From contig JAUIII010000004.1 in assembly GCA_030431855.1 (NCBI GenBank), positions 1 through 59,475 on the forward strand: a stretch of DNA of 59,475 nt, written 5' to 3'. Under the pieces are notes generated by a model. The model saw nothing but the letters and a program-made list of their open reading frames with translations, was not told the DNA's origin and ran no database searches. Both the position numbers and the translations under genes were made by a program. This document shows positions 1 through 59,475 of the stretch, one piece after another; position 1 is the stretch's first letter; each line of letters begins with the position of its first letter. The stretch comes from a bacterium. Its GTDB lineage: Bacteria; Patescibacteriota; Saccharimonadia; Saccharimonadales; Saccharimonadaceae.

Positions 1-559
1 GCATGTTTACGAAATCCGCAGCCGATCCCGCGTTAGACTTTCCTTCGTCATTTTCCGGTTCATGCCAAAAGGTGACCCAGACAGGGTGACCAGTATTATC
101 TAATGCGCGTAAAGTGGAATCTAACACCGCATCGTGATCACCGTTTGCCACTTGAGACCATTTAGGCGTTTTAAATGATATCCAAACAAGCCGATTTTTA
201 TTGTAGTTTGAATTGATAGTGTTTACCGCGGATGAAGCAGTGTTCCACTGATTAAATTTGCGATATACGCCTACTGGTTTCCCAGAGGCAGCTTCGTAGT
301 CATCTACAAAATTGCCAGATGTACCGAAGAAAGCTTTGCCAGAGACAAGTGGATTGGGGTCGCCAGGGAACCGTTGCTGCACAGCTGCGTCTGATACGTT
401 GAACTGGTCTCCCCATAAGTAACTTGCAGCGCCAAACAGCAAGGCGACGGCCACCGCTGCAGCGACTCCTGTATGTAGTGCGGAAAACCGCCTTTTCCCA
501 GATGCTATTACTTTTGATCTTGCAGTGGTGTTTCGTTTTTGATTCGTTCTCTTTGCCAT
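1..559 (-). CDS. GH26-like secreted/anchored glycoside hydrolase, N-terminal part (runs off window)
   Basis: Open from an ATG at 559 down to base 1 with no stop, giving the first 186 residues of a longer protein. The N terminus is basic (residues 1-25) and is followed by a hydrophobic segment at about 27-50, so the protein is exported or membrane anchored. A flexible linker follows. The fragment ends with VWVTFWHEPEND (HEPE at 166-169), which resembles the acid/base region of family 26 glycoside hydrolases (beta-mannanase type). The second catalytic Glu would lie beyond the edge. It is divergent from the methylase gene at 622. A role in degrading host or environmental polysaccharide is inferred; substrate cannot be told from the fragment. 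Confidence 0.6.
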   Translation of the reverse strand, partial: MAKRTNQKRNTTARSKVIASGKRRFSALHTGVAAAVAVALLFGAASYLWGDQFNVSDAAVQQRFPGDPNPLVSGKAFFGTSGNFVDDYEAASGKPVGVYRKFNQWNTASSAVNTINSNYNKNRLVWISFKTPKWSQVANGDHDAVLDSTLRALDNTGHPVWVTFWHEPENDEGKSNAGSAADFVNM

Positions 560-607
560 AGTGGTTATGCTACCTTGACACAATGATACAACAAATGGCA
601 AAAATAG

Positions 608-613
608 TATAAT
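608..613 (+). promoter_or_regulatory. -10 box of leaderless promoter for the erm-like gene
   Basis: TATAAT ends 8 nt before the ATG at 622, so transcription would begin 1-2 nt before the start codon. There is no clear -35 at 17 bp; a TTGACA at 575-580 is too far away (27 bp). Confidence 0.6.
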
Positions 614-621
614 GACAAGAG

Positions 622-1347
622 ATGAGACGAAAACACGAACATAGTCAGCATTTCTTACGTTCACCCAGATTAGTGGCGGAGCTTGTTGGGCACAGTACTA
701 TTCGCAAAAACGATATTGTGTACGATTTGGGTGCCGGAAGTGGCGTGATAGCGAGCGTACTCGCAAATCGCTGCAAAGAAGTAGTTGCGGTAGAAATAGA
801 GCCAGAAGCGCTGAAGAAGTTACGCGACAACCTAGGACACGTACAGAATGTGTCGATAGTAGAAAGCGATATATTGTCTATTGTGCCTCCATCTGACCCG
901 TATAAAATCTTTGCCAATATTCCATTTTCTATTAGCGCAGCTGTGGTAAAGAAGTTTACGCAAGCAGATAGCTCGCCCAAAGCCATGTACCTTATCGTTC
1001 AGAAGCAGTTCGCACGCAAGCTAGTGCCAGGCGACGATCATTTTACCAGCGCACTTGCTGCCCAAATTGGCCCGTGGTGGAGTGTTCGTGTACGAAAACC
1101 ATTACGAAAAACAGATTTTACGCCACCCCCGGCTGTCGACACTGTGCTGTTAGAGCTGAAGCGTCGCGAAACGCCCTTGATGCATGGCGGCCCAGCATCG
1201 TATGCCGACTTTGTTGCGAGAGCGTTTGCAGACCAAGTGTATTATCGAACGCTGCCGCTTGAGGGTGCCGGTATTTTACCAGAACTTCGGCCCTCACAGT
1301 TGAGCCTAGAGCAGTGGATGAAACTTTACGATATAATAATACTATGA
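622..1347 (+). CDS. Erm/KsgA-superfamily rRNA adenine N6-methyltransferase, Erm-like
   Basis: SAM-dependent rRNA adenine methylase of 241 aa. The start shows QHFLRSPRLV, then the SAM-binding DLGAGSG (35-41), the acidic VEIE (57-60), ESDIL (81-85) and the catalytic NIPF (99-102). NIPF followed by SIS and the QHFLRSP opening are more like Erm 23S rRNA A2058 methylases than KsgA, which usually has NLPY and a longer C-terminal domain of about 270 aa in total. The C-terminal domain here is short. If truly Erm-type it would modify 23S rRNA and protect against macrolide-lincosamide-streptogramin B antibiotics; a divergent RsmA (KsgA) is the alternative. Its last codons contain the -10 of the next gene, and its TGA overlaps that gene's ATG. 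Confidence 0.75.
   Translation: MRRKHEHSQHFLRSPRLVAELVGHSTIRKNDIVYDLGAGSGVIASVLANRCKEVVAVEIEPEALKKLRDNLGHVQNVSIVESDILSIVPPSDPYKIFANIPFSISAAVVKKFTQADSSPKAMYLIVQKQFARKLVPGDDHFTSALAAQIGPWWSVRVRKPLRKTDFTPPPAVDTVLLELKRRETPLMHGGPASYADFVARAFADQVYYRTLPLEGAGILPELRPSQLSLEQWMKLYDIIIL
1332..1337 (+). promoter_or_regulatory. -10 box of leaderless promoter inside the 3-prime end of the methylase gene
   Basis: TATAAT with exactly 6 nt (AATACT) before the ATG at 1344, so +1 should fall on the A of ATG. The next gene can thus be expressed independently although it overlaps the upstream stop codon. Confidence 0.65.
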
Positions 1348-1967
1348 AAATTGCAGTAATTGGCGCGGATGGACGAAGTGGGCGCGCATTTTTAGAAATA
1401 GCCCTAGAGGCGGGGCATGAAATTCGTGCAGGTGTACGCATGAGTGACAAGCCTTCAGAGTACGAGAATTTAACCTATGTACAGTGTGACGCCACGAAGC
1501 CAGCGCAAGTGCGCGAACTGATTACAGGTTGTAGCGTGGTCGTGAGTTTAATAGGTCACGTAAAAGGCTCGCCATCAGATGTGCAAACCAAGGCGATGAA
1601 GGTGATTGTCTCTGAGATGAAGAACATGAAGAAGAAGCGTATTATTAGCCTCACTGGTACAGGCGTGCGTTTTGAGGGTGACAAAATTACGCTGCTTGAT
1701 AGAATACTGAATTTGGCAATATCTCTGATTGACCCAGCACGAGTAAGCGATGGCAAGCAGCACGTTGAAGTGCTGAAACACAGTGAACTTGACTGGACGG
1801 TGATTCGGGTGCTGAAGCTAGCAAACACCGATATGAGGCCATTTGTTCTGCGTGAAAAAGGCCCGACGAAACTATTTGTGAGTAGAAAAGATGTCGCGAG
1901 GGCGGTGCTGCAGGTGCTAGAAACAGACCGATACCACAACAGCGCACCGATGATCGGTTCTGTATAA
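1344..1967 (+). CDS. NAD(P)-binding NmrA/SDR-type oxidoreductase-like protein
   Basis: 207 aa atypical short-chain dehydrogenase (NAD(P)-binding, NmrA-like). The N-terminal MKIAVIGADGRSG carries the dinucleotide-binding GxxGxxG at 7-13, and a conserved SLTGTG stretch follows the central strand. I saw no convincing YxxxK catalytic pair, which fits NmrA-like sensors or epimerase-like proteins rather than classical dehydrogenases. The start at 1344 is chosen over an upstream in-frame ATG at 1314 because the -10 box sits 6 nt before it and the binding motif then begins at residue 7, as is usual. The substrate is unknown. Confidence 0.75.
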   Translation: MKIAVIGADGRSGRAFLEIALEAGHEIRAGVRMSDKPSEYENLTYVQCDATKPAQVRELITGCSVVVSLIGHVKGSPSDVQTKAMKVIVSEMKNMKKKRIISLTGTGVRFEGDKITLLDRILNLAISLIDPARVSDGKQHVEVLKHSELDWTVIRVLKLANTDMRPFVLREKGPTKLFVSRKDVARAVLQVLETDRYHNSAPMIGSV

Positions 1968-1968
1968 T
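1963..1968 (+). promoter_or_regulatory. -10 box of leaderless promoter for the DUF4396-like gene
   Basis: TATAAT, 7 nt before the ATG at 1976; it overlaps the stop codon of the upstream gene. Confidence 0.6.
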
Positions 1969-1975
1969 AGAAGCT

Positions 1976-2428
1976 ATGAATCCCACGCTGAAAATGGCCG
2001 CCAGCGCAACGCTACATTGTCTTATAGGATGTTCAATTGGAGAGCTTATTGGCGTGACAATCGGTACGCATGCTGGCTTTGCGCCACTGCAAATTATTAT
2101 ACTCGCCGGCACGCTATCGTTTATAAGTGGCTACGCCTTTTCCACGTGGCCATTAGTGCGCGGCGACATGGGCTTTTTTACGGCGCTCAAGCTTGTTTTT
2201 ATTGCCGATACGCTGTCGATTGTGACAATGATAGTCGTAGATAACGGAGTGATGGCAAGTATTCCTGGTGCATTTGATAAAGATTTCACTCATCCGATTT
2301 ACTGGTTTAGTCGAGTCATTGCGCTTGCGGCAGCATTTCTTATCGCTTGGCCGGTAAACTACCACCTCATCAAAAAAGGCAAAGGTCACGCATTGACTCA
2401 TGATCATCATGGGCATCACGATTCTTGA
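1976..2428 (+). CDS. DUF4396-like integral membrane protein
   Basis: 150 aa, about four hydrophobic segments (roughly 10-30, 35-55, 65-90, 105-130). The first carries HCLIGCSIGE (14-23), a His/Cys/Glu pattern I associate with the DUF4396 family. The tail ends in a His-rich stretch (HDHHGHHDS) that could bind a transition metal. No enzymatic function is assigned to the family. It lies in a run of small unrelated membrane genes that each appear to have their own promoter. Confidence 0.6.
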   Translation: MNPTLKMAASATLHCLIGCSIGELIGVTIGTHAGFAPLQIIILAGTLSFISGYAFSTWPLVRGDMGFFTALKLVFIADTLSIVTMIVVDNGVMASIPGAFDKDFTHPIYWFSRVIALAAAFLIAWPVNYHLIKKGKGHALTHDHHGHHDS

Positions 2429-2430
2429 AG

Positions 2431-2436
2431 TATACT
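2431..2436 (+). promoter_or_regulatory. -10 box of leaderless promoter for the PspC-like gene
   Basis: TATACT with 6 nt (AGAAGT) before the ATG at 2443. Confidence 0.6.
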
Positions 2437-2442
2437 AGAAGT

Positions 2443-2628
2443 ATGAAGCGACTATATCGATCAACCAAAGACAGAAAAATCGCCGGCGTATGTGGCGGTT
2501 TGGGGGAATATTTCAACATCGATCCCACTATCGTACGGCTGATATTTTTCTTGCTGCTACTTCCCGGCGGTCTACCTGGGTTTATCCCCTATGTGATTCT
2601 GTGGGTTGTGGTACCCAGCAAGCCATAG
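2443..2628 (+). CDS. PspC-domain small membrane protein
   Basis: 61 aa, nearly all one PspC domain: a basic N-terminal stretch (RSTKDRKIAG), the signature VCGGLGEYFNIDP, then a hydrophobic hairpin at about 30-58. PspC proteins act in phage-shock or envelope-stress responses at the inner membrane, usually with PspA, and no pspA is visible here. The start at 2443 is preferred to a TTG at 2425 because the -10 hexamer lies 6 nt upstream of it and the domain begins immediately. Confidence 0.85.
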   Translation: MKRLYRSTKDRKIAGVCGGLGEYFNIDPTIVRLIFFLLLLPGGLPGFIPYVILWVVVPSKP

Positions 2629-2662
2629 TATTTTCACTCTGAAACTGACATAATAAGCAACA

Positions 2663-4444
2663 ATGAAAAGCCTGCTGAAAGTTCTTAGCTATGCGCGGCA
2701 TTTGTGGCCGTATTACCTGGGGATTATTGTATTTTCTATTCTGATGAGCCTTACGGCGTTGGCCGCGCCATTTATTATTAAGGCTGCTACCGATTTGGTG
2801 GTGGCGGCGATTCAAACCGGCAACCCGGATATTTCGGGGGCGCTATGGTTGGCGGTGGCGCTGTTCGTGGCTGATGCACTAAACACTCTCTTTACCAACT
2901 GGGGCGGCTATTTAGGTGACGTGATGAGCGCTAAATTGAAAAAGCAGCTGAGCGAGCGTTACTACACGCATTTACTAAAACTACCGCAGAGCTATTATGA
3001 CACCGAGCTAACAGGTACAATCATTAACCGTTTGAACCGAACTATCTTTGAAGTTACCCAGTTCATGAATATGTTCGCGAACAACTTTTTCCAAATGTTC
3101 CTCACGATGATTCTGACTATTATTATTGTGCTTACATACAGCTGGGAGCTTGCGCTGCTACTGGTTGTGCTGTATCCGCTATTCATGTGGCTGACTGCAC
3201 TCACGAGCAAAAAGTGGCAGAAGTGGCAGAACGAAAAAAACCTGCAGACGGACATCGCAAGTGGGCGATTTGCAGAAGTAATTGCACAAATCCGGGTGGT
3301 AAAGAGCTTTATTCAGGAAACGCTTGAGTTTCGACATTTCGAACGGCGTTTTCAAAAAACAATAGACATCACCTACAGGCAGTCTCGCTATTGGCACAAT
3401 ATGGACATTGCCAGACGGTTTGTGTTGAACGCTATTTTCTTTGCTATGTTCGCGTTTCTGTTTGTAAAGACGGTCGAAGGTCGCTTTACGATAGGCGAGA
3501 TGATATTGCTGATTCAGCTTATTAACATGATGCGGTTCCCCATATTTAATATGAGTTTTATTATTGAGGGCATTCAGAAAGCTATTTCGGGCAGTAGAGA
3601 TTACTTCAAGGTGATGGAACTTCAGCCCGCAGTTGCGGATAAAGACCACGCTCCTGCGCTAGAAGTGAGCAGGGGCAGAGTAGAATATTACGAAGTTGAT
3701 TTTGGCTATAACGAACATGATGAAGTATTGAAGCGGATTAGCTTTGCCGTTGAACCTGGCGAAAAAGTAGCGCTAGTGGGCGAGAGTGGCGAAGGAAAAA
3801 CAACGTTAACAAGCTTGCTGCTGCGACTGTACGACGTGAAGAACGGCACGATAACGATTGACGGTACGTCTGTCGACGAAGTGCGACAAACGAGTTTACG
3901 CGAACATATCGCGGTGGTGTTTCAAGAGCCGGCACTGTTTAGCGGCACCATACGCGAAAATATTGCCTATGCAAAGCCGCATGCGACTGATAAAGAAGTC
4001 GACGACGCGGCAAAAGCAGCAAACGCCTACGATTTTATTACTAAACTTGAAAAGGGTATTGATACTGAAATAGGCGAACGTGGCTTGAAATTGTCTGGCG
4101 GGCAGAAGCAGCGCATTGCGATAGCCAGAGCGATTTTAAAAGACGCGCCAATTTTGATTCTTGACGAGGCGACCAGCAGCCTTGATTCGCGAGCAGAGAA
4201 ACAAGTACAGGAAGCACTGGACCGACTGATGAAAGGCCGAACGACACTTATCATTGCGCACCGACTCAGCACCATCGCTCACGTAGATAGAATAGTGACA
4301 CTGAAAAATGGCCAGGTTGATGAGATTGGCTCGCCAAAAGAGCTATCAAAGACCCAGGGCATCTATGCGCAGCTTCTCGAGCTACAAATGGGTACAACCG
4401 AACAAGCCAAAGCCAAGCTGCGCGACTATGAGATTGCGAGTTAG
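2663..4444 (+). CDS. ABC exporter, fused permease and ATPase (MsbA/BmrA-like)
   Basis: 593 aa half-transporter expected to work as a homodimer. Residues 1-320 form a six-helix type I exporter domain; the C-terminal nucleotide-binding domain has Walker A GESGEGKTT, signature LSGGQKQR, Walker B ILILDEATSSLD and the H-loop IIAHRLS. Family members flip lipids or expel drugs and peptides; the substrate cannot be read from sequence. It follows the pspC-like gene by 34 nt. A CATAAT hexamer lies 8 nt before the ATG. No partner half-transporter is adjacent. Confidence 0.9.
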   Translation: MKSLLKVLSYARHLWPYYLGIIVFSILMSLTALAAPFIIKAATDLVVAAIQTGNPDISGALWLAVALFVADALNTLFTNWGGYLGDVMSAKLKKQLSERYYTHLLKLPQSYYDTELTGTIINRLNRTIFEVTQFMNMFANNFFQMFLTMILTIIIVLTYSWELALLLVVLYPLFMWLTALTSKKWQKWQNEKNLQTDIASGRFAEVIAQIRVVKSFIQETLEFRHFERRFQKTIDITYRQSRYWHNMDIARRFVLNAIFFAMFAFLFVKTVEGRFTIGEMILLIQLINMMRFPIFNMSFIIEGIQKAISGSRDYFKVMELQPAVADKDHAPALEVSRGRVEYYEVDFGYNEHDEVLKRISFAVEPGEKVALVGESGEGKTTLTSLLLRLYDVKNGTITIDGTSVDEVRQTSLREHIAVVFQEPALFSGTIRENIAYAKPHATDKEVDDAAKAANAYDFITKLEKGIDTEIGERGLKLSGGQKQRIAIARAILKDAPILILDEATSSLDSRAEKQVQEALDRLMKGRTTLIIAHRLSTIAHVDRIVTLKNGQVDEIGSPKELSKTQGIYAQLLELQMGTTEQAKAKLRDYEIAS

Positions 4445-4449
4445 TTTGG

Positions 4450-4455
4450 TATACT
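4450..4455 (+). promoter_or_regulatory. -10 box (TATACT) for the fkbp-trxB pair
   Basis: TATACT 34 nt before the ATG at 4490, followed by a short leader with AGGGG at 4481-4485 as ribosome binding site. This is a leadered promoter, in contrast to most neighbours. Confidence 0.55.
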
Positions 4456-4489
4456 AAGTAAAGCAACTAAGAAAACTTATAGGGGAAAT

Positions 4490-5035
4490 ATGTCGACAAC
4501 AAACAGTCAACGTTTTGGAATTTGGGTGATCGCTATCGTGCTGACCGTTGGTACGCTCGCCGGGTTTATTGCGATGATTATCGCACCGCAGAATGAGGCG
4601 ACCGACGCGCTCAACGAACAGCAGGCGCTAGAACAAAGTGTGATGGACGAGTGGAAGAAGAATACGCCACTCAAGGGGTATGAGGCGAGCAAATTTGATG
4701 CAGATAGCGTGACGAAACTAAAGGTTGAAACACTCAAAAAGGGCTCTGGTAAAACCGCTAAGGAAACCTCTACAGTAACAGCTAATTACTTTGGCTGGAA
4801 CAGTGATGGCTTGATTTTCGACAGTACCAATAAAAATGGCGAGCAAAATCCTATTGATTTTCCACTTGATCAAGTGATATCTGGATGGACAGAAGGCCTG
4901 ACAGGCGTGAAAGCTGGCTCGACGGTTCGCCTGACTATTCCTGCAGACATGGCGTACGGTGAAGACACTGGTCAATTTACTGGGCGCCCCACCGGCCCGC
5001 TGATGTTCGTGGTAGAAGTTAAGAAGGTAAAGTAA
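4490..5035 (+). CDS. Membrane-anchored FKBP-type peptidyl-prolyl cis-trans isomerase
   Basis: 181 aa. One N-terminal transmembrane segment (about 10-32) with a short basic cytoplasmic head places the enzyme on the outer face of the membrane. After a linker, an FKBP domain fills residues 80-181: GWNSDGLIFDST, FPLDQVISGWTEGLTGVKAGS and PADMAYGED match the conserved core. It should catalyse proline isomerisation in exported proteins. It is followed after 1 nt by thioredoxin reductase, suggesting an operon for protein folding and thiol redox. Confidence 0.9.
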   Translation: MSTTNSQRFGIWVIAIVLTVGTLAGFIAMIIAPQNEATDALNEQQALEQSVMDEWKKNTPLKGYEASKFDADSVTKLKVETLKKGSGKTAKETSTVTANYFGWNSDGLIFDSTNKNGEQNPIDFPLDQVISGWTEGLTGVKAGSTVRLTIPADMAYGEDTGQFTGRPTGPLMFVVEVKKVK

Positions 5036-5036
5036 T

Positions 5037-5975
5037 ATGACAGTAAAAATCCGAGACGTCGTAATGGTAGGCGCAGGGCCAAGCGCGCTAGCTGCCGCTG
5101 TCTATACTACTCGTGAAGATATCGATACCGTACTGTATGAAAAGGGTGTCGTAGGCGGTATGGCAGCAATCACAGATAAGGTGGACAATTACCCAGGCTT
5201 TGCGGAAGGCATCGAAGGCCTCAAGCTGGCAGAAGAACTGCAAAAACAAGCCGAACGTTTCGGCGCCGAGATTGAATTTGGTGATGTAACTGAGCTACGT
5301 GATGAAGGTGACCATAAAGTGCTGGTAGTCGATGGTGAAGAAGTGAAAGCTCGAACCGTATTGATAGCGACTGGTAGTGACTACAATAAAATCAACGTGC
5401 CAGGTGAGGCAGAATACTATGGCCGAGGCGTGCACTACTGCGCCACATGTGACGGTGCGTTTTATAGAGACAAAAAACTAGCCGTGGTTGGGGGCGGTAA
5501 CTCTGCTGTACAAGAGGCGATTTTCTTGACTCGTTTCGCAAGCCATATAGATTTGCTGGTGCGTAGCGAAATAAAAGCCAGCGAAGTATTGCAGCATGAG
5601 CTAAAAGAATTCGTGCATGAAGGTAAAATAACCATACACAAAGGCACGACAACCGAAGAAATCTTGGCCACGGACGGAAAAGTAAGCTCTGTAAAAGTAA
5701 ATCAAAATGGTACTGAAAAAGAGTTCAAAGTTGACGGCGTATTCGTGTTTGTTGGCTTAAAACCAAACACACAATTTGTAGAAGGTACGCTAGATCTCGA
5801 TACGAGTGGTCTTATAAAAACTGACGCAATGCTGGAAACAAGTATGCCCGGCGTATTCGCTAGTGGCGATGTTCGTAGCGGCGCGACGATGCAAATCGCC
5901 AGCGCTGTCGGTGAAGGCGCGTCAGCTGCTCTTGCCATCCGTGAGTATCTGAACGAGCTAAAGCGCAAAAAATAG
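5037..5975 (+). CDS. trxB: Thioredoxin reductase (NADPH)
   Basis: 312 aa low-molecular-weight FAD-dependent reductase. It shows FAD-binding GAGPSA (12-17), ATGSDY (111-116), the redox-active CATC (135-138) in CATCDGAFY, NADPH-binding GGGNSA (152-157) and the C-terminal FAD motif ASGDVRSGATMQI. It transfers electrons from NADPH to thioredoxin; no thioredoxin gene lies in the window. It is probably co-transcribed with the upstream FKBP (1 nt gap) and converges on the PLD-family gene, with 14 nt between the stops. Confidence 0.95.
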   Translation: MTVKIRDVVMVGAGPSALAAAVYTTREDIDTVLYEKGVVGGMAAITDKVDNYPGFAEGIEGLKLAEELQKQAERFGAEIEFGDVTELRDEGDHKVLVVDGEEVKARTVLIATGSDYNKINVPGEAEYYGRGVHYCATCDGAFYRDKKLAVVGGGNSAVQEAIFLTRFASHIDLLVRSEIKASEVLQHELKEFVHEGKITIHKGTTTEEILATDGKVSSVKVNQNGTEKEFKVDGVFVFVGLKPNTQFVEGTLDLDTSGLIKTDAMLETSMPGVFASGDVRSGATMQIASAVGEGASAALAIREYLNELKRKK

Positions 5976-5989
5976 CCGTGCTTGCGTAG

Positions 5990-6979
5990 CTAGGCAACGT
6001 GTTTCTTGAAAAATGTTTCGAGTTGTTTGATGATTTTTGGGTTACGTGTTTCGAGTGCGATTTCACGGGTGCCTAGTAATACGCCTCCGTACACGAAATT
6101 ATGAGAGCCAGTAATGGCAACCTTTTCGCCGTCTGGCATGGTAAAAATAATGAATTTTGCATGTAAATAGCGGTTGCGAGTATACAGGGTTTGGTGGCCA
6201 CTGAATACCTGACCGATGTGTATGACGGTTCTATTGATAGGACTGGCAAGCTCTGCGCGGTTGAAATACAGGCGCCGTTTTTTATGTTTTAAAATACGCC
6301 CTAGCTTGCCGGTGGGGCAGTACTGCGACACAAGCAGTACGTCTTCGGCTTGTTTCGCTAGTTCGCATGCCCTCCGGAAAATAATTGAATCACCCTGAAA
6401 TCCTCCGTCGGTAAGCACTGTGTCTTTGCCAAATGTGAACTTATGGCTTCGGTATGCGTAGTGCCCACGGTCTGCTTTTGTAATTTGTGTGGCTTCGTGC
6501 ACAATATCATCTGCCAAACGAGTATCGGTGCAGCGAAACATATAGTCAATATTATTCAGTAGGTCTTTTCCGTATAGATTGATACCGCCAAAGGAATATA
6601 CCGTGTCGTCGACAACAAGGGCTTTGATGTGCGTACGCCCTGTGAATGGCGTAGTGCTAAACCTACCCAGCCAGTCAAACTGTACACCTTTGCTTTTTAG
6701 CTCGCGCACCATGGCAGTAGTATTACGTGATCGTTTCGTAAAGAACTTAATGGGCAGAAAGTGTCCACCAAGCTCGCCATAGGTAAACAAGTCTGCTGCT
6801 ACGACAACCTCTACACCACGTTCGGCCGCGTTTCCTAGCGCATCGATAAACAAATCGGTGGTGTCGTCATCTGTTATCATGAGGGCCATGAAGTATACGC
6901 GCGTGGTTGCTTTATGGATTGCTGCGGTTGCTTCGGCAATGTAGTCGCTCGGCAGCAGCAACGTCGGACTTTTTGACAT
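5990..6979 (-). CDS. Phospholipase D/cardiolipin synthase superfamily protein
   Basis: 329 aa with two HKD half-sites: HIKALVVDD (H117, K119, D124) with GGIN following, and HAKF (H273, K275) followed by GSHNF. This layout is that of PLD-superfamily phosphatidyltransferases or nucleases. There is no N-terminal membrane segment, unlike typical bacterial Cls, so a soluble phospholipase, cardiolipin-synthase-like or nuclease role is open. The start at 6979 is set by a TATACT 6 nt upstream on this strand; a longer reading frame extends to 7159 but would run through the ppa leader. Confidence 0.8.
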   Translation of the reverse strand: MSKSPTLLLPSDYIAEATAAIHKATTRVYFMALMITDDDTTDLFIDALGNAAERGVEVVVAADLFTYGELGGHFLPIKFFTKRSRNTTAMVRELKSKGVQFDWLGRFSTTPFTGRTHIKALVVDDTVYSFGGINLYGKDLLNNIDYMFRCTDTRLADDIVHEATQITKADRGHYAYRSHKFTFGKDTVLTDGGFQGDSIIFRRACELAKQAEDVLLVSQYCPTGKLGRILKHKKRRLYFNRAELASPINRTVIHIGQVFSGHQTLYTRNRYLHAKFIIFTMPDGEKVAITGSHNFVYGGVLLGTREIALETRNPKIIKQLETFFKKHVA

Positions 6980-6985
6980 ATCTAT

Positions 6986-6991
6986 AGTATA
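6986..6991 (-). promoter_or_regulatory. -10 box of leaderless promoter for the PLD-family gene
   Basis: Minus-strand TATACT with 6 nt (ATAGAT) before the ATG at 6979. Confidence 0.65.
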
Positions 6992-7072
6992 GCCTACTTC
7001 TGCTATTGCTTGAGTGCAACATGTGGGCGAATATTTGCTACAATGTAAGAAGTAAGAAAAAGGAGAAATAAC

Positions 7073-7600
7073 ATGGCTGATTTTAACCAAGTGCTCACGC
7101 CCGGAGATGTCGATAACGGCATGGTGAACACCGTAGTAGAGATACCGCAAGGCTCGCAACTAAAAGTAGAATGGGACCGCGAACGCGCGGCGTTTATGCT
7201 TGATAGGGTAGAGCCTCGTATTTTCGCTAAACCAGTGAATTACGGGTTTATTCCGCAAACGCTCGACGAAGATGGCGACGAACTTGATACCTTGATTGTC
7301 TGCCCAGAGCCATTGGCAACAGGTGTATGGCTAAAAGCAAAAGTTATTGGCGTGATGAAGTTTGTCGACGACGGCGAAGTGGATGACAAGATTGTGGTAG
7401 TACCAGCAGATAACCGTGACGATGGCGATGCAATCAACAGCCTGGATGACATTGGGCATCTTACAAAGCAAATCGAACACCATTTCAATCACTACAAAGA
7501 CTTGAAAAAGCCAGGCAGCACTGAAGTAAAATCATGGGGTGACGCCGAAGAAGCGAAGGCGGTGATTAAAAGCTGCATGGAGCGCTGGAACGGCAGATAA
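7073..7600 (+). CDS. ppa: Inorganic pyrophosphatase, family I
   Basis: 175 aa soluble family I pyrophosphatase, hydrolysing PPi to two phosphates and pulling biosynthetic reactions forward. Visible active-site elements are VNYGFIPQT (Tyr57) and the acidic metal-binding run DEDGDELD (65-72), equivalent to the DGDxLD signature. An AAGGAG ribosome site lies 7-12 nt before the ATG. Its TAA overlaps the ATG of the Nudix gene by one base, so the two are likely translationally coupled. Confidence 0.93.
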   Translation: MADFNQVLTPGDVDNGMVNTVVEIPQGSQLKVEWDRERAAFMLDRVEPRIFAKPVNYGFIPQTLDEDGDELDTLIVCPEPLATGVWLKAKVIGVMKFVDDGEVDDKIVVVPADNRDDGDAINSLDDIGHLTKQIEHHFNHYKDLKKPGSTEVKSWGDAEEAKAVIKSCMERWNGR

Positions 7601-8031
7601 TGCGAACACTCGTTAATGTTGCGAAAGTATTGGTCCGGAGTAGCGAAGGCGAGTATCTCATACTCCGCAGTAGCGTGTGGCCAGAGCGCCCCGATCGTTC
7701 ACAGAAACCCGATTTACCTGGTGGGGAGGTAGATGGCAACGAGACACACGCTCAAGCAGCGGTTCGTGAGCTGCAAGAAGAAGCAGGGATTGTCGTAGCG
7801 GAGAGTCAGTTGCGCATGGTGTTTGCCGAGACATATCCTCATAAAGATGACGAATCGGTGACGCGCATTATCTATCGGGTAGATCTCGATACAACTCCAG
7901 AAGTGACGCTAAGCTGGGAGCATGAAAGTTATGCCTGGATGAGCAGCGACGAGGTGCTGGCAATAGACGACATTCGCGACCCGTATAGAGAGCGATTCCG
8001 CTACTTACACGAAATTGGTCAGCTAGACTAA
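7600..8031 (+). CDS. Nudix hydrolase
   Basis: 143 aa with an intact Nudix box, GX5EX7REUXEEXGU, at residues 42-64 (ending RELQEEAGI). It hydrolyses a nucleoside diphosphate linked to some other moiety; the exact substrate cannot be predicted. The coupling to ppa is sensible if it releases pyrophosphate. Its stop abuts the convergent rel gene with no gap. Confidence 0.85.
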   Translation: MRTLVNVAKVLVRSSEGEYLILRSSVWPERPDRSQKPDLPGGEVDGNETHAQAAVRELQEEAGIVVAESQLRMVFAETYPHKDDESVTRIIYRVDLDTTPEVTLSWEHESYAWMSSDEVLAIDDIRDPYRERFRYLHEIGQLD

Positions 8032-9537
8032 CTATTTCCGTCGAGGAAGAAGGCGCTCTAGCATGCCGCGGCTTTCGCGAGATAGCTGCATGCGAAGCTT
8101 TTCTTTCGCGTGGTTCGTAGCAATGTATTCTTTCCACTGCGCTTTGGGCTTGGCGGTTTTGCTGGTTAATACTTCCACGACATCACCATGCTGCAACACG
8201 TAGCTAAACGGCTTCATGACGCCATTTACTTTAAAGCCACTGGCGTGTGACGCGACGTCTGAGTGAACGCGGTAGGCAAAGTCGAGCGGATACGCACCGA
8301 CTGGCAGGTCCCAAATATCTCCCTTTGGCGAGTAGATGAAAATCCGATCTTTAAACAAATTCATACGGAATTTTTTCGCATCGAATTTCTTGTGTTCCGA
8401 CGCTTTCGCGGCGGCTTCCTGCAAGTCAAGTATCCATGAAAGATTTGCGGGTAGTTTTGCAATCGCACCTTTTTTGTATGCTTCAGTCAGCTTAGACTCG
8501 TTGTAATGGAAGCTCGCGGCGAATCCACGTTCGGCGTAATCGTGCATTTCGCGCGTACGCACCTGAAATTCGACGATTTGCCCAGCATCGGTTTGCACGG
8601 TGGTGTGCAAGCTTTGGTAGCCGTTTTGCTTTGGCTGAGCAACGTAATCTTTTATACGTTCGTAAAAAGGCGTGAACAGTTCGTGTAGGACACCGAGCAC
8701 CAAATAACAGGTTGAAAGATCGTCTACGATGATGCGCAGTGCAATCAGGTCGTGTACTCTATCGATATCGCCGTCAAGCCGATCGAGCTTTTTAAATGTG
8801 CTGTACACGCTTTTTACTCGTCCATCCATCTCGAACTCGATTTTTTCGTCTTTTAACCTGGCTTCAACTTCACGCTGTACGGTAGCCAGTTTCTTTTGGC
8901 TTTTCTTTAGGCGGCTATCCATCAGTGTTTTGGTGCGAGCAAAATCTTTTGGCATCATGTAGCGAAAAGCGAGTTCCTCTAGCTGCACACGCACGCGGCC
9001 CATGTTTAGGCGGTCGGCGAGCGGCGCGAACACCTCCATTGTTTCACGAGCAATTTTTTTCTGCTTTTCACGGGGCATGTGCTCGAGCGTTTGCATGTTG
9101 TGCAAGCGGTCGGCGAGCTTAATTATCAACACGCGGACATCTTGGCCTACGGCAATCATAAGTTTTGACAGGTTATCTTTGGTACCGGGCAGGTAGGTAG
9201 TAAGGTCGCGCATACCGCTGCGAGCCTTGCCAACTTTCGTAACGCCATCCACCAAAAACGCCACGTCGCGCCCAAACAGCGATTCGAGTTGCTCCAAATT
9301 AATATCGGTATCCTCTATAGTATCGTGCAATATGCCTGCCAGCACCGAGTCGATATCCATCTGCCAATCACACAGGATACACGCCACGGCGAGGGGGTGC
9401 ATCAGGTACGGCTCGCCACTGGCGCGTTTTTGGCCTTTGTGAGCTTTTTCGGCCACATCTAAGGCGTGCTCTATTTCTAGCACCTCATCGTTCGTGTATT
9501 GTTGCTTTGCACGTTGCAGCATGTCAGCTCGTCCCAT
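8032..9537 (-). CDS. rel: RelA/SpoT-type (p)ppGpp synthetase/hydrolase, short form
   Basis: 501 aa bifunctional Rel. The HD hydrolase domain (about 25-180) keeps H47 and HDTIED (71-76). The synthetase domain (about 215-345) keeps VHDLIALRI, DYVAQPKQNGYQSLH (297-311) and VEFQVRT, although the usual AAHW after RGFA is ASFH here. A TGS domain lies at about 395-460. The protein ends some 40 residues later, lacking the helical, zinc-finger and ACT/RRM domains of typical 700-750 aa Rel that sense ribosomes and amino acids. It should make or degrade the alarmone, but regulation must differ. Confidence 0.9.
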   Translation of the reverse strand: MGRADMLQRAKQQYTNDEVLEIEHALDVAEKAHKGQKRASGEPYLMHPLAVACILCDWQMDIDSVLAGILHDTIEDTDINLEQLESLFGRDVAFLVDGVTKVGKARSGMRDLTTYLPGTKDNLSKLMIAVGQDVRVLIIKLADRLHNMQTLEHMPREKQKKIARETMEVFAPLADRLNMGRVRVQLEELAFRYMMPKDFARTKTLMDSRLKKSQKKLATVQREVEARLKDEKIEFEMDGRVKSVYSTFKKLDRLDGDIDRVHDLIALRIIVDDLSTCYLVLGVLHELFTPFYERIKDYVAQPKQNGYQSLHTTVQTDAGQIVEFQVRTREMHDYAERGFAASFHYNESKLTEAYKKGAIAKLPANLSWILDLQEAAAKASEHKKFDAKKFRMNLFKDRIFIYSPKGDIWDLPVGAYPLDFAYRVHSDVASHASGFKVNGVMKPFSYVLQHGDVVEVLTSKTAKPKAQWKEYIATNHAKEKLRMQLSRESRGMLERLLPRRK

Positions 9538-9544
9538 ATCTATA

Positions 9545-9550
9545 ATTATA
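9545..9550 (-). promoter_or_regulatory. -10 box of leaderless promoter for rel
   Basis: Minus-strand TATAAT with 7 nt (TATAGAT) before the ATG at 9537. Confidence 0.65.
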
Positions 9551-9567
9551 TACTAATCGGGGTAGTG

Positions 9568-9573
9568 TATAAT
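9568..9573 (+). promoter_or_regulatory. -10 box for gap
   Basis: TATAAT 46 nt before the gap ATG, divergent from the rel -10 only 17 bp away. The expected mRNA has a leader of about 40 nt. Confidence 0.5.
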
Positions 9574-9619
9574 CATAAGCAAGACAAGAAATGCATGTAC
9601 TGAAAGGGTGGGAAAACAC

Positions 9620-10633
9620 ATGAGTACAACCAAGATCGCCATTAACGGCTTTGGACGAATCGGCCGCAATGCCTTTAAGATTGCCTTTGAACGAAGTGAT
9701 TTAGAGATTGTCGCCATAAATGACCTAACAGATAATAAAACACTGGCGTACTTGCTGAAACACGACAGCAACTACGGCACCTATGGCCACGATGTAACGG
9801 CAGAGGAAGACGGCTTTAGTGTTGATGGCAAAAAGGTAAAGGTGTTAGCTGAGAAAGATCCTGCTGCGCTGCCATGGGGTGACATGGGCGTCGACTTGGT
9901 GATTGAAAGTACTGGTTTTTTTACCGATAAAGAAGGTGCAAGCAAGCACATTCAGGCCGGTGCGAAACGCGTGGTAATATCTGGCCCAACTAAATCGGAT
10001 GGCGTGGATACGATTGTCCTAGGCGCCAACGACGACAAGGTAGAAGGCGCGACTGAAGTGATTTCAAACGCCAGCTGTACTACCAACAGCTTGGGTGCGG
10101 TGATGGCCGTTCTCGACGCTGAATTCGGCGTCGAAAAAAGTATGTTGACCACAGTTCACAGCTACACCGCCAGTCAAAAACTACAGGATGCTCCAGCCAA
10201 AGACCTGCGTGAGGGCCGCAACGCTGCTGAAAACATGGTACCTACCACTACCGGCGCTGCCATTGCTGTTACGAAAACATTGCCACAGCTAGAGGGCAAG
10301 TTTGATGGCGTGAGCGTACGTGTGCCAACTCCTGTGGTATCGATTTCAGATGTTACCGCGTTACTTTCAAAAGACGTAACTGTAGAAGAAGTGAACGAAG
10401 CGTTTAAAAAAGCGGCCGCGCAAGATTACTACCAGGGAATTTTAGGCGTGTCAGACGAACCATTAGTTTCGAGTGATTACATTGGTAATAGTAATTCTGG
10501 CACGGTGGACTTGCCACTGACCAAAGTCGTCGATGGCAACCTGATAAAAGTGATGGTATGGTACGACAACGAGTGGGGGTATTCGAATCGTTTGGTTGAA
10601 CTCGTTGCCGACGTTGGTAAAAGTTTGCAATAA
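9620..10633 (+). CDS. gap: Glyceraldehyde-3-phosphate dehydrogenase, type I
   Basis: 337 aa NAD-dependent GAPDH. NAD-binding INGFGRIGR lies at 8-16, the catalytic Cys153 is in SNASCTTNS, the paired His180 is in TTVHSYT, and the C-terminal WYDNEWGYSNR motif is present. It oxidises glyceraldehyde 3-phosphate in lower glycolysis. The ATG at 9620 is chosen over a GTG at 9608 because GGGTGGG just upstream can serve as ribosome site and the NAD motif then begins at the normal distance. Its TAA is embedded in the T-run of the terminator of the oppositely oriented cassette gene downstream. Confidence 0.95.
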   Translation: MSTTKIAINGFGRIGRNAFKIAFERSDLEIVAINDLTDNKTLAYLLKHDSNYGTYGHDVTAEEDGFSVDGKKVKVLAEKDPAALPWGDMGVDLVIESTGFFTDKEGASKHIQAGAKRVVISGPTKSDGVDTIVLGANDDKVEGATEVISNASCTTNSLGAVMAVLDAEFGVEKSMLTTVHSYTASQKLQDAPAKDLREGRNAAENMVPTTTGAAIAVTKTLPQLEGKFDGVSVRVPTPVVSISDVTALLSKDVTVEEVNEAFKKAAAQDYYQGILGVSDEPLVSSDYIGNSNSGTVDLPLTKVVDGNLIKVMVWYDNEWGYSNRLVELVADVGKSLQ

Positions 10634-10653
10634 AAAAACACCCATCTTGGGTG
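10632..10653 (-). terminator. Intrinsic terminator of GC-rich cassette A
   Basis: Read on the minus strand: CACCCA, loop AGA, TGGGTG, then seven T. On the plus strand the same stem is followed by AAATATC, so it serves the minus-strand cassette gene and not gap. Confidence 0.75.
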
Positions 10654-10659
10654 AAATAT

Positions 10660-10712
10660 CTTTGAAGCGCGGGCTCCGCGGGACGATGTCCCGCGGAGCC
10701 CGTCGCATCTCA
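10660..10712 (-). repeat. Conserved 53-nt 3-prime block with large hairpin, copy A
   Basis: Matches 11233-11285 at 50 of 53 positions. It contains a perfect 15-bp inverted repeat (arms 10670-10684 and 10688-10702, arm sequence CGGGCTCCGCGGGAC, 3-nt loop). It starts with a TGA shortly after the ORF stop and ends CGCTTCAAAG before the U-tract terminator. Confidence 0.9.
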
Positions 10713-10719
10713 GAAGTGG

Positions 10720-11082
10720 TCAGCTGTCGGGCGGCTTGACTGAGTAGACGCGGTCGATGTTGGGGAACGTCACGGGGTGCCGCTTCTCGTAGAGTGCGTT
10801 CAGTTGCGGGCTGCAGAACAGCACGAGCACCACGAGATCTGCGCTGAGGATCAATGTTGTGACCAGCGCGAGCGCCGGTGGGTTGTTGATCGTCCAGTCC
10901 GGCTTCGTGAGAGCGGCGTACGCCCAGACGATGATCTCGAGGTTCCCGGTGAGCGTGATCGCCAAGGCGGCGAGCATGAACTTGAAGCGGCCGCGATAGT
11001 TGTACACGATCGCCAACAACGCCACTCCGGGAAGAACCACCGTCAGGACCATGCCGCTGATGAGCATCAGGTTGAACAACAT
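10720..11082 (-). CDS. Cassette A protein: small GC-rich-coded membrane protein, unknown function
   Basis: 120 aa, not recognised. Three to four hydrophobic segments (about 5-27, 35-57, 70-92) separated by short polar loops, with a polar C-terminal tail of about 25 residues (YEKRHPVTFPNIDRV). The N terminus is hydrophobic from residue 2, so it is an integral membrane protein and not lipidated. Codon choice is dominated by CTG, GTC, GCG, ATC, ACG and CGC, in contrast to gap and rpiB on either side. A weak GGAAAG lies before the ATG. Promoter, leader and terminator all share its orientation, which supports it over the overlapping plus-strand frame. Confidence 0.65.
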   Translation of the reverse strand: MLFNLMLISGMVLTVVLPGVALLAIVYNYRGRFKFMLAALAITLTGNLEIIVWAYAALTKPDWTINNPPALALVTTLILSADLVVLVLFCSPQLNALYEKRHPVTFPNIDRVYSVKPPDS

Positions 11083-11102
11083 GGGGTCAACTTTCCGATC
11101 TA

Positions 11103-11118
11103 AGGTGCAGGCGCACCT
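11103..11118 (-). promoter_or_regulatory. Leader hairpin of cassette A
   Basis: AGGTGC and GCACCT separated by AGGC, 20 nt upstream of the ATG. It is the same as the element at 11610-11628 except for one inserted base. It could be an RNA hairpin controlling translation or a DNA operator for a dimeric regulator. Confidence 0.6.
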
Positions 11119-11144
11119 CGATCTATGTAGATGTATAGAGAGGT

Positions 11145-11187
11145 AAGCCTATCTTTTCATTATAGCATAAATGGTATAAAAAGTCAA
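11145..11187 (-). promoter_or_regulatory. Promoter of cassette A
   Basis: TTGACT, 17 bp, TATAAT. The 23 bp at 11145-11167 (start of the -10 region plus the first transcribed bases GAAAAGATAGGCTT) are identical to 11654-11676 in cassette B. Confidence 0.85.
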
Positions 11188-11204
11188 TATATCAAGTGCT
11201 ATGA

Positions 11205-11230
11205 TAAAAATAAACAACCTGCTTGGGTGT
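11205..11230 (-). terminator. Degenerate intrinsic terminator of cassette B
   Basis: Minus strand: CACCC, AAGCA, GGTTG, then TTTATTTTT. It is related to the cassette A terminator but has a mismatch in the stem. It lies just upstream of the cassette A -35. Confidence 0.45.
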
Positions 11231-11232
11231 AA

Positions 11233-11285
11233 CTTTGAAGCGCGGGCTCCGCGGGACGGTGTCCCACGGAGCCCGTCGCACCTCA
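11233..11285 (-). repeat. Conserved 53-nt 3-prime block with large hairpin, copy B
   Basis: 50 of 53 positions match 10660-10712. Hairpin arms are 11243-11257 and 11261-11275. The single change within the stem gives a U-G wobble in minus-strand RNA but a C-A mismatch in plus-strand RNA, which fits selection on a minus-strand transcript. Confidence 0.9.
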
Positions 11286-11585
11286 GGGCGTGGGCGAGAG
11301 CGTGATCTGCTCGCAGAGCTTGATGCCTCGCCTCGCCATTCGGCGCGCCTTCTTGTAGTGCTCTTGCGTGTGCGCACGCCGCGCACCATCGAGAAGGTGT
11401 TCGGCGCGCACCAGACGCAGCCAGTAGTCGCGCCAGCTCATGTCGTTGCCGCGCTCGCGCAGCCTGTTGTGGCGGGCGCTGAGTGCGCGGATGGTGTTGC
11501 CGGAGTCGCTCTTCGAGACGACCTTACGCGTGATATCCGTGTCGCCCAGGTACGTTAGGACGCTTTGGACACGGCTTGAGCTCAT
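11283..11585 (-). CDS. Cassette B protein: small basic protein, unknown function
   Basis: 100 aa, not recognised. No hydrophobic segment; very rich in Arg/Lys with many helical stretches (RALSARHNRLRERG, KKARRMARRGIKL), so a nucleic-acid-binding or ribosome-associated role is possible but unproven. Codons are strongly G/C-ending (CGC, GCC, CTG, ACG), unlike the flanking chromosome. GAAGGA lies about 10 nt before the ATG as a plausible ribosome site. An overlapping plus-strand frame (11223-11558) exists but has no promoter or ribosome site. Confidence 0.6.
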   Translation of the reverse strand: MSSSRVQSVLTYLGDTDITRKVVSKSDSGNTIRALSARHNRLRERGNDMSWRDYWLRLVRAEHLLDGARRAHTQEHYKKARRMARRGIKLCEQITLSPTP

Positions 11586-11609
11586 GGCGGGGTATCCTTC
11601 GCAGGTTCT

Positions 11610-11628
11610 GAGGTGCAGGCTGCACCTC
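11610..11628 (-). promoter_or_regulatory. Leader hairpin/palindrome of cassette B
   Basis: Perfect 9-bp palindrome, GAGGTGCAG and CTGCACCTC around one base, 24 nt before the ATG. The counterpart in cassette A is at 11103-11118. Confidence 0.65.
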
Positions 11629-11653
11629 GTGTCGATGGTGATCGTTCAAAGTG

Positions 11654-11696
11654 AAGCCTATCTTTTCATTATAGCACAAAAACTACGATTAGTCAA
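11654..11696 (-). promoter_or_regulatory. Promoter of cassette B
   Basis: TTGACT, 17 bp, TATAAT, with 11654-11676 identical to the cassette A promoter/leader start. It is divergent from the rpiB -10 about 37 bp away. Confidence 0.85.
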
Positions 11697-11732
11697 TATA
11701 ACCATAAGCTTTACATCACTTTTATGAGGTCG

Positions 11733-11738
11733 TATACT
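11733..11738 (+). promoter_or_regulatory. -10 box of leaderless promoter for rpiB
   Basis: TATACT, 7 nt before the ATG at 11746. Confidence 0.6.
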
Positions 11739-11745
11739 AAGAAAT

Positions 11746-12201
11746 ATGAAACTATTCTTGGGTGCGGATCACGGGGGCTTTTACCTAAAAGAAAAAATCT
11801 TCGCGTATTTGGCAAAACACGGCTATGAAGTAGAAGATGTGGGCGACAAAGAGCTCGACCCAAAAGACGATTTTCCTGAATTCGCGCAGCTCGCTGCTTT
11901 GAAAGTGCTGGGCGAGGAGGAAAAAGACGATCCACGCGCGATTCTGATATGTACCGGCGGCCAGGGTATGGCTATGGCAGCAAACCGCTTTCGTGGTATA
12001 CGCGCCGCAGTGATATGGGATGCATTTGAAGCCAAAGAATGCCGCAACGACAACAATAGCAATGTGCTGTGTTTGCCAGCTCGGGTGGTAGAAGACGATG
12101 AAGCATTGTGGGAAGGCATATTAGAAACCTGGCTCAATACAGAATTTGCCGGAGCCGCCAGATTTAAGCGCCGCAACGCGCAGTTAGACGAGCTTGCATA
12201 G
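11746..12201 (+). CDS. rpiB: Ribose-5-phosphate isomerase B family (RpiB/LacAB)
   Basis: 151 aa. GADHGG (6-11) with D8/H9 and the Cys69 of ICTGGQGMAMAANR match the RpiB active site, though the usual CGTGIG loop reads CTGGQG here. It interconverts ribose 5-phosphate and ribulose 5-phosphate in the non-oxidative pentose phosphate pathway. A LacA/LacB-like sugar-phosphate isomerase is the alternative given the altered loop, but rpe and transketolase immediately downstream favour pentose metabolism. There are 3 nt between its stop and rpe. Confidence 0.85.
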   Translation: MKLFLGADHGGFYLKEKIFAYLAKHGYEVEDVGDKELDPKDDFPEFAQLAALKVLGEEEKDDPRAILICTGGQGMAMAANRFRGIRAAVIWDAFEAKECRNDNNSNVLCLPARVVEDDEALWEGILETWLNTEFAGAARFKRRNAQLDELA

Positions 12202-12204
12202 CAT

Positions 12205-12849
12205 ATGGCAGTAATTGCACCGGCAGTACTAGCTGAAAACGCTGATATGTACAAGCAAACGATGGAGAAAATTCAGAGTTTCGCCGAGCGTGTACACCTG
12301 GACATAGCCGATGGAGAATTTGCGCCTACATTTACGGTGAGCGCAAAAGAGCTTTGGTGGGCTGCCAATTGGCACGCTGATATTCATGCGATGGTAGCTC
12401 GACCCAGCGAACACGTAGACCAACTGATAGCCCTGAAACCAAGCTTGATTATTTTTCACGCCGAAGTGCAAGAAGATTTGTTGCCGACACTGCAAAAAGT
12501 GCAGGCCGCTGGTATAAAAGCCGGCATTGCATTGCAGAGGCCTACGGTACCTGCGTCGGTGGGAAGTTTGATAGAAATGGTTGAACACGTGATGATATTT
12601 TCTGGCGATCTTGGCCACTACGGTGGTCAGGCTAGTTTGATGCAACTGGAAAAGGTGCGCTTGATTCGAGCGATTAAGCCGAGTATTGAGGTAGGCTGGG
12701 ACGGCGGCGTGACAGTAGATAATGCCTTTACCCTGAGCCAAGGCGGTATTGACGTGTTAAATGTTGGTGGCACGATTGCAAAAAGTACCGACCCAGCAGC
12801 GACGTACAAACAATTGGTGGGCGAAATAAACAAGCACGGCGTTATTTAA
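12205..12849 (+). CDS. rpe: Ribulose-phosphate 3-epimerase family
   Basis: 214 aa TIM barrel. Metal and catalytic positions are visible: HLDIADG (H31, D33), H61 in DIHAMV and D166 in WDGGV. Typical Rpe has HxDxMDGxFVPN here, so the family assignment is good but the sequence is divergent. It should epimerise ribulose 5-phosphate and xylulose 5-phosphate. It sits directly after rpiB and before the split transketolase, forming a pentose phosphate gene run. A related phosphosugar epimerase is the alternative. Confidence 0.8.
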   Translation: MAVIAPAVLAENADMYKQTMEKIQSFAERVHLDIADGEFAPTFTVSAKELWWAANWHADIHAMVARPSEHVDQLIALKPSLIIFHAEVQEDLLPTLQKVQAAGIKAGIALQRPTVPASVGSLIEMVEHVMIFSGDLGHYGGQASLMQLEKVRLIRAIKPSIEVGWDGGVTVDNAFTLSQGGIDVLNVGGTIAKSTDPAATYKQLVGEINKHGVI

Positions 12850-12864
12850 CGCTTATGGCTATGC

Positions 12865-12870
12865 TACAAT
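12865..12870 (+). promoter_or_regulatory. -10 box (TACAAT) of the transketolase operon
   Basis: TACAAT 10 nt before the ATG at 12881. From this box through the fourth codon the sequence matches the pfkB-like gene at 16946-16970 at 23 of 25 positions. Confidence 0.5.
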
Positions 12871-12880
12871 AAGAGCAGTA

Positions 12881-13756
12881 ATGAGTGGGCGGCTAACCAA
12901 CAAACAGCTGGAAGAAAAAGCGAATACAATTCGCAAAGATATTATTCGCATGCTCGAGGAAGCTGGCAGTGGCCACAGCGCCGGTCCCCTTGGCTTGGCA
13001 GACCTAGTGACGACGCTCTATTTCGATGTAATGAATCTCGACCCAAAAAACCCTGAATGGGACGGGCGAGATTTCTTTTTCCTTTCAAACGGCCACTGTG
13101 TACCCGTGCAATACGCGGTGATGGCCGAACTAGGATTTTTCCCGAAAGAAGAACTAATGACATTGCGCAAATGGGGTTCACGGCTGCAGGGCCACCCAGA
13201 ACGTACCAAGCTACCAGGCCTTGAAAACACCTCTGGGCCACTGGGCAGTGGACTTTCACAAGCAGCTGGTGTGGCGTATTCGTTGCAGTATCTCGACCAC
13301 GACAACCATCGTTTCGTGTACTGCGTGACAGGTGACGGCGAGTTAGACGAAGGCAATATATGGGAAGCGGCTATGTTTGCGGGCAAATACAAGCTTTCGC
13401 AGTTGGTAGTGTTCGTTGACCGTAACAATATACAGATTGATGGCAACACTGAAGACGTGATGCCGCTAGAAGACTTAGCGGGCAAATGGAAGAGCTTCGG
13501 CTGGCACGTGCAAGAGATTGACGGCCATAATATAGAGAGCATTCAAGACGCCGTGGGCATGGCGAAAGCGATCGAGCACCGCCCAAGCGTTATTATTACG
13601 CATACTATCCCAGGCAAGGGGGTAGACTTCATGGAATACGACTATCACTGGCATGGCGGTGCACCGGGCTTGGGTGTACCTAATCACGAACAAGCAAAAA
13701 TTGCGTTAAAAGAATTGCGGTCTTTACAGGGTAAAATTACCGGAGACCATGATTAG
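12881..13756 (+). CDS. tktN: Transketolase, N-terminal (TPP-binding) subunit
   Basis: 291 aa equal to the N-terminal third-to-half of transketolase. It shows GHSAGPLGLADL (31-42) and the TPP motif GDGELDEGN (151-159) with DRNN downstream. It contributes the pyrophosphate-binding half and needs the C-terminal subunit encoded at 14648. Two-carbon ketol transfer links pentose phosphates to glycolysis. Split transketolases are known in archaea and several bacteria; here the two halves are separated by an unrelated membrane transporter gene. Confidence 0.92.
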   Translation: MSGRLTNKQLEEKANTIRKDIIRMLEEAGSGHSAGPLGLADLVTTLYFDVMNLDPKNPEWDGRDFFFLSNGHCVPVQYAVMAELGFFPKEELMTLRKWGSRLQGHPERTKLPGLENTSGPLGSGLSQAAGVAYSLQYLDHDNHRFVYCVTGDGELDEGNIWEAAMFAGKYKLSQLVVFVDRNNIQIDGNTEDVMPLEDLAGKWKSFGWHVQEIDGHNIESIQDAVGMAKAIEHRPSVIITHTIPGKGVDFMEYDYHWHGGAPGLGVPNHEQAKIALKELRSLQGKITGDHD

Positions 13757-13759
13757 TAT

Positions 13760-14632
13760 ATGCCATGGCAATTAGTAATTTTGCTACAAAATGTTTTTGC
13801 TAGTGTATATGCATTAGAATCGCGAACGCTTGCAAATAAGTATAAGAAAGCACACTTCCAGATATTGTCTGTGGTTTTTAGCTTTGTGTATGCGGTATTT
13901 CTGGGATATGCAGTTCTGAATAGCCGAGCAATCGATATGAGTCACGGACTAAGTTATTTGCCTCTTATAGTTCTCGTTGCCTCTGCCTTTACTGTATGGT
14001 CTGTACTAACCTTTATTACGCTGAGATATGTTGATGCGTCAGTAGGAACTCTATTAACAGCGATGAATTTACTAGCAGTTGTGATAGCTGCTGCGTTTCT
14101 TATAGGCGAGAACCTGAATGCCGTTCAGCTGTTAGGAGCAAGTTTATTATTTATAGCAGTTTATGTGGTGTACTCGATAAAGCAATCGAAACAAAAGCAC
14201 CACAATTATTTCATGGCACTAGCCCTGAGTGTTTTGGCCAGCATCTCTTTCGGCTTGGCGATTACAGGCGAAAAGTATCTGCTTGACCAAATGGGCATTC
14301 CAACGTATGCAGTTATTGGCATCGGGGCACAATTTCTCTTATTGCTTTTACCCGCACTGTTATTTAGAAGAACAGAGTTTAAAAATTTTAAAAATTCAAA
14401 ATTCCGCAACAAGGTTTTGGTAATGGGTCTGGTGCGAGGCGGGGCCGGGCTGTTATTCGTACTTGCTGTCGTGGGTGCTGATAATGTCTCTTTGATAGGA
14501 ATGCTGAGTGGCTTTAAGATAATACTTACGACAATTTTAGGTGCTATACTATTAAAAGAGCTTACGTTTATCAAGCGAAAGGCGATCGCGTCTGTGATTG
14601 CATGTGTCGCGGTAGGTCTCATGTTATGGTAA
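13760..14632 (+). CDS. EamA/DMT-family membrane transporter
   Basis: 290 aa with about ten hydrophobic segments in two repeats of five, the layout of the drug/metabolite transporter (EamA) superfamily; the loop at about 128-150 is basic. Substrate unknown. It lies between the transketolase halves with 3 nt upstream and 15 nt downstream, so it must be co-transcribed with them. Its codons are visibly more A/T-ending than those of its neighbours, suggesting later insertion. A transporter for a sugar or intermediate would suit the position but is a guess. Confidence 0.75.
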   Translation: MPWQLVILLQNVFASVYALESRTLANKYKKAHFQILSVVFSFVYAVFLGYAVLNSRAIDMSHGLSYLPLIVLVASAFTVWSVLTFITLRYVDASVGTLLTAMNLLAVVIAAAFLIGENLNAVQLLGASLLFIAVYVVYSIKQSKQKHHNYFMALALSVLASISFGLAITGEKYLLDQMGIPTYAVIGIGAQFLLLLLPALLFRRTEFKNFKNSKFRNKVLVMGLVRGGAGLLFVLAVVGADNVSLIGMLSGFKIILTTILGAILLKELTFIKRKAIASVIACVAVGLMLW

Positions 14633-14647
14633 CAGAAGCAGGGTGGT

Positions 14648-15646
14648 ATGACAGTATATAATTTAAATCCGGACTACAACACAAAGCATGTGAAAGAAGA
14701 GCCTATTCGCGCTGGATTTGGACGTGGGTTGAAACATGCAGGCGAGCTAGACGAGCGTGTGGTGGCGCTGTGCGCCGACTTGACCGGCAGTGTGCAGATG
14801 GACAAATTTGCCGAGGCGTTCCCAGAACGATTCATTGAAGTAGGCATTGCAGAACAAAACCTCGTGACAGTAGCTAGCGGCCTAGCGCGCGCGGGCAAAA
14901 TTCCCTTTACTGCCAGCTACGCAGCATTTAGTCCGGGGCGAAATTGGGAACAAATAAAGACGACTGCTGCCTTGAACGACCAGCAAGTGAAGATCGTGGG
15001 CGGACACGCGGGCCTTAATACCGGCCCAGACGGCGCCACACACCAGATGCTAGAGGATATTGCGCTGATGCGCGTGATGCCAAACATGGTAGTGATATGT
15101 CCTGGCGACAGTGTAGAAGCCGAAAAAGCCACATTGGCGATTGCCAAGAGTGGCAAGCCAAGCTATATTCGCCTGACTCGTGATAAAACACCTATTTTTA
15201 GCACACCAGACTCGCCATTTGAAATTGGCAAGGCCTATGTGCTGCGTGAAGGAGCTGATGTGACGCTGTGCGGCACGGGAACGATGACCTACGAGCTATT
15301 GGTGGCTGCAGAAGAGCTGAAAAAGCATAAAATTGACGCGGAGGTGGTACACATACCAACCATAAAACCGCTTGACGAAGCCACACTACTAAAAAGCGTG
15401 CAGAAAACTGGACGTGTAGTGACGGCCGAAGAAGCGCAAATAGCAGGTGGTCTGGGTGGCGCAGTAGCTGAATGTTTGGGCGAGCACTTGCCGGTGCCAA
15501 TAAAACGCCTCGGCGTGATGGACCGCTACGGCGAGAGTGGCACACCACGTGAAGTGATAGAACAGTTTGGTCTGGACGGTAAAGCCTTGGCACATAAAAT
15601 ACAGCAATTCGTAGAAAAAGTACCACAGTACAAGAAGGGATATTAG
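14648..15646 (+). CDS. tktC: Transketolase, C-terminal subunit
   Basis: 332 aa. FIEVGIAEQNLV carries the Glu (E69) that activates TPP, and the remainder has the pyrimidine-binding and C-terminal transketolase domains (GHAGLNTGPDGATHQ, VVTAEEA, GVMDRYGESGTP). It pairs with the N-terminal subunit at 12881. GGGTGG lies before the ATG. It is followed after 1 nt by the aldolase gene, so the operon connects pentose phosphates directly with fructose/sedoheptulose bisphosphate chemistry. A 1-deoxyxylulose-5-phosphate synthase half is a less likely reading. Confidence 0.92.
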   Translation: MTVYNLNPDYNTKHVKEEPIRAGFGRGLKHAGELDERVVALCADLTGSVQMDKFAEAFPERFIEVGIAEQNLVTVASGLARAGKIPFTASYAAFSPGRNWEQIKTTAALNDQQVKIVGGHAGLNTGPDGATHQMLEDIALMRVMPNMVVICPGDSVEAEKATLAIAKSGKPSYIRLTRDKTPIFSTPDSPFEIGKAYVLREGADVTLCGTGTMTYELLVAAEELKKHKIDAEVVHIPTIKPLDEATLLKSVQKTGRVVTAEEAQIAGGLGGAVAECLGEHLPVPIKRLGVMDRYGESGTPREVIEQFGLDGKALAHKIQQFVEKVPQYKKGY

Positions 15647-15647
15647 A

Positions 15648-16559
15648 ATGGCACATAGCATAGCGCAAATTCGCGACAATACCACTAGGGCTCGGCACTT
15701 GATGCAGCGCAGTCGCCAACAGAATTTTGCTGTGGGTGCGTTTAATCTAGACAATCAGGAAACGCTTATCGCTGTGTCAAAAGCTGCCCAAAAGCTCAAT
15801 TCACCTGTTTTGGTTCAGGTAAGCGAGGCTGAAGAACTGGCTTTAGGCTTCGAGAATGTTCGTGACATGGTAGATAACTACAAAGAAGAGTACGGCATTG
15901 AAATGTATGTAACCTTCGACCATGGCGCGAAGGTTGAAAGATGTAAAAAGGCAATCGACGCAGGTTTTGAGTTTGTACATATCGACTATTCTCAGTACAA
16001 AAAAGATGCTACGGATGAAGAAATAATTGCTAAAACCAAAGAAGTGGTAGAGTACGCTAAGTTTACAGGTGCATTGGTAGAAAGCGAACCCCACTACTTC
16101 GGTGGCAGCTCTAACTTGCACGAAGAGGACATAGACTACGAAGAAATAAAGAAAACATTTTCAACGCCGGAGGGAGCACGTGCATTCGTAGAGGCAACCT
16201 GCATCGATACATTTGCAGCAGCCATTGGTAACCTACACGGTAAATACCCAGTGCCAAAAGAGCTAGACATCGAACTTCTCAAGCACATTCGTAGCGCGAT
16301 AGGCTGCCAGATTAGCTTACACGGGGGCAGTGGCACGCCGCTGCACTACTTCGAAGAAGCAGCCAAGGTTGGCGTGAGTAAAGTCAATATCAACAGCGAC
16401 ATGCGCTACGCCTTTCGCACCACGCTAGAAAAAGTGTTAGCCGACAACCCCAAAGAATATGCAGTGGTAAAATTAATGCCGACTGTATATGAAGCCGTGC
16501 AAAAGGTAGTAGAAGAGAAAATTCAGGCCTTCGGCAGTGCCGGTAAAGCCGTTAACTAG
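15648..16559 (+). CDS. fba: Class II fructose-bisphosphate aldolase
   Basis: 303 aa zinc-dependent aldolase. Visible motifs are VTFDHG (D91, H92; usually LDHG), IGNLHGKYP and SLHGGSGTP for metal and phosphate binding, and KVNINSDMR near the end. It cleaves fructose 1,6-bisphosphate to triose phosphates; tagatose-bisphosphate or sedoheptulose-bisphosphate use cannot be excluded in this family. It is the last gene of the tkt operon. Confidence 0.9.
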   Translation: MAHSIAQIRDNTTRARHLMQRSRQQNFAVGAFNLDNQETLIAVSKAAQKLNSPVLVQVSEAEELALGFENVRDMVDNYKEEYGIEMYVTFDHGAKVERCKKAIDAGFEFVHIDYSQYKKDATDEEIIAKTKEVVEYAKFTGALVESEPHYFGGSSNLHEEDIDYEEIKKTFSTPEGARAFVEATCIDTFAAAIGNLHGKYPVPKELDIELLKHIRSAIGCQISLHGGSGTPLHYFEEAAKVGVSKVNINSDMRYAFRTTLEKVLADNPKEYAVVKLMPTVYEAVQKVVEEKIQAFGSAGKAVN

Positions 16560-16564
16560 CGTGG

Positions 16565-16900
16565 CTATTCGCTTCTAGCATGAACCACTAGGTCCAACCT
16601 GTCGTTTGCAAGTGCGTCTGCGTCTACCTCGACATCTCGAAGTAAAAGTCTTCCTCGCGGCGTAAATGTCCCGTCTAGCCTAACTATCCCGTAAGTATGC
16701 AGTACGTTGATATCTGTCGGTGATATCGGTGGGCAATAAGAAGAGCTTTCATCTTCACTAAGTAACATAGCTGCAATCATTTCACGCAGCACCAAAGTAT
16801 CGAGTACTTTGCCAATTATGCGATGATGCTGATCCAGGCGCCTCTGCTTTTCAGCGGCCGACGCTTCTGGGCTGCGGGTGCGTTTTTCTGTCACTAACAT
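16565..16900 (-). CDS. Hypothetical protein (winged-helix-like C terminus possible)
   Basis: 111 aa, not recognised. The N terminus is basic and Ala/Arg rich (EKRTRSPEASAAEKQRR), followed by two predicted helices and a beta-hairpin-like segment (GIVRLDGTFTPRGRLLL) that resembles the wing of a small helix-turn-helix protein. No membrane segment or catalytic motif. The start at 16900 is supported by a TTTAAT 7 nt upstream and TTGCAA at 16 bp from it; a longer frame to 17128 would overlap the divergent kinase gene. Confidence 0.55.
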   Translation of the reverse strand: MLVTEKRTRSPEASAAEKQRRLDQHHRIIGKVLDTLVLREMIAAMLLSEDESSSYCPPISPTDINVLHTYGIVRLDGTFTPRGRLLLRDVEVDADALANDRLDLVVHARSE

Positions 16901-16907
16901 GAATAAA

Positions 16908-16935
16908 ATTAAACACTTTAGGCCCTGATTTGCAA
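16908..16935 (-). promoter_or_regulatory. Promoter of the 111-aa gene
   Basis: TTGCAA (16930-16935), 16 bp, TTTAAT (16908-16913), then 7 nt to the ATG: again a leaderless arrangement. Confidence 0.5.
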
Positions 16936-16945
16936 GCACTAGTGA

Positions 16946-16951
16946 TATAAT
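16946..16951 (+). promoter_or_regulatory. -10 box (TATAAT) of the pfkB-like gene pair
   Basis: TATAAT 10 nt before the ATG at 16962, within a 25-nt stretch shared with the tktN start. Confidence 0.55.
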
Positions 16952-16961
16952 AAGGGCAGTA

Positions 16962-17936
16962 ATGAGTGGGAAAATAACAAAAATTGTTTGTATAGGCAAA
17001 GCCACACAGGATGTCTTTTTAAAAGATGATGAGTTTGACCCGCATAAAGAAGGCAAAACACTGTATACGCACCTGCCGCTTGGTGCCAAGATGGATATCG
17101 ACGACCTGGAATTTTCGACTGGTGGCAATGCGACAAATGTCGCGGTAACATTCGCCCGTCAAGGGCTGCACGCAGAATACGTGTGGACGCTAGGACACGA
17201 CCCTGCTTCAGAATCTGTGCTGAGAGATCTTGACGGTGAAGGCGTTTTAACGAACCGAGTGTACCAAGACAAGCAATACCAAGCGGGGTATTCTACGATT
17301 TTGATTGCCACCAATGGAGAGCGTACGATATTGAACCACGCAGGCAAATCGACAAATGCCGACGGCGACCACCTTGACCTATCTGCGATAGAAGAGGCTG
17401 ACTGGGTGTACCCGACCGCACTTGCGAGGGGCGGCGTAGAGCTACTGCGAAAAATTGTTGATGAAGCCGACAAGCATGACGTGAAAGTGATGCTGAACCC
17501 GGCTGGTACCGAACTTGCCAAGCCAGACAAACTAAAAGGTTTACTAGAGAGCGTAGAAGTATTGTGTCTGAACAAAGAAGAAGCACAGATGCTGGTACAT
17601 GGCGAGAGCAGCGAGGAGCTGGTGCGGCACCTACTGCACTACGTAAAAGTAGTGATAGTGAGCGACGGCCCGCGAGGTGTTGTAGCGAGCGACGGCACAA
17701 CAATCATAAAAGCAGGCATGTACGAAGACGTGAAGGTAAATGACCGCACCGGTGCGGGCGATGCCTTTGCCAGTGGTTTTTTGAGCCAATGGGTGCAAGG
17801 CAAAAGTTTGAAGGAAGCAATTGTTTTTGCAAGCGCGAATTCAACCAGTGTTGTGACAAAAATTGGTGCAAAACCAGGAATACTAGGCAAGCACGTACGA
17901 TTACACGATATGCCACTACACGAAAGGCCGCTATGA
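16962..17936 (+). CDS. PfkB-family sugar kinase (first of two)
   Basis: 324 aa ribokinase/PfkB fold. It has the N-terminal GGN (54-56) in STGGNATNVA and the catalytic anion-hole motif DRTGAGDAF (261-269, base D267). It phosphorylates a sugar or sugar phosphate using ATP; ribokinase, fructokinase, 1-phosphofructokinase or 6-phosphofructokinase (PfkB type) are all possible. No PfkA-type phosphofructokinase lies in the window. It overlaps the next pfkB-like gene by 4 nt (ATGA). Confidence 0.85.
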   Translation: MSGKITKIVCIGKATQDVFLKDDEFDPHKEGKTLYTHLPLGAKMDIDDLEFSTGGNATNVAVTFARQGLHAEYVWTLGHDPASESVLRDLDGEGVLTNRVYQDKQYQAGYSTILIATNGERTILNHAGKSTNADGDHLDLSAIEEADWVYPTALARGGVELLRKIVDEADKHDVKVMLNPAGTELAKPDKLKGLLESVEVLCLNKEEAQMLVHGESSEELVRHLLHYVKVVIVSDGPRGVVASDGTTIIKAGMYEDVKVNDRTGAGDAFASGFLSQWVQGKSLKEAIVFASANSTSVVTKIGAKPGILGKHVRLHDMPLHERPL

Positions 17937-19435
17937 GCAAGTTTCTGCGCGATGTATTACAAAATGATAACCCCTTGTTTGCTACCCATCTAGCAGAGCT
18001 AGAAAAAACAGTCAGCGAATCGGTCTCGGCGCGAATGGTAGCGGATGTGCTGCAGCGTGCGCACGAAGTAATGCGCCGCATAGGCGTAGACACGGCCGAT
18101 ACGACAGGCGAAGAGCTATACTACGCGCTGTGTACTGCCGCCCAAAACCACGACATTGATTATCTGCTTCGGCATACGTCTTGGGTAGTGCTGCCATTTG
18201 TTGATGGCCCGGTTTCGTTTAATCTACAGGATGTCGTAGATAACACGCATCATGAAATTACTTTTGCTGAGCGAACAAGCGCGCATGGACAAAGGCAGCT
18301 ACGTAGAGAGTTGACGCGCAGATTCAATTCGTACAAGCACGCAAATGAGACGAAAGTTGCCAAACTAGCCAAACAAGCGCGCTTGGTGCATGAAAATGAT
18401 GAAGACTACGCAGACATTTCCGAACACCTTTCGAAACTAGGCAAGCCCTCGATGCTTGCAATCGGTGATATATTTACAGACGCGTTTATAGAGCTAGACC
18501 AAGATGTCGCCCGTGTTGATACCGATGATGACGGTGGCAAGCGACTCAGTTTACCATTGGGCTCGAAACCACCGTATAAAGGGGTAGAAATTGTAAAAGC
18601 GGTTGGTCCGTCGCCAAATGCTGCAGTGTCATGCGCGCGATTAGGACTGGATGTTAGCTTGCTCGCTTGGCTAGGTACCGACGCGACTCAGGAAGAAGCA
18701 ATTGCGCAACTCAAAAAAGAAAACATCGACACAAGCCTTGTCGACTGTGAAAAAGGAAGAAAATCAAACTACTATTTCGTCCTGCGCTATGGTGCAGAGC
18801 GTACCATTCTCGTGAAGAACGAGGATTATGACTACAAGTGGGAGCTACCAAAGACACCGCCAGACTGGATATATCTGTCACTCATCAGCGATAAATCTTG
18901 GGAGCTGCATGAAGATCTATTGCAGTACCTTGATACGCACAAGCATACAAAACTTGTATTCCAGCCAGGCACGTTCCACTTTAAATGGGGCAAAGACAAG
19001 CTTGCGAAGATATATAAGCGTAGCTTCATGGTGGTGATGAACCGAGAGGAAGCGGTAGACGTGACCGGCGAGTCGTATGATGACTTGGCAAAACTGATGG
19101 ATGCACTGCATGAGCTTGGCCCTGAAATTGTGGTTATTACAGATGGGCCAAATGGCTCATACGCTTCACAGCATGGCAGACGTGTCACGGTACCAAATTA
19201 TCCTGACCCAGCGCCACCTCTTGATAGAACTGGTGCAGGTGACGCATTTGCTTCTACGATTACTGCTGCGCTTGCGATGGGCAACGACCTTGATACGGCG
19301 CTATTGTGGGCGCCAATCAACAGTATGAATGTGGTGCAGAGACTCGGTGCACAGACCGGTTTATTGCGTTTGAGCCAAATAGAGACATTCCTCAAAGACG
19401 CACCAGAAGATTACAAGGTTTCTGAACTTAATTAG
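17933..19435 (+). CDS. PfkB-family kinase with a long novel N-terminal domain
   Basis: 500 aa. Residues about 173-490 are a PfkB kinase, with AVGPSPNAAVSCARLG in place of the usual GGN region and DRTGAGDAF (431-439, D437) intact. Residues 1-170 form a mainly helical domain I do not recognise (DVLQRAHEVMRRIG, TSWVVLPFVDGP, HHEITFAERT). The ATG at 17933 overlaps the stop of the first kinase, so the two are translationally coupled and may act together or form a heteromer. The longer frame from 17789 overlaps that kinase in another phase and is not credible. Confidence 0.8.
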   Translation: MSKFLRDVLQNDNPLFATHLAELEKTVSESVSARMVADVLQRAHEVMRRIGVDTADTTGEELYYALCTAAQNHDIDYLLRHTSWVVLPFVDGPVSFNLQDVVDNTHHEITFAERTSAHGQRQLRRELTRRFNSYKHANETKVAKLAKQARLVHENDEDYADISEHLSKLGKPSMLAIGDIFTDAFIELDQDVARVDTDDDGGKRLSLPLGSKPPYKGVEIVKAVGPSPNAAVSCARLGLDVSLLAWLGTDATQEEAIAQLKKENIDTSLVDCEKGRKSNYYFVLRYGAERTILVKNEDYDYKWELPKTPPDWIYLSLISDKSWELHEDLLQYLDTHKHTKLVFQPGTFHFKWGKDKLAKIYKRSFMVVMNREEAVDVTGESYDDLAKLMDALHELGPEIVVITDGPNGSYASQHGRRVTVPNYPDPAPPLDRTGAGDAFASTITAALAMGNDLDTALLWAPINSMNVVQRLGAQTGLLRLSQIETFLKDAPEDYKVSELN

Positions 19436-20117
19436 TGCTCGCAGTAGGTATGGTTATTTTTAGCGAGTTCTACCAGCTCGTCTACATCGTTCACTATCTT
19501 GTATAAGTCTGCATCTGATTTGTTTATCACATGCTGTTCATGGGCCATTACTTTGTCGACAAAATGGTCGAGGTCTTCCCAAAAGCCACCGCCGTACATG
19601 ATGACAGGCGCTTTGATGATTTTCTTTGTCTGCTCAAGCGTGAGAATTTCAGCTAGTTCATCAAGCGTACCGAACCCGCCCGGAAAATAAACATATGCAT
19701 TTGCAAACAATGTCATCACGATTTTCCGAGGCGCAAAGTGGCTGAAGCTCAGCGACGCTGTGGTGTACTCGTTCAGCGTCTGCTCTTTCGGAAGGGTGAT
19801 ATTGAACCCGATAGAGTCGCCGCCACCTTCCATCGCGCCACGATTGGCGGCTTCCATGATGCCGTGACCGCCCCCGGTAATAACAGCGAAGCCTGCCTCG
19901 GCAAGCTTTTTGCCCGTTTCACGAGCTGCCTGATAGTATACGCTATTCTCGGGCAGTCGAGCTGAACCAAATACCGTCACAGTCTTGTGGTAGCGCTTGA
20001 TCATTTCGTAGCCTGCCTGCACTTCATCATCGATAGAGCCAAGCCGTAACATAGCTGCTTGAAGCAGGATTTCGCGTGGTGCGCAGATAGGGTGATTTGC
20101 TGTTTGTGTTTGACTCA
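19432..20117 (-). CDS. LOG-family protein (lysine-decarboxylase-like Rossmann nucleotide hydrolase)
   Basis: 228 aa. It has VFGSARLPENS and ITGGGHGIMEAANRGA, and the family signature PGGFGTLDELAEILTLEQ (PGGxGT plus E). Family members hydrolyse cytokinin riboside 5-prime monophosphates or other nucleoside monophosphates to a base and ribose 5-phosphate. The ribose 5-phosphate product would enter the pentose phosphate genes nearby. The start at 20117 is preferred to 20139; a TATACT lies at 20130-20135. It overlaps the convergent kinase by 4 nt. Confidence 0.85.
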
Positions 20118-20129
20118 TTTTCTGTAGTG

Positions 20130-20135
20130 AGTATA
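20130..20135 (-). promoter_or_regulatory. -10 box for the LOG gene
   Basis: Minus-strand TATACT, 12 nt before the ATG at 20117, giving a leader of roughly 6 nt. Confidence 0.45.
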
Positions 20136-20213
20136 GCATAAACAGTATACTAACGCACTATCCATAGCGTATTACTGCACTGCGGTACCTCGTACACGAA
20201 TGCGAATTATTGT

Positions 20214-20219
20214 TATAAT
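20214..20219 (+). promoter_or_regulatory. -10 box of leaderless promoter for uvrB
   Basis: TATAAT with 6 nt (AGAAGG) before the ATG at 20226. Confidence 0.65.
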
Positions 20220-20225
20220 AGAAGG

Positions 20226-22205
20226 ATGAGTAAGTTCAAGCTCAACACCTCTTATCAGCCAACCGGTGATCAGCCAAGCGCAATCGCGCAGTTGCTTGAC
20301 GGCCTGGAAAATAATGAGCGTGAACAGACGCTGTTAGGTGTGACAGGCTCGGGAAAAACGTTTACGATGGCGAATATTATCGCCAAGCGCAACGTGCCAA
20401 CACTAGTATTGGCGCACAATAAAACATTGGCTGCTCAGCTGTATAGCGAATTTAAAGGCTTTTTTCCTGATAACGAAGTGCATTATTTTGTCAGCTATTT
20501 TGACTACTACCAACCAGAAGCATATATCGCTAGTAGTGACACGTATATTGAAAAAGACAGCAAAATAAACGATGAAATTGACCGACTGCGACATGCGGCG
20601 ACTACTGCGCTACTGACACGCCGCGACGTGATAATTGTCGCTAGCGTGAGTTGTATTTATGGCATAGGCTCACCAGATGCTTATAGCGAGATGTCGATAC
20701 ATGTAAAAAAGGGCGAGCGCAGACAGCAAGACAAATTCGTACGTTTACTAACCGACATTCAGTATCAACGCAATGATATCGATTTTCACCGCGGAACATT
20801 CAGGGTAAAAGGTGATGTGGTAGATGTATTTCCAGCAGGAAGCGATGTTGCATATCGTATCGAATTTTTTGGAGATGAAGTGGATAGAATGACACGAATT
20901 GATCCATTAACAGGAGAGATACTGGGTGAGCCAAATGAACTGAAAATTTTCCCAAGCAGTCACTATGTTACTCCGAAGGAAAAGCTAGCGGTGGCAATAG
21001 AAAATATCAAAAAAGAGTTTGATGAACGCATGAAGTACTTTGAAAAGCACGACAAATATCTGGAGGCGCAGCGGCTAGCACAGCGTACCAAGTATGATAT
21101 CGAGATGCTAGAGGAGACTGGGTTCGTAAAAGGAATCGAAAACTATAGCCGCTACCTGACAAACCGTGAGCCTGGCGAACAACCCGCCACGCTGATTGAT
21201 TATTTCCCTGATGATTGGCTGCTGATGATTGATGAGAGTCACATGACATTGCCGCAGGTTCGTGGCATGTACAATGGTGATCGCGCACGAAAAGAAGTAT
21301 TGGTGGAACATGGGTTCCGACTGCCGAGCGCACTCGATAACCGACCGCTGCGTTTTGATGAATTTGATACGCACATTCACAACGCAATATTCGTATCAGC
21401 TACACCAGGTGAATACGAGCTTTCGCATAGCCCCGCACCCGCGCAACAGGTAATCCGACCGACTGGGCTGCTAGACCCTAGGGTGGAGGTACGAAAAAGT
21501 GATGGTCAGGTGGATGACCTGATAGCCGAGATTCGTGATAGGACAGCCAAAGGCCAGCGCGTGCTTACGACGACCCTCACAAAGCGCATGGCTGAGGATC
21601 TGAGTCAGCATCTTATCGATATTGGTATAAAAACTGCATACATTCATAGTGAAATTGATACGCTAGAACGTAGTGATATTTTGCGCGACCTACGAAGCGG
21701 TGTATACGACGTATTGGTAGGAATAAATTTGCTGCGTGAAGGTTTAGACTTACCCGAAGTGAGCTTGGTTTCGATTATTGATGCGGACAAAGAAGGCTTT
21801 TTACGAAGTGAGAGCGCGTTGATACAAACGATTGGACGTGCTGCGAGGCACGAGAATGGTACCGTGATAATGTACGCCGACAACATGACAGATTCGATGA
21901 AGCGTGCGATTAGTGAAACAAATCGACGACGCGATATACAAGAAGCGTACAACAAAGAGCATGGCATTACACCCACGAGTGTCGCCAAGGCAATCGATGA
22001 AGGTTTACGTGCACTTATACCAATGAAAGATGATGAAAAGAAACCGAAGCTCGACCTGAAAAAGATTCCGAAAGACGAATATGACAGCTTGGTAAAGGAC
22101 TTGACGGGCCAGATGGAATTAGCCAGCGCAAACCTCGAGTTTGAAAAAGCCGCCGAACTACGTGATTTAATTGCTGAAATCCGTAGCAAACAGAGCAAAA
22201 AATAG
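20226..22205 (+). CDS. uvrB: Excinuclease ABC subunit B
   Basis: 659 aa DNA damage-verification helicase of nucleotide excision repair. It shows [10 protein letters not shown] (Walker A), the beta-hairpin region [22 protein letters not shown] (Walker B), the helicase motifs QTIGRAARH and IFVSATPG, and a C-terminal UVR domain (about 620-655) for UvrC contact. Length is normal. uvrA and uvrC are not in the window. It is followed by the gat genes but these have their own -10 box. Confidence 0.97.
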
Positions 22206-22211
22206 TATAAT
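22206..22211 (+). promoter_or_regulatory. -10 box of leaderless promoter for gatC
   Basis: TATAAT, 8 nt before the ATG at 22220; it overlaps the uvrB stop. Confidence 0.6.
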
Positions 22212-22219
22212 GAATCTAT

Positions 22220-22510
22220 ATGGCGAACGTATCTCGTGATGACGTCGTGAAATTGGCGGCGCTCAGTAATTTGCAATTAGTTGATGAAGAAGTAGACGGT
22301 TTAACACATGATATCGTCAATATTTTGGGGTATGTTGAGCAATTGAACGAACTTGATACGGATGGGGTAGAGCCAACGTACCAAGTCACCGACCTTGAAA
22401 ACGTATTTCGAGATGATGAAGTTATGCCAAGCGCGACGACAACTGATGATTTGCTTGCGCTTGCGCCGGACCAGGCAGACAAGCAAGTGAAAGTTCCGAA
22501 GGTGTTATAG
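22220..22510 (+). CDS. gatC: Asp/Glu-tRNA amidotransferase subunit C
   Basis: 96 aa. VSRDDVVKLAALSNLQL, the central LNELDTDGVEPTYQV and the C-terminal FRDDEVM stretch match GatC, the small structural subunit that wraps around GatA and GatB. It is the first gene of a gatC-gatA-X-gatB operon and ends 1 nt before gatA. The complex amidates misacylated Glu-tRNA(Gln) and/or Asp-tRNA(Asn), which implies absence of GlnRS and/or AsnRS. Confidence 0.95.
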   Translation: MANVSRDDVVKLAALSNLQLVDEEVDGLTHDIVNILGYVEQLNELDTDGVEPTYQVTDLENVFRDDEVMPSATTTDDLLALAPDQADKQVKVPKVL

Positions 22511-22511
22511 T

Positions 22512-23885
22512 ATGCCAACAATTTCAGATTTACAATCAAACACTGCACGGCAAAATGTTGAAGATGCTATAAAGAAAGCGAAAGAAAACGATGATTATCA
22601 TGCACTGTTAAGCATTACCGAAAAGCGTGCGCTGGAGCGTGCCGACGCGGTGGATAGCGGCGAGGTAACAGGTAGGCTAGCGGGTATCCCATTTGTCGTT
22701 AAAGACAACTATCTCGCATACGGTGCTCCGACCACAGCAGCTGCAAGAATCTTAGAAAATTTTAATGCGCCACTACAAGCAACCGCAGTTGAAAAACTTG
22801 AGGCAGAAGGCGCGATTTGCATAGGCAAAGCAAACCTGGACGCGTTTGCGCATGGTGGCAGCACGGAAAATTCTGCTTTTGGTCCTACCAAAAATGCTAT
22901 TGACCCAACAAAGGTAGCAGGCGGCAGTAGTGGTGGCTCAGCAGTCGTGACAGCACTTGATATCGTGCCGTTCGCGCTTGGTAGCGACACGGGTGGCTCT
23001 ATACGTCAGCCGGCTAGCTTTAATGGAGTATACGGAATAAAACCAACCTATGGCATGGTAAGTCGGTATGGCGTCGTAGCAATGGCGAGTAGTACCGACG
23101 TTATGGGTTGTTTTACAAAAACGGTTGAGGACGCAGAGCTAGTGATGAGTGTTATGGCAGGACGTGATGAGAAAGACATGACCACACTTGCAGACTACTT
23201 TCACTCAACCGAAGCTGAGGGTACGTATAAGATTGGTGTTGTCAAGGAAACTCTGACAAATGATGTTGATGAGTCGGTACGCAAGGTAACAAACGAATAT
23301 GTGCAGAAGTTGAAACAAGCTGGACATACGGTTGAAGAAGTAAGCTTGCCGCTGGTTAAGTTCAGCTTGGCGATGTATTACATTATTGTTCCCGCTGAAG
23401 TAAGTAGTAACTTGGCGCGGTATGATGGTGTACGGTTTGGGCGTCGTGCTGAAAATGTGAAGACGTTGGCAGAGCTATACGGCCGCTCGCGTGATGAAGG
23501 ATTCGTCACAGAAAATAAGCGCCGTATCATGATAGGCAGCTACGTCCTTTCAAGTGGCTATTTCGACGCCTATTATTTGAAAGCGCAAAAAGCTCGTACG
23601 CTTTTGATTCAACAATTTGATGAACTATTTAAACAGTACGATTTTTTACTTACGCCAACAGCACCTACACCAGCCTTTGGGATGGGCGAGAATGTCGAAG
23701 ACCCAATAAAAATGTATCTGTCTGACGCAATGACCGTCCCTGCAAACCTAACAGGCATGCCTGCAATGAGTATCCCGGCGGGTGTATCGCCTGACGGGTT
23801 ACCAATAGGTGTCCAGCTCGTAGCTCCACGAAAAGACGATGCTAAAATGCTCGCATTTGCAAAAAGTGTAGGAGGTGTAGTGTGA
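22512..23885 (+). CDS. gatA: Asp/Glu-tRNA amidotransferase subunit A
   Basis: 457 aa amidase-signature enzyme that frees ammonia from glutamine. The catalytic Lys64, cis-Ser139 and Ser163 (VVKDN, GGSSGGS, SDTGGSIRQPA) have the same 75- and 24-residue spacings as the triad of known GatA. Length is slightly below the usual 480-490 aa. Its TGA overlaps the GTG of the next gene by 4 nt (GTGA). Confidence 0.96.
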   Translation: MPTISDLQSNTARQNVEDAIKKAKENDDYHALLSITEKRALERADAVDSGEVTGRLAGIPFVVKDNYLAYGAPTTAAARILENFNAPLQATAVEKLEAEGAICIGKANLDAFAHGGSTENSAFGPTKNAIDPTKVAGGSSGGSAVVTALDIVPFALGSDTGGSIRQPASFNGVYGIKPTYGMVSRYGVVAMASSTDVMGCFTKTVEDAELVMSVMAGRDEKDMTTLADYFHSTEAEGTYKIGVVKETLTNDVDESVRKVTNEYVQKLKQAGHTVEEVSLPLVKFSLAMYYIIVPAEVSSNLARYDGVRFGRRAENVKTLAELYGRSRDEGFVTENKRRIMIGSYVLSSGYFDAYYLKAQKARTLLIQQFDELFKQYDFLLTPTAPTPAFGMGENVEDPIKMYLSDAMTVPANLTGMPAMSIPAGVSPDGLPIGVQLVAPRKDDAKMLAFAKSVGGVV

Positions 23886-24301
23886 CCTGGCTCATTCTTG
23901 CGTTTCTTGTTGCGATTGTGCTTGTTGGAGGAACGATATTGTTTCTCATTACTCACGGCCGGCGCGGTGGGTCACATCTCAACCAAGAAAAATATCGAAC
24001 CGACTGGATGCGTATTGAACAAAGCATTGTAAAGGATCAAGAAGCAAGTTTTCATTTAGCTATTCTGAACGCAGATAAGCTACTTGATCAAGCGCTGAAA
24101 CAACGCGGTTTCAAAGGTGAAACAATGGGTGAACGTATGAAATCGGCTAAAGCTAGCTGGAGTAGCGCTAATAATACATGGACTGCACATAAGCTACGCA
24201 ATCAAATTGCACACGAACAGAACGTGAAAGTGAGCTACACGACAACCCGCCGCGCACTTGCAGCGTTTAAGCAATCATTAAAGGATGTAGGAGCGATATA
24301 G
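23882..24301 (+). CDS. Membrane-anchored HEPN-like small protein within the gat operon
   Basis: 139 aa, not a known Gat component. A single N-terminal transmembrane segment (about 3-24) with a short basic stop-transfer (HGRRGG) is followed by a helical domain. That domain ends with HKLRNQIAHE, where R106-x4-H111 fits the R-x4-6-H motif of HEPN domains. HEPN proteins include RNases and non-catalytic scaffolds. The GTG start overlaps the gatA stop and the TAG overlaps the gatB start, so translation is coupled to both. A role linked to tRNA or the amidotransferase is inferred only from position. Confidence 0.6.
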   Translation: MTWLILAFLVAIVLVGGTILFLITHGRRGGSHLNQEKYRTDWMRIEQSIVKDQEASFHLAILNADKLLDQALKQRGFKGETMGERMKSAKASWSSANNTWTAHKLRNQIAHEQNVKVSYTTTRRALAAFKQSLKDVGAI

Positions 24302-25725
24302 TGGCCGACTACGAGATGACAATTGGGATAGAATGCCACGTACAGCTAGCTACGAAAACGAAACTATTTAGCCCGGCGGATAATGATGCTCGCGACGCCG
24401 CGCCGAACAGCAAAACTCACCCGATTGATTTTGGCTTGCCTGGAATGTTACCAATCCTCAATAAAGAAGCGGTGAATCTGGCTATCAAAGCTGGCAAAGC
24501 ATTGAACGCGAAGGTTGCTAATGTCAGTCGATTCGATCGCAAGCATTACTTCTACCCAGACTTACCAAACGGCTATCAGATAACGCAGATGTACATGCCA
24601 ACGATTCTTTCTGGCTCGGTCGAGGTGCCGCTCGAGAATGATTCCAGCATGACAGTGCGTATTCATCATGCTCATATCGAAGCTGATGCAGGTAAGCTTA
24701 CTCACTACGCTGACTACAGCCTAGTAGACCTAAACCGCGCCGGCACGCCACTCATTGAAATAGTATCTGAACCTGACATGCACTCACCCGCTGAGGCGCG
24801 GGCGTATGCAACCGAACTCTATCGCCTGATGACATTTGCCGGCATTACGCACGGTGACCTATATCATGGTAATATGCGCTTCGACGTGAACCTATCTGTG
24901 GCAAAGAAGGGCTCCGAGGAGCTGGGTACGCGGACTGAAACGAAGAACTTGAATAGTTTTCGCAGTGTTGAAAAGGCTGCGGAATATGAGTTTAAGCGCC
25001 AAGTCGCACTGCTAGAAAAGGGCGAGCGAGTAGTTCAGGAGACGCGCGGTTGGGACGATGCAAAAGGAAAGACCTCTAGTCAACGCAGCAAGGAAGATGC
25101 CCAAGATTATCGCTACATGCCAGACGCCGATATACCACCGATTGTATTAACAGACCAACAAATAGCTGATATTCATGCAGATCTACCTAAGTTGCCACCT
25201 CAGTACCGTAAGGAATGGGGCGATTTGGGCGTTGATAAGTCAGTAATCAATAGTATTCTAGCGAATCAGCAGTATGCTGAACTTGTTTCAGCGGTGCTGG
25301 CGAGCGGAGGAAAAAAAGCGGCCAAGCGTGTAGCAAATTGGATTGCGAGCAGCCTAAATATCGACGATATGAGTGACGAGACAAAAAATGCTGACGTAGC
25401 AGATCTACTGGCTTTGTGCGAAATGACAGAAAAATCTGAGATTACCTCTAATGCAGCCAGTGAGCTGTTTAACGATTTAATGAGCGGCGCCACCGACCCA
25501 AGGAAATTAGCCGAAGAACGCAACTTACTACAGGTGAGTGATGAAGGGGCTGTTGCAGCGATTGTTGATGAAGTGCTGGCAGACCCCGCAAGTCAAAAAG
25601 CGATTGAAGACATTAAAGCTGGTAACGATAAAGCGATTGGATTCTTAGTGGGGCAAATTATGAAAAAGTCTCAAGGTAAGGCGAATCCTGCTATGGCTCA
25701 AAAAATGATACGAGAGAGGCTGTAG
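24301..25725 (+). CDS. gatB: Asp/Glu-tRNA amidotransferase subunit B
   Basis: 474 aa. GIECHVQLATKTKLFSP opens the catalytic kinase-transferase domain, with RFDRKHYFYPDLPNGYQITQ, the long MRFDVNLSV region and a C-terminal tail domain (GatB/YqeY, about 330-474) that binds the tRNA D-loop. It phosphorylates and amidates the aminoacyl ester. GTG start overlapping the preceding TAG by one base (TAGTG). Confidence 0.97.
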   Translation: MADYEMTIGIECHVQLATKTKLFSPADNDARDAAPNSKTHPIDFGLPGMLPILNKEAVNLAIKAGKALNAKVANVSRFDRKHYFYPDLPNGYQITQMYMPTILSGSVEVPLENDSSMTVRIHHAHIEADAGKLTHYADYSLVDLNRAGTPLIEIVSEPDMHSPAEARAYATELYRLMTFAGITHGDLYHGNMRFDVNLSVAKKGSEELGTRTETKNLNSFRSVEKAAEYEFKRQVALLEKGERVVQETRGWDDAKGKTSSQRSKEDAQDYRYMPDADIPPIVLTDQQIADIHADLPKLPPQYRKEWGDLGVDKSVINSILANQQYAELVSAVLASGGKKAAKRVANWIASSLNIDDMSDETKNADVADLLALCEMTEKSEITSNAASELFNDLMSGATDPRKLAEERNLLQVSDEGAVAAIVDEVLADPASQKAIEDIKAGNDKAIGFLVGQIMKKSQGKANPAMAQKMIRERL

Positions 25726-25730
25726 ACATT

Positions 25731-26291
25731 ATGAAGGCTTGGAAACAAATCTCAGAGCCAAAACTTGTCTACGGTGGATGGCGAAATGTATATGTCGTAA
25801 AGTATGAGCTGCCAAATGGAAAGCAGTTCGATTTTGAGTATAGCGCACAACATGGCGAATCATCGGCTGCAGTTATCGCATTAACGAAAGACAGACAGGT
25901 TATCATTGCGCGGCAGTATCGAGTCGGTCCCGCACAAATTATGGAAGAGCTACCCGGCGGAGGCGTTGAAAAGGGCGAAGACAAAGCTCAGGCAGTCCTG
26001 CGTGAATTACGGGAAGAAACAGGCTATGAAGCGGGTAGTATTGAACACATCGGATCATTGTACAAGCACGCATGGATATCGAGTGAGTGGGACTATTATC
26101 TAGCGACAGACTGCGTACTGCACCCCGATGGCCTTGCCCTCGATGAGATGGAAGCAATAGAAACCAAGCTCATTAGTATTAACGAGTTGTTTAAGAATGC
26201 ACGGAGTGGCAAGATGACTGATACCGAAGCGGTGTTTCTTGCATATGATAGACTAAAAATGTTGGAGGGTAATAATGAAAAAAGTTCGTAA
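25731..26291 (+). CDS. Nudix hydrolase, ADP-ribose pyrophosphatase-like
   Basis: 186 aa. An intact Nudix box at residues 77-99 (ending RELREETGY), preceded by QYRVGPAQIMEELPGG as in ADP-ribose and nucleoside-diphosphate-sugar pyrophosphatases (NudF type). It would cleave ADP-ribose to AMP and ribose 5-phosphate, or recycle NDP-sugars, which fits the overlapping galU downstream (17 nt overlap). Metal ligands E92, E95 and E96 of the box are present. Confidence 0.85.
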   Translation: MKAWKQISEPKLVYGGWRNVYVVKYELPNGKQFDFEYSAQHGESSAAVIALTKDRQVIIARQYRVGPAQIMEELPGGGVEKGEDKAQAVLRELREETGYEAGSIEHIGSLYKHAWISSEWDYYLATDCVLHPDGLALDEMEAIETKLISINELFKNARSGKMTDTEAVFLAYDRLKMLEGNNEKSS

Positions 26292-27162
26292 AGCAGTAAT
26301 CCCAGCAGCAGGCTTTGGCACGCGTTTTTTGCCACAAACCAAAGCAATGCCAAAAGAAATGATGCCATTGATCGACAAGCCAATTATTCAGTATGTCGTG
26401 GAGGAACTAGTAGAAGCGGGCATTCAAGACATTATTATTGTTGGCAGTAGCAACAAACGTGCAATTGAAGACCACTTTGATATGCCGAGTGAAGAATTGC
26501 TATCGAATCTACGTGCGGGCGGGGAGAAGAAAAAACCATATATTGACCTAGTCGAGCGAATCTCGAACATGGCAAACTTTGTATACGTTCGTCAGAAAGG
26601 GCCATATGGTAACGCAACACCACTCTTGAGTGCGGCACATCTCATAGGTGACGAGCCCTTTATTTACACATGGGCGGATGACTTTTTTAGCCCGGAAGCA
26701 AATTCTACAAAGCAGATGATAGATGTGTATGAACAGCATGGTGGAGGCGTCTTTGCATGTAAAAAGGCGCAGCTAGAAAAAGAGTACTCGAGTTACGGAT
26801 TCGCTGCTGGCGAAATGATAGAAGACGGGTTGATAAAGATGGCTGAGATTATAGAGAAACCAGGTTCAAAGGAAGACTCTCCGTCAGACCTCGCGAGTGT
26901 ATCAGGCTACTTATTGCCGCCAGAGTTACTTGGCTATATCGAGAAAGGTCTTGCTTCTCACGCTGAAGGAGAATTTACGTTCCAGCCGTACGTGCAGGAA
27001 ATGATTCACGACGGTAAAGACTTTTACGCGAAAGAAATTGAAGGCGCCAAGTTCTATGATACTGGGAATCCTCTCGAATACTTGAAGACAACTATTGAGT
27101 TTGGCCTGAAACATCCCGAGCTTGAAAAAGCATTGAAAGAGCATATCGCCAGCCTGCTATAG
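26275..27162 (+). CDS. galU: UTP-glucose-1-phosphate uridylyltransferase
   Basis: 295 aa. The nucleotidyltransferase loop AGFGTRFLPQTKAMPKEM, the PIIQYVVEE strand-helix, ADDFF (metal-binding Asp), IIEKP and the C-terminal GNPLEYLKTTIEFGL are all GalU-like. It makes UDP-glucose for cell-surface glycans. GGAGG lies 6-10 nt before the ATG inside the preceding gene. Together with the phosphohexomutase at 52245 it could supply activated sugars for the envelope. Confidence 0.95.
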   Translation: MKKVRKAVIPAAGFGTRFLPQTKAMPKEMMPLIDKPIIQYVVEELVEAGIQDIIIVGSSNKRAIEDHFDMPSEELLSNLRAGGEKKKPYIDLVERISNMANFVYVRQKGPYGNATPLLSAAHLIGDEPFIYTWADDFFSPEANSTKQMIDVYEQHGGGVFACKKAQLEKEYSSYGFAAGEMIEDGLIKMAEIIEKPGSKEDSPSDLASVSGYLLPPELLGYIEKGLASHAEGEFTFQPYVQEMIHDGKDFYAKEIEGAKFYDTGNPLEYLKTTIEFGLKHPELEKALKEHIASLL

Positions 27163-27237
27163 AGGAGAATTTGCCTTCATTGTTCAAACGAGTATAGTGG
27201 AAAGTGCCAACTGTAATCGTATAAAGGAGGGAATAAT

Positions 27238-27513
27238 ATGGATGCAGGACTAGGGGGATGGCTCGGAACCATCGTAATTGGAGGTCTGGCTGGTTGGGTC
27301 GCCTCAATGATTATGAAAACAGATGCGCAAATGGGTGTATTGTGGAATATTGTCGTTGGTGTACTTGGTGCAGTGCTAGCGAACTGGCTACTGCCAGTGC
27401 TTGGCCTGGCGGGAACTACCGATAGCTCTGGCCTCATTACGAAGTTTGTCGTTGCGCTAGTAGGAGCGGTTGTATTACTGTTTCTTTTCAGACTGGTCAC
27501 AGGTCGAAAGTAA
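27238..27513 (+). CDS. GlsB/YeaQ/YmgE family small membrane protein
   Basis: 91 aa with three hydrophobic segments and the Gly-rich pattern of this family (GGWLGTIVIGGLAGWVASMIMK, WNIVVGVLGAVLANWL). Often annotated transglycosylase-associated or general-stress protein, without proven activity. A strong AAAGGAGGG ribosome site precedes the ATG, unlike the leaderless neighbours, so high expression is likely. It begins a cluster of four small membrane/stress-type genes. Confidence 0.88.
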   Translation: MDAGLGGWLGTIVIGGLAGWVASMIMKTDAQMGVLWNIVVGVLGAVLANWLLPVLGLAGTTDSSGLITKFVVALVGAVVLLFLFRLVTGRK

Positions 27514-27522
27514 AATAATAAC

Positions 27523-27555
27523 AACATGCGTTCGGATGCTAGCCGGACGCATGTT
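27523..27555 (+). terminator. 13-bp hairpin between glsB-like gene and next promoter
   Basis: Arms AACATGCGTTCGG (27523-27535) and CCGGACGCATGTT (27543-27555), with one G-U pair and a 7-nt loop. There is no U-tract; instead the last base is the first base of the next -10 box (TATACT, 27555-27560). It may act as terminator, insulator or RNA-stability hairpin. Confidence 0.6.
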
Positions 27556-27560
27556 ATACT
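27555..27560 (+). promoter_or_regulatory. -10 box of leaderless promoter for the 83-aa membrane gene
   Basis: TATACT with 6 nt (AAAGCT) before the ATG at 27567. Confidence 0.6.
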
Positions 27561-27566
27561 AAAGCT

Positions 27567-27818
27567 ATGACAGCAATGGAAATACTCGTAATCATACTAT
27601 CAATCTTCTTGGCATTATTCCTGCTCGCAGGCATTATTTTGGCTGTGCTGCTTATCCGCATCACACGGCAAATAAAGCGAGTCACAACGACAGCAGAGAA
27701 AACAGCTACCGCTCTTGAAGGTTTTGCTAGCAACGTGACCAAAGTTGGTTCGCCTATGCTTATAGCAAAACTCGTCGCTGAACAGGTTAAAAAGTATCAG
27801 AAAGGTAAGGAGAAATAA
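27567..27818 (+). CDS. Small single-pass membrane protein, unknown
   Basis: 83 aa. One N-terminal transmembrane helix (about 5-30), then a basic amphipathic helix (RITRQIKRVTTTAEKTATALEGF) and a Lys-rich tail. The pattern resembles DUF948-like proteins that accompany YtxH genes, but the match is by eye only. It ends 2 nt before the YtxH-like gene, so the two are likely a unit. Confidence 0.6.
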   Translation: MTAMEILVIILSIFLALFLLAGIILAVLLIRITRQIKRVTTTAEKTATALEGFASNVTKVGSPMLIAKLVAEQVKKYQKGKEK

Positions 27819-27820
27819 TT

Positions 27821-28105
27821 ATGACAAAAGGTAAATTCGCAATAGGTGCACTATTTGGAGCCGTGGCAGGTGTCGTAGCGGGTGTGCTGACAGCACCAAA
27901 AAGCGGCAAAGAAACACGTGCAGATTTAAAGAAAAAGGCAGACGAGTTGAAAAACGAAGCTGGTAAAAAAGCCGACGACGCAAAGAAGAAGGCCGACAAA
28001 TTGTCAAAAGATGCAATGAGTAAAGCTGACGAAGTAAAATCTCGTGCGACAAATGCGGTTGAGGGCGCTAAGGCAGGTTTTAACAAGAACCCGAACGAAA
28101 AATAG
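27821..28105 (+). CDS. YtxH-domain general stress-type protein
   Basis: 94 aa. The Gly/Ala-rich N-terminal membrane segment (KFAIGALFGAVAGVVAGVLTAPKSGKETR) is the YtxH hallmark. The rest is an Ala/Lys/Asp-rich heptad-like helix (KKADELKNEAGKKADD and on), similar to LEA-like or apolipoprotein-like stress proteins. An AAGGAG ribosome site lies 8-13 nt upstream. Role in envelope stress is inferred from the family. Confidence 0.8.
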   Translation: MTKGKFAIGALFGAVAGVVAGVLTAPKSGKETRADLKKKADELKNEAGKKADDAKKKADKLSKDAMSKADEVKSRATNAVEGAKAGFNKNPNEK

Positions 28106-28110
28106 TAAGC

Positions 28111-28392
28111 ATGGGCGTGGTAAAAAAAATCGCTCGCAAGCTGAAAGACGATCAAGAGAAGGGATCTCGAGAGAAAGTTATCGAAGAACTTTTCAATGAC
28201 TTTAATAGGTCACGATTTACCGTGTACAAGATGAATTTCGTACGCGGTATTTTCTTTGGTTTTGGTAGTGTTGTCGGCGGTACGCTCGTCGTAACGATAT
28301 TCGTGTTGCTACTTAATCTATTCGTAGATTTACCTGGCGGGATAGGTAATTTTATTGAATCGATTCAAAATTCGATAAAGAGCGACGTCTAG
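28111..28392 (+). CDS. DUF5665-like small membrane protein
   Basis: 93 aa. A charged N-terminal half (KKIARKLKDDQEKGSREKVIEELFNDFNRSRF), then one long hydrophobic region (about 43-75) and an amphipathic tail, the layout of DUF5665 proteins. Function unknown. It is the last of the glsB-YtxH-DUF5665 group, 5 nt after the YtxH-like gene. Confidence 0.65.
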   Translation: MGVVKKIARKLKDDQEKGSREKVIEELFNDFNRSRFTVYKMNFVRGIFFGFGSVVGGTLVVTIFVLLLNLFVDLPGGIGNFIESIQNSIKSDV

Positions 28393-28431
28393 CAAACGAT
28401 TTCTACAACAATAACCCTCAGTAGTTTCCGC

Positions 28432-28437
28432 TATACT
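28432..28437 (+). promoter_or_regulatory. -10 box (TATACT) for dnaE
   Basis: TATACT, 11 nt before the ATG at 28449, predicting a leader of about 5 nt without ribosome binding site. Confidence 0.5.
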
Positions 28438-28448
28438 AATAAGAGCGT

Positions 28449-31400
28449 ATGGGGGAAGAAGCAAACGCCAAGTCAGCACTACGTCCTTCGGATTATGTGC
28501 ACTTGCACAATCACACACACCATAGTCTGCTCGACGGCTTAACAAAAGTTGACGAGCTCGTTTCGCGTGTACACGAACTTGAAATGAAAGCCTGCGCTAT
28601 TACGGATCATGGCACTATGAGTGGTGCAATTGAGTTCTATAAAGCAGCCAAGAAGCAAGGCATAAAACCCATTATTGGGATTGAAGCTTATGTTGCTGCA
28701 CGCTCACGGCATGATCGTGACCCAGCCAAAGACAAGGCACGATATCACCTGACACTCCTCGCCATGGACAAGCAGGGTTATAAAAACCTCATGCAGCTTT
28801 CTACCAAGGCGAACCTAGAAGGCATGTACTATAAGCCGCGCATGGACCGTGAACTACTTGAGCAGTATAACGAAGGCATTATTGTGCTCAGCGGGTGCGC
28901 GAGTGGTGAAATAGGAGAGAATTTACGCGTTGACAATTATGATGAAGCAAGGAGCGTCGCTCAGTGGTATAAATCTGTCTTTGGCGATCGCTATTACCTT
29001 GAACTTCAAGATCATGGGCACCTAGAAAGTAAAACAGCATGGGATGTTCAAGTTAAAATCAATGACTACGTAGAAAAGCTATCAAAAGAGCTCGACATTC
29101 CCTGCGTAGTGACAAGTGATGGACACTACTTGGATCACTCTGACCAAGAAGCGCATGAGATATTGCTGTGTGTCGGCACGGGTGCATTTTTGGCCGACGA
29201 GAAGAGAATGAGCTTACGAGATTTTGAACTTCACGTTACTGACCCGTCAGAGATAATCGACCGTTGGAGCAAGACGAACCCGGATGCCGTGCGAAATACA
29301 AGGAAAATAGCCGATCGCTGCGATGTAGAGATTGATCTTGGTGGGATTTTGATACCAACGTTTCCTGTGCCAAAAGGTGAAACCGAAAAAAGCTATCTAG
29401 ATAAGCTGGTGTATCAAGGTTTGGCTATTCGCTACGGTGGAAAAAGTGCGAGTGACGCAAAGCAGTTGTCAAACAGCCAAGTACGTAGGCTGCTGGACGC
29501 AGATATTATTGATAGGCTAGACATGGAGCTAGGTGTTCTAGAGAACATGGGCTACAATGGCTATTTCTTGATTGTGCAAGATTTTATTAACTGGGGTAAA
29601 GAGCAGGGAATAATTTTTGGACCTGGTCGAGGATCGGCAGCAGGTTCGATTGTTGCGTATGCATTGAACATTACCGACCTAGACCCACTAAAGTATGATC
29701 TGCTGTTTGAGCGATTTTTGAACCCGGATCGTATATCGATGCCCGATATCGATATTGATATTCAAGACACCAGGCGCGATGAAGTAATTGAGTATTGTGC
29801 AAACAAATACGGGCATGATCATGTGGCTAATATCGTTACCTTTGGTAAGATGGCTGCGCGCGCAGCTGTGCGAGATGTAGCTAGGGTATTACAGGTTCCT
29901 TATGCAGAAAGTGATCGGCTAGCGAAACTGATTCCTCCACCAGTGCAGGGGCGTCATATCCCATTGAGCGTGAGTGTCGAAAAGGATCCTGACCTTAAAC
30001 GAGAATACGAAGATAACCAAACTGCAAAAACTGTGTTTGATTTTGCAATTCGACTAGAAGGTACAATTCGCAGCCACGGAGTTCACGCGGCAGGTGTAGT
30101 GATTGCGCCTGATCCAATCGTCAACTATACGCCGCTTGAAATGGCACAAAAAGGAGTCGTATCTACACAGTATCCTATGTATCCTATTGAAGAGCTTGGT
30201 CTATTGAAGATGGATTTTTTAGGCCTGTCGAACCTTACTATCATCAACAATGCGCTGCGTATTATAAAGAAAGTGTACAAAGATGAAATCGTTCTATCCA
30301 CGATCCCATTGGACGATGAAAATACCTACGAGTTGTTTCAGAGAGGCGATACGACAGGCGTGTTTCAGCTTGAATCCGCGGGTATGAAACGATATCTACG
30401 TGATCTCAAACCAACTTCCTTCGATGATATTATCGCTATGGTTGCTTTGTATCGTCCAGGACCGATGCAATTTATCGACAGTTTTATTCGGCGCAAGCAT
30501 GGCAACGAGGCTATTACCTATCTACACGATGGTTTGAAGGATTCGCTCGAAAATACTTATGGCATCTTGATTTATCAGGAACAGTTTATGCAGATATCAA
30601 AAGACTGGTGTGGGTTCACGGGCGGTCAGGCAGACACGCTACGTAAGGCTGTCGGCAAAAAGAATATTGAACTCATGAAAAAAGTGAAGCCGGAGTTTGT
30701 TGAGGGTGCAATTTCAGTGGGAGGTGCCTCGAAGCAAGTTGCTGAGAAGTTTTGGGATCAGCTAGAAGAATTCGCTAACTATAGCTTTAATAAAAGCCAT
30801 GCCGCGTGCTATGGGTTAATTGCGTACTGGACAGCATATCTAAAAGCGCACTACCCAGACGCATTCATGGCTGCGCTAATGACAAGCGATGCGGATGATA
30901 TCGACAGACTCGCGATTGAAATTACGGAGTGTAAGCACATGGGCATTCAGGTGCTGGCGCCAGATGTCAACCAGTCTTTTGTCGAGTTTGCAGTAGTGCC
31001 AGGAGAGAGCAAGATTCGTTTCGGTATGGCAGCGGTCAAGGGTGTTGGTGTTGGTGCTGTTGAAGAAATATTGCGTGCTCGCGCCGAAGGAGAGTTTACG
31101 AGCATTGAAGACTTTGCAAAGCGGGTTAGCACAAGCAAATTCAACAAGAAAGCGTGGGAATCACTTATCAAAAGCGGTGGGTTTGATAGTTTTGGTGACC
31201 GTTCGGACGTGTTATTTAATCTCGAAAACATCCAAGGCTTTGCGAGCAAGCTACAAAAAGATGCATTAAGTGGACAAACTGATCTGTTTGGTGACATGTT
31301 AGGTGCAGGGGTCCAGCCATCAATTAGTTTGCAAACAGCACCTTCTAGACATACAGATCGTGAACGTCTAACGTGGGAGCGTGAGCTGCTAGGCCTTTAC

Positions 31401-32102
31401 ATCAGCGCGCATCCACTAGACAACTACGATACGTATTTTGAGGAACAAACTATACCTTTGGTGTTACTTAACCCTGAGATTGACAACAAAAAAGTAACTA
31501 TCGGCGGTATTATCACAACCGTTCGAAGTATTATTACTAAATCTGGAGCTAAAATGGCGTTTGTTGGTATTGAAGATAAAACCGGTGAAACCGAGTTGAT
31601 TATCTTTCCGGATTTGTATAGCCAGATTGGTTCTCAACTAGCTCAAGACGTCGTGGTGCGTGCTACTGGCAAGGTAAACGCGAGAGATAGAGATGGCAAC
31701 CAAACGAACGAAGCGAAATTAATTGCCGATGAAGTTTCAATTGTTACGGATAGAGAGCTAAGAGAGTACGAAAGCACTGGGCGAGTCATGAAGGCACCCA
31801 AAGCATCCAACTCTTCGGTAAAGGTCACGAAAAAGCAAGCGAAAAAAGTTGTTGAAGCCCCTATTCCTGCTGAAAGCAATATGCAGACTATCTATGTTCA
31901 TATTGAAAACCCCGATGACGATGAGAAATTGATGAAACTAAAAGAGGTGTGCGCGAAGCACCCAGGTGAATCAAGCGTCGTACTCGTGCTTGGAACAAAG
32001 AACAGGTCTGCGATTAAACTCCCATTCCGCGTACATGAAACAGAGAGCTTACTTCGCCAACTACGCAAAAGCATGGGCGAGAAAGCTATTGCTTTAAAGT
32101 AA
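28449..32102 (+). CDS. dnaE: DNA polymerase III alpha subunit
   Basis: 1217 aa replicative polymerase of the DnaE1 type. It has an N-terminal PHP domain (HLHNHTHHSLLDG, residues about 19-31), the polymerase palm with PDIDIDIQDTRRDEVIEY holding catalytic Asp residues, FGPGRGSAAGS, helix-hairpin-helix region near 900, and an OB fold near 1020-1090 (VTIGGIITTVRSI). The C-terminal tail is longer and Lys-rich. PHP metal ligands look present, so it may keep proofreading or phosphatase activity. It overlaps the convergent methylase gene by 17 nt. Confidence 0.97.
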   Translation: MGEEANAKSALRPSDYVHLHNHTHHSLLDGLTKVDELVSRVHELEMKACAITDHGTMSGAIEFYKAAKKQGIKPIIGIEAYVAARSRHDRDPAKDKARYHLTLLAMDKQGYKNLMQLSTKANLEGMYYKPRMDRELLEQYNEGIIVLSGCASGEIGENLRVDNYDEARSVAQWYKSVFGDRYYLELQDHGHLESKTAWDVQVKINDYVEKLSKELDIPCVVTSDGHYLDHSDQEAHEILLCVGTGAFLADEKRMSLRDFELHVTDPSEIIDRWSKTNPDAVRNTRKIADRCDVEIDLGGILIPTFPVPKGETEKSYLDKLVYQGLAIRYGGKSASDAKQLSNSQVRRLLDADIIDRLDMELGVLENMGYNGYFLIVQDFINWGKEQGIIFGPGRGSAAGSIVAYALNITDLDPLKYDLLFERFLNPDRISMPDIDIDIQDTRRDEVIEYCANKYGHDHVANIVTFGKMAARAAVRDVARVLQVPYAESDRLAKLIPPPVQGRHIPLSVSVEKDPDLKREYEDNQTAKTVFDFAIRLEGTIRSHGVHAAGVVIAPDPIVNYTPLEMAQKGVVSTQYPMYPIEELGLLKMDFLGLSNLTIINNALRIIKKVYKDEIVLSTIPLDDENTYELFQRGDTTGVFQLESAGMKRYLRDLKPTSFDDIIAMVALYRPGPMQFIDSFIRRKHGNEAITYLHDGLKDSLENTYGILIYQEQFMQISKDWCGFTGGQADTLRKAVGKKNIELMKKVKPEFVEGAISVGGASKQVAEKFWDQLEEFANYSFNKSHAACYGLIAYWTAYLKAHYPDAFMAALMTSDADDIDRLAIEITECKHMGIQVLAPDVNQSFVEFAVVPGESKIRFGMAAVKGVGVGAVEEILRARAEGEFTSIEDFAKRVSTSKFNKKAWESLIKSGGFDSFGDRSDVLFNLENIQGFASKLQKDALSGQTDLFGDMLGAGVQPSISLQTAPSRHTDRERLTWERELLGLYISAHPLDNYDTYFEEQTIPLVLLNPEIDNKKVTIGGIITTVRSIITKSGAKMAFVGIEDKTGETELIIFPDLYSQIGSQLAQDVVVRATGKVNARDRDGNQTNEAKLIADEVSIVTDRELREYESTGRVMKAPKASNSSVKVTKKQAKKVVEAPIPAESNMQTIYVHIENPDDDEKLMKLKEVCAKHPGESSVVLVLGTKNRSAIKLPFRVHETESLLRQLRKSMGEKAIALK

Positions 32103-32574
32103 GCGCGTAGAGCGCTATACCGGCTGCTACTGAGACGTTGAACGATTCCTTATGGCCGCTCATGGGTATTTCAATAATATGGTCGCATTTTTGTAGTAAA
32201 GATGCTTCTATACCGTTTACTTCTTCGCCAAGAACGAGTATGAACTCTGATGGAGGGGAGAAATGAGGCACAGAAACGCTGGAAGCTGCTTGTTCAAGGG
32301 CAACGAGGGGCAGATTATTACTGGCCAGCCATTGTGATATATCATCGACATACTCAAATGGCACCATCGACTCGGCACCCAGCGCGGTCTTATGAATCTG
32401 TGCTGTAATTTTCTCGGCGATGTGTGGTAAGCGAACATCGCCATCATACGCTGGGTAGGGGGTGTAGCCACTTAGTACTATGTTTTTCACACTAAACCCT
32501 TCAGCGGTTCGAAAGATACTACCGACATTATGAGTGGATCGGATATTGTGAAGAAGTAACGTGATTGCAGGCAT
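32086..32574 (-). CDS. SpoU/TrmH-family RNA 2-prime-O-methyltransferase
   Basis: 162 aa SPOUT methylase. Motif 1 NIRSTHNVGSIFRTAE, motif 2 LVLGEEVNGI and motif 3 IPMSGHKESFNVSVAAGIALY are all present; the usual SLN reads SFN. It is a compact form with no N-terminal substrate-binding domain, like TrmL or small TrmH-like enzymes, so tRNA is the likely target. A TAGAAT hexamer lies 7 nt before the ATG. Confidence 0.9.
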   Translation of the reverse strand: MPAITLLLHNIRSTHNVGSIFRTAEGFSVKNIVLSGYTPYPAYDGDVRLPHIAEKITAQIHKTALGAESMVPFEYVDDISQWLASNNLPLVALEQAASSVSVPHFSPPSEFILVLGEEVNGIEASLLQKCDHIIEIPMSGHKESFNVSVAAGIALYALTLKQ

Positions 32575-32581
32575 TATCTCT

Positions 32582-32587
32582 ATTCTA
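32582..32587 (-). promoter_or_regulatory. -10 box of leaderless promoter for the SPOUT methylase
   Basis: Minus-strand TAGAAT, 7 nt before the ATG at 32574. Confidence 0.5.
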
Positions 32588-32614
32588 TCACTATAAAAAG
32601 CATGAGCTTTTTGG

Positions 32615-32620
32615 TATGAT
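32615..32620 (+). promoter_or_regulatory. -10 box of leaderless promoter for the PilB-like gene
   Basis: TATGAT, 8 nt before the ATG at 32629. Confidence 0.5.
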
Positions 32621-32628
32621 GAGACCTA

Positions 32629-34251
32629 ATGGATGAAGAAAAAGTACAAGCTCAGCGCCGTGAGGCCGATGAGAACGCCACAAGACAGCGTGCAGCAATC
32701 CTAGGAGTTCAATATATGGATCTCCGTCCGCTCGAGCAGACAATGCCGCTTGTGGCTGGTGTACTCGAAGTCGCGCAGATGTATCAAGGGAGAATGGTTC
32801 CTCTCACGGCTGGATCTGAAGAAAGCGCCTGGCAATTCGGTATCACCACGCAAACGCCTCAGTCACTCGTGCGGAACATGGAGCAAGAATATAGCCAGTC
32901 TGGCCGCGCAATTCAGTTTGTCATGATATCAGGAAGTGCATTTAAGGCGCTGATGCGACGCTACGACCCACCTAAAGAAGTGGTATACGATGATATTAAA
33001 ATAGCAAAAGAAGGCGACAGTGACACAATAGGTGAGGTAAGCAAAACGCTGAATTCAGTAAGTTCAGACAAAGTGTTCGATTTTTTACTCGACCAAGCCG
33101 ACAAACTGGGCGCTAGTGATATTCACATCGAGAACCAACGTGACGCGATTAGAATACGAATGCGTGTTGATGGCGCACTGCATCCTGTGGCAAAGCTTGA
33201 TAAAGATCGCTACCGTGTCATCATGGGGGCACTTAGTTCTCGAGCAAATATTTCTACTGCAGCCACGGCTGCGCAATCAGGCCACATGCAGACGGATATC
33301 GCTAGAGGAGATTCGACCCACACGCTGAATTTACGTGTAGAAACCGTACCCACCATGTATGGTCAAGATGCGGTGCTTCGGTTGTTCAATTTTGACGAAA
33401 GCTTACTGAACGTGGACCGACTCGATATTCCCGAAAAAGAACGCGCGATGATAGACGAGATCATTAGCCACCCTAGAGGGATGGTACTAATGGTAGGTCC
33501 TACGGGGAGTGGCAAGTCTACCACACTATATAGCATGCTGAACGCGTTGAATACCAGCGATAAAAAGATATTGACGCTTGAAGATCCAATAGAATACGGC
33601 CTGGAGGGAATCACGCAGATACCAATCGATACCACTGATGGTGGGAGCTTTGCAGAGTCGCTTCGTAGCGTTTTACGCCTAGACCCAGATATCGTAATGG
33701 TGGGCGAGATCCGTGACCAGGATACGGCTAAGACAGCAATCCAAGCATCTATTACCGGTCATTTGGTGCTCTCGACATTTCATGCAAATTCAAGCTCGGC
33801 TGCGTTTAGTCGCATGATTGATCTGGTGGGTCAAAATCCAATTTTCTCTAGTGCAATTCGTTTAGTAATCGCGCAGCGGCTGGTGCGTCGACTGGATGAT
33901 GCTACCAAAAAAGAGGTTGAACCAGACGAAACCACGAAGAACTGGGTGCGTGAAGTACTAGCAGATCTGCCAGAAAGCACCGAAAAGCCAGATCTAGAAA
34001 ACTTCAAGCTATACGAACCAGTGCCTAGTGACGACGCACCTTTTGGATACAAGGGTCGGATTGTTCTAATGGAGCAGCTTGTTGTGAGGGAAGAGATTCA
34101 AAAGTTCCTGCGCGGTGATGTGAGCGATGTACATACTGAGACAATTGAAAAAACCGCTAAGGAAAATGGCATGGTCACGTTGCTCCAAGCAGGTGTGTTA
34201 GCAGCACTACGCGGGGAAACGACACTCGATGAAATTAATCGGGTAATTTAA
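32629..34251 (+). CDS. Type IV pilus/type II secretion ATPase, PilB/GspE-like
   Basis: 540 aa. An N-terminal MshEN-like region (1-120), then GASDIHIE (161-168), Walker A GPTGSGKST (290-298), the Asp box LTLEDPIEY, Walker B VMVGEIRDQDTA and the His box GHLVLSTFHAN. The tetracysteine zinc motif usual in PilB is absent. It powers pilus extension. Type IV pili are known for Saccharibacteria and are thought to serve host attachment, motility and DNA uptake. No pilin, PilC or PilT lies nearby. Confidence 0.88.
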   Translation: MDEEKVQAQRREADENATRQRAAILGVQYMDLRPLEQTMPLVAGVLEVAQMYQGRMVPLTAGSEESAWQFGITTQTPQSLVRNMEQEYSQSGRAIQFVMISGSAFKALMRRYDPPKEVVYDDIKIAKEGDSDTIGEVSKTLNSVSSDKVFDFLLDQADKLGASDIHIENQRDAIRIRMRVDGALHPVAKLDKDRYRVIMGALSSRANISTAATAAQSGHMQTDIARGDSTHTLNLRVETVPTMYGQDAVLRLFNFDESLLNVDRLDIPEKERAMIDEIISHPRGMVLMVGPTGSGKSTTLYSMLNALNTSDKKILTLEDPIEYGLEGITQIPIDTTDGGSFAESLRSVLRLDPDIVMVGEIRDQDTAKTAIQASITGHLVLSTFHANSSSAAFSRMIDLVGQNPIFSSAIRLVIAQRLVRRLDDATKKEVEPDETTKNWVREVLADLPESTEKPDLENFKLYEPVPSDDAPFGYKGRIVLMEQLVVREEIQKFLRGDVSDVHTETIEKTAKENGMVTLLQAGVLAALRGETTLDEINRVI

Positions 34252-34259
34252 GGAGTGCT

Positions 34260-34802
34260 ATGAATATTGCGCCAATTAACGACGAAAACGACATAAGGCA
34301 AGAGGCGAACTCTACTCAAGCACCGAGATCGCCACTGCAAGTATCTGAGCAGCACGTAGAACTAAAACCTGTCCTCACTGAGCATCTTGACTCTTCAACG
34401 CGTGAGCAGCCATCTCAGGAATCACGCGATTCCTCGGAGTCAGGAGTAATATCTTGGCCGATTAACTTGTTAGGTGGACTGATTATTGCCGTGAATGCAT
34501 ATTTGGCATTTCGAGTGGTTCAGACCATAGCAGTAACTCCCAAATTCGAGTACGCAGGTTTGTACCTGATGTTTGCTATACTGCCATTTCTCGGGCTACT
34601 AGTTGGCTTCGGTATTCTAAAGCGAAGCAATGTCGCCAGGGTGTTATTGCTGGTGATTGTTACTATCACATTTGCCAGACACGTCATAACGTATGTGACG
34701 ACGGGAAACCTTGTTCTTATGGCAACAAATCCAACTGTGTATTACGAGATTTTTGTACTAATCGCACTTAACCTCAAGCAAATAAAGAGCCAATTCTCTT
34801 AG
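34260..34802 (+). CDS. Hypothetical membrane protein with disordered N terminus
   Basis: 180 aa, not recognised. Residues 1-62 are polar, Ser/Gln/Glu-rich and probably disordered; 63-165 hold three to four transmembrane segments. The fold resembles small bacterial proteins of unknown function with a four-helix membrane core. AAGGAG lies before the ATG, and only 8 nt separate it from the pilus ATPase, so a pilus-related role is possible by position only. Confidence 0.6.
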   Translation: MNIAPINDENDIRQEANSTQAPRSPLQVSEQHVELKPVLTEHLDSSTREQPSQESRDSSESGVISWPINLLGGLIIAVNAYLAFRVVQTIAVTPKFEYAGLYLMFAILPFLGLLVGFGILKRSNVARVLLLVIVTITFARHVITYVTTGNLVLMATNPTVYYEIFVLIALNLKQIKSQFS

Positions 34803-35932
34803 CGGATTACTTCTGCAATTGCTGGAACGAGCTTTGCATTAAATACATTCGGTACTATTTCTTCTGCGGTCGGTTCGTCAACAAGAGAGGCTATTACTTC
34901 GGCTGCGGCAATTTTGTGATCATCGGTAATTTTACTTACGCTATTATCGAGGGCGCCGCGGAAAATACCCGGAAAAGCGATGGCGTTATTTACTTGGTTG
35001 GGAAAGTCGCTGCGTCCTGTGGCTAGCACGGCAACTCCAGCAGCCATTGCCTCGTCTGGCATAATTTCAGGTGTTGGATTCGACAACGCGAACACAACAG
35101 GCTTCTGGGCCATTTTCTTTACCATGGCTTGTGTGAGCAGGCCAGGCTTCGACACGCCGATGAACACATCTGCATCAACAATAGCATCATCGAGACTACC
35201 AGATAGAGATGTATCGAGGTATTGTAGCAGTGCTTTCTTCTCATCGTTTAAATCGGTTCGCGAATCACCGATAATGCCCTTGCTATCAACGGCGACGATT
35301 GAGCCCACGCCATATGTATGCAATAGCTTCATGATGGCAGTGCCAGCTGCACCTGCGCCAATCGTCACAATTTTTGTCTGGCTCAGTTCTTTGCCGACAA
35401 CCTTCATCGCGTTAATGAGGCCTGCGAGCACCACTACAGCGGTGCCATGCTGGTCGTCATGGAATACTGGGATATCAAGTTCGCTTTTCAAGCGTTCCTC
35501 TACTTCAAAACATTTTGGCGCAGCGATATCTTCTAGGTTAATCGCACCAAAACTAGGCGCAATCGCCTTTACGGCCGCGATAATCTCGTCCGCGGTATGT
35601 GCGTTGAGAACAATAGGCACGCTATCGATATCAGCAAAATGCTTAAAAAGGAGAGCCTTTCCTTCCATTACCGGCATACTACCCTTTGGTCCAATATCGC
35701 CAAGGCCTAGCACAGCGGACCCATCTGAAATCACGGCGACGAGATTATTCGTCCAGGTGTATTTTGGAAGCAGCGTCTCGTCATTTGCAATCGCGCTAGA
35801 GATGGCCGCCACGCCAGGGGTGTAATAGGCACTTAGTTTAGTTTTATCGAGCTCTGATTCATCTCGGAGTTTGGTTGTTATCTTTCCTTTGTACTGTTCG
35901 TGGAGTTGTAATGCAAGTTCGTCATAGTTCAT
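34799..35932 (-). CDS. Malic enzyme (oxaloacetate-decarboxylating malate dehydrogenase)
   Basis: 377 aa short prokaryotic malic enzyme. YYTPGVAAIS, the metal-binding LEDIAAPKCFEVEE and VFHDDQHGTAVVVLAGLINA, the Rossmann IGAGAAGTAI and ALSNPTPEIMPDEA are all characteristic. It converts malate to pyruvate and CO2 with reduction of NAD(P). In a fermentative organism without a TCA cycle it may balance redox. It converges with the upstream membrane gene with a 4-nt overlap. Confidence 0.93.
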   Translation of the reverse strand: MNYDELALQLHEQYKGKITTKLRDESELDKTKLSAYYTPGVAAISSAIANDETLLPKYTWTNNLVAVISDGSAVLGLGDIGPKGSMPVMEGKALLFKHFADIDSVPIVLNAHTADEIIAAVKAIAPSFGAINLEDIAAPKCFEVEERLKSELDIPVFHDDQHGTAVVVLAGLINAMKVVGKELSQTKIVTIGAGAAGTAIMKLLHTYGVGSIVAVDSKGIIGDSRTDLNDEKKALLQYLDTSLSGSLDDAIVDADVFIGVSKPGLLTQAMVKKMAQKPVVFALSNPTPEIMPDEAMAAGVAVLATGRSDFPNQVNNAIAFPGIFRGALDNSVSKITDDHKIAAAEVIASLVDEPTAEEIVPNVFNAKLVPAIAEVIR

Positions 35933-35938
35933 ATATCT

Positions 35939-35944
35939 AGTATA
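35939..35944 (-). promoter_or_regulatory. -10 box of leaderless promoter for the malic enzyme gene
   Basis: Minus-strand TATACT with 6 nt (AGATAT) before the ATG at 35932. Confidence 0.65.
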
Positions 35945-36028
35945 CCTGCTATGGCCCTTTTCATCAGTAGTGATTTGTGCTACAATTGATACTTGATTAG
36001 CAATATAAACCTATAAGTGAGAGAACAG

Positions 36029-36556
36029 ATGAGTTTTGCATTGATTCAAAAGGTGAATGATGCCCAGAAAAAGGCAGCAGTAGTCGACGCGCGCAGCGGC
36101 GACACCGTTCGTGTTCACCAAAAAATTAAAGAAGGTAACAAAGAGCGAATTCAGGTATTTGAAGGCGTAGTGATTCGTACCGACAACAAAAAACAACACA
36201 CCAGCCGTATTACCGTGCGAAAGATTGCCAGCGGTGTTGGTGTTGAGAAAAGTTTCTTACTACACAGCCCATTAGTTGAAAAAGTAGAAATCACTCGTCG
36301 TGGTAAGGTTCGCCGTAACTTCCTGAGCTACCTACGTGAACGTTCTGGAAAGAGCGCTCGCTTGACTGCGCAGAACTTCGACCGTGAAGCAGTTAATGAC
36401 GTACGCGACCCGCACGCAGAAGCCGAGGAAGCTCGTTTGAAAGAAGAAAAAGCTAAAGCCGCTGAAGAAAAAGCTGCTGCGAAAGCTGCTGAAGAAGCCG
36501 AACTAAAGGCAAAGCAAGACGCTGTGGAAGCAGCGCACAAAGCAAGCGAAGCGTAA
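36029..36556 (+). CDS. rplS: Ribosomal protein L19 with long charged C-terminal extension
   Basis: 175 aa. Residues 1-115 are a full L19 (VRVHQKIKEGNKERIQVFEG, SGVGVEKSFLLHSP, GKVRRNFLSYLRERSGKSARL). The remaining 60 residues are an Ala/Glu/Lys-rich helix likely to form a coiled coil; ordinary bacterial L19 stops at about 115. L19 sits at the 30S-50S interface. The start at 36029 is chosen over an upstream alternative at 36017 because the protein then begins like other L19 and GTGAGAG can act as ribosome site. A terminator follows. Confidence 0.95.
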   Translation: MSFALIQKVNDAQKKAAVVDARSGDTVRVHQKIKEGNKERIQVFEGVVIRTDNKKQHTSRITVRKIASGVGVEKSFLLHSPLVEKVEITRRGKVRRNFLSYLRERSGKSARLTAQNFDREAVNDVRDPHAEAEEARLKEEKAKAAEEKAAAKAAEEAELKAKQDAVEAAHKASEA

Positions 36557-36580
36557 TACATGCTAACACTGACACATATA

Positions 36581-36606
36581 GAGTTCTCTCTACGAGGACT
36601 CTTTTT
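36581..36606 (+). terminator. Intrinsic terminator after rplS
   Basis: GAGTTCTC, 5-nt loop, GAGGACTC (one G-U pair), then five T. Confidence 0.8.
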
Positions 36607-36667
36607 GCTAGTAAAAAGAGCGGCTTATGGTTATACTTATCACATCACATTATAAAAGGAGAAATAC

Positions 36668-37132
36668 GTGAATACATCAACAATAAGCACAAAAGGTGTA
36701 TTGTTAGCCCTGGCAGTAGTCCCTGTGACGATAGCGCTTTGGGTCATCGTATGGCGAACTGGCTTCATTGCTTCAATCGTCTCATTTGTAACAGCATACG
36801 GGGCAATCTGGCTGTATAAGCTCGGCTCTGGAGGTAAGATGACCAAGCCCGCGGCAATCATTCTAGTAGCGATAATGCTAGTAGCCGTAGCGTTAGCATT
36901 TCTCGCAGGCATGTATAGCGATATGTATGATGCGTATGTCGCAGAGTTTCCAGGTGCTGGAGTGCTGGATGCTGACGTTAAAGAATTCTTTTTCGCAAAC
37001 CTACAAAATGGTGAATTGTGGTCTGCATATCAAAGTGACATCATCATGTCTCTTGTATTTGTCGCAATAGGTGCCGGCTGGGAGTTGAAATCGCTCTTTC
37101 TACCCGAGCAAAAAAATACCAAAAAAGCTTAG
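36668..37132 (+). CDS. Hypothetical four-helix membrane protein
   Basis: 154 aa, not recognised. Hydrophobic segments at about 9-28, 32-50, 60-80 and 120-140; the loop between the last two is acidic (DMYDAYVAEFPGAG, DADVKEFF). GTG start with AAAGGAG 7-13 nt upstream. It stands alone between two intrinsic terminators, so it is a single-gene transcript with a normal leader. Confidence 0.65.
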   Translation: MNTSTISTKGVLLALAVVPVTIALWVIVWRTGFIASIVSFVTAYGAIWLYKLGSGGKMTKPAAIILVAIMLVAVALAFLAGMYSDMYDAYVAEFPGAGVLDADVKEFFFANLQNGELWSAYQSDIIMSLVFVAIGAGWELKSLFLPEQKNTKKA

Positions 37133-37151
37133 ACCTAGAATGAAGCTATAT

Positions 37152-37177
37152 AAAATGACGCGCACAGCGTCATTTTT
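37152..37177 (+). terminator. Intrinsic terminator, symmetrical
   Basis: AAAATGACGC, loop GCACA, GCGTCATTTT followed by T. The A-tract on the left arm makes it potentially bidirectional. Confidence 0.8.
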
Positions 37178-37182
37178 ATTGG

Positions 37183-37188
37183 TATAGT
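37183..37188 (+). promoter_or_regulatory. -10 box of leaderless promoter for the rnhB fusion gene
   Basis: TATAGT, 7 nt before the ATG at 37196 and only 6 nt after the terminator stem. Confidence 0.5.
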
Positions 37189-37195
37189 GAAATAA

Positions 37196-38143
37196 ATGAT
37201 TCTAGGCATTGACGAGGTTGGTAGAGGGCCGTGGGCGGGGCCACTTGTGGTGGGTGCGGTTGTCTTAGGGGCTGAAATTAAAGGGCTGAACGATAGTAAA
37301 AAACTGACAAAACGAAAACGCGAATTGCTATACGATGAAATTATGGAACGCGCAGCCGCAGTAGGCCTGGGCTGGGTACAAGCAGACGAAATAGATCAAG
37401 TTGGGCTCTCAGAAGCGCTTCGACTTGCTTGTCGAAGAGCGATTATTGACATACAGGCACAGAAGGTAGCATTTCATGAAATTATCATTGATGGCACCAT
37501 AAATTTTCTAGAAGACACGAGCCTAGCACCATATGTAACAACCATGAAAAAAGCTGATGCACTCGTGCCGAGTGTATCAGCGGCGAGTATTGTCGCTAAG
37601 GTTGCGCGAGATGAGTATATGACGCATCAAGATGAGCTGTACCCGAACTATGGATTTAGGTCACATGTTGGCTACGGAACAGCGATGCATACGCACGCAT
37701 TGACACGATATGGCCTTACGCCGCTACACAGAAGAAGCTTTGCTCCAATAGCGAAAATAAGCGGAGATATTGTTCAAGCGAAGGCCGTTCAACCTCACAA
37801 AAATACAACCCAAGTTGGATCACGCTCGGAGGAAGCTGCATCGAATTGGCTCGAACAACAGGGCTTCACAGTAATAGAGCGAAACTGGAAGATTAAACTA
37901 TGCGAGATAGATATCGTAGCAAAAATGGATGACGTACTGCATTTCGTGGAGGTAAAACACAGAAAGAATGCACGTAGTGGCGACGGACTCGCAGCGATTA
38001 CACCGAAAAAATTACGCCAAATGAAATTTGCTGCAGATATGTATGTGCATTGGCATCATTTGTACGATTCACCAAGAAAGCTAGCAGTCATGAGTACGTC
38101 GGGCGAGGTGCCAAGCGTTGATCGATTTCTAGAGATTGAGTAG
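37196..38143 (+). CDS. rnhB: RNase HII fused to a YraN (UPF0102) nuclease-like domain
   Basis: 315 aa fusion. Residues 1-190 are RNase HII: GIDEVGRGP (D6, E7), IIDG (D99), KKADALVPSVSAASIVAK (D121) and GYGTAMHTHAL. Residues 207-315 are a YraN/UPF0102 domain with the PD-(D/E)xK-like set E237/D239 (CEIDIVA) and E252-x-K254 (FVEVKHR). The linker is 190-206. RNase HII removes RNA from RNA-DNA hybrids and ribonucleotides in DNA; YraN is Holliday-junction-resolvase-like of uncertain role. The two genes are commonly neighbours, so fusion supports a shared task. No internal stop or frameshift. Confidence 0.93.
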   Translation: MILGIDEVGRGPWAGPLVVGAVVLGAEIKGLNDSKKLTKRKRELLYDEIMERAAAVGLGWVQADEIDQVGLSEALRLACRRAIIDIQAQKVAFHEIIIDGTINFLEDTSLAPYVTTMKKADALVPSVSAASIVAKVARDEYMTHQDELYPNYGFRSHVGYGTAMHTHALTRYGLTPLHRRSFAPIAKISGDIVQAKAVQPHKNTTQVGSRSEEAASNWLEQQGFTVIERNWKIKLCEIDIVAKMDDVLHFVEVKHRKNARSGDGLAAITPKKLRQMKFAADMYVHWHHLYDSPRKLAVMSTSGEVPSVDRFLEIE

Positions 38144-40633
38144 GGCTTTTTCAACAGCCGGCTTGTCCTTTTCGATCAGTTCTACGCGCGCCTGAATTTC
38201 AACGATACCCAGCTGAATGGCTCGTTTCAGGGCGGGTTCTTTCATGAGGGGTGTAAAGAATCGCTTATAGTCTTCAAGTTGTTCGCGTGTCGTGAGGCCA
38301 CTCGCTGCGTATCGGGGGTAGTTATCATAACTCTTATCGCCACTAAATTGTTCCTCGATCCAGCTCCAGTTATCCTTCATCCACTGCCATGTAGCATCTC
38401 TCGCGTCGCGATTACGTATCAAATAAACAAACCAGCGCGCAGTATCTTGCGTTCGAATCTGCTCGGTATTAAGCATGAGGCTGTGCAGTCTTTCAATGGT
38501 CTGCTGATCTTGCGTCGATGTGAGCGCATCGCAGATGTCTAGCTGCAAGTCGACAGAGTTCGTAGAGGCGTATGTTTCAACAAGTAGGTTTATCAGCTTT
38601 GGCGTAGAGAAATGTCTCACCATCACAGACAGTACTAAGCCGCGTATTTCAGGCTCGATAGTCTCAAGGGTGCTTGACTCGTATAACTGCCTGGCATCGT
38701 TGAGTACGTTTTCGTCTTGTCCGTATACCATCAGGCCAGCGACACTGGCTCGCAGCTTTGTATCTGTCTCGGGCTCGCCTGGCGTATGGTTCCATCCGAG
38801 CCGTGTAAATTGCGCCTCTCCTACACGAGTACTCAACGAACGCAGCTTTTCTTCTGCTTTACTGTCTCGATCAACGAATTTCTTCAGTTCTCCAAAGGAA
38901 AGGCCGATCACATCCCAAACACTGTCAACGCTTTCCTTCTTGAATGTGTGCAAGAGCGGGATGAGCTGCTCGCTGCCTAGTTTACCTCCGCGAGCGAGTA
39001 GCGTTTGCTCGTGCAGAAATTGTAGGCGATCTACAGGGGAAAGAGCATCATCTTCAAGTTGCTGCAAGACAGCATCGAAGTGAGGATCAGAATAGTGCGT
39101 GATAAAATGCGCGGTATCATCTTTGTTTAACCGTTCACCGAGAGGCAATCCCTTGTCAAGTGCCTCTGTCTCTAGCAGTGAAGGAAATGATTCATCTGTA
39201 CTTTCCAGTGGTATCGGCCAAAATCGTGAGGATTCCGCGTGTGCGCCAATGAAAAACTGTGCTTGCGTCGTGCTGTCTTCCATCACGGATACTACCGGGT
39301 AGCCTGGTTGCGAGATCCAGACGTTCATAAACGACGTCACATCTTTGCCAGAGGCCGCAGAAAGCTCATTCCATAGGTCGTCACCCACTGTGTTTTGGTA
39401 TGCGTATTTCTTGAAATATGACTGCAGACCCGCACGGAACGCATCGTGCCCAATGTAGTATTGTAGCATTCGCATCAATCTGCCGCCCTTTGCATACACG
39501 ATAGCAGGGTCGAACAGTGATGTAATTTCATCGGGGTGGTGTACTTCAACCTGGACAGGCTGCACGCCATCGATTGCGTCACGTCGAAGCGCCATAACTG
39601 ATTCATGCCCAGCGAAATCGAGCCACATATTCCATTCTGGATGCAGAGCATCTGGAGCAAGATATTCCATTAAATTGGCGAAGCTTTCGTTTAGCCACAA
39701 GTTATCCCACCACTTCATAGTGACAAGATTACCGAACCACTGATGGCTTAGTTCGTGTGCGATAACCATAGCAACGAGTCGTTTGCTTGAAACACTCGTT
39801 GTGGTGGGGTGGGCAAGCAACGTTGCTTCGCGGTAAGTAATCAGTCCCCAGTTTTCCATAGCGCCACTGCTGAAATCAGGTAAGGCTACGTGGTCTGCTT
39901 TTGGTAGTGGATAAGGGACGCCAAAGTATTCTTCGAAATAATCAAGGGTTTGAATAGCACTATCAAGGGCGAAATCGAGGCTTTCAGCGGGCTGCGCTAC
40001 AGTTGACCAGATGTTGACATCGACACCTGATGCAGTAACCCCCGACTTGCTTTGCATGTGCCCATATACCCAGGCGAGTAAATAGCTACTCATACGAGGC
40101 GTTGTATCAAATGAAGTCACAAGTTTGCCGTCTTGTTCATCTTGAGATACGACGGGCATATTACCTAGCACTATTACGTCAGTCTCGGTTATCAATGTCA
40201 CATCAAATGTCGCTTTTGCCTCTGGCTCGTCGACGCAGGGAAATACCTCACGTGCGTGATGGCTCTCGAACTGGGTAGCAATAAGTGATTTCTTTACGCC
40301 TTCATGCTGAAAGTAACATGGATACATACCGTGCATTTGGTCTGTAATGGTGCCGCTAAAGCCAAGTACGACGATGTGTTTCCCTGGAAGCAATCCTGTT
40401 TTTGTGATTTCTAGCTCGTCGTTTTCGCGCTGCACGAAGCTCGCCGTGTGTCCATCAACAGTCGCTTGGTCGATTATTAAGTCTTTTGCATGCACTCTTA
40501 TAAAGTCATTCTGATGAGTTTCACCTTTGATAGTAACGGTTCCGCTAAAAGATTTATCTGCACGGTTAATATCTAGAGTGAGTGAATAGTGTTCTGGCGT
40601 GAGCCAGTCAACAAGTCGGTGTACGTTCTGCAT
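38129..40633 (-). CDS. pepN: M1-family aminopeptidase (PepN-like)
   Basis: 834 aa zinc metallopeptidase. The substrate-binding GAMEN (257-261) and the zinc site HELSH (293-297) with distal E316 (NLWLNESFAN) are intact, followed by a helical C-terminal domain. It trims N-terminal residues from peptides, useful for an amino-acid auxotroph. No signal peptide once the start is placed at 40633, where a TATAAT ends 6 nt upstream; the frame extends to 40768 but that part overlaps the divergent gene. It overlaps the rnhB 3-prime end by 15 nt. Confidence 0.94.
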   Translation of the reverse strand: MQNVHRLVDWLTPEHYSLTLDINRADKSFSGTVTIKGETHQNDFIRVHAKDLIIDQATVDGHTASFVQRENDELEITKTGLLPGKHIVVLGFSGTITDQMHGMYPCYFQHEGVKKSLIATQFESHHAREVFPCVDEPEAKATFDVTLITETDVIVLGNMPVVSQDEQDGKLVTSFDTTPRMSSYLLAWVYGHMQSKSGVTASGVDVNIWSTVAQPAESLDFALDSAIQTLDYFEEYFGVPYPLPKADHVALPDFSSGAMENWGLITYREATLLAHPTTTSVSSKRLVAMVIAHELSHQWFGNLVTMKWWDNLWLNESFANLMEYLAPDALHPEWNMWLDFAGHESVMALRRDAIDGVQPVQVEVHHPDEITSLFDPAIVYAKGGRLMRMLQYYIGHDAFRAGLQSYFKKYAYQNTVGDDLWNELSAASGKDVTSFMNVWISQPGYPVVSVMEDSTTQAQFFIGAHAESSRFWPIPLESTDESFPSLLETEALDKGLPLGERLNKDDTAHFITHYSDPHFDAVLQQLEDDALSPVDRLQFLHEQTLLARGGKLGSEQLIPLLHTFKKESVDSVWDVIGLSFGELKKFVDRDSKAEEKLRSLSTRVGEAQFTRLGWNHTPGEPETDTKLRASVAGLMVYGQDENVLNDARQLYESSTLETIEPEIRGLVLSVMVRHFSTPKLINLLVETYASTNSVDLQLDICDALTSTQDQQTIERLHSLMLNTEQIRTQDTARWFVYLIRNRDARDATWQWMKDNWSWIEEQFSGDKSYDNYPRYAASGLTTREQLEDYKRFFTPLMKEPALKRAIQLGIVEIQARVELIEKDKPAVEKALLNL

Positions 40634-40639
40634 ATCTCT

Positions 40640-40647
40640 ATTATACT
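40640..40647. promoter_or_regulatory. Overlapping divergent -10 boxes (bidirectional leaderless promoter)
   Basis: Within ATTATACT the minus strand reads TATAAT (40640-40645, 6 nt before the pepN ATG at 40633) and the plus strand reads TATACT (40642-40647, 7 nt before the ATG at 40655). The two start codons are only 21 bp apart. Confidence 0.7.
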
Positions 40648-40654
40648 TGAGAAT

Positions 40655-41317
40655 ATGAATTCTTACCGCATACGACGTGTAGTGGCTGTAGTAGTGCTGA
40701 TGATTCTTATGGCTATACCCCTTAGCAAGAGCCAGTTCCAACCAGTGCAAAACGTGAACGAGACACAATCTGCCGAAACAAAGAAATCAATACGTACACT
40801 AGAGAGCCTGTCGGTAAAGGGAAGGGCGCCAAAAACAGGCTATACACGAGATCAGTTCGGCAATGGCTGGGCTGATGTATTTGGATGTGACACAAGGAAC
40901 ATCATCTTAAAACGTGACCTGGAAGCGCCACGACTTGATGACGAGTGCCATGTTGTCTCGGGTGTCTTGCACGATCCGTATACGGGACGTACGATACAAT
41001 TCACTCGTGGTCCGGCAAGTAGTCAGGCTGTCCAAATTGATCATGTGGTTGCGCTGAGTGACGCATGGCAAAAAGGCGCACAGCAGCTTAGCTACGCGCG
41101 GCGCATCCAACTTGCGAATGACCCTCTCAACCTACTGGCAGTTGACGGTCCAGCGAATCAAGAGAAATCAGATGGAGACGCTGCAACGTGGCTGCCACCG
41201 AATAAACCGTTTAGGTGTCAGTACGTAGCCAGGCAGATTTCTGTAAAACAAAAGTACGCTCTGTGGGTGACGGAGGCGGAAAAAAGTGCGATGCAGAATG
41301 TTCTTGCCAGATGCTGA
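40655..41317 (+). CDS. Secreted/anchored HNH nuclease (DUF1524, GmrSD C-terminal-like)
   Basis: 220 aa. A basic N terminus and hydrophobic segment (about 7-23) look like a signal peptide or anchor. The nuclease domain has QIDHVVALSDAW (127-138, the metal/catalytic His), ND (155) and NQEKSDGDAATWLPP (168-182), as in secreted DUF1524 nucleases common in Actinobacteria. It likely degrades extracellular DNA for nucleotide scavenging or to process DNA for uptake. The start at 40655 fits the -10 box 7 nt upstream. Confidence 0.85.
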   Translation: MNSYRIRRVVAVVVLMILMAIPLSKSQFQPVQNVNETQSAETKKSIRTLESLSVKGRAPKTGYTRDQFGNGWADVFGCDTRNIILKRDLEAPRLDDECHVVSGVLHDPYTGRTIQFTRGPASSQAVQIDHVVALSDAWQKGAQQLSYARRIQLANDPLNLLAVDGPANQEKSDGDAATWLPPNKPFRCQYVARQISVKQKYALWVTEAEKSAMQNVLARC

Positions 41318-41332
41318 TACGAAGCGTATAAT
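41304..41332 (+). promoter_or_regulatory. nusA promoter
   Basis: TTGCCA (41304-41309), 17 bp, TATAAT (41327-41332). It lies inside the 3-prime end of the nuclease gene and past its stop, giving a leader of about 53 nt. Confidence 0.7.
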
Positions 41333-41346
41333 AAATAAAGTACACA

Positions 41347-41371
41347 TCCGGCCGGCAGGTCGGAGTTTTTT
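41347..41371 (+). terminator. Intrinsic terminator/attenuator in the nusA leader
   Basis: TCCGGCC, loop GGCA, GGTCGGA (one G-U pair), G, six T. It lies between the nusA promoter and its ribosome site GGAAAGGA, so it can attenuate nusA as well as end upstream transcription. Confidence 0.7.
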
Positions 41372-41391
41372 GTAGGAAAGGAACATACTAT

Positions 41392-42516
41392 ATGGAAGAC
41401 TTAAACTTAAAACAGCTCACATTGGCAGTTCACACAATTGCCGAGGAAAAAAACCTCCCCGAGGACGTTGTGCTTGATGTTATTGAACAGGCAATCGCGG
41501 CAGCATGGCGACGCGACAACGGTGAGCGCGACCAAGATGTTCGAGCAGAACTCAATACTCAAAAAGGAACCGCAAAGGTATATGTACGCCATACGGTGGT
41601 AGAGGAAGTAGAAAACGACGCATATCAAATTAGTGTTGAGGATGCGCAGAAAATTAAAAAAGGCGCGAAACTCGACGACGTACTTGAAGATGTGCACGAA
41701 GTGACAAGCTTTGGTCGTGTAGCAGCACAGACAGCAAAGCAAGTTGTATTGCAGCGCTTGCGCGAAGCTGAACGAGAAGTTGTACTCGAAGAATATGAAG
41801 ACAAAATTGGCAGCATTGTGACTGGAACGGTACAGCGCGTTGAACCCCGTGTCGTTCGCGTTGAACTCGGTAAAGCAGTGGGTATCATCCCTCAAAGTGA
41901 GCAGATTCAGGGCGAGTTCTACAGTATTGGTAGTCGAATCAAGGTATTTATAAAGGATATCGAGCGTGACAATCGCGGCCCACAACTGATACTAAGTCGT
42001 GGCAACGAAGCGTTTGTCGAGCATTTGTTCATGCAGGAAGTGCCAGAAATGGAAACTGGTGCCGTTGAGATTAAAGCCATCGCACGAGAAGCGGGACGAC
42101 GCACGAAACTGGCGGTCTTTTCAAGCGTTCCTGGGGTAGACCCGGTCGGCACGTTTGTTGGTGGCCATGGAACGCGTGTGCAGGCGGTTATGAATGAAGT
42201 TGGCGATCAAGAAAAAATTGATATAATTCCCTACAGTGACGACCCAAATGAGTTCATCGTGAGCTCGCTAGGTCCAGCAGAGATTGCAAAGGTTGAGATA
42301 GACGAGAAAGCCAAATCTGCCAAGGTATTTGTCAATGAAGACCAGCAGTCAATTGCTATCGGCCGCGCTGGTCAAAACGTACGTCTGGCGAGTCGACTGA
42401 CAGGCTACGAACTTGATATCGAAACGGCTAAAGCGAAGGCGACTACTGAGCCAAAAGCGTCTCGGAAGAATATCGAAGATTCGCTGCTCGACGCAGTTAA
42501 CGAATCAGCAGACTAG
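41392..42516 (+). CDS. nusA: Transcription termination/antitermination factor NusA
   Basis: 374 aa. N-terminal RNA-polymerase-binding domain (1-125, LKQLTLAVHTIAEEKNLPEDVVLDVIEQAI), S1 domain (about 135-200, GSIVTGTVQRVEPRVVRVELG), KH1 and KH2 (about 230-345, PGVDPVGTFVGGHGTRVQAVMNE and AIGRAGQNVRLASRLTG). It modulates pausing and intrinsic termination. No acidic C-terminal repeats, as in most non-proteobacterial NusA. The presence of a terminator in its own leader suggests autogenous control. Confidence 0.96.
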   Translation: MEDLNLKQLTLAVHTIAEEKNLPEDVVLDVIEQAIAAAWRRDNGERDQDVRAELNTQKGTAKVYVRHTVVEEVENDAYQISVEDAQKIKKGAKLDDVLEDVHEVTSFGRVAAQTAKQVVLQRLREAEREVVLEEYEDKIGSIVTGTVQRVEPRVVRVELGKAVGIIPQSEQIQGEFYSIGSRIKVFIKDIERDNRGPQLILSRGNEAFVEHLFMQEVPEMETGAVEIKAIAREAGRRTKLAVFSSVPGVDPVGTFVGGHGTRVQAVMNEVGDQEKIDIIPYSDDPNEFIVSSLGPAEIAKVEIDEKAKSAKVFVNEDQQSIAIGRAGQNVRLASRLTGYELDIETAKAKATTEPKASRKNIEDSLLDAVNESAD

Positions 42517-42530
42517 TATGTCGCAACCCA

Positions 42531-42566
42531 AATTAGCACTCGTATTGCACGAGTGCTAATTTTTTT
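42531..42566 (+). terminator. nusA terminator built from the CIRCE palindrome
   Basis: 13-bp perfect stem AATTAGCACTCGT / ACGAGTGCTAATT with a 5-nt loop, followed by seven T. Confidence 0.85.
42533..42559 (+). promoter_or_regulatory. CIRCE operator (HrcA binding site) upstream of clpC
   Basis: Exact CIRCE consensus TTAGCACTC, N9, GAGTGCTAA. The -35 hexamer of the clpC promoter (TTGCAC, 42545-42550) is inside the N9 spacer and the -10 TATACT lies at 42568-42573 (17 bp), so HrcA binding would block polymerase directly. Confidence 0.92.
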
Positions 42567-42567
42567 G

Positions 42568-42573
42568 TATACT
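42568..42573 (+). promoter_or_regulatory. -10 box of the clpC promoter
   Basis: TATACT, 17 bp downstream of TTGCAC; leader of about 35 nt with GGAGGA at 42601-42606 as ribosome site. Confidence 0.65.
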
Positions 42574-42613
42574 AGGTATAGAATGCAAGATAAACGCGTG
42601 GAGGACGAACAAT

Positions 42614-45100
42614 ATGAGTGAAGATTTCGCAGAGTTTGTCGGAAAGTTGACTGATAACGCGAAAACCAGTCTACAACACGCTGGCGCGATAGCACGCGGG
42701 TACGGTAGTAATTATATTGGTACCGAGCATTTACTCATGGGCGTCCTTGCGCAAGGGTCATCGGTTGGCGCAAAACTGCTGGCCGACGCCAACGTAACTT
42801 TGGAACGCACAGAACTTGCCCTTAACCTTTCTCCTCGAAATTTTATTGTGAGCACAGGCATGATTGGGCTCAGTGACACGGTGAAATTAACGCTAAAGAT
42901 GGGCTGGGAAATCGCTCAAGAGTTTCATCAAGACTACGTGGGCACAGAACATATTTTATATAGTATATTGAGCCAAAAGGGCGCAAAAGCAACCTCTCTA
43001 CTTGCAGACATGGACGTTGATACTGAAGCGATGAAAGCTGAAATAGAAGACATTTTCGAGCGTCAACACAATTCGTTTCACGATAGTGACATAACAACTG
43101 CCCCAAAGGAAAAGCGAAAACGTGGCGGTGCGCTTGAAACGTTTGGATCTGACCTAACGGCCCAAGCGCGCGCTGGTAAGCTAGACCCAGTAGTGGGCAG
43201 AGGCAACCAGCTTGAGCGAATGGTAACGATTCTTAGTCGACGTACAAAGAATAACCCGGTGCTTATCGGAGACCCCGGGGTTGGAAAAACTGCTATCGTT
43301 GAGGGCCTTGCCCAGCGCATAGCCAACGAGGATGTTCCGGATCATATGCTGGACAAGAGGGTGATTCAGTTAGATATGGCAGGTATGATTGCAGGGACAA
43401 AATATCGTGGAGAGTTTGAAGAACGCTTGAAAAAAGTAATGAGCGAAATTCGTACGCAGAAAAATATCGTGCTGTTTATTGACGAACTTCACCTGCTGGT
43501 AGGCGCCGGAGCTGCAGAGGGGGCGCTTGACGCTGCGAATATTCTAAAGCCTGCGCTCGCTCGCGGAGAACTTCACCTAATAGGTGCAACGACGCTCGAT
43601 GAGTATCGGAAGTACGTTGAGAAAGACGCGGCGCTTGAGCGACGCTTACAGCCGATTGTGGTTCCTGAGCCAAGTCTGAAAGATACAATTTCGATACTAA
43701 AAGGATTGCGTACATACTATGAGAAACATCATGGCGTTGCAATGAGTGATGAAGTGCTTGAAATGGCAGTTCAAATGGCAGATAGGTATGTCTCTGAGCG
43801 CTTTATGCCAGACAAGGCAATTGACGTAATTGACGAGGCGGCAGCCCGAGTTCGAGTGAAACATGGACATAAGCCAAGCAAAGCTCGTGAGTACGCGAAA
43901 GAACTCAAGAATCTCAACGAGAAAATGGAGGATGCTGTCGCCGCCGAAGATTATGAGCGGGCTGCTTTATACAAAACTCGTAGCAGTCAAGTTTCACAGA
44001 AGCTTGATGAACTAAAACGACGATATGAACAGAAGAATCCCATTAAGCTTTCCGATGATGACGTTGCCCATGCTGTTGCAGTGATGACTGGCATACCAGT
44101 GAAGCGTGTACAGAAGTCTGAAGCACGTATGCTGCAATCGCTGGAAAAACATTTGGCGAAGCATATTATTGGTCAAGAAGAAGCTGTCGAAAAAGTTTCT
44201 CGAGCCGTTCGACGCAGTCGGAGCGGCATAGCTAGCAGCAAGCGTCCAATAGGTAGTTTTGTATTTATGGGTCCAACAGGCGTCGGCAAAACAGAGCTTG
44301 CGCGCGTGCTGGCGCGGGAGGTGTTTGGTAGCGACGACGCATTGATTAAAATTGATATGAGCGAGTTCGGTGAACGACACAATACCAGTCGCTTACTGGG
44401 TGCCCCAGCTGGCTATGTGGGCTATGATGACGGGGGTCAGCTAACAGATAAAATCCGGCGACAACCGTATAGCGTAGTGCTATTTGACGAAATCGAAAAA
44501 GCTCACCCAGATGTGTTTCAGCTACTCTTGCAGCTACTTGAAGATGGAGCATTAACCGACGCGAAGGGGCGTCGGGTAGATTTCAGTAACACTATCGTCA
44601 TACTCACTAGCAACCTGGGGGCTGATGCAATGCAACGGGAGGCGAGCTTAGGCTTTAACTCTACATCAAGAAAAGGCAACGAAAAGCTCGACGAACTACA
44701 CGAAGAGAATAAGATAAAAACCAAACGTGCCCTCGAAAAAATAATGCGTCCTGAGCTGATCAATCGCTTTGACTCTATCATTACATTCAGGGCTTTGACG
44801 AAAAAAGAAATTTCGAAAATATTCGATACGTTGATAAACGAATTACAAGCTAGATTAGTTCAGAAGGGTATACACCTAGTGGTAACACCATCTGCAAAAA
44901 AACATATTATGAAAATTGGACATGACGAAAAGTTTGGGGCGCGACCAATGCGACGCGCGATTGAGGACGAACTAGAGCATGCAATAGCCGAGGGCATACT
45001 ATCTGGCACGTTTGAGAAAGGCTCCTTATTGACGGCTCGTGCCCTAAAAGGTACCATAACCATTAATGCCACAACCGAATCAAACAACGAGACCTCGTAA
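42614..45100 (+). CDS. clpC: ATP-dependent Clp protease ATPase subunit ClpC
   Basis: 828 aa Hsp100 unfoldase. Clp N domain 1-150, AAA1 with Walker A GDPGVGKT (219-226), UVR-type middle domain (about 425-460, [19 protein letters not shown]) that marks ClpC rather than ClpB, and AAA2 with Walker A GPTGVGKT (553-560). It feeds proteins to ClpP. A perfect CIRCE operator upstream predicts heat-shock control by HrcA. The 3-prime end overlaps the next gene by 35 nt in another frame. Confidence 0.95.
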
Positions 45101-46070
45101 GCGAAACACACAGCTTGCATCTGTATTAATGGTGGCGCTGATAACATTGCTTGCAGTTGTCTACCATCAGTGGATTGTAGACGCGTTTCACTATGTTTCG
45201 TATCAGCCATCAAAAGCTGTTGCGAGCATCAGCCAGACGACAAACCTCACCGATACCGGTAAGTTTTATTTTTATGCAAGTCGTCCAGATATTGCTGGTC
45301 GTTCAACGTTTAACGATGAGTGCCAGCGTATGGAGGCAGACAGCCCCGTGCTTGGTTGCTATGTCTCGCAGCGCATATACATTTTCGACGTGACAAACAA
45401 ACAACTCTCAGGGATTGAAGAAGTAACTGCAGCCCACGAGCTTCTGCATGCTGTCTGGGAGCGTATGTCTGATGCAGATAGAAACAAGCTTTCTGAGCAT
45501 CTACAGTCGGACTACAAGAAAGTGCGTGACAAAGACCTCATCGAACGGATGAAATATTATAAAAAGTATGAACCTGGAGAAGAGAACAATGAGCTCTTCT
45601 CTATACTCGGGACCGAATTCAGAAACTTAAGCGCGCCTCTCGAAAAGGAATATGCTAAGTACTTTGCAGATCGTCTCGCGATTGTTTCGTTCCACGAGAA
45701 CTCTCAAGCGGTTTTTGATAGGCTCAGCAACAAAGCAGCGAGCCTTGCTTCCAGATTAAACAGTCTGATTGATGGAATCAACCAAGCAACCGAGCGTTAT
45801 AACACGCAAGCAAAAGCGCTAGAGCAGCAAATTGCCGCTTTTAATACACGTGCCCAACAGCAAGGTGGCTTCAGTACTCAGGGTGAATTTGACGCTGCAC
45901 GAGCTCAGTTGCTAACCGAAGTCGAAAGGTTAAAGGCGACGCGCGCGCGGATAAATAGTGACATAACTCTATCAAAAAAGCTACGGAGCGAATTAGAAGC
46001 GGTTGCCGCGGAATCATCCGCACTGAATAAGAGTATTGATAGTAATCTTGCACCAGCGGCAGAGCTGTAA
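45066..46070 (+). CDS. Membrane-anchored HExxH metalloprotease-like protein
   Basis: 334 aa, family not recognised. Basic N terminus and one transmembrane segment (about 17-35); then an extracytoplasmic domain with TAAHELLHAVW, where HELLH (124-128) matches the zincin HExxH signature. Residues 225-330 form a long coiled coil (QATERYNTQAKALEQQIAAF and on) ending near the C terminus. Two Cys (86, 98) could form a disulfide. A surface protease or inactive zincin with a coiled-coil arm is suggested. The start overlaps the clpC end by 35 nt; a late start cannot be excluded. Confidence 0.65.
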   Translation: MPQPNQTTRPRKRNTQLASVLMVALITLLAVVYHQWIVDAFHYVSYQPSKAVASISQTTNLTDTGKFYFYASRPDIAGRSTFNDECQRMEADSPVLGCYVSQRIYIFDVTNKQLSGIEEVTAAHELLHAVWERMSDADRNKLSEHLQSDYKKVRDKDLIERMKYYKKYEPGEENNELFSILGTEFRNLSAPLEKEYAKYFADRLAIVSFHENSQAVFDRLSNKAASLASRLNSLIDGINQATERYNTQAKALEQQIAAFNTRAQQQGGFSTQGEFDAARAQLLTEVERLKATRARINSDITLSKKLRSELEAVAAESSALNKSIDSNLAPAAEL

Positions 46071-46076
46071 CTAAGG

Positions 46077-46082
46077 TATACT
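46077..46082 (+). promoter_or_regulatory. -10 box of leaderless promoter for radA
   Basis: TATACT with 6 nt (AGACCT) before the ATG at 46089. Confidence 0.65.
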
Positions 46083-46088
46083 AGACCT

Positions 46089-47438
46089 ATGGCGAAAGCA
46101 AAACACAAATTTGTGTGCAATAACTGTGGCGCACAGTACCCGAAATGGACAGGTAAGTGTGATAATTGCGGAGAATGGAACACATTAGCTGAAGAGCTAG
46201 TTGAAACTGGTGCGTCTGCTGTTGCAAAAAGTCATAGCAGTGGCACGGTACTGCGTCCACAAACGATAGGATCGATCGCTGATGAGCAAAGGCTGGCGAG
46301 ACTTGATACAGGTATTGCAGACGTCAATGAGGTTCTAGGCGGGGGTATTTTACCAGGTGGCGTGATGCTGCTGGCTGGTCAACCAGGTATTGGTAAAAGC
46401 ACTGTGCTGCTTCAGATTGCTGCGTATGTGGCGCGCAGCAAACCGGTGCTATATGTGAGTGGAGAGGAGAGCGCTCATCAGGTAAAATTGCGCGCTCAAC
46501 GACTGGGAGCACATACGCAAGACCAGCTAAGTTTTGTCGCGAGTACCAGCGCTGATGATATTGCAGCAACCATTCGATCGGATGCGCACAGTCTTGTTAT
46601 TATTGACTCCATACAAACACTCAGCCTCGCTGAAGTTGCTAGTGCACCGGGAAGCGTTAGTCAGATTACCAATAGCAGCAATGTGATACTCCGCGCAGCC
46701 AAGGCTTCAGGCGCTGCGGTGGTGTTAGTAGGGCACGTCACAAAAGAAGGTAGTATTGCTGGTCCAAAAGTTCTCGAGCATCTGGTCGACGTTGTTCTAC
46801 AGTTTGAGGGTGATCGCTACGGTGGGTTTAAGATACTTAGAGCTGCCAAGAATCGCTTTGGCTCTACGAGCGAAGCAGCGATTTTCGACATGGACGAAAC
46901 AGGACTGCACATTGTTGAGAACCCATCGGCTGCGCTACTCGCAGAGCGACAAAATTCCGATGGCTCGGTGGTGCTCGCAACGATGGAGGGTAATCGGCCA
47001 CTTCTCGTAGAAATCCAGGCACTTGTCAATCCAACGAATTTCGGCTATCCTAAGCGGACAGCTAGCGGCTTCGACTTAAACCGATTAAATGTTATTATTG
47101 CCGTTCTCGAACGGCGCACAAAATTGAATTTATCAGATAAGGATATTTACATAAACGTCGTTGGAGGCCTCAAACTGTCTGACCCCGCGGCCGATCTTGC
47201 GATTTGTATGGCTATCGCAAGCGCAGCGGCTCAGCGTAAGCTCGAGGAGCATACGGTAGTATTTGGCGAAGTCGGTCTTGGTGGCGAAATTCGATCAGTC
47301 ATGTCTGCTGCACGGCGTAGTGCTGAGGCAAAAAAACTAGGCTTTACAAATATTATTGGCCCAAAGTCGTCTGCTAAAGCAGGCATCACGACATCGGTTG
47401 CAACGTTGCGCCAAGCACTTATCGACTATTTGAAATAA
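46089..47438 (+). CDS. radA: DNA repair protein RadA (Sms)
   Basis: 449 aa. N-terminal C4 zinc finger (C10, C13, C24, C27), RecA-like core with Walker A GQPGIGKST (97-105), the RadA-specific KNRFG motif, and a C-terminal Lon-protease-like domain (about 290-449, inactive in the family). It is a DnaB-type helicase that drives branch migration during recombination and, in competent bacteria, integrates incoming DNA. Confidence 0.96.
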   Translation: MAKAKHKFVCNNCGAQYPKWTGKCDNCGEWNTLAEELVETGASAVAKSHSSGTVLRPQTIGSIADEQRLARLDTGIADVNEVLGGGILPGGVMLLAGQPGIGKSTVLLQIAAYVARSKPVLYVSGEESAHQVKLRAQRLGAHTQDQLSFVASTSADDIAATIRSDAHSLVIIDSIQTLSLAEVASAPGSVSQITNSSNVILRAAKASGAAVVLVGHVTKEGSIAGPKVLEHLVDVVLQFEGDRYGGFKILRAAKNRFGSTSEAAIFDMDETGLHIVENPSAALLAERQNSDGSVVLATMEGNRPLLVEIQALVNPTNFGYPKRTASGFDLNRLNVIIAVLERRTKLNLSDKDIYINVVGGLKLSDPAADLAICMAIASAAAQRKLEEHTVVFGEVGLGGEIRSVMSAARRSAEAKKLGFTNIIGPKSSAKAGITTSVATLRQALIDYLK

Positions 47439-47450
47439 TGAAAGGAATGT

Positions 47451-48260
47451 ATGGAATTAGTAATACTGACTCTGGTGGGGATTGCAGTTATCGAGGTATC
47501 GTACCTCATATACATGCAGCACACGCCACATCTAAAAAATAAACGACTCGCGAAGCCCGTCTTTGTCGACACGTCTGTCCTCATGGATGGCAGGGTTTTA
47601 ACCGCTGCAATGACTGGTTTTGTCCCGTCAAGGCTCGTCATACCACGAAGCGTTGTCTCTGAATTGCAGCTTGTTGCCGATAGCGCCGATCCAGACAAGC
47701 GCTCTCGCGCTCGACGTGGCCTCGACGCAATTAATGAACTGAAAGAAATAAAGCATGTGAGTGTGGAGATATTACATGATGGGCCTGTTGGACACGGCGG
47801 AGTGGATACTCGGCTCGTCGAGCTTGCGAAGAAGCATCATGGCTATATTTGTACTATTGACTTTAATCTCAATAAAGTTGCCCAAGTTGAGGGTATATTC
47901 GTACTCAATATTAACGAACTTGCTTCAAACCTACGCATGGCATTTCTGCCAGGGGAGAAGGTGTCTCTAGAGCTCATTCAAAAAGGAAACGACTCTCAGC
48001 AAGCGGTAGGATACCTAAGTGACGGTACGATGGTCGTTGTTGAGAAAGCGGTCAAAGATATTGGCACTACAGTTGAGGTTGAGTTCATTCGAGCACTACA
48101 GACGGCAGCGGGCCGTATGATGTTCGCAAAAAAGGTGGGAAAGGCGCAGGATAAGGACATTACTAGGCACAGTGGTCGCAAGCGACCTTCTAGCTCACGA
48201 GGCGCACGTAAAGCGCCGAAAAATGCCGAGGATAGCCTCGTTCAACTCGCAAATGAGTAG
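47451..48260 (+). CDS. PIN-TRAM domain protein (YacL-like)
   Basis: 269 aa. A hydrophobic N-terminal segment (1-22) may anchor it. The PIN nuclease domain starts VFVDTSVLMDGR (D40, D46) and includes TIDFNLNKVAQ with a further acidic residue; a TRAM domain follows (about 180-235, LIQKGNDSQQAVGYLSDGTMVVVE), then a basic Ser/Arg tail. Bacillus YacL has the same PIN-TRAM arrangement after membrane segments, and its gene is usually next to radA, as here (12 nt gap). Confidence 0.9.
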   Translation: MELVILTLVGIAVIEVSYLIYMQHTPHLKNKRLAKPVFVDTSVLMDGRVLTAAMTGFVPSRLVIPRSVVSELQLVADSADPDKRSRARRGLDAINELKEIKHVSVEILHDGPVGHGGVDTRLVELAKKHHGYICTIDFNLNKVAQVEGIFVLNINELASNLRMAFLPGEKVSLELIQKGNDSQQAVGYLSDGTMVVVEKAVKDIGTTVEVEFIRALQTAAGRMMFAKKVGKAQDKDITRHSGRKRPSSSRGARKAPKNAEDSLVQLANE

Positions 48261-50948
48261 CTATGGGCCTGAAGACGAAGGTGGTTTATACCTTTGTGAG
48301 GCAGAGTCGGAGTAATAGCCGCTGTCAACGATGTTTGCAGAAATTCTTCCTGCTTTCTTGATATCGTATGTCGTTGTGTAGGTGCCGCTGTTCTTGACAC
48401 TCATCGAAGCAATACTCTGGCCATCGTAACTTATAGATAGAGTATCGAGAGCGAAGGTACCTCTATTGACGCGAACACTGATTTCGTTGCCATTCACGGT
48501 AATGCCGCTAATAGAGGGGCCCTGATCGCTACAGCTGTGAGCGTCGTCTTTCGCGTTGGCATCATATCCGTCTGGTGCAATGTAGATGGTCTTTTTTGAA
48601 ACAGGGTCAGTGGTCTTAGTGACTTTAATTTTTATCTTTGCGTCATCGGGCGTACATTTCGTCGCTCGCTTCTTAGAGACTTTATCGAAAGTTAGTTCCT
48701 CGCCGCTTAATGCTTTCGAGCGGTTATACCACGATGGATACACTTCGCTGCCGATTCTCTGTATACCTTTTGGCTGCTTGAACCAATCACCCTGCTTTGC
48801 CTCACCGTCTTTGATATAAAGTTGGGTCGCGTAGGCCATAACAGGATCGAGCACTATTGCTGGAATGTTCGAGTAGCCAAATTTAAGCGGTTGCAGCGCC
48901 GGGTTGCCAAGCCATATAGCGCCAGCGACGTGTGGTGTGTAGCCGGTTGTCCAGATATCTCGCGCCTGACGATTCACACCAGTGTCACTCGTACCTGTTT
49001 TTACAGCCATCTTGATTCCTTGGGCATCGAGTGTTGGCGTAATAGACCTTCCGAATAGCCCAAGCCTTGCATTGCTATCACCAAGGATGTCAGAGACCAC
49101 GTAGCTCGCTTGGTTGCTAACGACGCGTTTTGTTTCTTTTTTGTATTTTTCTAGCGTCTCACCGTTCGAATTAGTGACCTTTAAGATGCTACTGTTTGGC
49201 ATGTACATACCTCCACGAGCTAATGTACTGAACGCACCAACATGGTCGACCATTCGCGTGCCACACGCTCCGATTGCAGCAGACAAACTAGCTTGTTTTT
49301 CGTTACCGATCGTACAGTACGACTTATTACCCATGAGTCGTATTGTTTTTAACGTAGGATCGACGCCGCTAATTTGCATTGCCTTAATAGCAGGAATGTT
49401 TCGAGATAGTGCAAGGCTCTTTCTGAGGGTAATGTTGCCTCGGTAGCCCCCGTCGGCATTTGAAGGGGTATATGCCGGAGATCCAGCGAATGTGATTTTG
49501 CTGTCAGACAATATTGAACCGCTACCAAAATTGAGTGCATCTTCACCTTTATCTTCAAATAATTCCGTATAGACAAACGGCTTTATTGATGAGCCTGGTG
49601 AAATGAATGCAGTCGCGGCGTTATCTTGCCCAAAGCCAGGGTAGTTCCAGTCTCTGCTTCCCAGCATCGCGATAACTTGTCCAGTTTTAACATCTTCAAT
49701 TGTTCCAGCGCCGTTACTAAACCCGGCATAATCTGGGTAGTAAGAATTGAACATGCTTTTCATCTCTTTCTCGAGTTTACGTTGAACTCTCAAGTCGAGC
49801 GTAGTCGTCACGTTTAAGCCGCCACGGCCCACCGTAGCCTTGCCGAGTTTTTTCTCTAGTTCGCTGCGTACCATCATCACAAAGTGAGGCGCCTTGATGT
49901 TTTTGAACTGATTGCCCTCTGGTTGTACGGTATCAAGGATGGCCTCTTTCTTGGCTTTTTCTGCCTGTGCTTTCGTGATGAATTTTTCCCGCACCATTGA
50001 ATCAAGAACTTTGTGTTGGCGTGCAATCAGCGCTTCATTGCCAAATTCATTGTATGGGTTGTACAAGCCAGGCTGGTTTGGGATTGCGGCCAGCAGTGCA
50101 GATTCGGCCAGGGTTAAATCTTTTGCATGTTTATCAAAGTACGTGTTCGCAGCTGATTCAACTCCATTACGGCGTCCACCGTATGAACTTTCATTCAGGT
50201 AGAGGTTAAGAATCTGCGACTTGTTGTACATTCGCTCTACCTCTATAGCTAAAATCATTTCTTTAATCTTACGAGGGATACCGCTCAGGCCTCTATCTTG
50301 TGCCTCATCGGCGAAAAATACTTGCTTTACAAGCTGCTGCGTCAAGGTTGAGCCACCCTGTACGCTTTGTCCTTGTGTGTTGTTTATTGCCGCGCGAAGT
50401 AGTCCTGAAAAACTGACGCCATGGTGGCGGTAAAAGTCTTTATCTTCTATCGCAACGGTTGCTTCCTTCATGGTTTTCGCTATTTCGTTGCCATCCACAA
50501 CCAACTTGTAGTCGCCGTCGCCCTTGTCTTCCCAGAGCAGCTTACCATTGCGGTCGTAATACCGTGAAACAGTGGTTTGTACTCGTTTTGCGAGTTCGCT
50601 CGGTCGAATTTGATCGATATCTTTTCGGTAGTAGGCAAATAGTCCACCTGCTAGCAGGAACATGGCAAGGACACCAAGCCCCGCCACCTTTAGTGCCATC
50701 AATGCTCCCTCGCGACTAAACCAGTATTTCGCCTGACGCTTCGGGTTCAAGCGATAGAAAAACCGCTTCACAGGATGTTTGGGCAAAGTCGCAAGATACT
50801 CCGCCTTTTTACGTGCCAGCTGATCTTTGCGTGTTCGTCGCTTATGCGATAAGTTAGAGTACACGTTCATGCGACGTTTAGAAGACCTCGATGGTCGAGG
50901 TCGCGCAGTTTGCGCAGATTGTTTGCGTTCGCGTGATGTTTTTCCCAT
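48261..50948 (-). CDS. Class A penicillin-binding protein (PBP1A-type)
   Basis: 895 aa bifunctional peptidoglycan synthase. A very basic cytoplasmic head (1-80), one transmembrane helix (83-107), a GT51 glycosyltransferase domain (E168 in AIEDKDFYRHHGV; GGSTLTQQLVKQ), then the transpeptidase with SSIK (453-456), SRN (515-517) and KTGT (650-653). The C terminus (about 790-895) has an Ig-like beta domain and a Pro/Ser tail. The cell therefore polymerises its own wall. It converges with the PIN-TRAM gene with no gap. Confidence 0.95.
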   Translation of the reverse strand: MGKTSRERKQSAQTARPRPSRSSKRRMNVYSNLSHKRRTRKDQLARKKAEYLATLPKHPVKRFFYRLNPKRQAKYWFSREGALMALKVAGLGVLAMFLLAGGLFAYYRKDIDQIRPSELAKRVQTTVSRYYDRNGKLLWEDKGDGDYKLVVDGNEIAKTMKEATVAIEDKDFYRHHGVSFSGLLRAAINNTQGQSVQGGSTLTQQLVKQVFFADEAQDRGLSGIPRKIKEMILAIEVERMYNKSQILNLYLNESSYGGRRNGVESAANTYFDKHAKDLTLAESALLAAIPNQPGLYNPYNEFGNEALIARQHKVLDSMVREKFITKAQAEKAKKEAILDTVQPEGNQFKNIKAPHFVMMVRSELEKKLGKATVGRGGLNVTTTLDLRVQRKLEKEMKSMFNSYYPDYAGFSNGAGTIEDVKTGQVIAMLGSRDWNYPGFGQDNAATAFISPGSSIKPFVYTELFEDKGEDALNFGSGSILSDSKITFAGSPAYTPSNADGGYRGNITLRKSLALSRNIPAIKAMQISGVDPTLKTIRLMGNKSYCTIGNEKQASLSAAIGACGTRMVDHVGAFSTLARGGMYMPNSSILKVTNSNGETLEKYKKETKRVVSNQASYVVSDILGDSNARLGLFGRSITPTLDAQGIKMAVKTGTSDTGVNRQARDIWTTGYTPHVAGAIWLGNPALQPLKFGYSNIPAIVLDPVMAYATQLYIKDGEAKQGDWFKQPKGIQRIGSEVYPSWYNRSKALSGEELTFDKVSKKRATKCTPDDAKIKIKVTKTTDPVSKKTIYIAPDGYDANAKDDAHSCSDQGPSISGITVNGNEISVRVNRGTFALDTLSISYDGQSIASMSVKNSGTYTTTYDIKKAGRISANIVDSGYYSDSASQRYKPPSSSGP

Positions 50949-51020
50949 AAGTTATTAGTACTAGTATAGCACCAAACCCGGCGGTTGTTATGCTTAATTT
51001 TCATCTTCCTACTCCTGTAG

Positions 51021-51026
51021 TATACT
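51021..51026 (+). promoter_or_regulatory. -10 box of leaderless promoter for tyrS
   Basis: TATACT, 7 nt before the ATG at 51034. Confidence 0.6.
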
Positions 51027-51033
51027 GGTGCAT

Positions 51034-52248
51034 ATGAGCACACTATCTGAAGAATTAACTTGGCGAGGCTTTGTTAACCAATACACATTTGCCGACCTTG
51101 CAGACATTAACGAACCTCGAACATTATATTGGGGTGTTGACCCAAGTGCGAGCAGCATGACGATTGGCAATCTAGCCGCTGCTATGTTAGTGAGACATTT
51201 TATCGACCATGGCCACAAAGTGATTTTGCTCGTAGGCGGTGCTACAGGCATGATTGGTGACCCAGATGGTAAAAAGCAAGAGCGTGACCTTCAAACGCTG
51301 GCTGATATAGAAAAAAACAAAGCTGGCCTTGCCGAGCAGTACACGACTATATTTGCGGGTAAAGACTTTGAGATAGTGGACAATTATGACTGGTTTAAAG
51401 ATATGGGCTATTTGGAGTTTCTGCGTGATGTTGGTAAGCACGCCAGCATGACCCAAATGCTCGACAGAGATTTTGTGCAAGCTCGAGTTGGTAAGGGTGG
51501 CAGTGGCATTAGTTACGCCGAATTTAGCTACAGCTTGATCCAAGGTTACGATTTTGTGCATCTTTTCAGGGAAAAGGGCGCTTCCTTGCAGCTTGCTGGC
51601 GCAGATCAATGGGGTAACTCTATTATGGGTGTACAGCTAATACGAAAACTGACAGGTGGCGAAGCTCACGTATTTACCGCACCACTAGTGGTAAACAAGC
51701 AAACGGGTGTCAAATTTGGTAAATCAGAAGACGGCGCGGTTTGGCTTGATGCGGCAATGACGAGTCCGTACAAGTTCTATCAATTCTGGCTGAATACTGA
51801 TGATGAAACTGCCGAAGATCTGATAAAGATATATACGCTGCTCGATAAACCTACCGTCGACGAGCTTATTCAAGCGCACCGTTCAGAGCCGTATCTTCGA
51901 ACACTGCAAAAGAGACTCGCACACGAAGTGACAGCACTCGTACACGGTAGTGAAAAAGCCGATCAATTACAGCAAATTACTGAAGTGCTGTTTAGTAATG
52001 GCACAGAGGGCAAGCTACGCGCAGAAGATTACAAGCTACTTGCAGATGAGCTGCCGACGGTACAGGTAGGTATATCAGCAATCGAAGCACTAACGGGCAG
52101 CGGTATAGCTCAAAGCAATGGCGAAGCACGTCGTCTTATTGAGGGCGGAGCGGTCACCTTTAACGGCCAGAAAGTGACAATTGAAACAGAGTTAGGCACT
52201 GTTGGCCTCCTAAAAAAGGGCAAGAACAGTTTTGTGATTGTACGCTAA
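51034..52248 (+). CDS. tyrS: Tyrosyl-tRNA synthetase
   Basis: 404 aa class I synthetase: Rossmann core with GVDPSASSMTIGNL, GGATGMIGDP, tyrosine-binding region QGYDFVHLF, QLAGADQWGN, KFGKS (227-231, the KMSKS equivalent), and a C-terminal S4 RNA-binding domain (about 340-404). The HIGH motif reads TIGN (43-46), so both canonical His are missing. ATG 51034 is preferred over GTG 51028 by spacing to the -10 box. It converges with the mutase gene with a 4-nt overlap. Confidence 0.96.
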   Translation: MSTLSEELTWRGFVNQYTFADLADINEPRTLYWGVDPSASSMTIGNLAAAMLVRHFIDHGHKVILLVGGATGMIGDPDGKKQERDLQTLADIEKNKAGLAEQYTTIFAGKDFEIVDNYDWFKDMGYLEFLRDVGKHASMTQMLDRDFVQARVGKGGSGISYAEFSYSLIQGYDFVHLFREKGASLQLAGADQWGNSIMGVQLIRKLTGGEAHVFTAPLVVNKQTGVKFGKSEDGAVWLDAAMTSPYKFYQFWLNTDDETAEDLIKIYTLLDKPTVDELIQAHRSEPYLRTLQKRLAHEVTALVHGSEKADQLQQITEVLFSNGTEGKLRAEDYKLLADELPTVQVGISAIEALTGSGIAQSNGEARRLIEGGAVTFNGQKVTIETELGTVGLLKKGKNSFVIVR

Positions 52249-53594
52249 GCGTGCCGGGCAACAATTTCGCGAATAACAGAGAGCTCGGCCTCTAACACTG
52301 AAGGGGTTGTGGCTTCAATATTTAGCCGTATCAGTGGCTCTGTATTGCTGCCACGTAGATTAAACCAAAACTCATCCGCTTCAACAGTCAGCCCATCAAG
52401 CTCGTCCTGTTCTTTGTCTGCATAGTGCTGTTTCAAATCCGCAATGACGGTATCTTTTTTTGTCGTTTCGAAATTAATTTCAGGAGGCATCTCATAGCGT
52501 CGATACTCATCCACAAGCTCCGATAGCTTCTTGCCAGACTCGGCAATTGCTTGCATCACGTAGAGTGCGGCAATTAGCCCAGAGTCTGCGTCGTAATTAC
52601 TAGCAAAGAATAGATGACCAGTTGTTTCCCCACCAAATTTCGCACCAACTTCTCGCACTAGTGCGCCAATATAGACACGGCCGGCTTTTGTACGTACAGG
52701 CTCACCGCCCCATTCTCTAATAAGTTCTGTCGTAGCTCGGCTCGTACGCACATCGTGAACGACTTTCGTACCAGGGTTTTTTTCGAGTATCATTTTAGCG
52801 ACGATAGAAATCAGGTCGGTGCCGAGTACGGGTCTGCCTAGATCGTCGACAAAACCAGCACGGTCACCATCACCGTCGAAGGCAATGCCAAAGTCGAGCG
52901 AAGACTCGCGAACGACAGCAATTAAATCTTTTAAATTGTCCGGGTTTTGTGGGTTAGCCTCGTGGTTTGGGAATGTGCCATCAAGTTCGAAATACATTTG
53001 TTTAGCAACAATCGGGAGCTTATCAAGCACAGACGGCAGAATAGCGCCCGCCATGCCATTACCTGCGTCTATAGCGATATTAAATGCAGGCCACGTCGAA
53101 GGTTCGACGCTTTCAAGCGCATGCGCTACCCATTCGTCGGTAATATTCTTCTTTTCAAGCCTTCCTTCGGATTCTAAAGACGTAAAGGTGTCATCACGAG
53201 CGCTATCTCGGATTGCATCGAGACCGCTATCGAGGCCAACAGGAGTCACTTTGTCGCGATAGATTTTAATTCCGTTATAGTCGCCTGCGTTGTGACTTGC
53301 TGTCACCACGGCACCACCGGCCAGGTCGTATGCACCGATAGCAAAGTAAATCATATCACTCGTTACTTCGCCAATATCCCATACGTCACGTCCTTGTGAG
53401 CGCAGGCCTGCAATCAGCGCGTCTGCGAGCTGTCTTGAGTCTGGGCGCATGTCGTGCCCAACAGCCACGATGCCTTGTGACGGGAGCCAGCGTGCTGTCG
53501 CCGCTCCGACCCTTTCGCATAAATCAGCAATCAGCTCAGTATTCACCTTACCGCGTATGTCATAGGCCTTAAATATCTGTGTTGGAAATTCCAC
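52245..53594 (-). CDS. Phosphoglucomutase/phosphomannomutase family enzyme
   Basis: 449 aa alpha-D-phosphohexomutase. The phosphoserine loop TASHN has S100, the metal loop is DGDGDR (240-245), GETTGHLFF is the sugar-binding loop and the C-terminal domain has RGSNTEPLIRLN for phosphate. It interconverts hexose 1- and 6-phosphates, making glucose 1-phosphate for GalU and/or mannose 1-phosphate. GTG start with AAGGAGG 4 nt upstream. Confidence 0.94.
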   Translation of the reverse strand: MEFPTQIFKAYDIRGKVNTELIADLCERVGAATARWLPSQGIVAVGHDMRPDSRQLADALIAGLRSQGRDVWDIGEVTSDMIYFAIGAYDLAGGAVVTASHNAGDYNGIKIYRDKVTPVGLDSGLDAIRDSARDDTFTSLESEGRLEKKNITDEWVAHALESVEPSTWPAFNIAIDAGNGMAGAILPSVLDKLPIVAKQMYFELDGTFPNHEANPQNPDNLKDLIAVVRESSLDFGIAFDGDGDRAGFVDDLGRPVLGTDLISIVAKMILEKNPGTKVVHDVRTSRATTELIREWGGEPVRTKAGRVYIGALVREVGAKFGGETTGHLFFASNYDADSGLIAALYVMQAIAESGKKLSELVDEYRRYEMPPEINFETTKKDTVIADLKQHYADKEQDELDGLTVEADEFWFNLRGSNTEPLIRLNIEATTPSVLEAELSVIREIVARHA

Positions 53595-53632
53595 ATGTCC
53601 TCCTTGTGTGTTACTTCTAGTGTAGCATCTTG

Positions 53633-53638
53633 TACACT
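53633..53638 (+). promoter_or_regulatory. -10 box of leaderless promoter for recG
   Basis: TACACT with 6 nt (ATAGCT) before the ATG at 53645. A minus-strand TACACT at 53619-53624 probably serves the divergent mutase gene. Confidence 0.5.
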
Positions 53639-53644
53639 ATAGCT

Positions 53645-55678
53645 ATGAGATTAGCGACGCCGCTTCAAGCGGTTAAGGGTGTTGGTGAGAAAACGGCCGA
53701 ACAATTTGCTGCGGCGAATTTACATACGGTGGGCGATTTGCTGTATTTTCTCCCACGCAAGCACGAGGATTTTTCTGAAGTAACCGCGATATGCGACATC
53801 TCCCCGGGAAAACGTACGATTCGTGCTCGTTGCGAGGCGGTAACAACGCAGCGTGTGCGGCGGGGTATGACGGTCACTACAGCCACGTTGGTCGACGAAA
53901 CCGGCAAACTTCAGGCAGTGTGGTTTAACCAAGCGTATAGGGCAACGCAGCTAAAAGACCCAAAACAAGAATATTTTTTCTCGGGTGAATTCGAGTTTAA
54001 TTACAATCGACATCAACTGACGAACCCAAGTGCCGAGAAAGTAAGCGACTTACCAGTGCAAACCGACCGGCTGCTACCGGTCTACCCAAGCGTGAAAGGC
54101 CTCAAGAGCCAACTTGTACGAAAAATCCTTGCTGAACTACGCCCACTGATGACTATGCTACCCGAGACACTCCCTGAGCGAATCATACGCTCACAGAAGC
54201 TTGTATCGATTAATCAGGCACTGCTGGGCATGCATTTCCCGCAAGACCCAGATGACATTCGAGAAGCGCGTCATCGGCTAGCGTTCGACGAGCTATTTCA
54301 GCTACTACTTGCTGCCCAGCTAAACAAACAGGCCAACGCCCGGCTTGATAGCTGGCATATTCCCTTTGAGCAAGCGATTGTTCAACAATTTGTCGCGAAA
54401 TTGCCGTTTGAGCTCACGCCAGCGCAAAAACAAGCGGCCTGGGATATTTTGCAGGACTTCCAATCGCAAACACCCATGAATCGATTATTGCAAGGCGACG
54501 TCGGCGCTGGAAAGACTGTCGTGGCTGGGTTGGCGGCGCGCCAGGCGTCGAGTCATGGCTTTCAGTCAGCTTTTTTGGCACCCACCGAAATTCTTGCCGC
54601 CCAGCACGCCGAATCACTCAATACGCTATTGGCACCATTCGGCGTACGAACGGCGCTTCTTACAGGGTCGGTAAAGGGAAAAGCCAGAGATGCGCTGCTG
54701 CAGTCCGTAAAGCATGGCGATGTCGACATTTTGGTAGGCACGCACGCGTTATTGCAGCCAACCGTGCAGTTTCACAAGCTTGGCTTCGTGGTGATTGATG
54801 AGCAGCACAGGTTTGGAGTTGAACAACGGCAAACATTGCTTGAGAAATCCGAGCATATGCCGCATATGCTAGCTATGACGGCGACACCAATTCCTCGCAG
54901 CTTGGCACTTACTCTGTATGGCGAGCTGGACGTATCGATTATCAAGCAGAAACCAAAAAATCGAAAACCAATCCAAACAAAGATATGGGCACCTACCAGC
55001 AGAAAAGCGCTCTATGCAGCGATTGACCAGCAACTAGCTGAGGGTCGGCAGGCCTATATCATATGCAAATTGATTGATAATAATCCATTAAATGACACAA
55101 AAAGTGTCGAGCTGGAATTTCGCAACATAAAAAACTCAGTATTTGGGCATCGGCGAATCGGATTGCTGCATGGACGGATGAAATCTGCCGAAAAAGAACT
55201 AGTTATGCGCGAATTCGCCGAAGGTGCTCTGGATATCCTTGTCAGCACAACGGTGGTAGAAGTTGGGGTCGACGTGCCCAATGCAACAGTAATGCTGATA
55301 GAAGACGCCGATCAATATGGTTTGAGCCAACTACACCAGCTGAGAGGTCGTGTGGGTCGCAGTGAACACCAGAGCTATTGCTATTTACTAACCAGTGATA
55401 CGAAAAAACCAAGTCAGCGTTTGCGTGAAGTAGAGAAATCGCAAGATGGATTCTATCTTGCTGAAGTAGATCTGAAGTTACGCGGACCTGGCGAAATCTA
55501 TGGTCGCGCACAGCATGGCGAGCTTAACTTGCAGATTGCTAGCCTTGCCGATGCAGAATTAATAGTAAAAGCATCAAAAGCGGCGCAAGATTTTATTGCC
55601 AGCGGGGATAGCTTGCTACAATATAAAGAGTTGGCTCGCCAGGTAGAGCACTACCAGCGTGTAACGACACTCAACTAA
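53645..55678 (+). CDS. recG: ATP-dependent DNA helicase RecG
   Basis: 677 aa. N-terminal wedge/OB region (PLQAVKGVGEKTAEQF at the start), Walker A GDVGAGKT (about 283-290), DEQH (motif II), TATPIPRSLALTLYGELD, and helicase C-terminal motifs LRGRVGRSEHQSYC with the TRG region GPGEIYGRAQHGE. It regresses stalled forks and processes recombination intermediates. The start at 53645 is preferred to an in-frame ATG at 53630 because of the -10 spacing and the canonical N terminus. Confidence 0.96.
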   Translation: MRLATPLQAVKGVGEKTAEQFAAANLHTVGDLLYFLPRKHEDFSEVTAICDISPGKRTIRARCEAVTTQRVRRGMTVTTATLVDETGKLQAVWFNQAYRATQLKDPKQEYFFSGEFEFNYNRHQLTNPSAEKVSDLPVQTDRLLPVYPSVKGLKSQLVRKILAELRPLMTMLPETLPERIIRSQKLVSINQALLGMHFPQDPDDIREARHRLAFDELFQLLLAAQLNKQANARLDSWHIPFEQAIVQQFVAKLPFELTPAQKQAAWDILQDFQSQTPMNRLLQGDVGAGKTVVAGLAARQASSHGFQSAFLAPTEILAAQHAESLNTLLAPFGVRTALLTGSVKGKARDALLQSVKHGDVDILVGTHALLQPTVQFHKLGFVVIDEQHRFGVEQRQTLLEKSEHMPHMLAMTATPIPRSLALTLYGELDVSIIKQKPKNRKPIQTKIWAPTSRKALYAAIDQQLAEGRQAYIICKLIDNNPLNDTKSVELEFRNIKNSVFGHRRIGLLHGRMKSAEKELVMREFAEGALDILVSTTVVEVGVDVPNATVMLIEDADQYGLSQLHQLRGRVGRSEHQSYCYLLTSDTKKPSQRLREVEKSQDGFYLAEVDLKLRGPGEIYGRAQHGELNLQIASLADAELIVKASKAAQDFIASGDSLLQYKELARQVEHYQRVTTLN

Positions 55679-55682
55679 TTAT

Positions 55683-56507
55683 ATGTATTCTTTTGGTCCA
55701 CTTCCCAAGCAAAATAAATCTGGACGCCACCTCGGTACGCACCAGAAGATTGATCGTGTTGCACGAAAGCACTTAAACGCGCTACTCAATACCCGACAAG
55801 ATTTCCCATCTATTACAGAAATTTTGCATTTCGAAGGCTCTAGAGGGCCGGATGGTATCAAGCTGAAAAGCCCAGGTCGTGACGAGCCGTGGCATTTTAT
55901 TGACCCAGACAAGCCCAGCGAGGGCCGATTACTCGAAGACATTGCGAACCACACTCATAATCTTGCCCTTTCGTTGCAAGCGAACGATACCATCCGCGCA
56001 TCGTTCGAGGCCGCATGGCTCGCCCATGCTGTTGTCGATGGGCTTACTCCGGCGCACCATGAGCCATACGAAGACCAAGTGCGAGATATGAAGCATGTCA
56101 GCGAAGAAAAGCTGCATAATGTACGCGGAAAAATGGTCATGGCTGGAAGTTCAAAGCGCGAAAAAGTACGAAACAATTGGCAATATTGGGGCGCGAAAGG
56201 TATTATGACGAATCACACGCTATTTGAAGCAGGCGTTGCAACGACCGCGAAACCGTTTCGGTATGGTTCCGGCATGCCTTCTGTGCACGACATCGATGAA
56301 CTTCGTGATGAGGGGTACGAGTCTGTGTATCTGCGGCTTGTCAAAGAGGTCTCTGCGCTTGGCATGTACGAAACGTACAAAAAAGGCGGCTGGACCACCG
56401 AGCTTGCCCGTCTCTCAAATCGTGAGCTATTACCGCGTATTGTCGTAGCGGTCACGCTTGCGTGGTACAACGCATACCGTATCGCTCAGAAGGGGGTAGA
56501 GCAGTGA
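55683..56507 (+). CDS. S1/P1-nuclease or zinc-phospholipase-C-like hypothetical protein
   Basis: 274 aa, no confident family. AHAVVDGLTPAHH gives H115-x3-D119-x5-H125, the same spacing as the zinc ligands HxxxDxxxxxH of P1 nuclease and phospholipase C. Further candidate ligands are W70-H71, H90 and H92 (NHTHNLA). No signal peptide, unlike secreted members. It follows recG by 4 nt and overlaps rsmD by 4 nt (GTGA), so it belongs to that operon. A metal-dependent phosphodiesterase is a reasonable hypothesis. Confidence 0.6.
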   Translation: MYSFGPLPKQNKSGRHLGTHQKIDRVARKHLNALLNTRQDFPSITEILHFEGSRGPDGIKLKSPGRDEPWHFIDPDKPSEGRLLEDIANHTHNLALSLQANDTIRASFEAAWLAHAVVDGLTPAHHEPYEDQVRDMKHVSEEKLHNVRGKMVMAGSSKREKVRNNWQYWGAKGIMTNHTLFEAGVATTAKPFRYGSGMPSVHDIDELRDEGYESVYLRLVKEVSALGMYETYKKGGWTTELARLSNRELLPRIVVAVTLAWYNAYRIAQKGVEQ

Positions 56508-57049
56508 ACGTGCGTATAATCGCGGGTCTGTTTGGGGGGCGTACTATCGATGCCCCGGGTCGTAGCTCAACTCACGCCATGAGTGAGCGCATACGTAATG
56601 CCATGTTTAACTCTATAGGGAGCGAAATTAACGGTGCGCGTGTACTCGATGCGTTTGCTGGATCGGGGAGTATTGGGTTCGAGGCGCTTAGCCGTGGAGC
56701 GCGTGAAGTGGTGTTTATTGAAAAAGACCGCATTGCCGCAAAAATCATACGGAACAATGCAAAACTTCTTGGTGTAGAAAATAAAACAACGATTATTCAA
56801 ACGACGGTCAATAATTGGTTCAACAGCGCTGAAATAGATGGTTTCGACGTAATTTTTGCTGATCCACCATACCATGATGTGCAGTTATCCACAGTTATGC
56901 AGCTCATGGGGCTACTCAAACCAACGGCGCTTATGGTATTATCTCATCCAGGAAGAGGTGAGGTCTCGCCCAGAACCGGAGTTGTTGTGGTGGACAATCG
57001 TAGTTATGGATCAGCGAACCTTACCTACTTCCGCCGAGAAGAGCGCTAG
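56504..57049 (+). CDS. rsmD: 16S rRNA (guanine966-N2)-methyltransferase RsmD
   Basis: 181 aa. VRIIAGLFGGRTID, SERIRNAMFNSIG, SAM-binding LDAFAGSGSIGFEALSRGA (48-66) and the catalytic ADPPY. It methylates G966 of 16S rRNA. GTG start overlapping the stop of the upstream gene, with AGGGGG before it. Its TAG stop is inside the terminator hairpin. Confidence 0.93.
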   Translation: MNVRIIAGLFGGRTIDAPGRSSTHAMSERIRNAMFNSIGSEINGARVLDAFAGSGSIGFEALSRGAREVVFIEKDRIAAKIIRNNAKLLGVENKTTIIQTTVNNWFNSAEIDGFDVIFADPPYHDVQLSTVMQLMGLLKPTALMVLSHPGRGEVSPRTGVVVVDNRSYGSANLTYFRREER

Positions 57050-57061
57050 CAGCGCTTTTTT
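57042..57061 (+). terminator. Intrinsic terminator after rsmD
   Basis: AGCGCT, AGC, AGCGCT, then six T; it includes the rsmD stop codon. Confidence 0.8.
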
Positions 57062-57102
57062 GTTTGTTTTCAGTTATTAGCTCAGATCCGTAAACCAGTT
57101 CT

Positions 57103-57140
57103 ATACAAAAATTACGACCATTTGGTCGTAATTTTTGTAT
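57103..57140. terminator. Symmetrical 18-bp hairpin, likely bidirectional terminator
   Basis: Arms ATACAAAAATTACGACCA and its exact complement around TT, with A- and T-tracts inside the stem ends. Confidence 0.7.
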
Positions 57141-57160
57141 GGTGCGGATGAAAGGACTTG
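57140..57160. repeat. 21-nt copy of the tRNA-Leu 3-prime end (possible att remnant)
   Basis: Identical to 57295-57315, the last 21 nt of tRNA-Leu including CCA. The match begins exactly at the CCA end and stops within the T arm. Confidence 0.8.
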
Positions 57161-57267
57161 GCGTAGCGAGCAAAGCGAGCGGAGGAGCGAACAAAGTGAG
57201 CGATAGCTTCACTGGGTTTGCATAGCAAACCGTGAAGGTTCTGGCCATTCATGGCCCCAAAAGAAAA
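57161..57267. repeat. Hairpin- and repeat-dense intergenic segment
   Basis: Contains two 16-nt tandem repeats differing at 2 positions (57165-57180 and 57186-57201, period 21), a hairpin CTTCAC..GGTTTGC / GCAAACC..GTGAAG (57207-57237) and GGCCAT-TC-ATGGCC (57243-57256). CGTGAAGGTTC at 57231-57241 repeats part of the tRNA-Leu sequence in inverse orientation. No ORF. Confidence 0.7.
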
Positions 57268-57287
57268 AACCGACCGAATGGTCGGTT
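57264..57287 (-). terminator. Intrinsic terminator of tRNA-Leu
   Basis: Minus strand: AACCGACC, loop ATTC, GGTCGGTT, with a continuing T-run, starting 7 nt after the tRNA CCA. Confidence 0.8.
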
Positions 57288-57294
57288 CTTTCGT

Positions 57295-57379
57295 TGGTGC
57301 GGATGAAAGGACTTGAACCTTCACGCCTTGCGGCACATGCTCCTAAGGCATGCGTGTCTACCAATTCCACCACATCCGC
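57295..57379 (-). tRNA. tRNA-Leu, anticodon UAG, CCA encoded
   Basis: 85 nt. Acceptor GCGGATG pairs with CATCCGC, then discriminator A and CCA. The D arm begins TGGTGGAATTGGTAGACAC; the anticodon arm is CATGC-CTTAGGA-GCATG with anticodon TAG at loop positions 34-36. The long variable arm TGCCGCAAGGCG is the class II hallmark of leucine tRNA, and the T arm has GGTTCAAGTCC. It reads CUA and other CUN codons. Confidence 0.95.
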
Positions 57380-57599
57380 GCGGTTGTATAGGAGGAGCAC
57401 TGCTCCTCCGCTATGGTAGCGAAATGAATTCACTATCATAGCTCCTCCTCGCTAAAGCTCGGGCATTGCCCTCGTTGCTGGTACAAGAAGCCTGGCTGGT
57501 ACGCTTGTAAGCATAGCAAATATTCTTCTAGAGATAAAGCCCTAGTAATCTATACTGCTTGTGGTATGATACAATGAGTACGAAAACGGAGTAGCACGG
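57380..57599. other. Intergenic region upstream of tRNA-Leu and the FAD dehydrogenase
   Basis: Minus-strand TATACA at 57385-57390 ends 5 nt before the mature tRNA 5-prime end. A 9-bp palindrome GGAGGAGCA/TGCTCCTCC lies at 57391-57409, and GCTATGGTAG (57410-57419) is nearly complementary to CTATCATAGC (57433-57442). On the plus strand GGTATGATACAAT near 57563-57575 may hold the -10 of the next gene. No ORF. Confidence 0.5.
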
Positions 57600-59204
57600 G
57601 TGAGTAAAATTGCTGAGTATCTAAATAAACACATCTTGGGTGAAGTAACGGTAGACCCGGCGATTCGGGAGCTCTATTCAACAGATGGTAGCGTTCTTTC
57701 TGTAACGCCAGACGCAGTCGTGTTTCCTATGATTACGAACGATATTCGAAAAATTGCTCGTTTTGCCTGGCAGCTATCTCTGAAAGGACATACGCTTCCC
57801 ATTATTGCTCGTGGTAGCGGTAGCGATAAAACTGGCGGAGCAGTTGGTAAAGGATTGGTGGTGGCCACTGAAGCGCACATGAATCGCATATTCGAGTACG
57901 ACAGCAAGCAAAAACTAATTCGCCTGCAGCCTGGTGTAACGGTGGTTGATTTGCAAAACACTCTCAGTATTCATGGCACTAGTATTCCAAAGCTGAGTTA
58001 CGAAGCCGGTACGGCTACTGTGGGAGGCGCCTTGGCACGATCACGACACATGTTAAAAGCCGTGCAGAAGCTAGAGGTGGTGCTATCGAGTGGTGATGCG
58101 ATTCAGACACATCGCCTGAGCAAGCGTGAACTTGAAAAGAAGAAGAAACTCGACAACTTCGAAGGCGATATTTATCGTGAAGTCGACAATCTTATCGAGC
58201 AGAACAAAGCACTTATTGCAGATCAGCTTGCGTTTCATGATGGTTTAGATCATGGCGGCTATGCAAGTTTGGGTGAAGTAAAGACAAAAGAAGGCTTCGA
58301 TTTGTCGCCGCTGTTTTTGGGTAGCCAGGGTACGCTCGGTATTATTTCTGAAATGATTCTACGTGCAGAATACGTCAACCAAACGCCAGCGGTAGTCGTG
58401 GCGGCGTTTAATAAGCATGTCGACGCACATGATGCGATAGACGCGGTTGAGCAGCTTTCCCCAAGCGGATTAGAGTATATCGAAGGCGCGTACTTCGAAC
58501 GAGCAAAAAAACAGGGCAAAGAGTTTAGCTTCTACGAAGAAGCCGCCAAAGAAGGTGCTGTCGCAGCTGTCGTTGTCGCGTCATTCAACGACTTTAGCGA
58601 GCGAACACGAGCACACAAGGTAAAACGCATGGCGAAAATCCTTAAAGACCTCGATGGCGTCGTGGAATTTGCAAAGGACGAATCAGTCAGCGAACTTCAC
58701 AGCGTTCACAAAGTCACCTCATACTCACTCATGCACAGCGCGGCAGGCCACGCAACGCCGCCGATTATGGATGGCGTCTTTGTGCCGATTGACCGTTTTG
58801 AAGATTTTGCTAGCGCGGTAGAAAAGTTAGCCACCAAGCACCATGTGCAGTTGCCCATTTACGGCAGGCCGCTAGATGAGCTGTGGTATACCCGGCCAGA
58901 ACTAGAAGTAGGAAAGGCAGAAGGCAAGAAAAAGCTGTTTACGCTAATGAACGAATATCAAAAATTGGTCATCGACCATAACGGCATTTTCTTCGGAGAG
59001 AACGGCGAAGGCAGGCTGAGAACCTTCATCGCAGAACAATCAGACCCAGCACTGAAAGAGCTGTTCGGCCAAGTGAAAGACATATTCGATCCCCGCGGTA
59101 TTTTAAATACTGGCGCCAAGCAACACGGCAACGCGGCAGAAATCGGCAAGCAGCTTCGCTCACACTATGCCCCATCTCGCTCTGGCGAGTTGCCGCAGTT
59201 TTAG
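57600..59204 (+). CDS. FAD-binding oxidoreductase, GlcD/D-lactate dehydrogenase-like
   Basis: 534 aa vanillyl-alcohol-oxidase-type flavoprotein. The FAD_binding_4/PCMH domain spans about 35-250 (PDAVVFPMITNDIRKIARFA, IARGSGSDKTGGAVGKGLV, RLQPGVTVVDLQ, GSQGTLGIISEMIL) and a C-terminal FAD-linked oxidase domain ends with FDPRGILNTGAK. It would oxidise a 2-hydroxy acid such as D-lactate or glycolate; substrate not determinable. No Fe-S domain is fused. GTG start with CGGAG 9-13 nt upstream. Confidence 0.88.
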   Translation: MSKIAEYLNKHILGEVTVDPAIRELYSTDGSVLSVTPDAVVFPMITNDIRKIARFAWQLSLKGHTLPIIARGSGSDKTGGAVGKGLVVATEAHMNRIFEYDSKQKLIRLQPGVTVVDLQNTLSIHGTSIPKLSYEAGTATVGGALARSRHMLKAVQKLEVVLSSGDAIQTHRLSKRELEKKKKLDNFEGDIYREVDNLIEQNKALIADQLAFHDGLDHGGYASLGEVKTKEGFDLSPLFLGSQGTLGIISEMILRAEYVNQTPAVVVAAFNKHVDAHDAIDAVEQLSPSGLEYIEGAYFERAKKQGKEFSFYEEAAKEGAVAAVVVASFNDFSERTRAHKVKRMAKILKDLDGVVEFAKDESVSELHSVHKVTSYSLMHSAAGHATPPIMDGVFVPIDRFEDFASAVEKLATKHHVQLPIYGRPLDELWYTRPELEVGKAEGKKKLFTLMNEYQKLVIDHNGIFFGENGEGRLRTFIAEQSDPALKELFGQVKDIFDPRGILNTGAKQHGNAAEIGKQLRSHYAPSRSGELPQF

Positions 59205-59207
59205 TCA

Positions 59208-59243
59208 CCAGCTCCAACTTTTTGCCATGCAAAAAGTCGCTGG
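59208..59243 (+). terminator. Hairpin after the FAD dehydrogenase gene
   Basis: CCAGC and GCTGG enclose ACTTTTTGC, CAT, GCAAAAAGT: a long interrupted stem 4 nt after the stop. T- and A-tracts inside the stem could allow termination on either strand. Confidence 0.55.
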
Positions 59244-59475
59244 AGGTTCCTAGAAAATTTACTAACTAAAAAGACCAGCTTTCGCTAATCTTAATTACTT
59301 GGTGCCTCTCTACGAAAAGGCTCGAACCCATTTTAGCACGAAGTGCTAAAGCTCAGCCCCGACGCCTGCGCCAGCTAAAGCTGTCGCGCGCCCCGCCAGA
59401 AAAACCGCCCCTTGATTCATTTTTGAGATTTCCCCCGCCGTATTTTTTCTTTTTAGTTGAAAGGGTCGGATTTTT
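59244..59475. other. Non-coding window end with small hairpins
   Basis: No ORF of credible length. A TTTAGCAC-GAA-GTGCTAAA hairpin (near 59333-59351), GCCT/AGGC and AGCT-AA-AGCT elements, a GC-rich patch (about 59355-59405) and T-runs near the end. A GGCTCGAACC on the plus strand resembles a tRNA T arm in reverse but no tRNA can be folded. Confidence 0.4.

Follow-up and report, generated by a model that had tools for sequence, protein, structure and literature searches.

Between nusA and clpC, which lie 97 bp apart on the same strand of a saccharibacterial contig, there is a palindrome whose sequence raises the question of how many functions it serves. The sequence-only reading had assigned it three, as a binding site for the heat-shock repressor HrcA, as the holder of the -35 of the clpC promoter, and as the terminator of nusA, and had added that the heat-shock regulon looked rewired. 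We examined these roles in the window (the whole stretch of 59,475 nucleotides that was analysed), in the 830-kb genome from which it comes, and in relatives; where those of the nusA locus carry a name, it is Candidatus Saccharibacteria. Our analysis indicates that the palindrome is very probably a CIRCE operator laid over the -35 of a sigma-70-type clpC promoter, from which repression would be lifted by stress.

An operator on the clpC promoter

The perfect CIRCE that had been read after nusA is present (Table 1), 16 bp beyond the nusA stop codon (42514-42516), and is the sole match in the window at up to three mismatches, where shuffling predicts 0.04. By RNA folding, an extended stem pairs positions 42530-42543 with 42549-42562 (-18.7 kcal/mol, z = -7.0); the palindrome and the seven T that follow are as first described, but the stem is 14 bp long and not 13 bp. 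The 9-bp CIRCE spacer ends with TTGCAC and TATACT follows 17 bp on, also as first described, and TATACT is the commonest clpC -10 in relatives as well. This promoter is absent from the output of a generic promoter scan because TTGCAC agrees with the sigma-70 -35 consensus at only three of six positions, and the evidence for the -35 was therefore drawn from relatives.

Table 1. Features of the nusA-clpC junction, in window coordinates
Feature	Position	Strand	Basis
nusA (374 aa), upstream gene	41392..42516	+	TIGR01953 NusA, 371 bits; PF08529, PF13184
Terminator-like hairpin (extended stem of 14 bp, loop of 5 nt)	42530..42562	+	Folding; best among 52 window gene ends
Perfect CIRCE operator, TTAGCACTC-GTATTGCAC-GAGTGCTAA	42533..42559	.	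Pattern search; kept before clpC in relatives
-35 hexamer TTGCAC in CIRCE spacer	42545..42550	+	Position conserved in relatives
T7 run after CIRCE, first three T paired in stem	42560..42566	+	Sequence; varies among relatives
-10 hexamer TATACT, 17 bp after -35	42568..42573	+	Sequence; -10s of clpC in relatives
Shine-Dalgarno-like GGAGG before clpC	42601..42605	+	Sequence; role inferred
clpC (828 aa; Clp_N, two AAA domains, UVR motif), regulated gene	42614..45100	+	Pfam

CIRCE sites of the regulon were scored for a TTG[AC] that lies in the spacer or at it and is followed by TANNNT 16-18 bp on. This arrangement occurs at 188 of 229 sites, and at 98 of the 112 clpC sites. The reverse strand has it at 1 of 229, and shuffled spacers would give 9.3. 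The hexamer itself varies by gene, being almost always TTGACA at dnaK, TTGACC, TTGACG or TTGCAT at clpC, and TTGCAA or TTGACG at groES, and the TTGCAC of the window is among the weaker members. To judge from these sequences, the location of the -35 between the CIRCE arms is no coincidence but a rule that holds throughout the regulon and the order, which bears out the placement read at clpC and extends it to the other targets. Because the -35 lies in the spacer at so many of the sites, HrcA most likely represses by covering it, with steric exclusion of RNA polymerase as the simplest mechanism.

The CIRCE positions published for other bacteria differ. That of Lactobacillus plantarum is 3-4 nt beyond the transcription start, and in Lactococcus lactis the promoter of the dnaK operon is overlapped by two CIRCE (PMC1676014), while in Campylobacter the start site is covered by HrcA (PMC7464140). 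Operators that lie on promoters are nothing new; what marks this lineage is that the placement is uniform throughout the regulon.

Two variants of the design were observed. In many groES copies (e.g., L188, L189, and L191), the right arm is changed to AAGTGCTAA and overlapped by the -35 TTGCAA, so operator letters seem to have been traded for promoter letters in these sequences. In two Patescibacteria outside the class (L292 and L293), the spacer of the clpC CIRCE holds TATAAT, a -10, with TTGACA 17 bp upstream, which is another means of bringing one of the core promoter elements between the CIRCE arms.

The HrcA regulon in the genome and across the order

A single hrcA was found in the 830-kb genome (C25:30108-30554, PF01628 match; lineage Candidatus Saccharibacteria), together with seven CIRCE-like sites, located at clpC, clpP, dnaJ, groES(-groEL), and hrcA-grpE, with two at dnaK. 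A backwards control pattern gave no matches in the same 830 kb. With flanks read, the copies before clpC, dnaJ, dnaK, and clpP are perfect, and those before groES-groEL and hrcA-grpE carry one and two mismatches, respectively. The two palindromes at dnaK are 48 bp apart (L006:3104-3178) and the second is weak or degenerate; tandem pairs with similar spacing also occur in relatives, such as G026, G041, and G058.

These sites bear directly on the proposal that the regulon was rewired, with clpC replacing groESL or dnaK as the target of HrcA. It is true that clpC and clpP carry CIRCE in addition to the classical targets and that CtsR is absent, but groES, dnaK, dnaJ, and hrcA-grpE of the same genome keep their CIRCE, as they do in relatives, and we regard a replacement as next to impossible. 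Since groES, dnaK, dnaJ, hrcA-grpE, and clpP all have the operator too, the statement that it stands at clpC and not at groESL or dnaK was wrong. The regulon is complete in its classical chaperone genes and extended by clpC and clpP.

The same composition is seen beyond this genome. CIRCE with at most two mismatches occurs in all 61 genomes of the family, in 1 to 9 copies each, and hrcA was found in 59 of the 61. When loci were counted by the presence of CIRCE within 400 bp upstream, with the 115 clpC loci coming from some 37 families of the order, the operator was present at clpC in 112/115, dnaK in 28/30, groES in 30/30, clpP in 29/30, and dnaJ in 30/30. The CIRCE between nusA and clpC is thus part of a conserved arrangement; of the three clpC loci at which none was found, one is cut at a contig end. 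In the same class but outside the order, the clpC CIRCE again has the -35 in its spacer (L281 and L282), and CIRCE at clpC was absent in the other Patescibacteria compared. The operator, the presence of hrcA, the membership and conservation of the regulon, and the fixed position of the -35 are established by these comparisons.

In Firmicutes, the usual repressor of clpC is CtsR, whose regulon comprises ctsR-mcsA-mcsB-clpC-radA and clpP. A search for CtsR (PF05848) found it in none of the 61 family genomes and detected it in the control genome of Lactococcus lactis. The two systems share a single heat-shock repressor for clpC and clpP and the closeness of clpC to a RadA-like gene, but here there is no CtsR homologue and the operator is CIRCE. 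HrcA would take the place at clpC and clpP that CtsR holds in Firmicutes.

Possible termination of nusA transcripts

The third role, that of an intrinsic terminator of nusA, would make the palindrome a three-in-one element. Its form fits, as a G+C-containing hairpin is followed directly by a T run, and the 14-bp stem, 5-nt loop, and T7 are of the kind found in intrinsic terminators. No other of the window's 52 gene ends scores as high, and such structures were present at 6 of the 52 compared with 14 of 400 random segments. In close relatives that have names, the run comprises four or more T at 26 of the 32 junctions where nusA is no more than 30 bp away and at two of the nine with a longer gap, a trend that may be due to shared ancestry.

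Comparison across the regulon, however, does not supply the support that the form invites. In relatives, the T run showed no difference over 222 sites between co-directional (179) and divergent (43) upstream genes (p = 0.65 for T in 8 and p = 0.09 for run length). Where the -35 comes early in the spacer, about 5 nt are left before the -10 and T runs of at least five occur at 8 of 111 sites, compared with 31 of 84 where it comes later. The T run appears at these sites to follow promoter geometry, that is, the -35 position, and not the arrangement of the upstream gene. When -35 position is equal (later), clpC T runs of at least four are present in 12 of 20 close co-directional cases and in 5 of 9 without such a neighbour. 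Moreover, T7 is found at groES copies whose neighbours are divergent (L191, L196, and L200), and many nusA-adjacent copies in other families have T0 to T3.

Two candidate lines of evidence for termination were also tried. Symmetric arm changes, as a sign of RNA pairing, occur at 36 of 92 co-directional and 4 of 34 divergent sites when pooled, but are not significantly enriched at co-directional sites once stratified by gene (CMH chi2 2.73). The T run as a terminator dependent on the upstream gene was compared by orientation, by -35 offset, and by distance from nusA, and a trend limited to one clade was all that remained.

Termination of nusA transcripts is possible in this clade, but the comparison does not support selection for that role, and we consider it a tentative and somewhat doubtful addition to the operator and promoter functions, which are well supported by sequence and comparison. 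If any nusA transcripts do end at the palindrome, this would be incidental or local. A bifunctional operator-terminator in this clade, which ends nusA transcripts and at which bound HrcA alters termination as well as read-through into clpC, seems to us unlikely; if it were true, heat would couple the mRNA end of nusA, a transcription factor, to clpC expression.

The repressor and the proposed mechanism

The hrcA open reading frame (L006:1387-2100) encodes a protein of about 235 aa, roughly 100 aa shorter than the 338 of the homologous PDB chain. Its DNA-binding domain is intact and was matched to PDB 1STZ, and both the winged-helix domain (PF03444, 28.1 against a cut-off of 21) and the C-terminal domain (PF01628, 66.6 against 22.2) were detected, but the protein falls below the TIGR00331 equivalog cut-off (173.5 versus 197.2 bits), perhaps due to its shortness. 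Its middle part is reduced in the profile alignments, and the C-terminal Pfam domain is matched over positions 75-215 only, with similar ranges in relatives. The alignments suggest that the inserted domain is reduced or missing in HrcA of this family, and sensing or dimerisation by such a short, sub-cut-off protein may differ. HrcA of the family as a whole is only about 235-250 aa long, relatives L301 and L306 included, and the C-terminal Pfam match begins at position 75-105 in nearly all of its genomes.

From the operator and its position we infer HrcA binding, repression, and heat induction. At normal temperature, an HrcA dimer on both arms would cover the -35 in the spacer and keep RNA polymerase off. 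Under heat or misfolding stress, HrcA would lose activity, which in known systems involves titration of GroE, and its release would allow clpC to be transcribed along with clpP, groES-groEL, dnaK, dnaJ, and hrcA-grpE, all of which have the CIRCE-promoter unit. The clpC transcript is expected to begin some 7 nt beyond the -10 and thus to exclude CIRCE, with a leader of about 34 nt that includes GGAGG.

This start also bears on a different reading, in which CIRCE-bound HrcA is mainly a roadblock to polymerase coming from nusA, or the hairpin acts on stability or translation in nusA-clpC read-through RNA. The orientation of the genes would allow it, given that nusA is co-directional and stops 16 bp short of CIRCE and that the upstream gene is co-directional at 101 of the 112 clpC sites. 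The operator, however, stays on the -35 at divergent loci too (groES and clpC sites), and clpC has its own promoter and Shine-Dalgarno sequence, hence CIRCE lies outside the primary clpC mRNA. We find this reading very unlikely and favor repression at the clpC promoter itself.

Leader length differs among CIRCE promoters of the lineage. The distance from the -10 to the start codon is 6-8 nt at 19 of 22 clpP and 15 of 18 dnaJ promoters (L215-L274), which suggests that the clpP and dnaJ mRNAs may be leaderless, and the hrcA promoter of this genome resembles them.

Compared with the class I HrcA/CIRCE regulon of Bacillus subtilis and lactic acid bacteria, the system shares the operator TTAGCACTC-N9-GAGTGCTAA, hrcA, and the groES(-groEL), dnaK, grpE, and dnaJ targets, but differs in having the -35 in the spacer throughout, in the addition of clpC and clpP, and in an HrcA about 100 aa shorter. 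The HrcA regulon of Mycoplasma gallisepticum comprises clpB, lon, dnaK, and dnaJ (PMC4245973). Mollicutes thus resemble this lineage as genome-reduced bacteria in which HrcA controls Clp or Lon proteolysis, although clpC and clpP take the place of clpB and lon here and groES is included. Literature searches for HrcA/CIRCE in Saccharibacteria, Patescibacteria, or CPR found nothing relevant; the regulon map, meaning its composition and its fixed geometry in the lineage, seems to be new, while the mechanism is already known. In the reduced, mostly epibiotic Saccharibacteria (more than 100 genomes compared), one heat-shock repressor would serve both folding (groES-groEL, dnaK, and dnaJ) and Clp proteolysis (clpC and clpP), and the fixed operator-on-promoter design could be used to predict transcription starts where almost no promoters have been mapped.

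Several neighbouring genes of the window were also noted. Downstream of clpC (45066-48260) are a 334-aa open reading frame that matches nothing in Pfam, a RadA-like ATPase (46089), and a PIN/TRAM-like open reading frame without a Pfam hit, a region that resembles the clpC-radA neighbourhood of Firmicutes without ctsR-mcsAB. Farther upstream, at 37196-38143, a single open reading frame fuses RNase HII (PF01351) to a UPF0102/YraN nuclease-like domain (PF02021). Just upstream of nusA, the open reading frame at 40589-41317 has a GmrSD_C nuclease domain (PF07510) and a hydrophobic N terminus, and its product is possibly a secreted nuclease.
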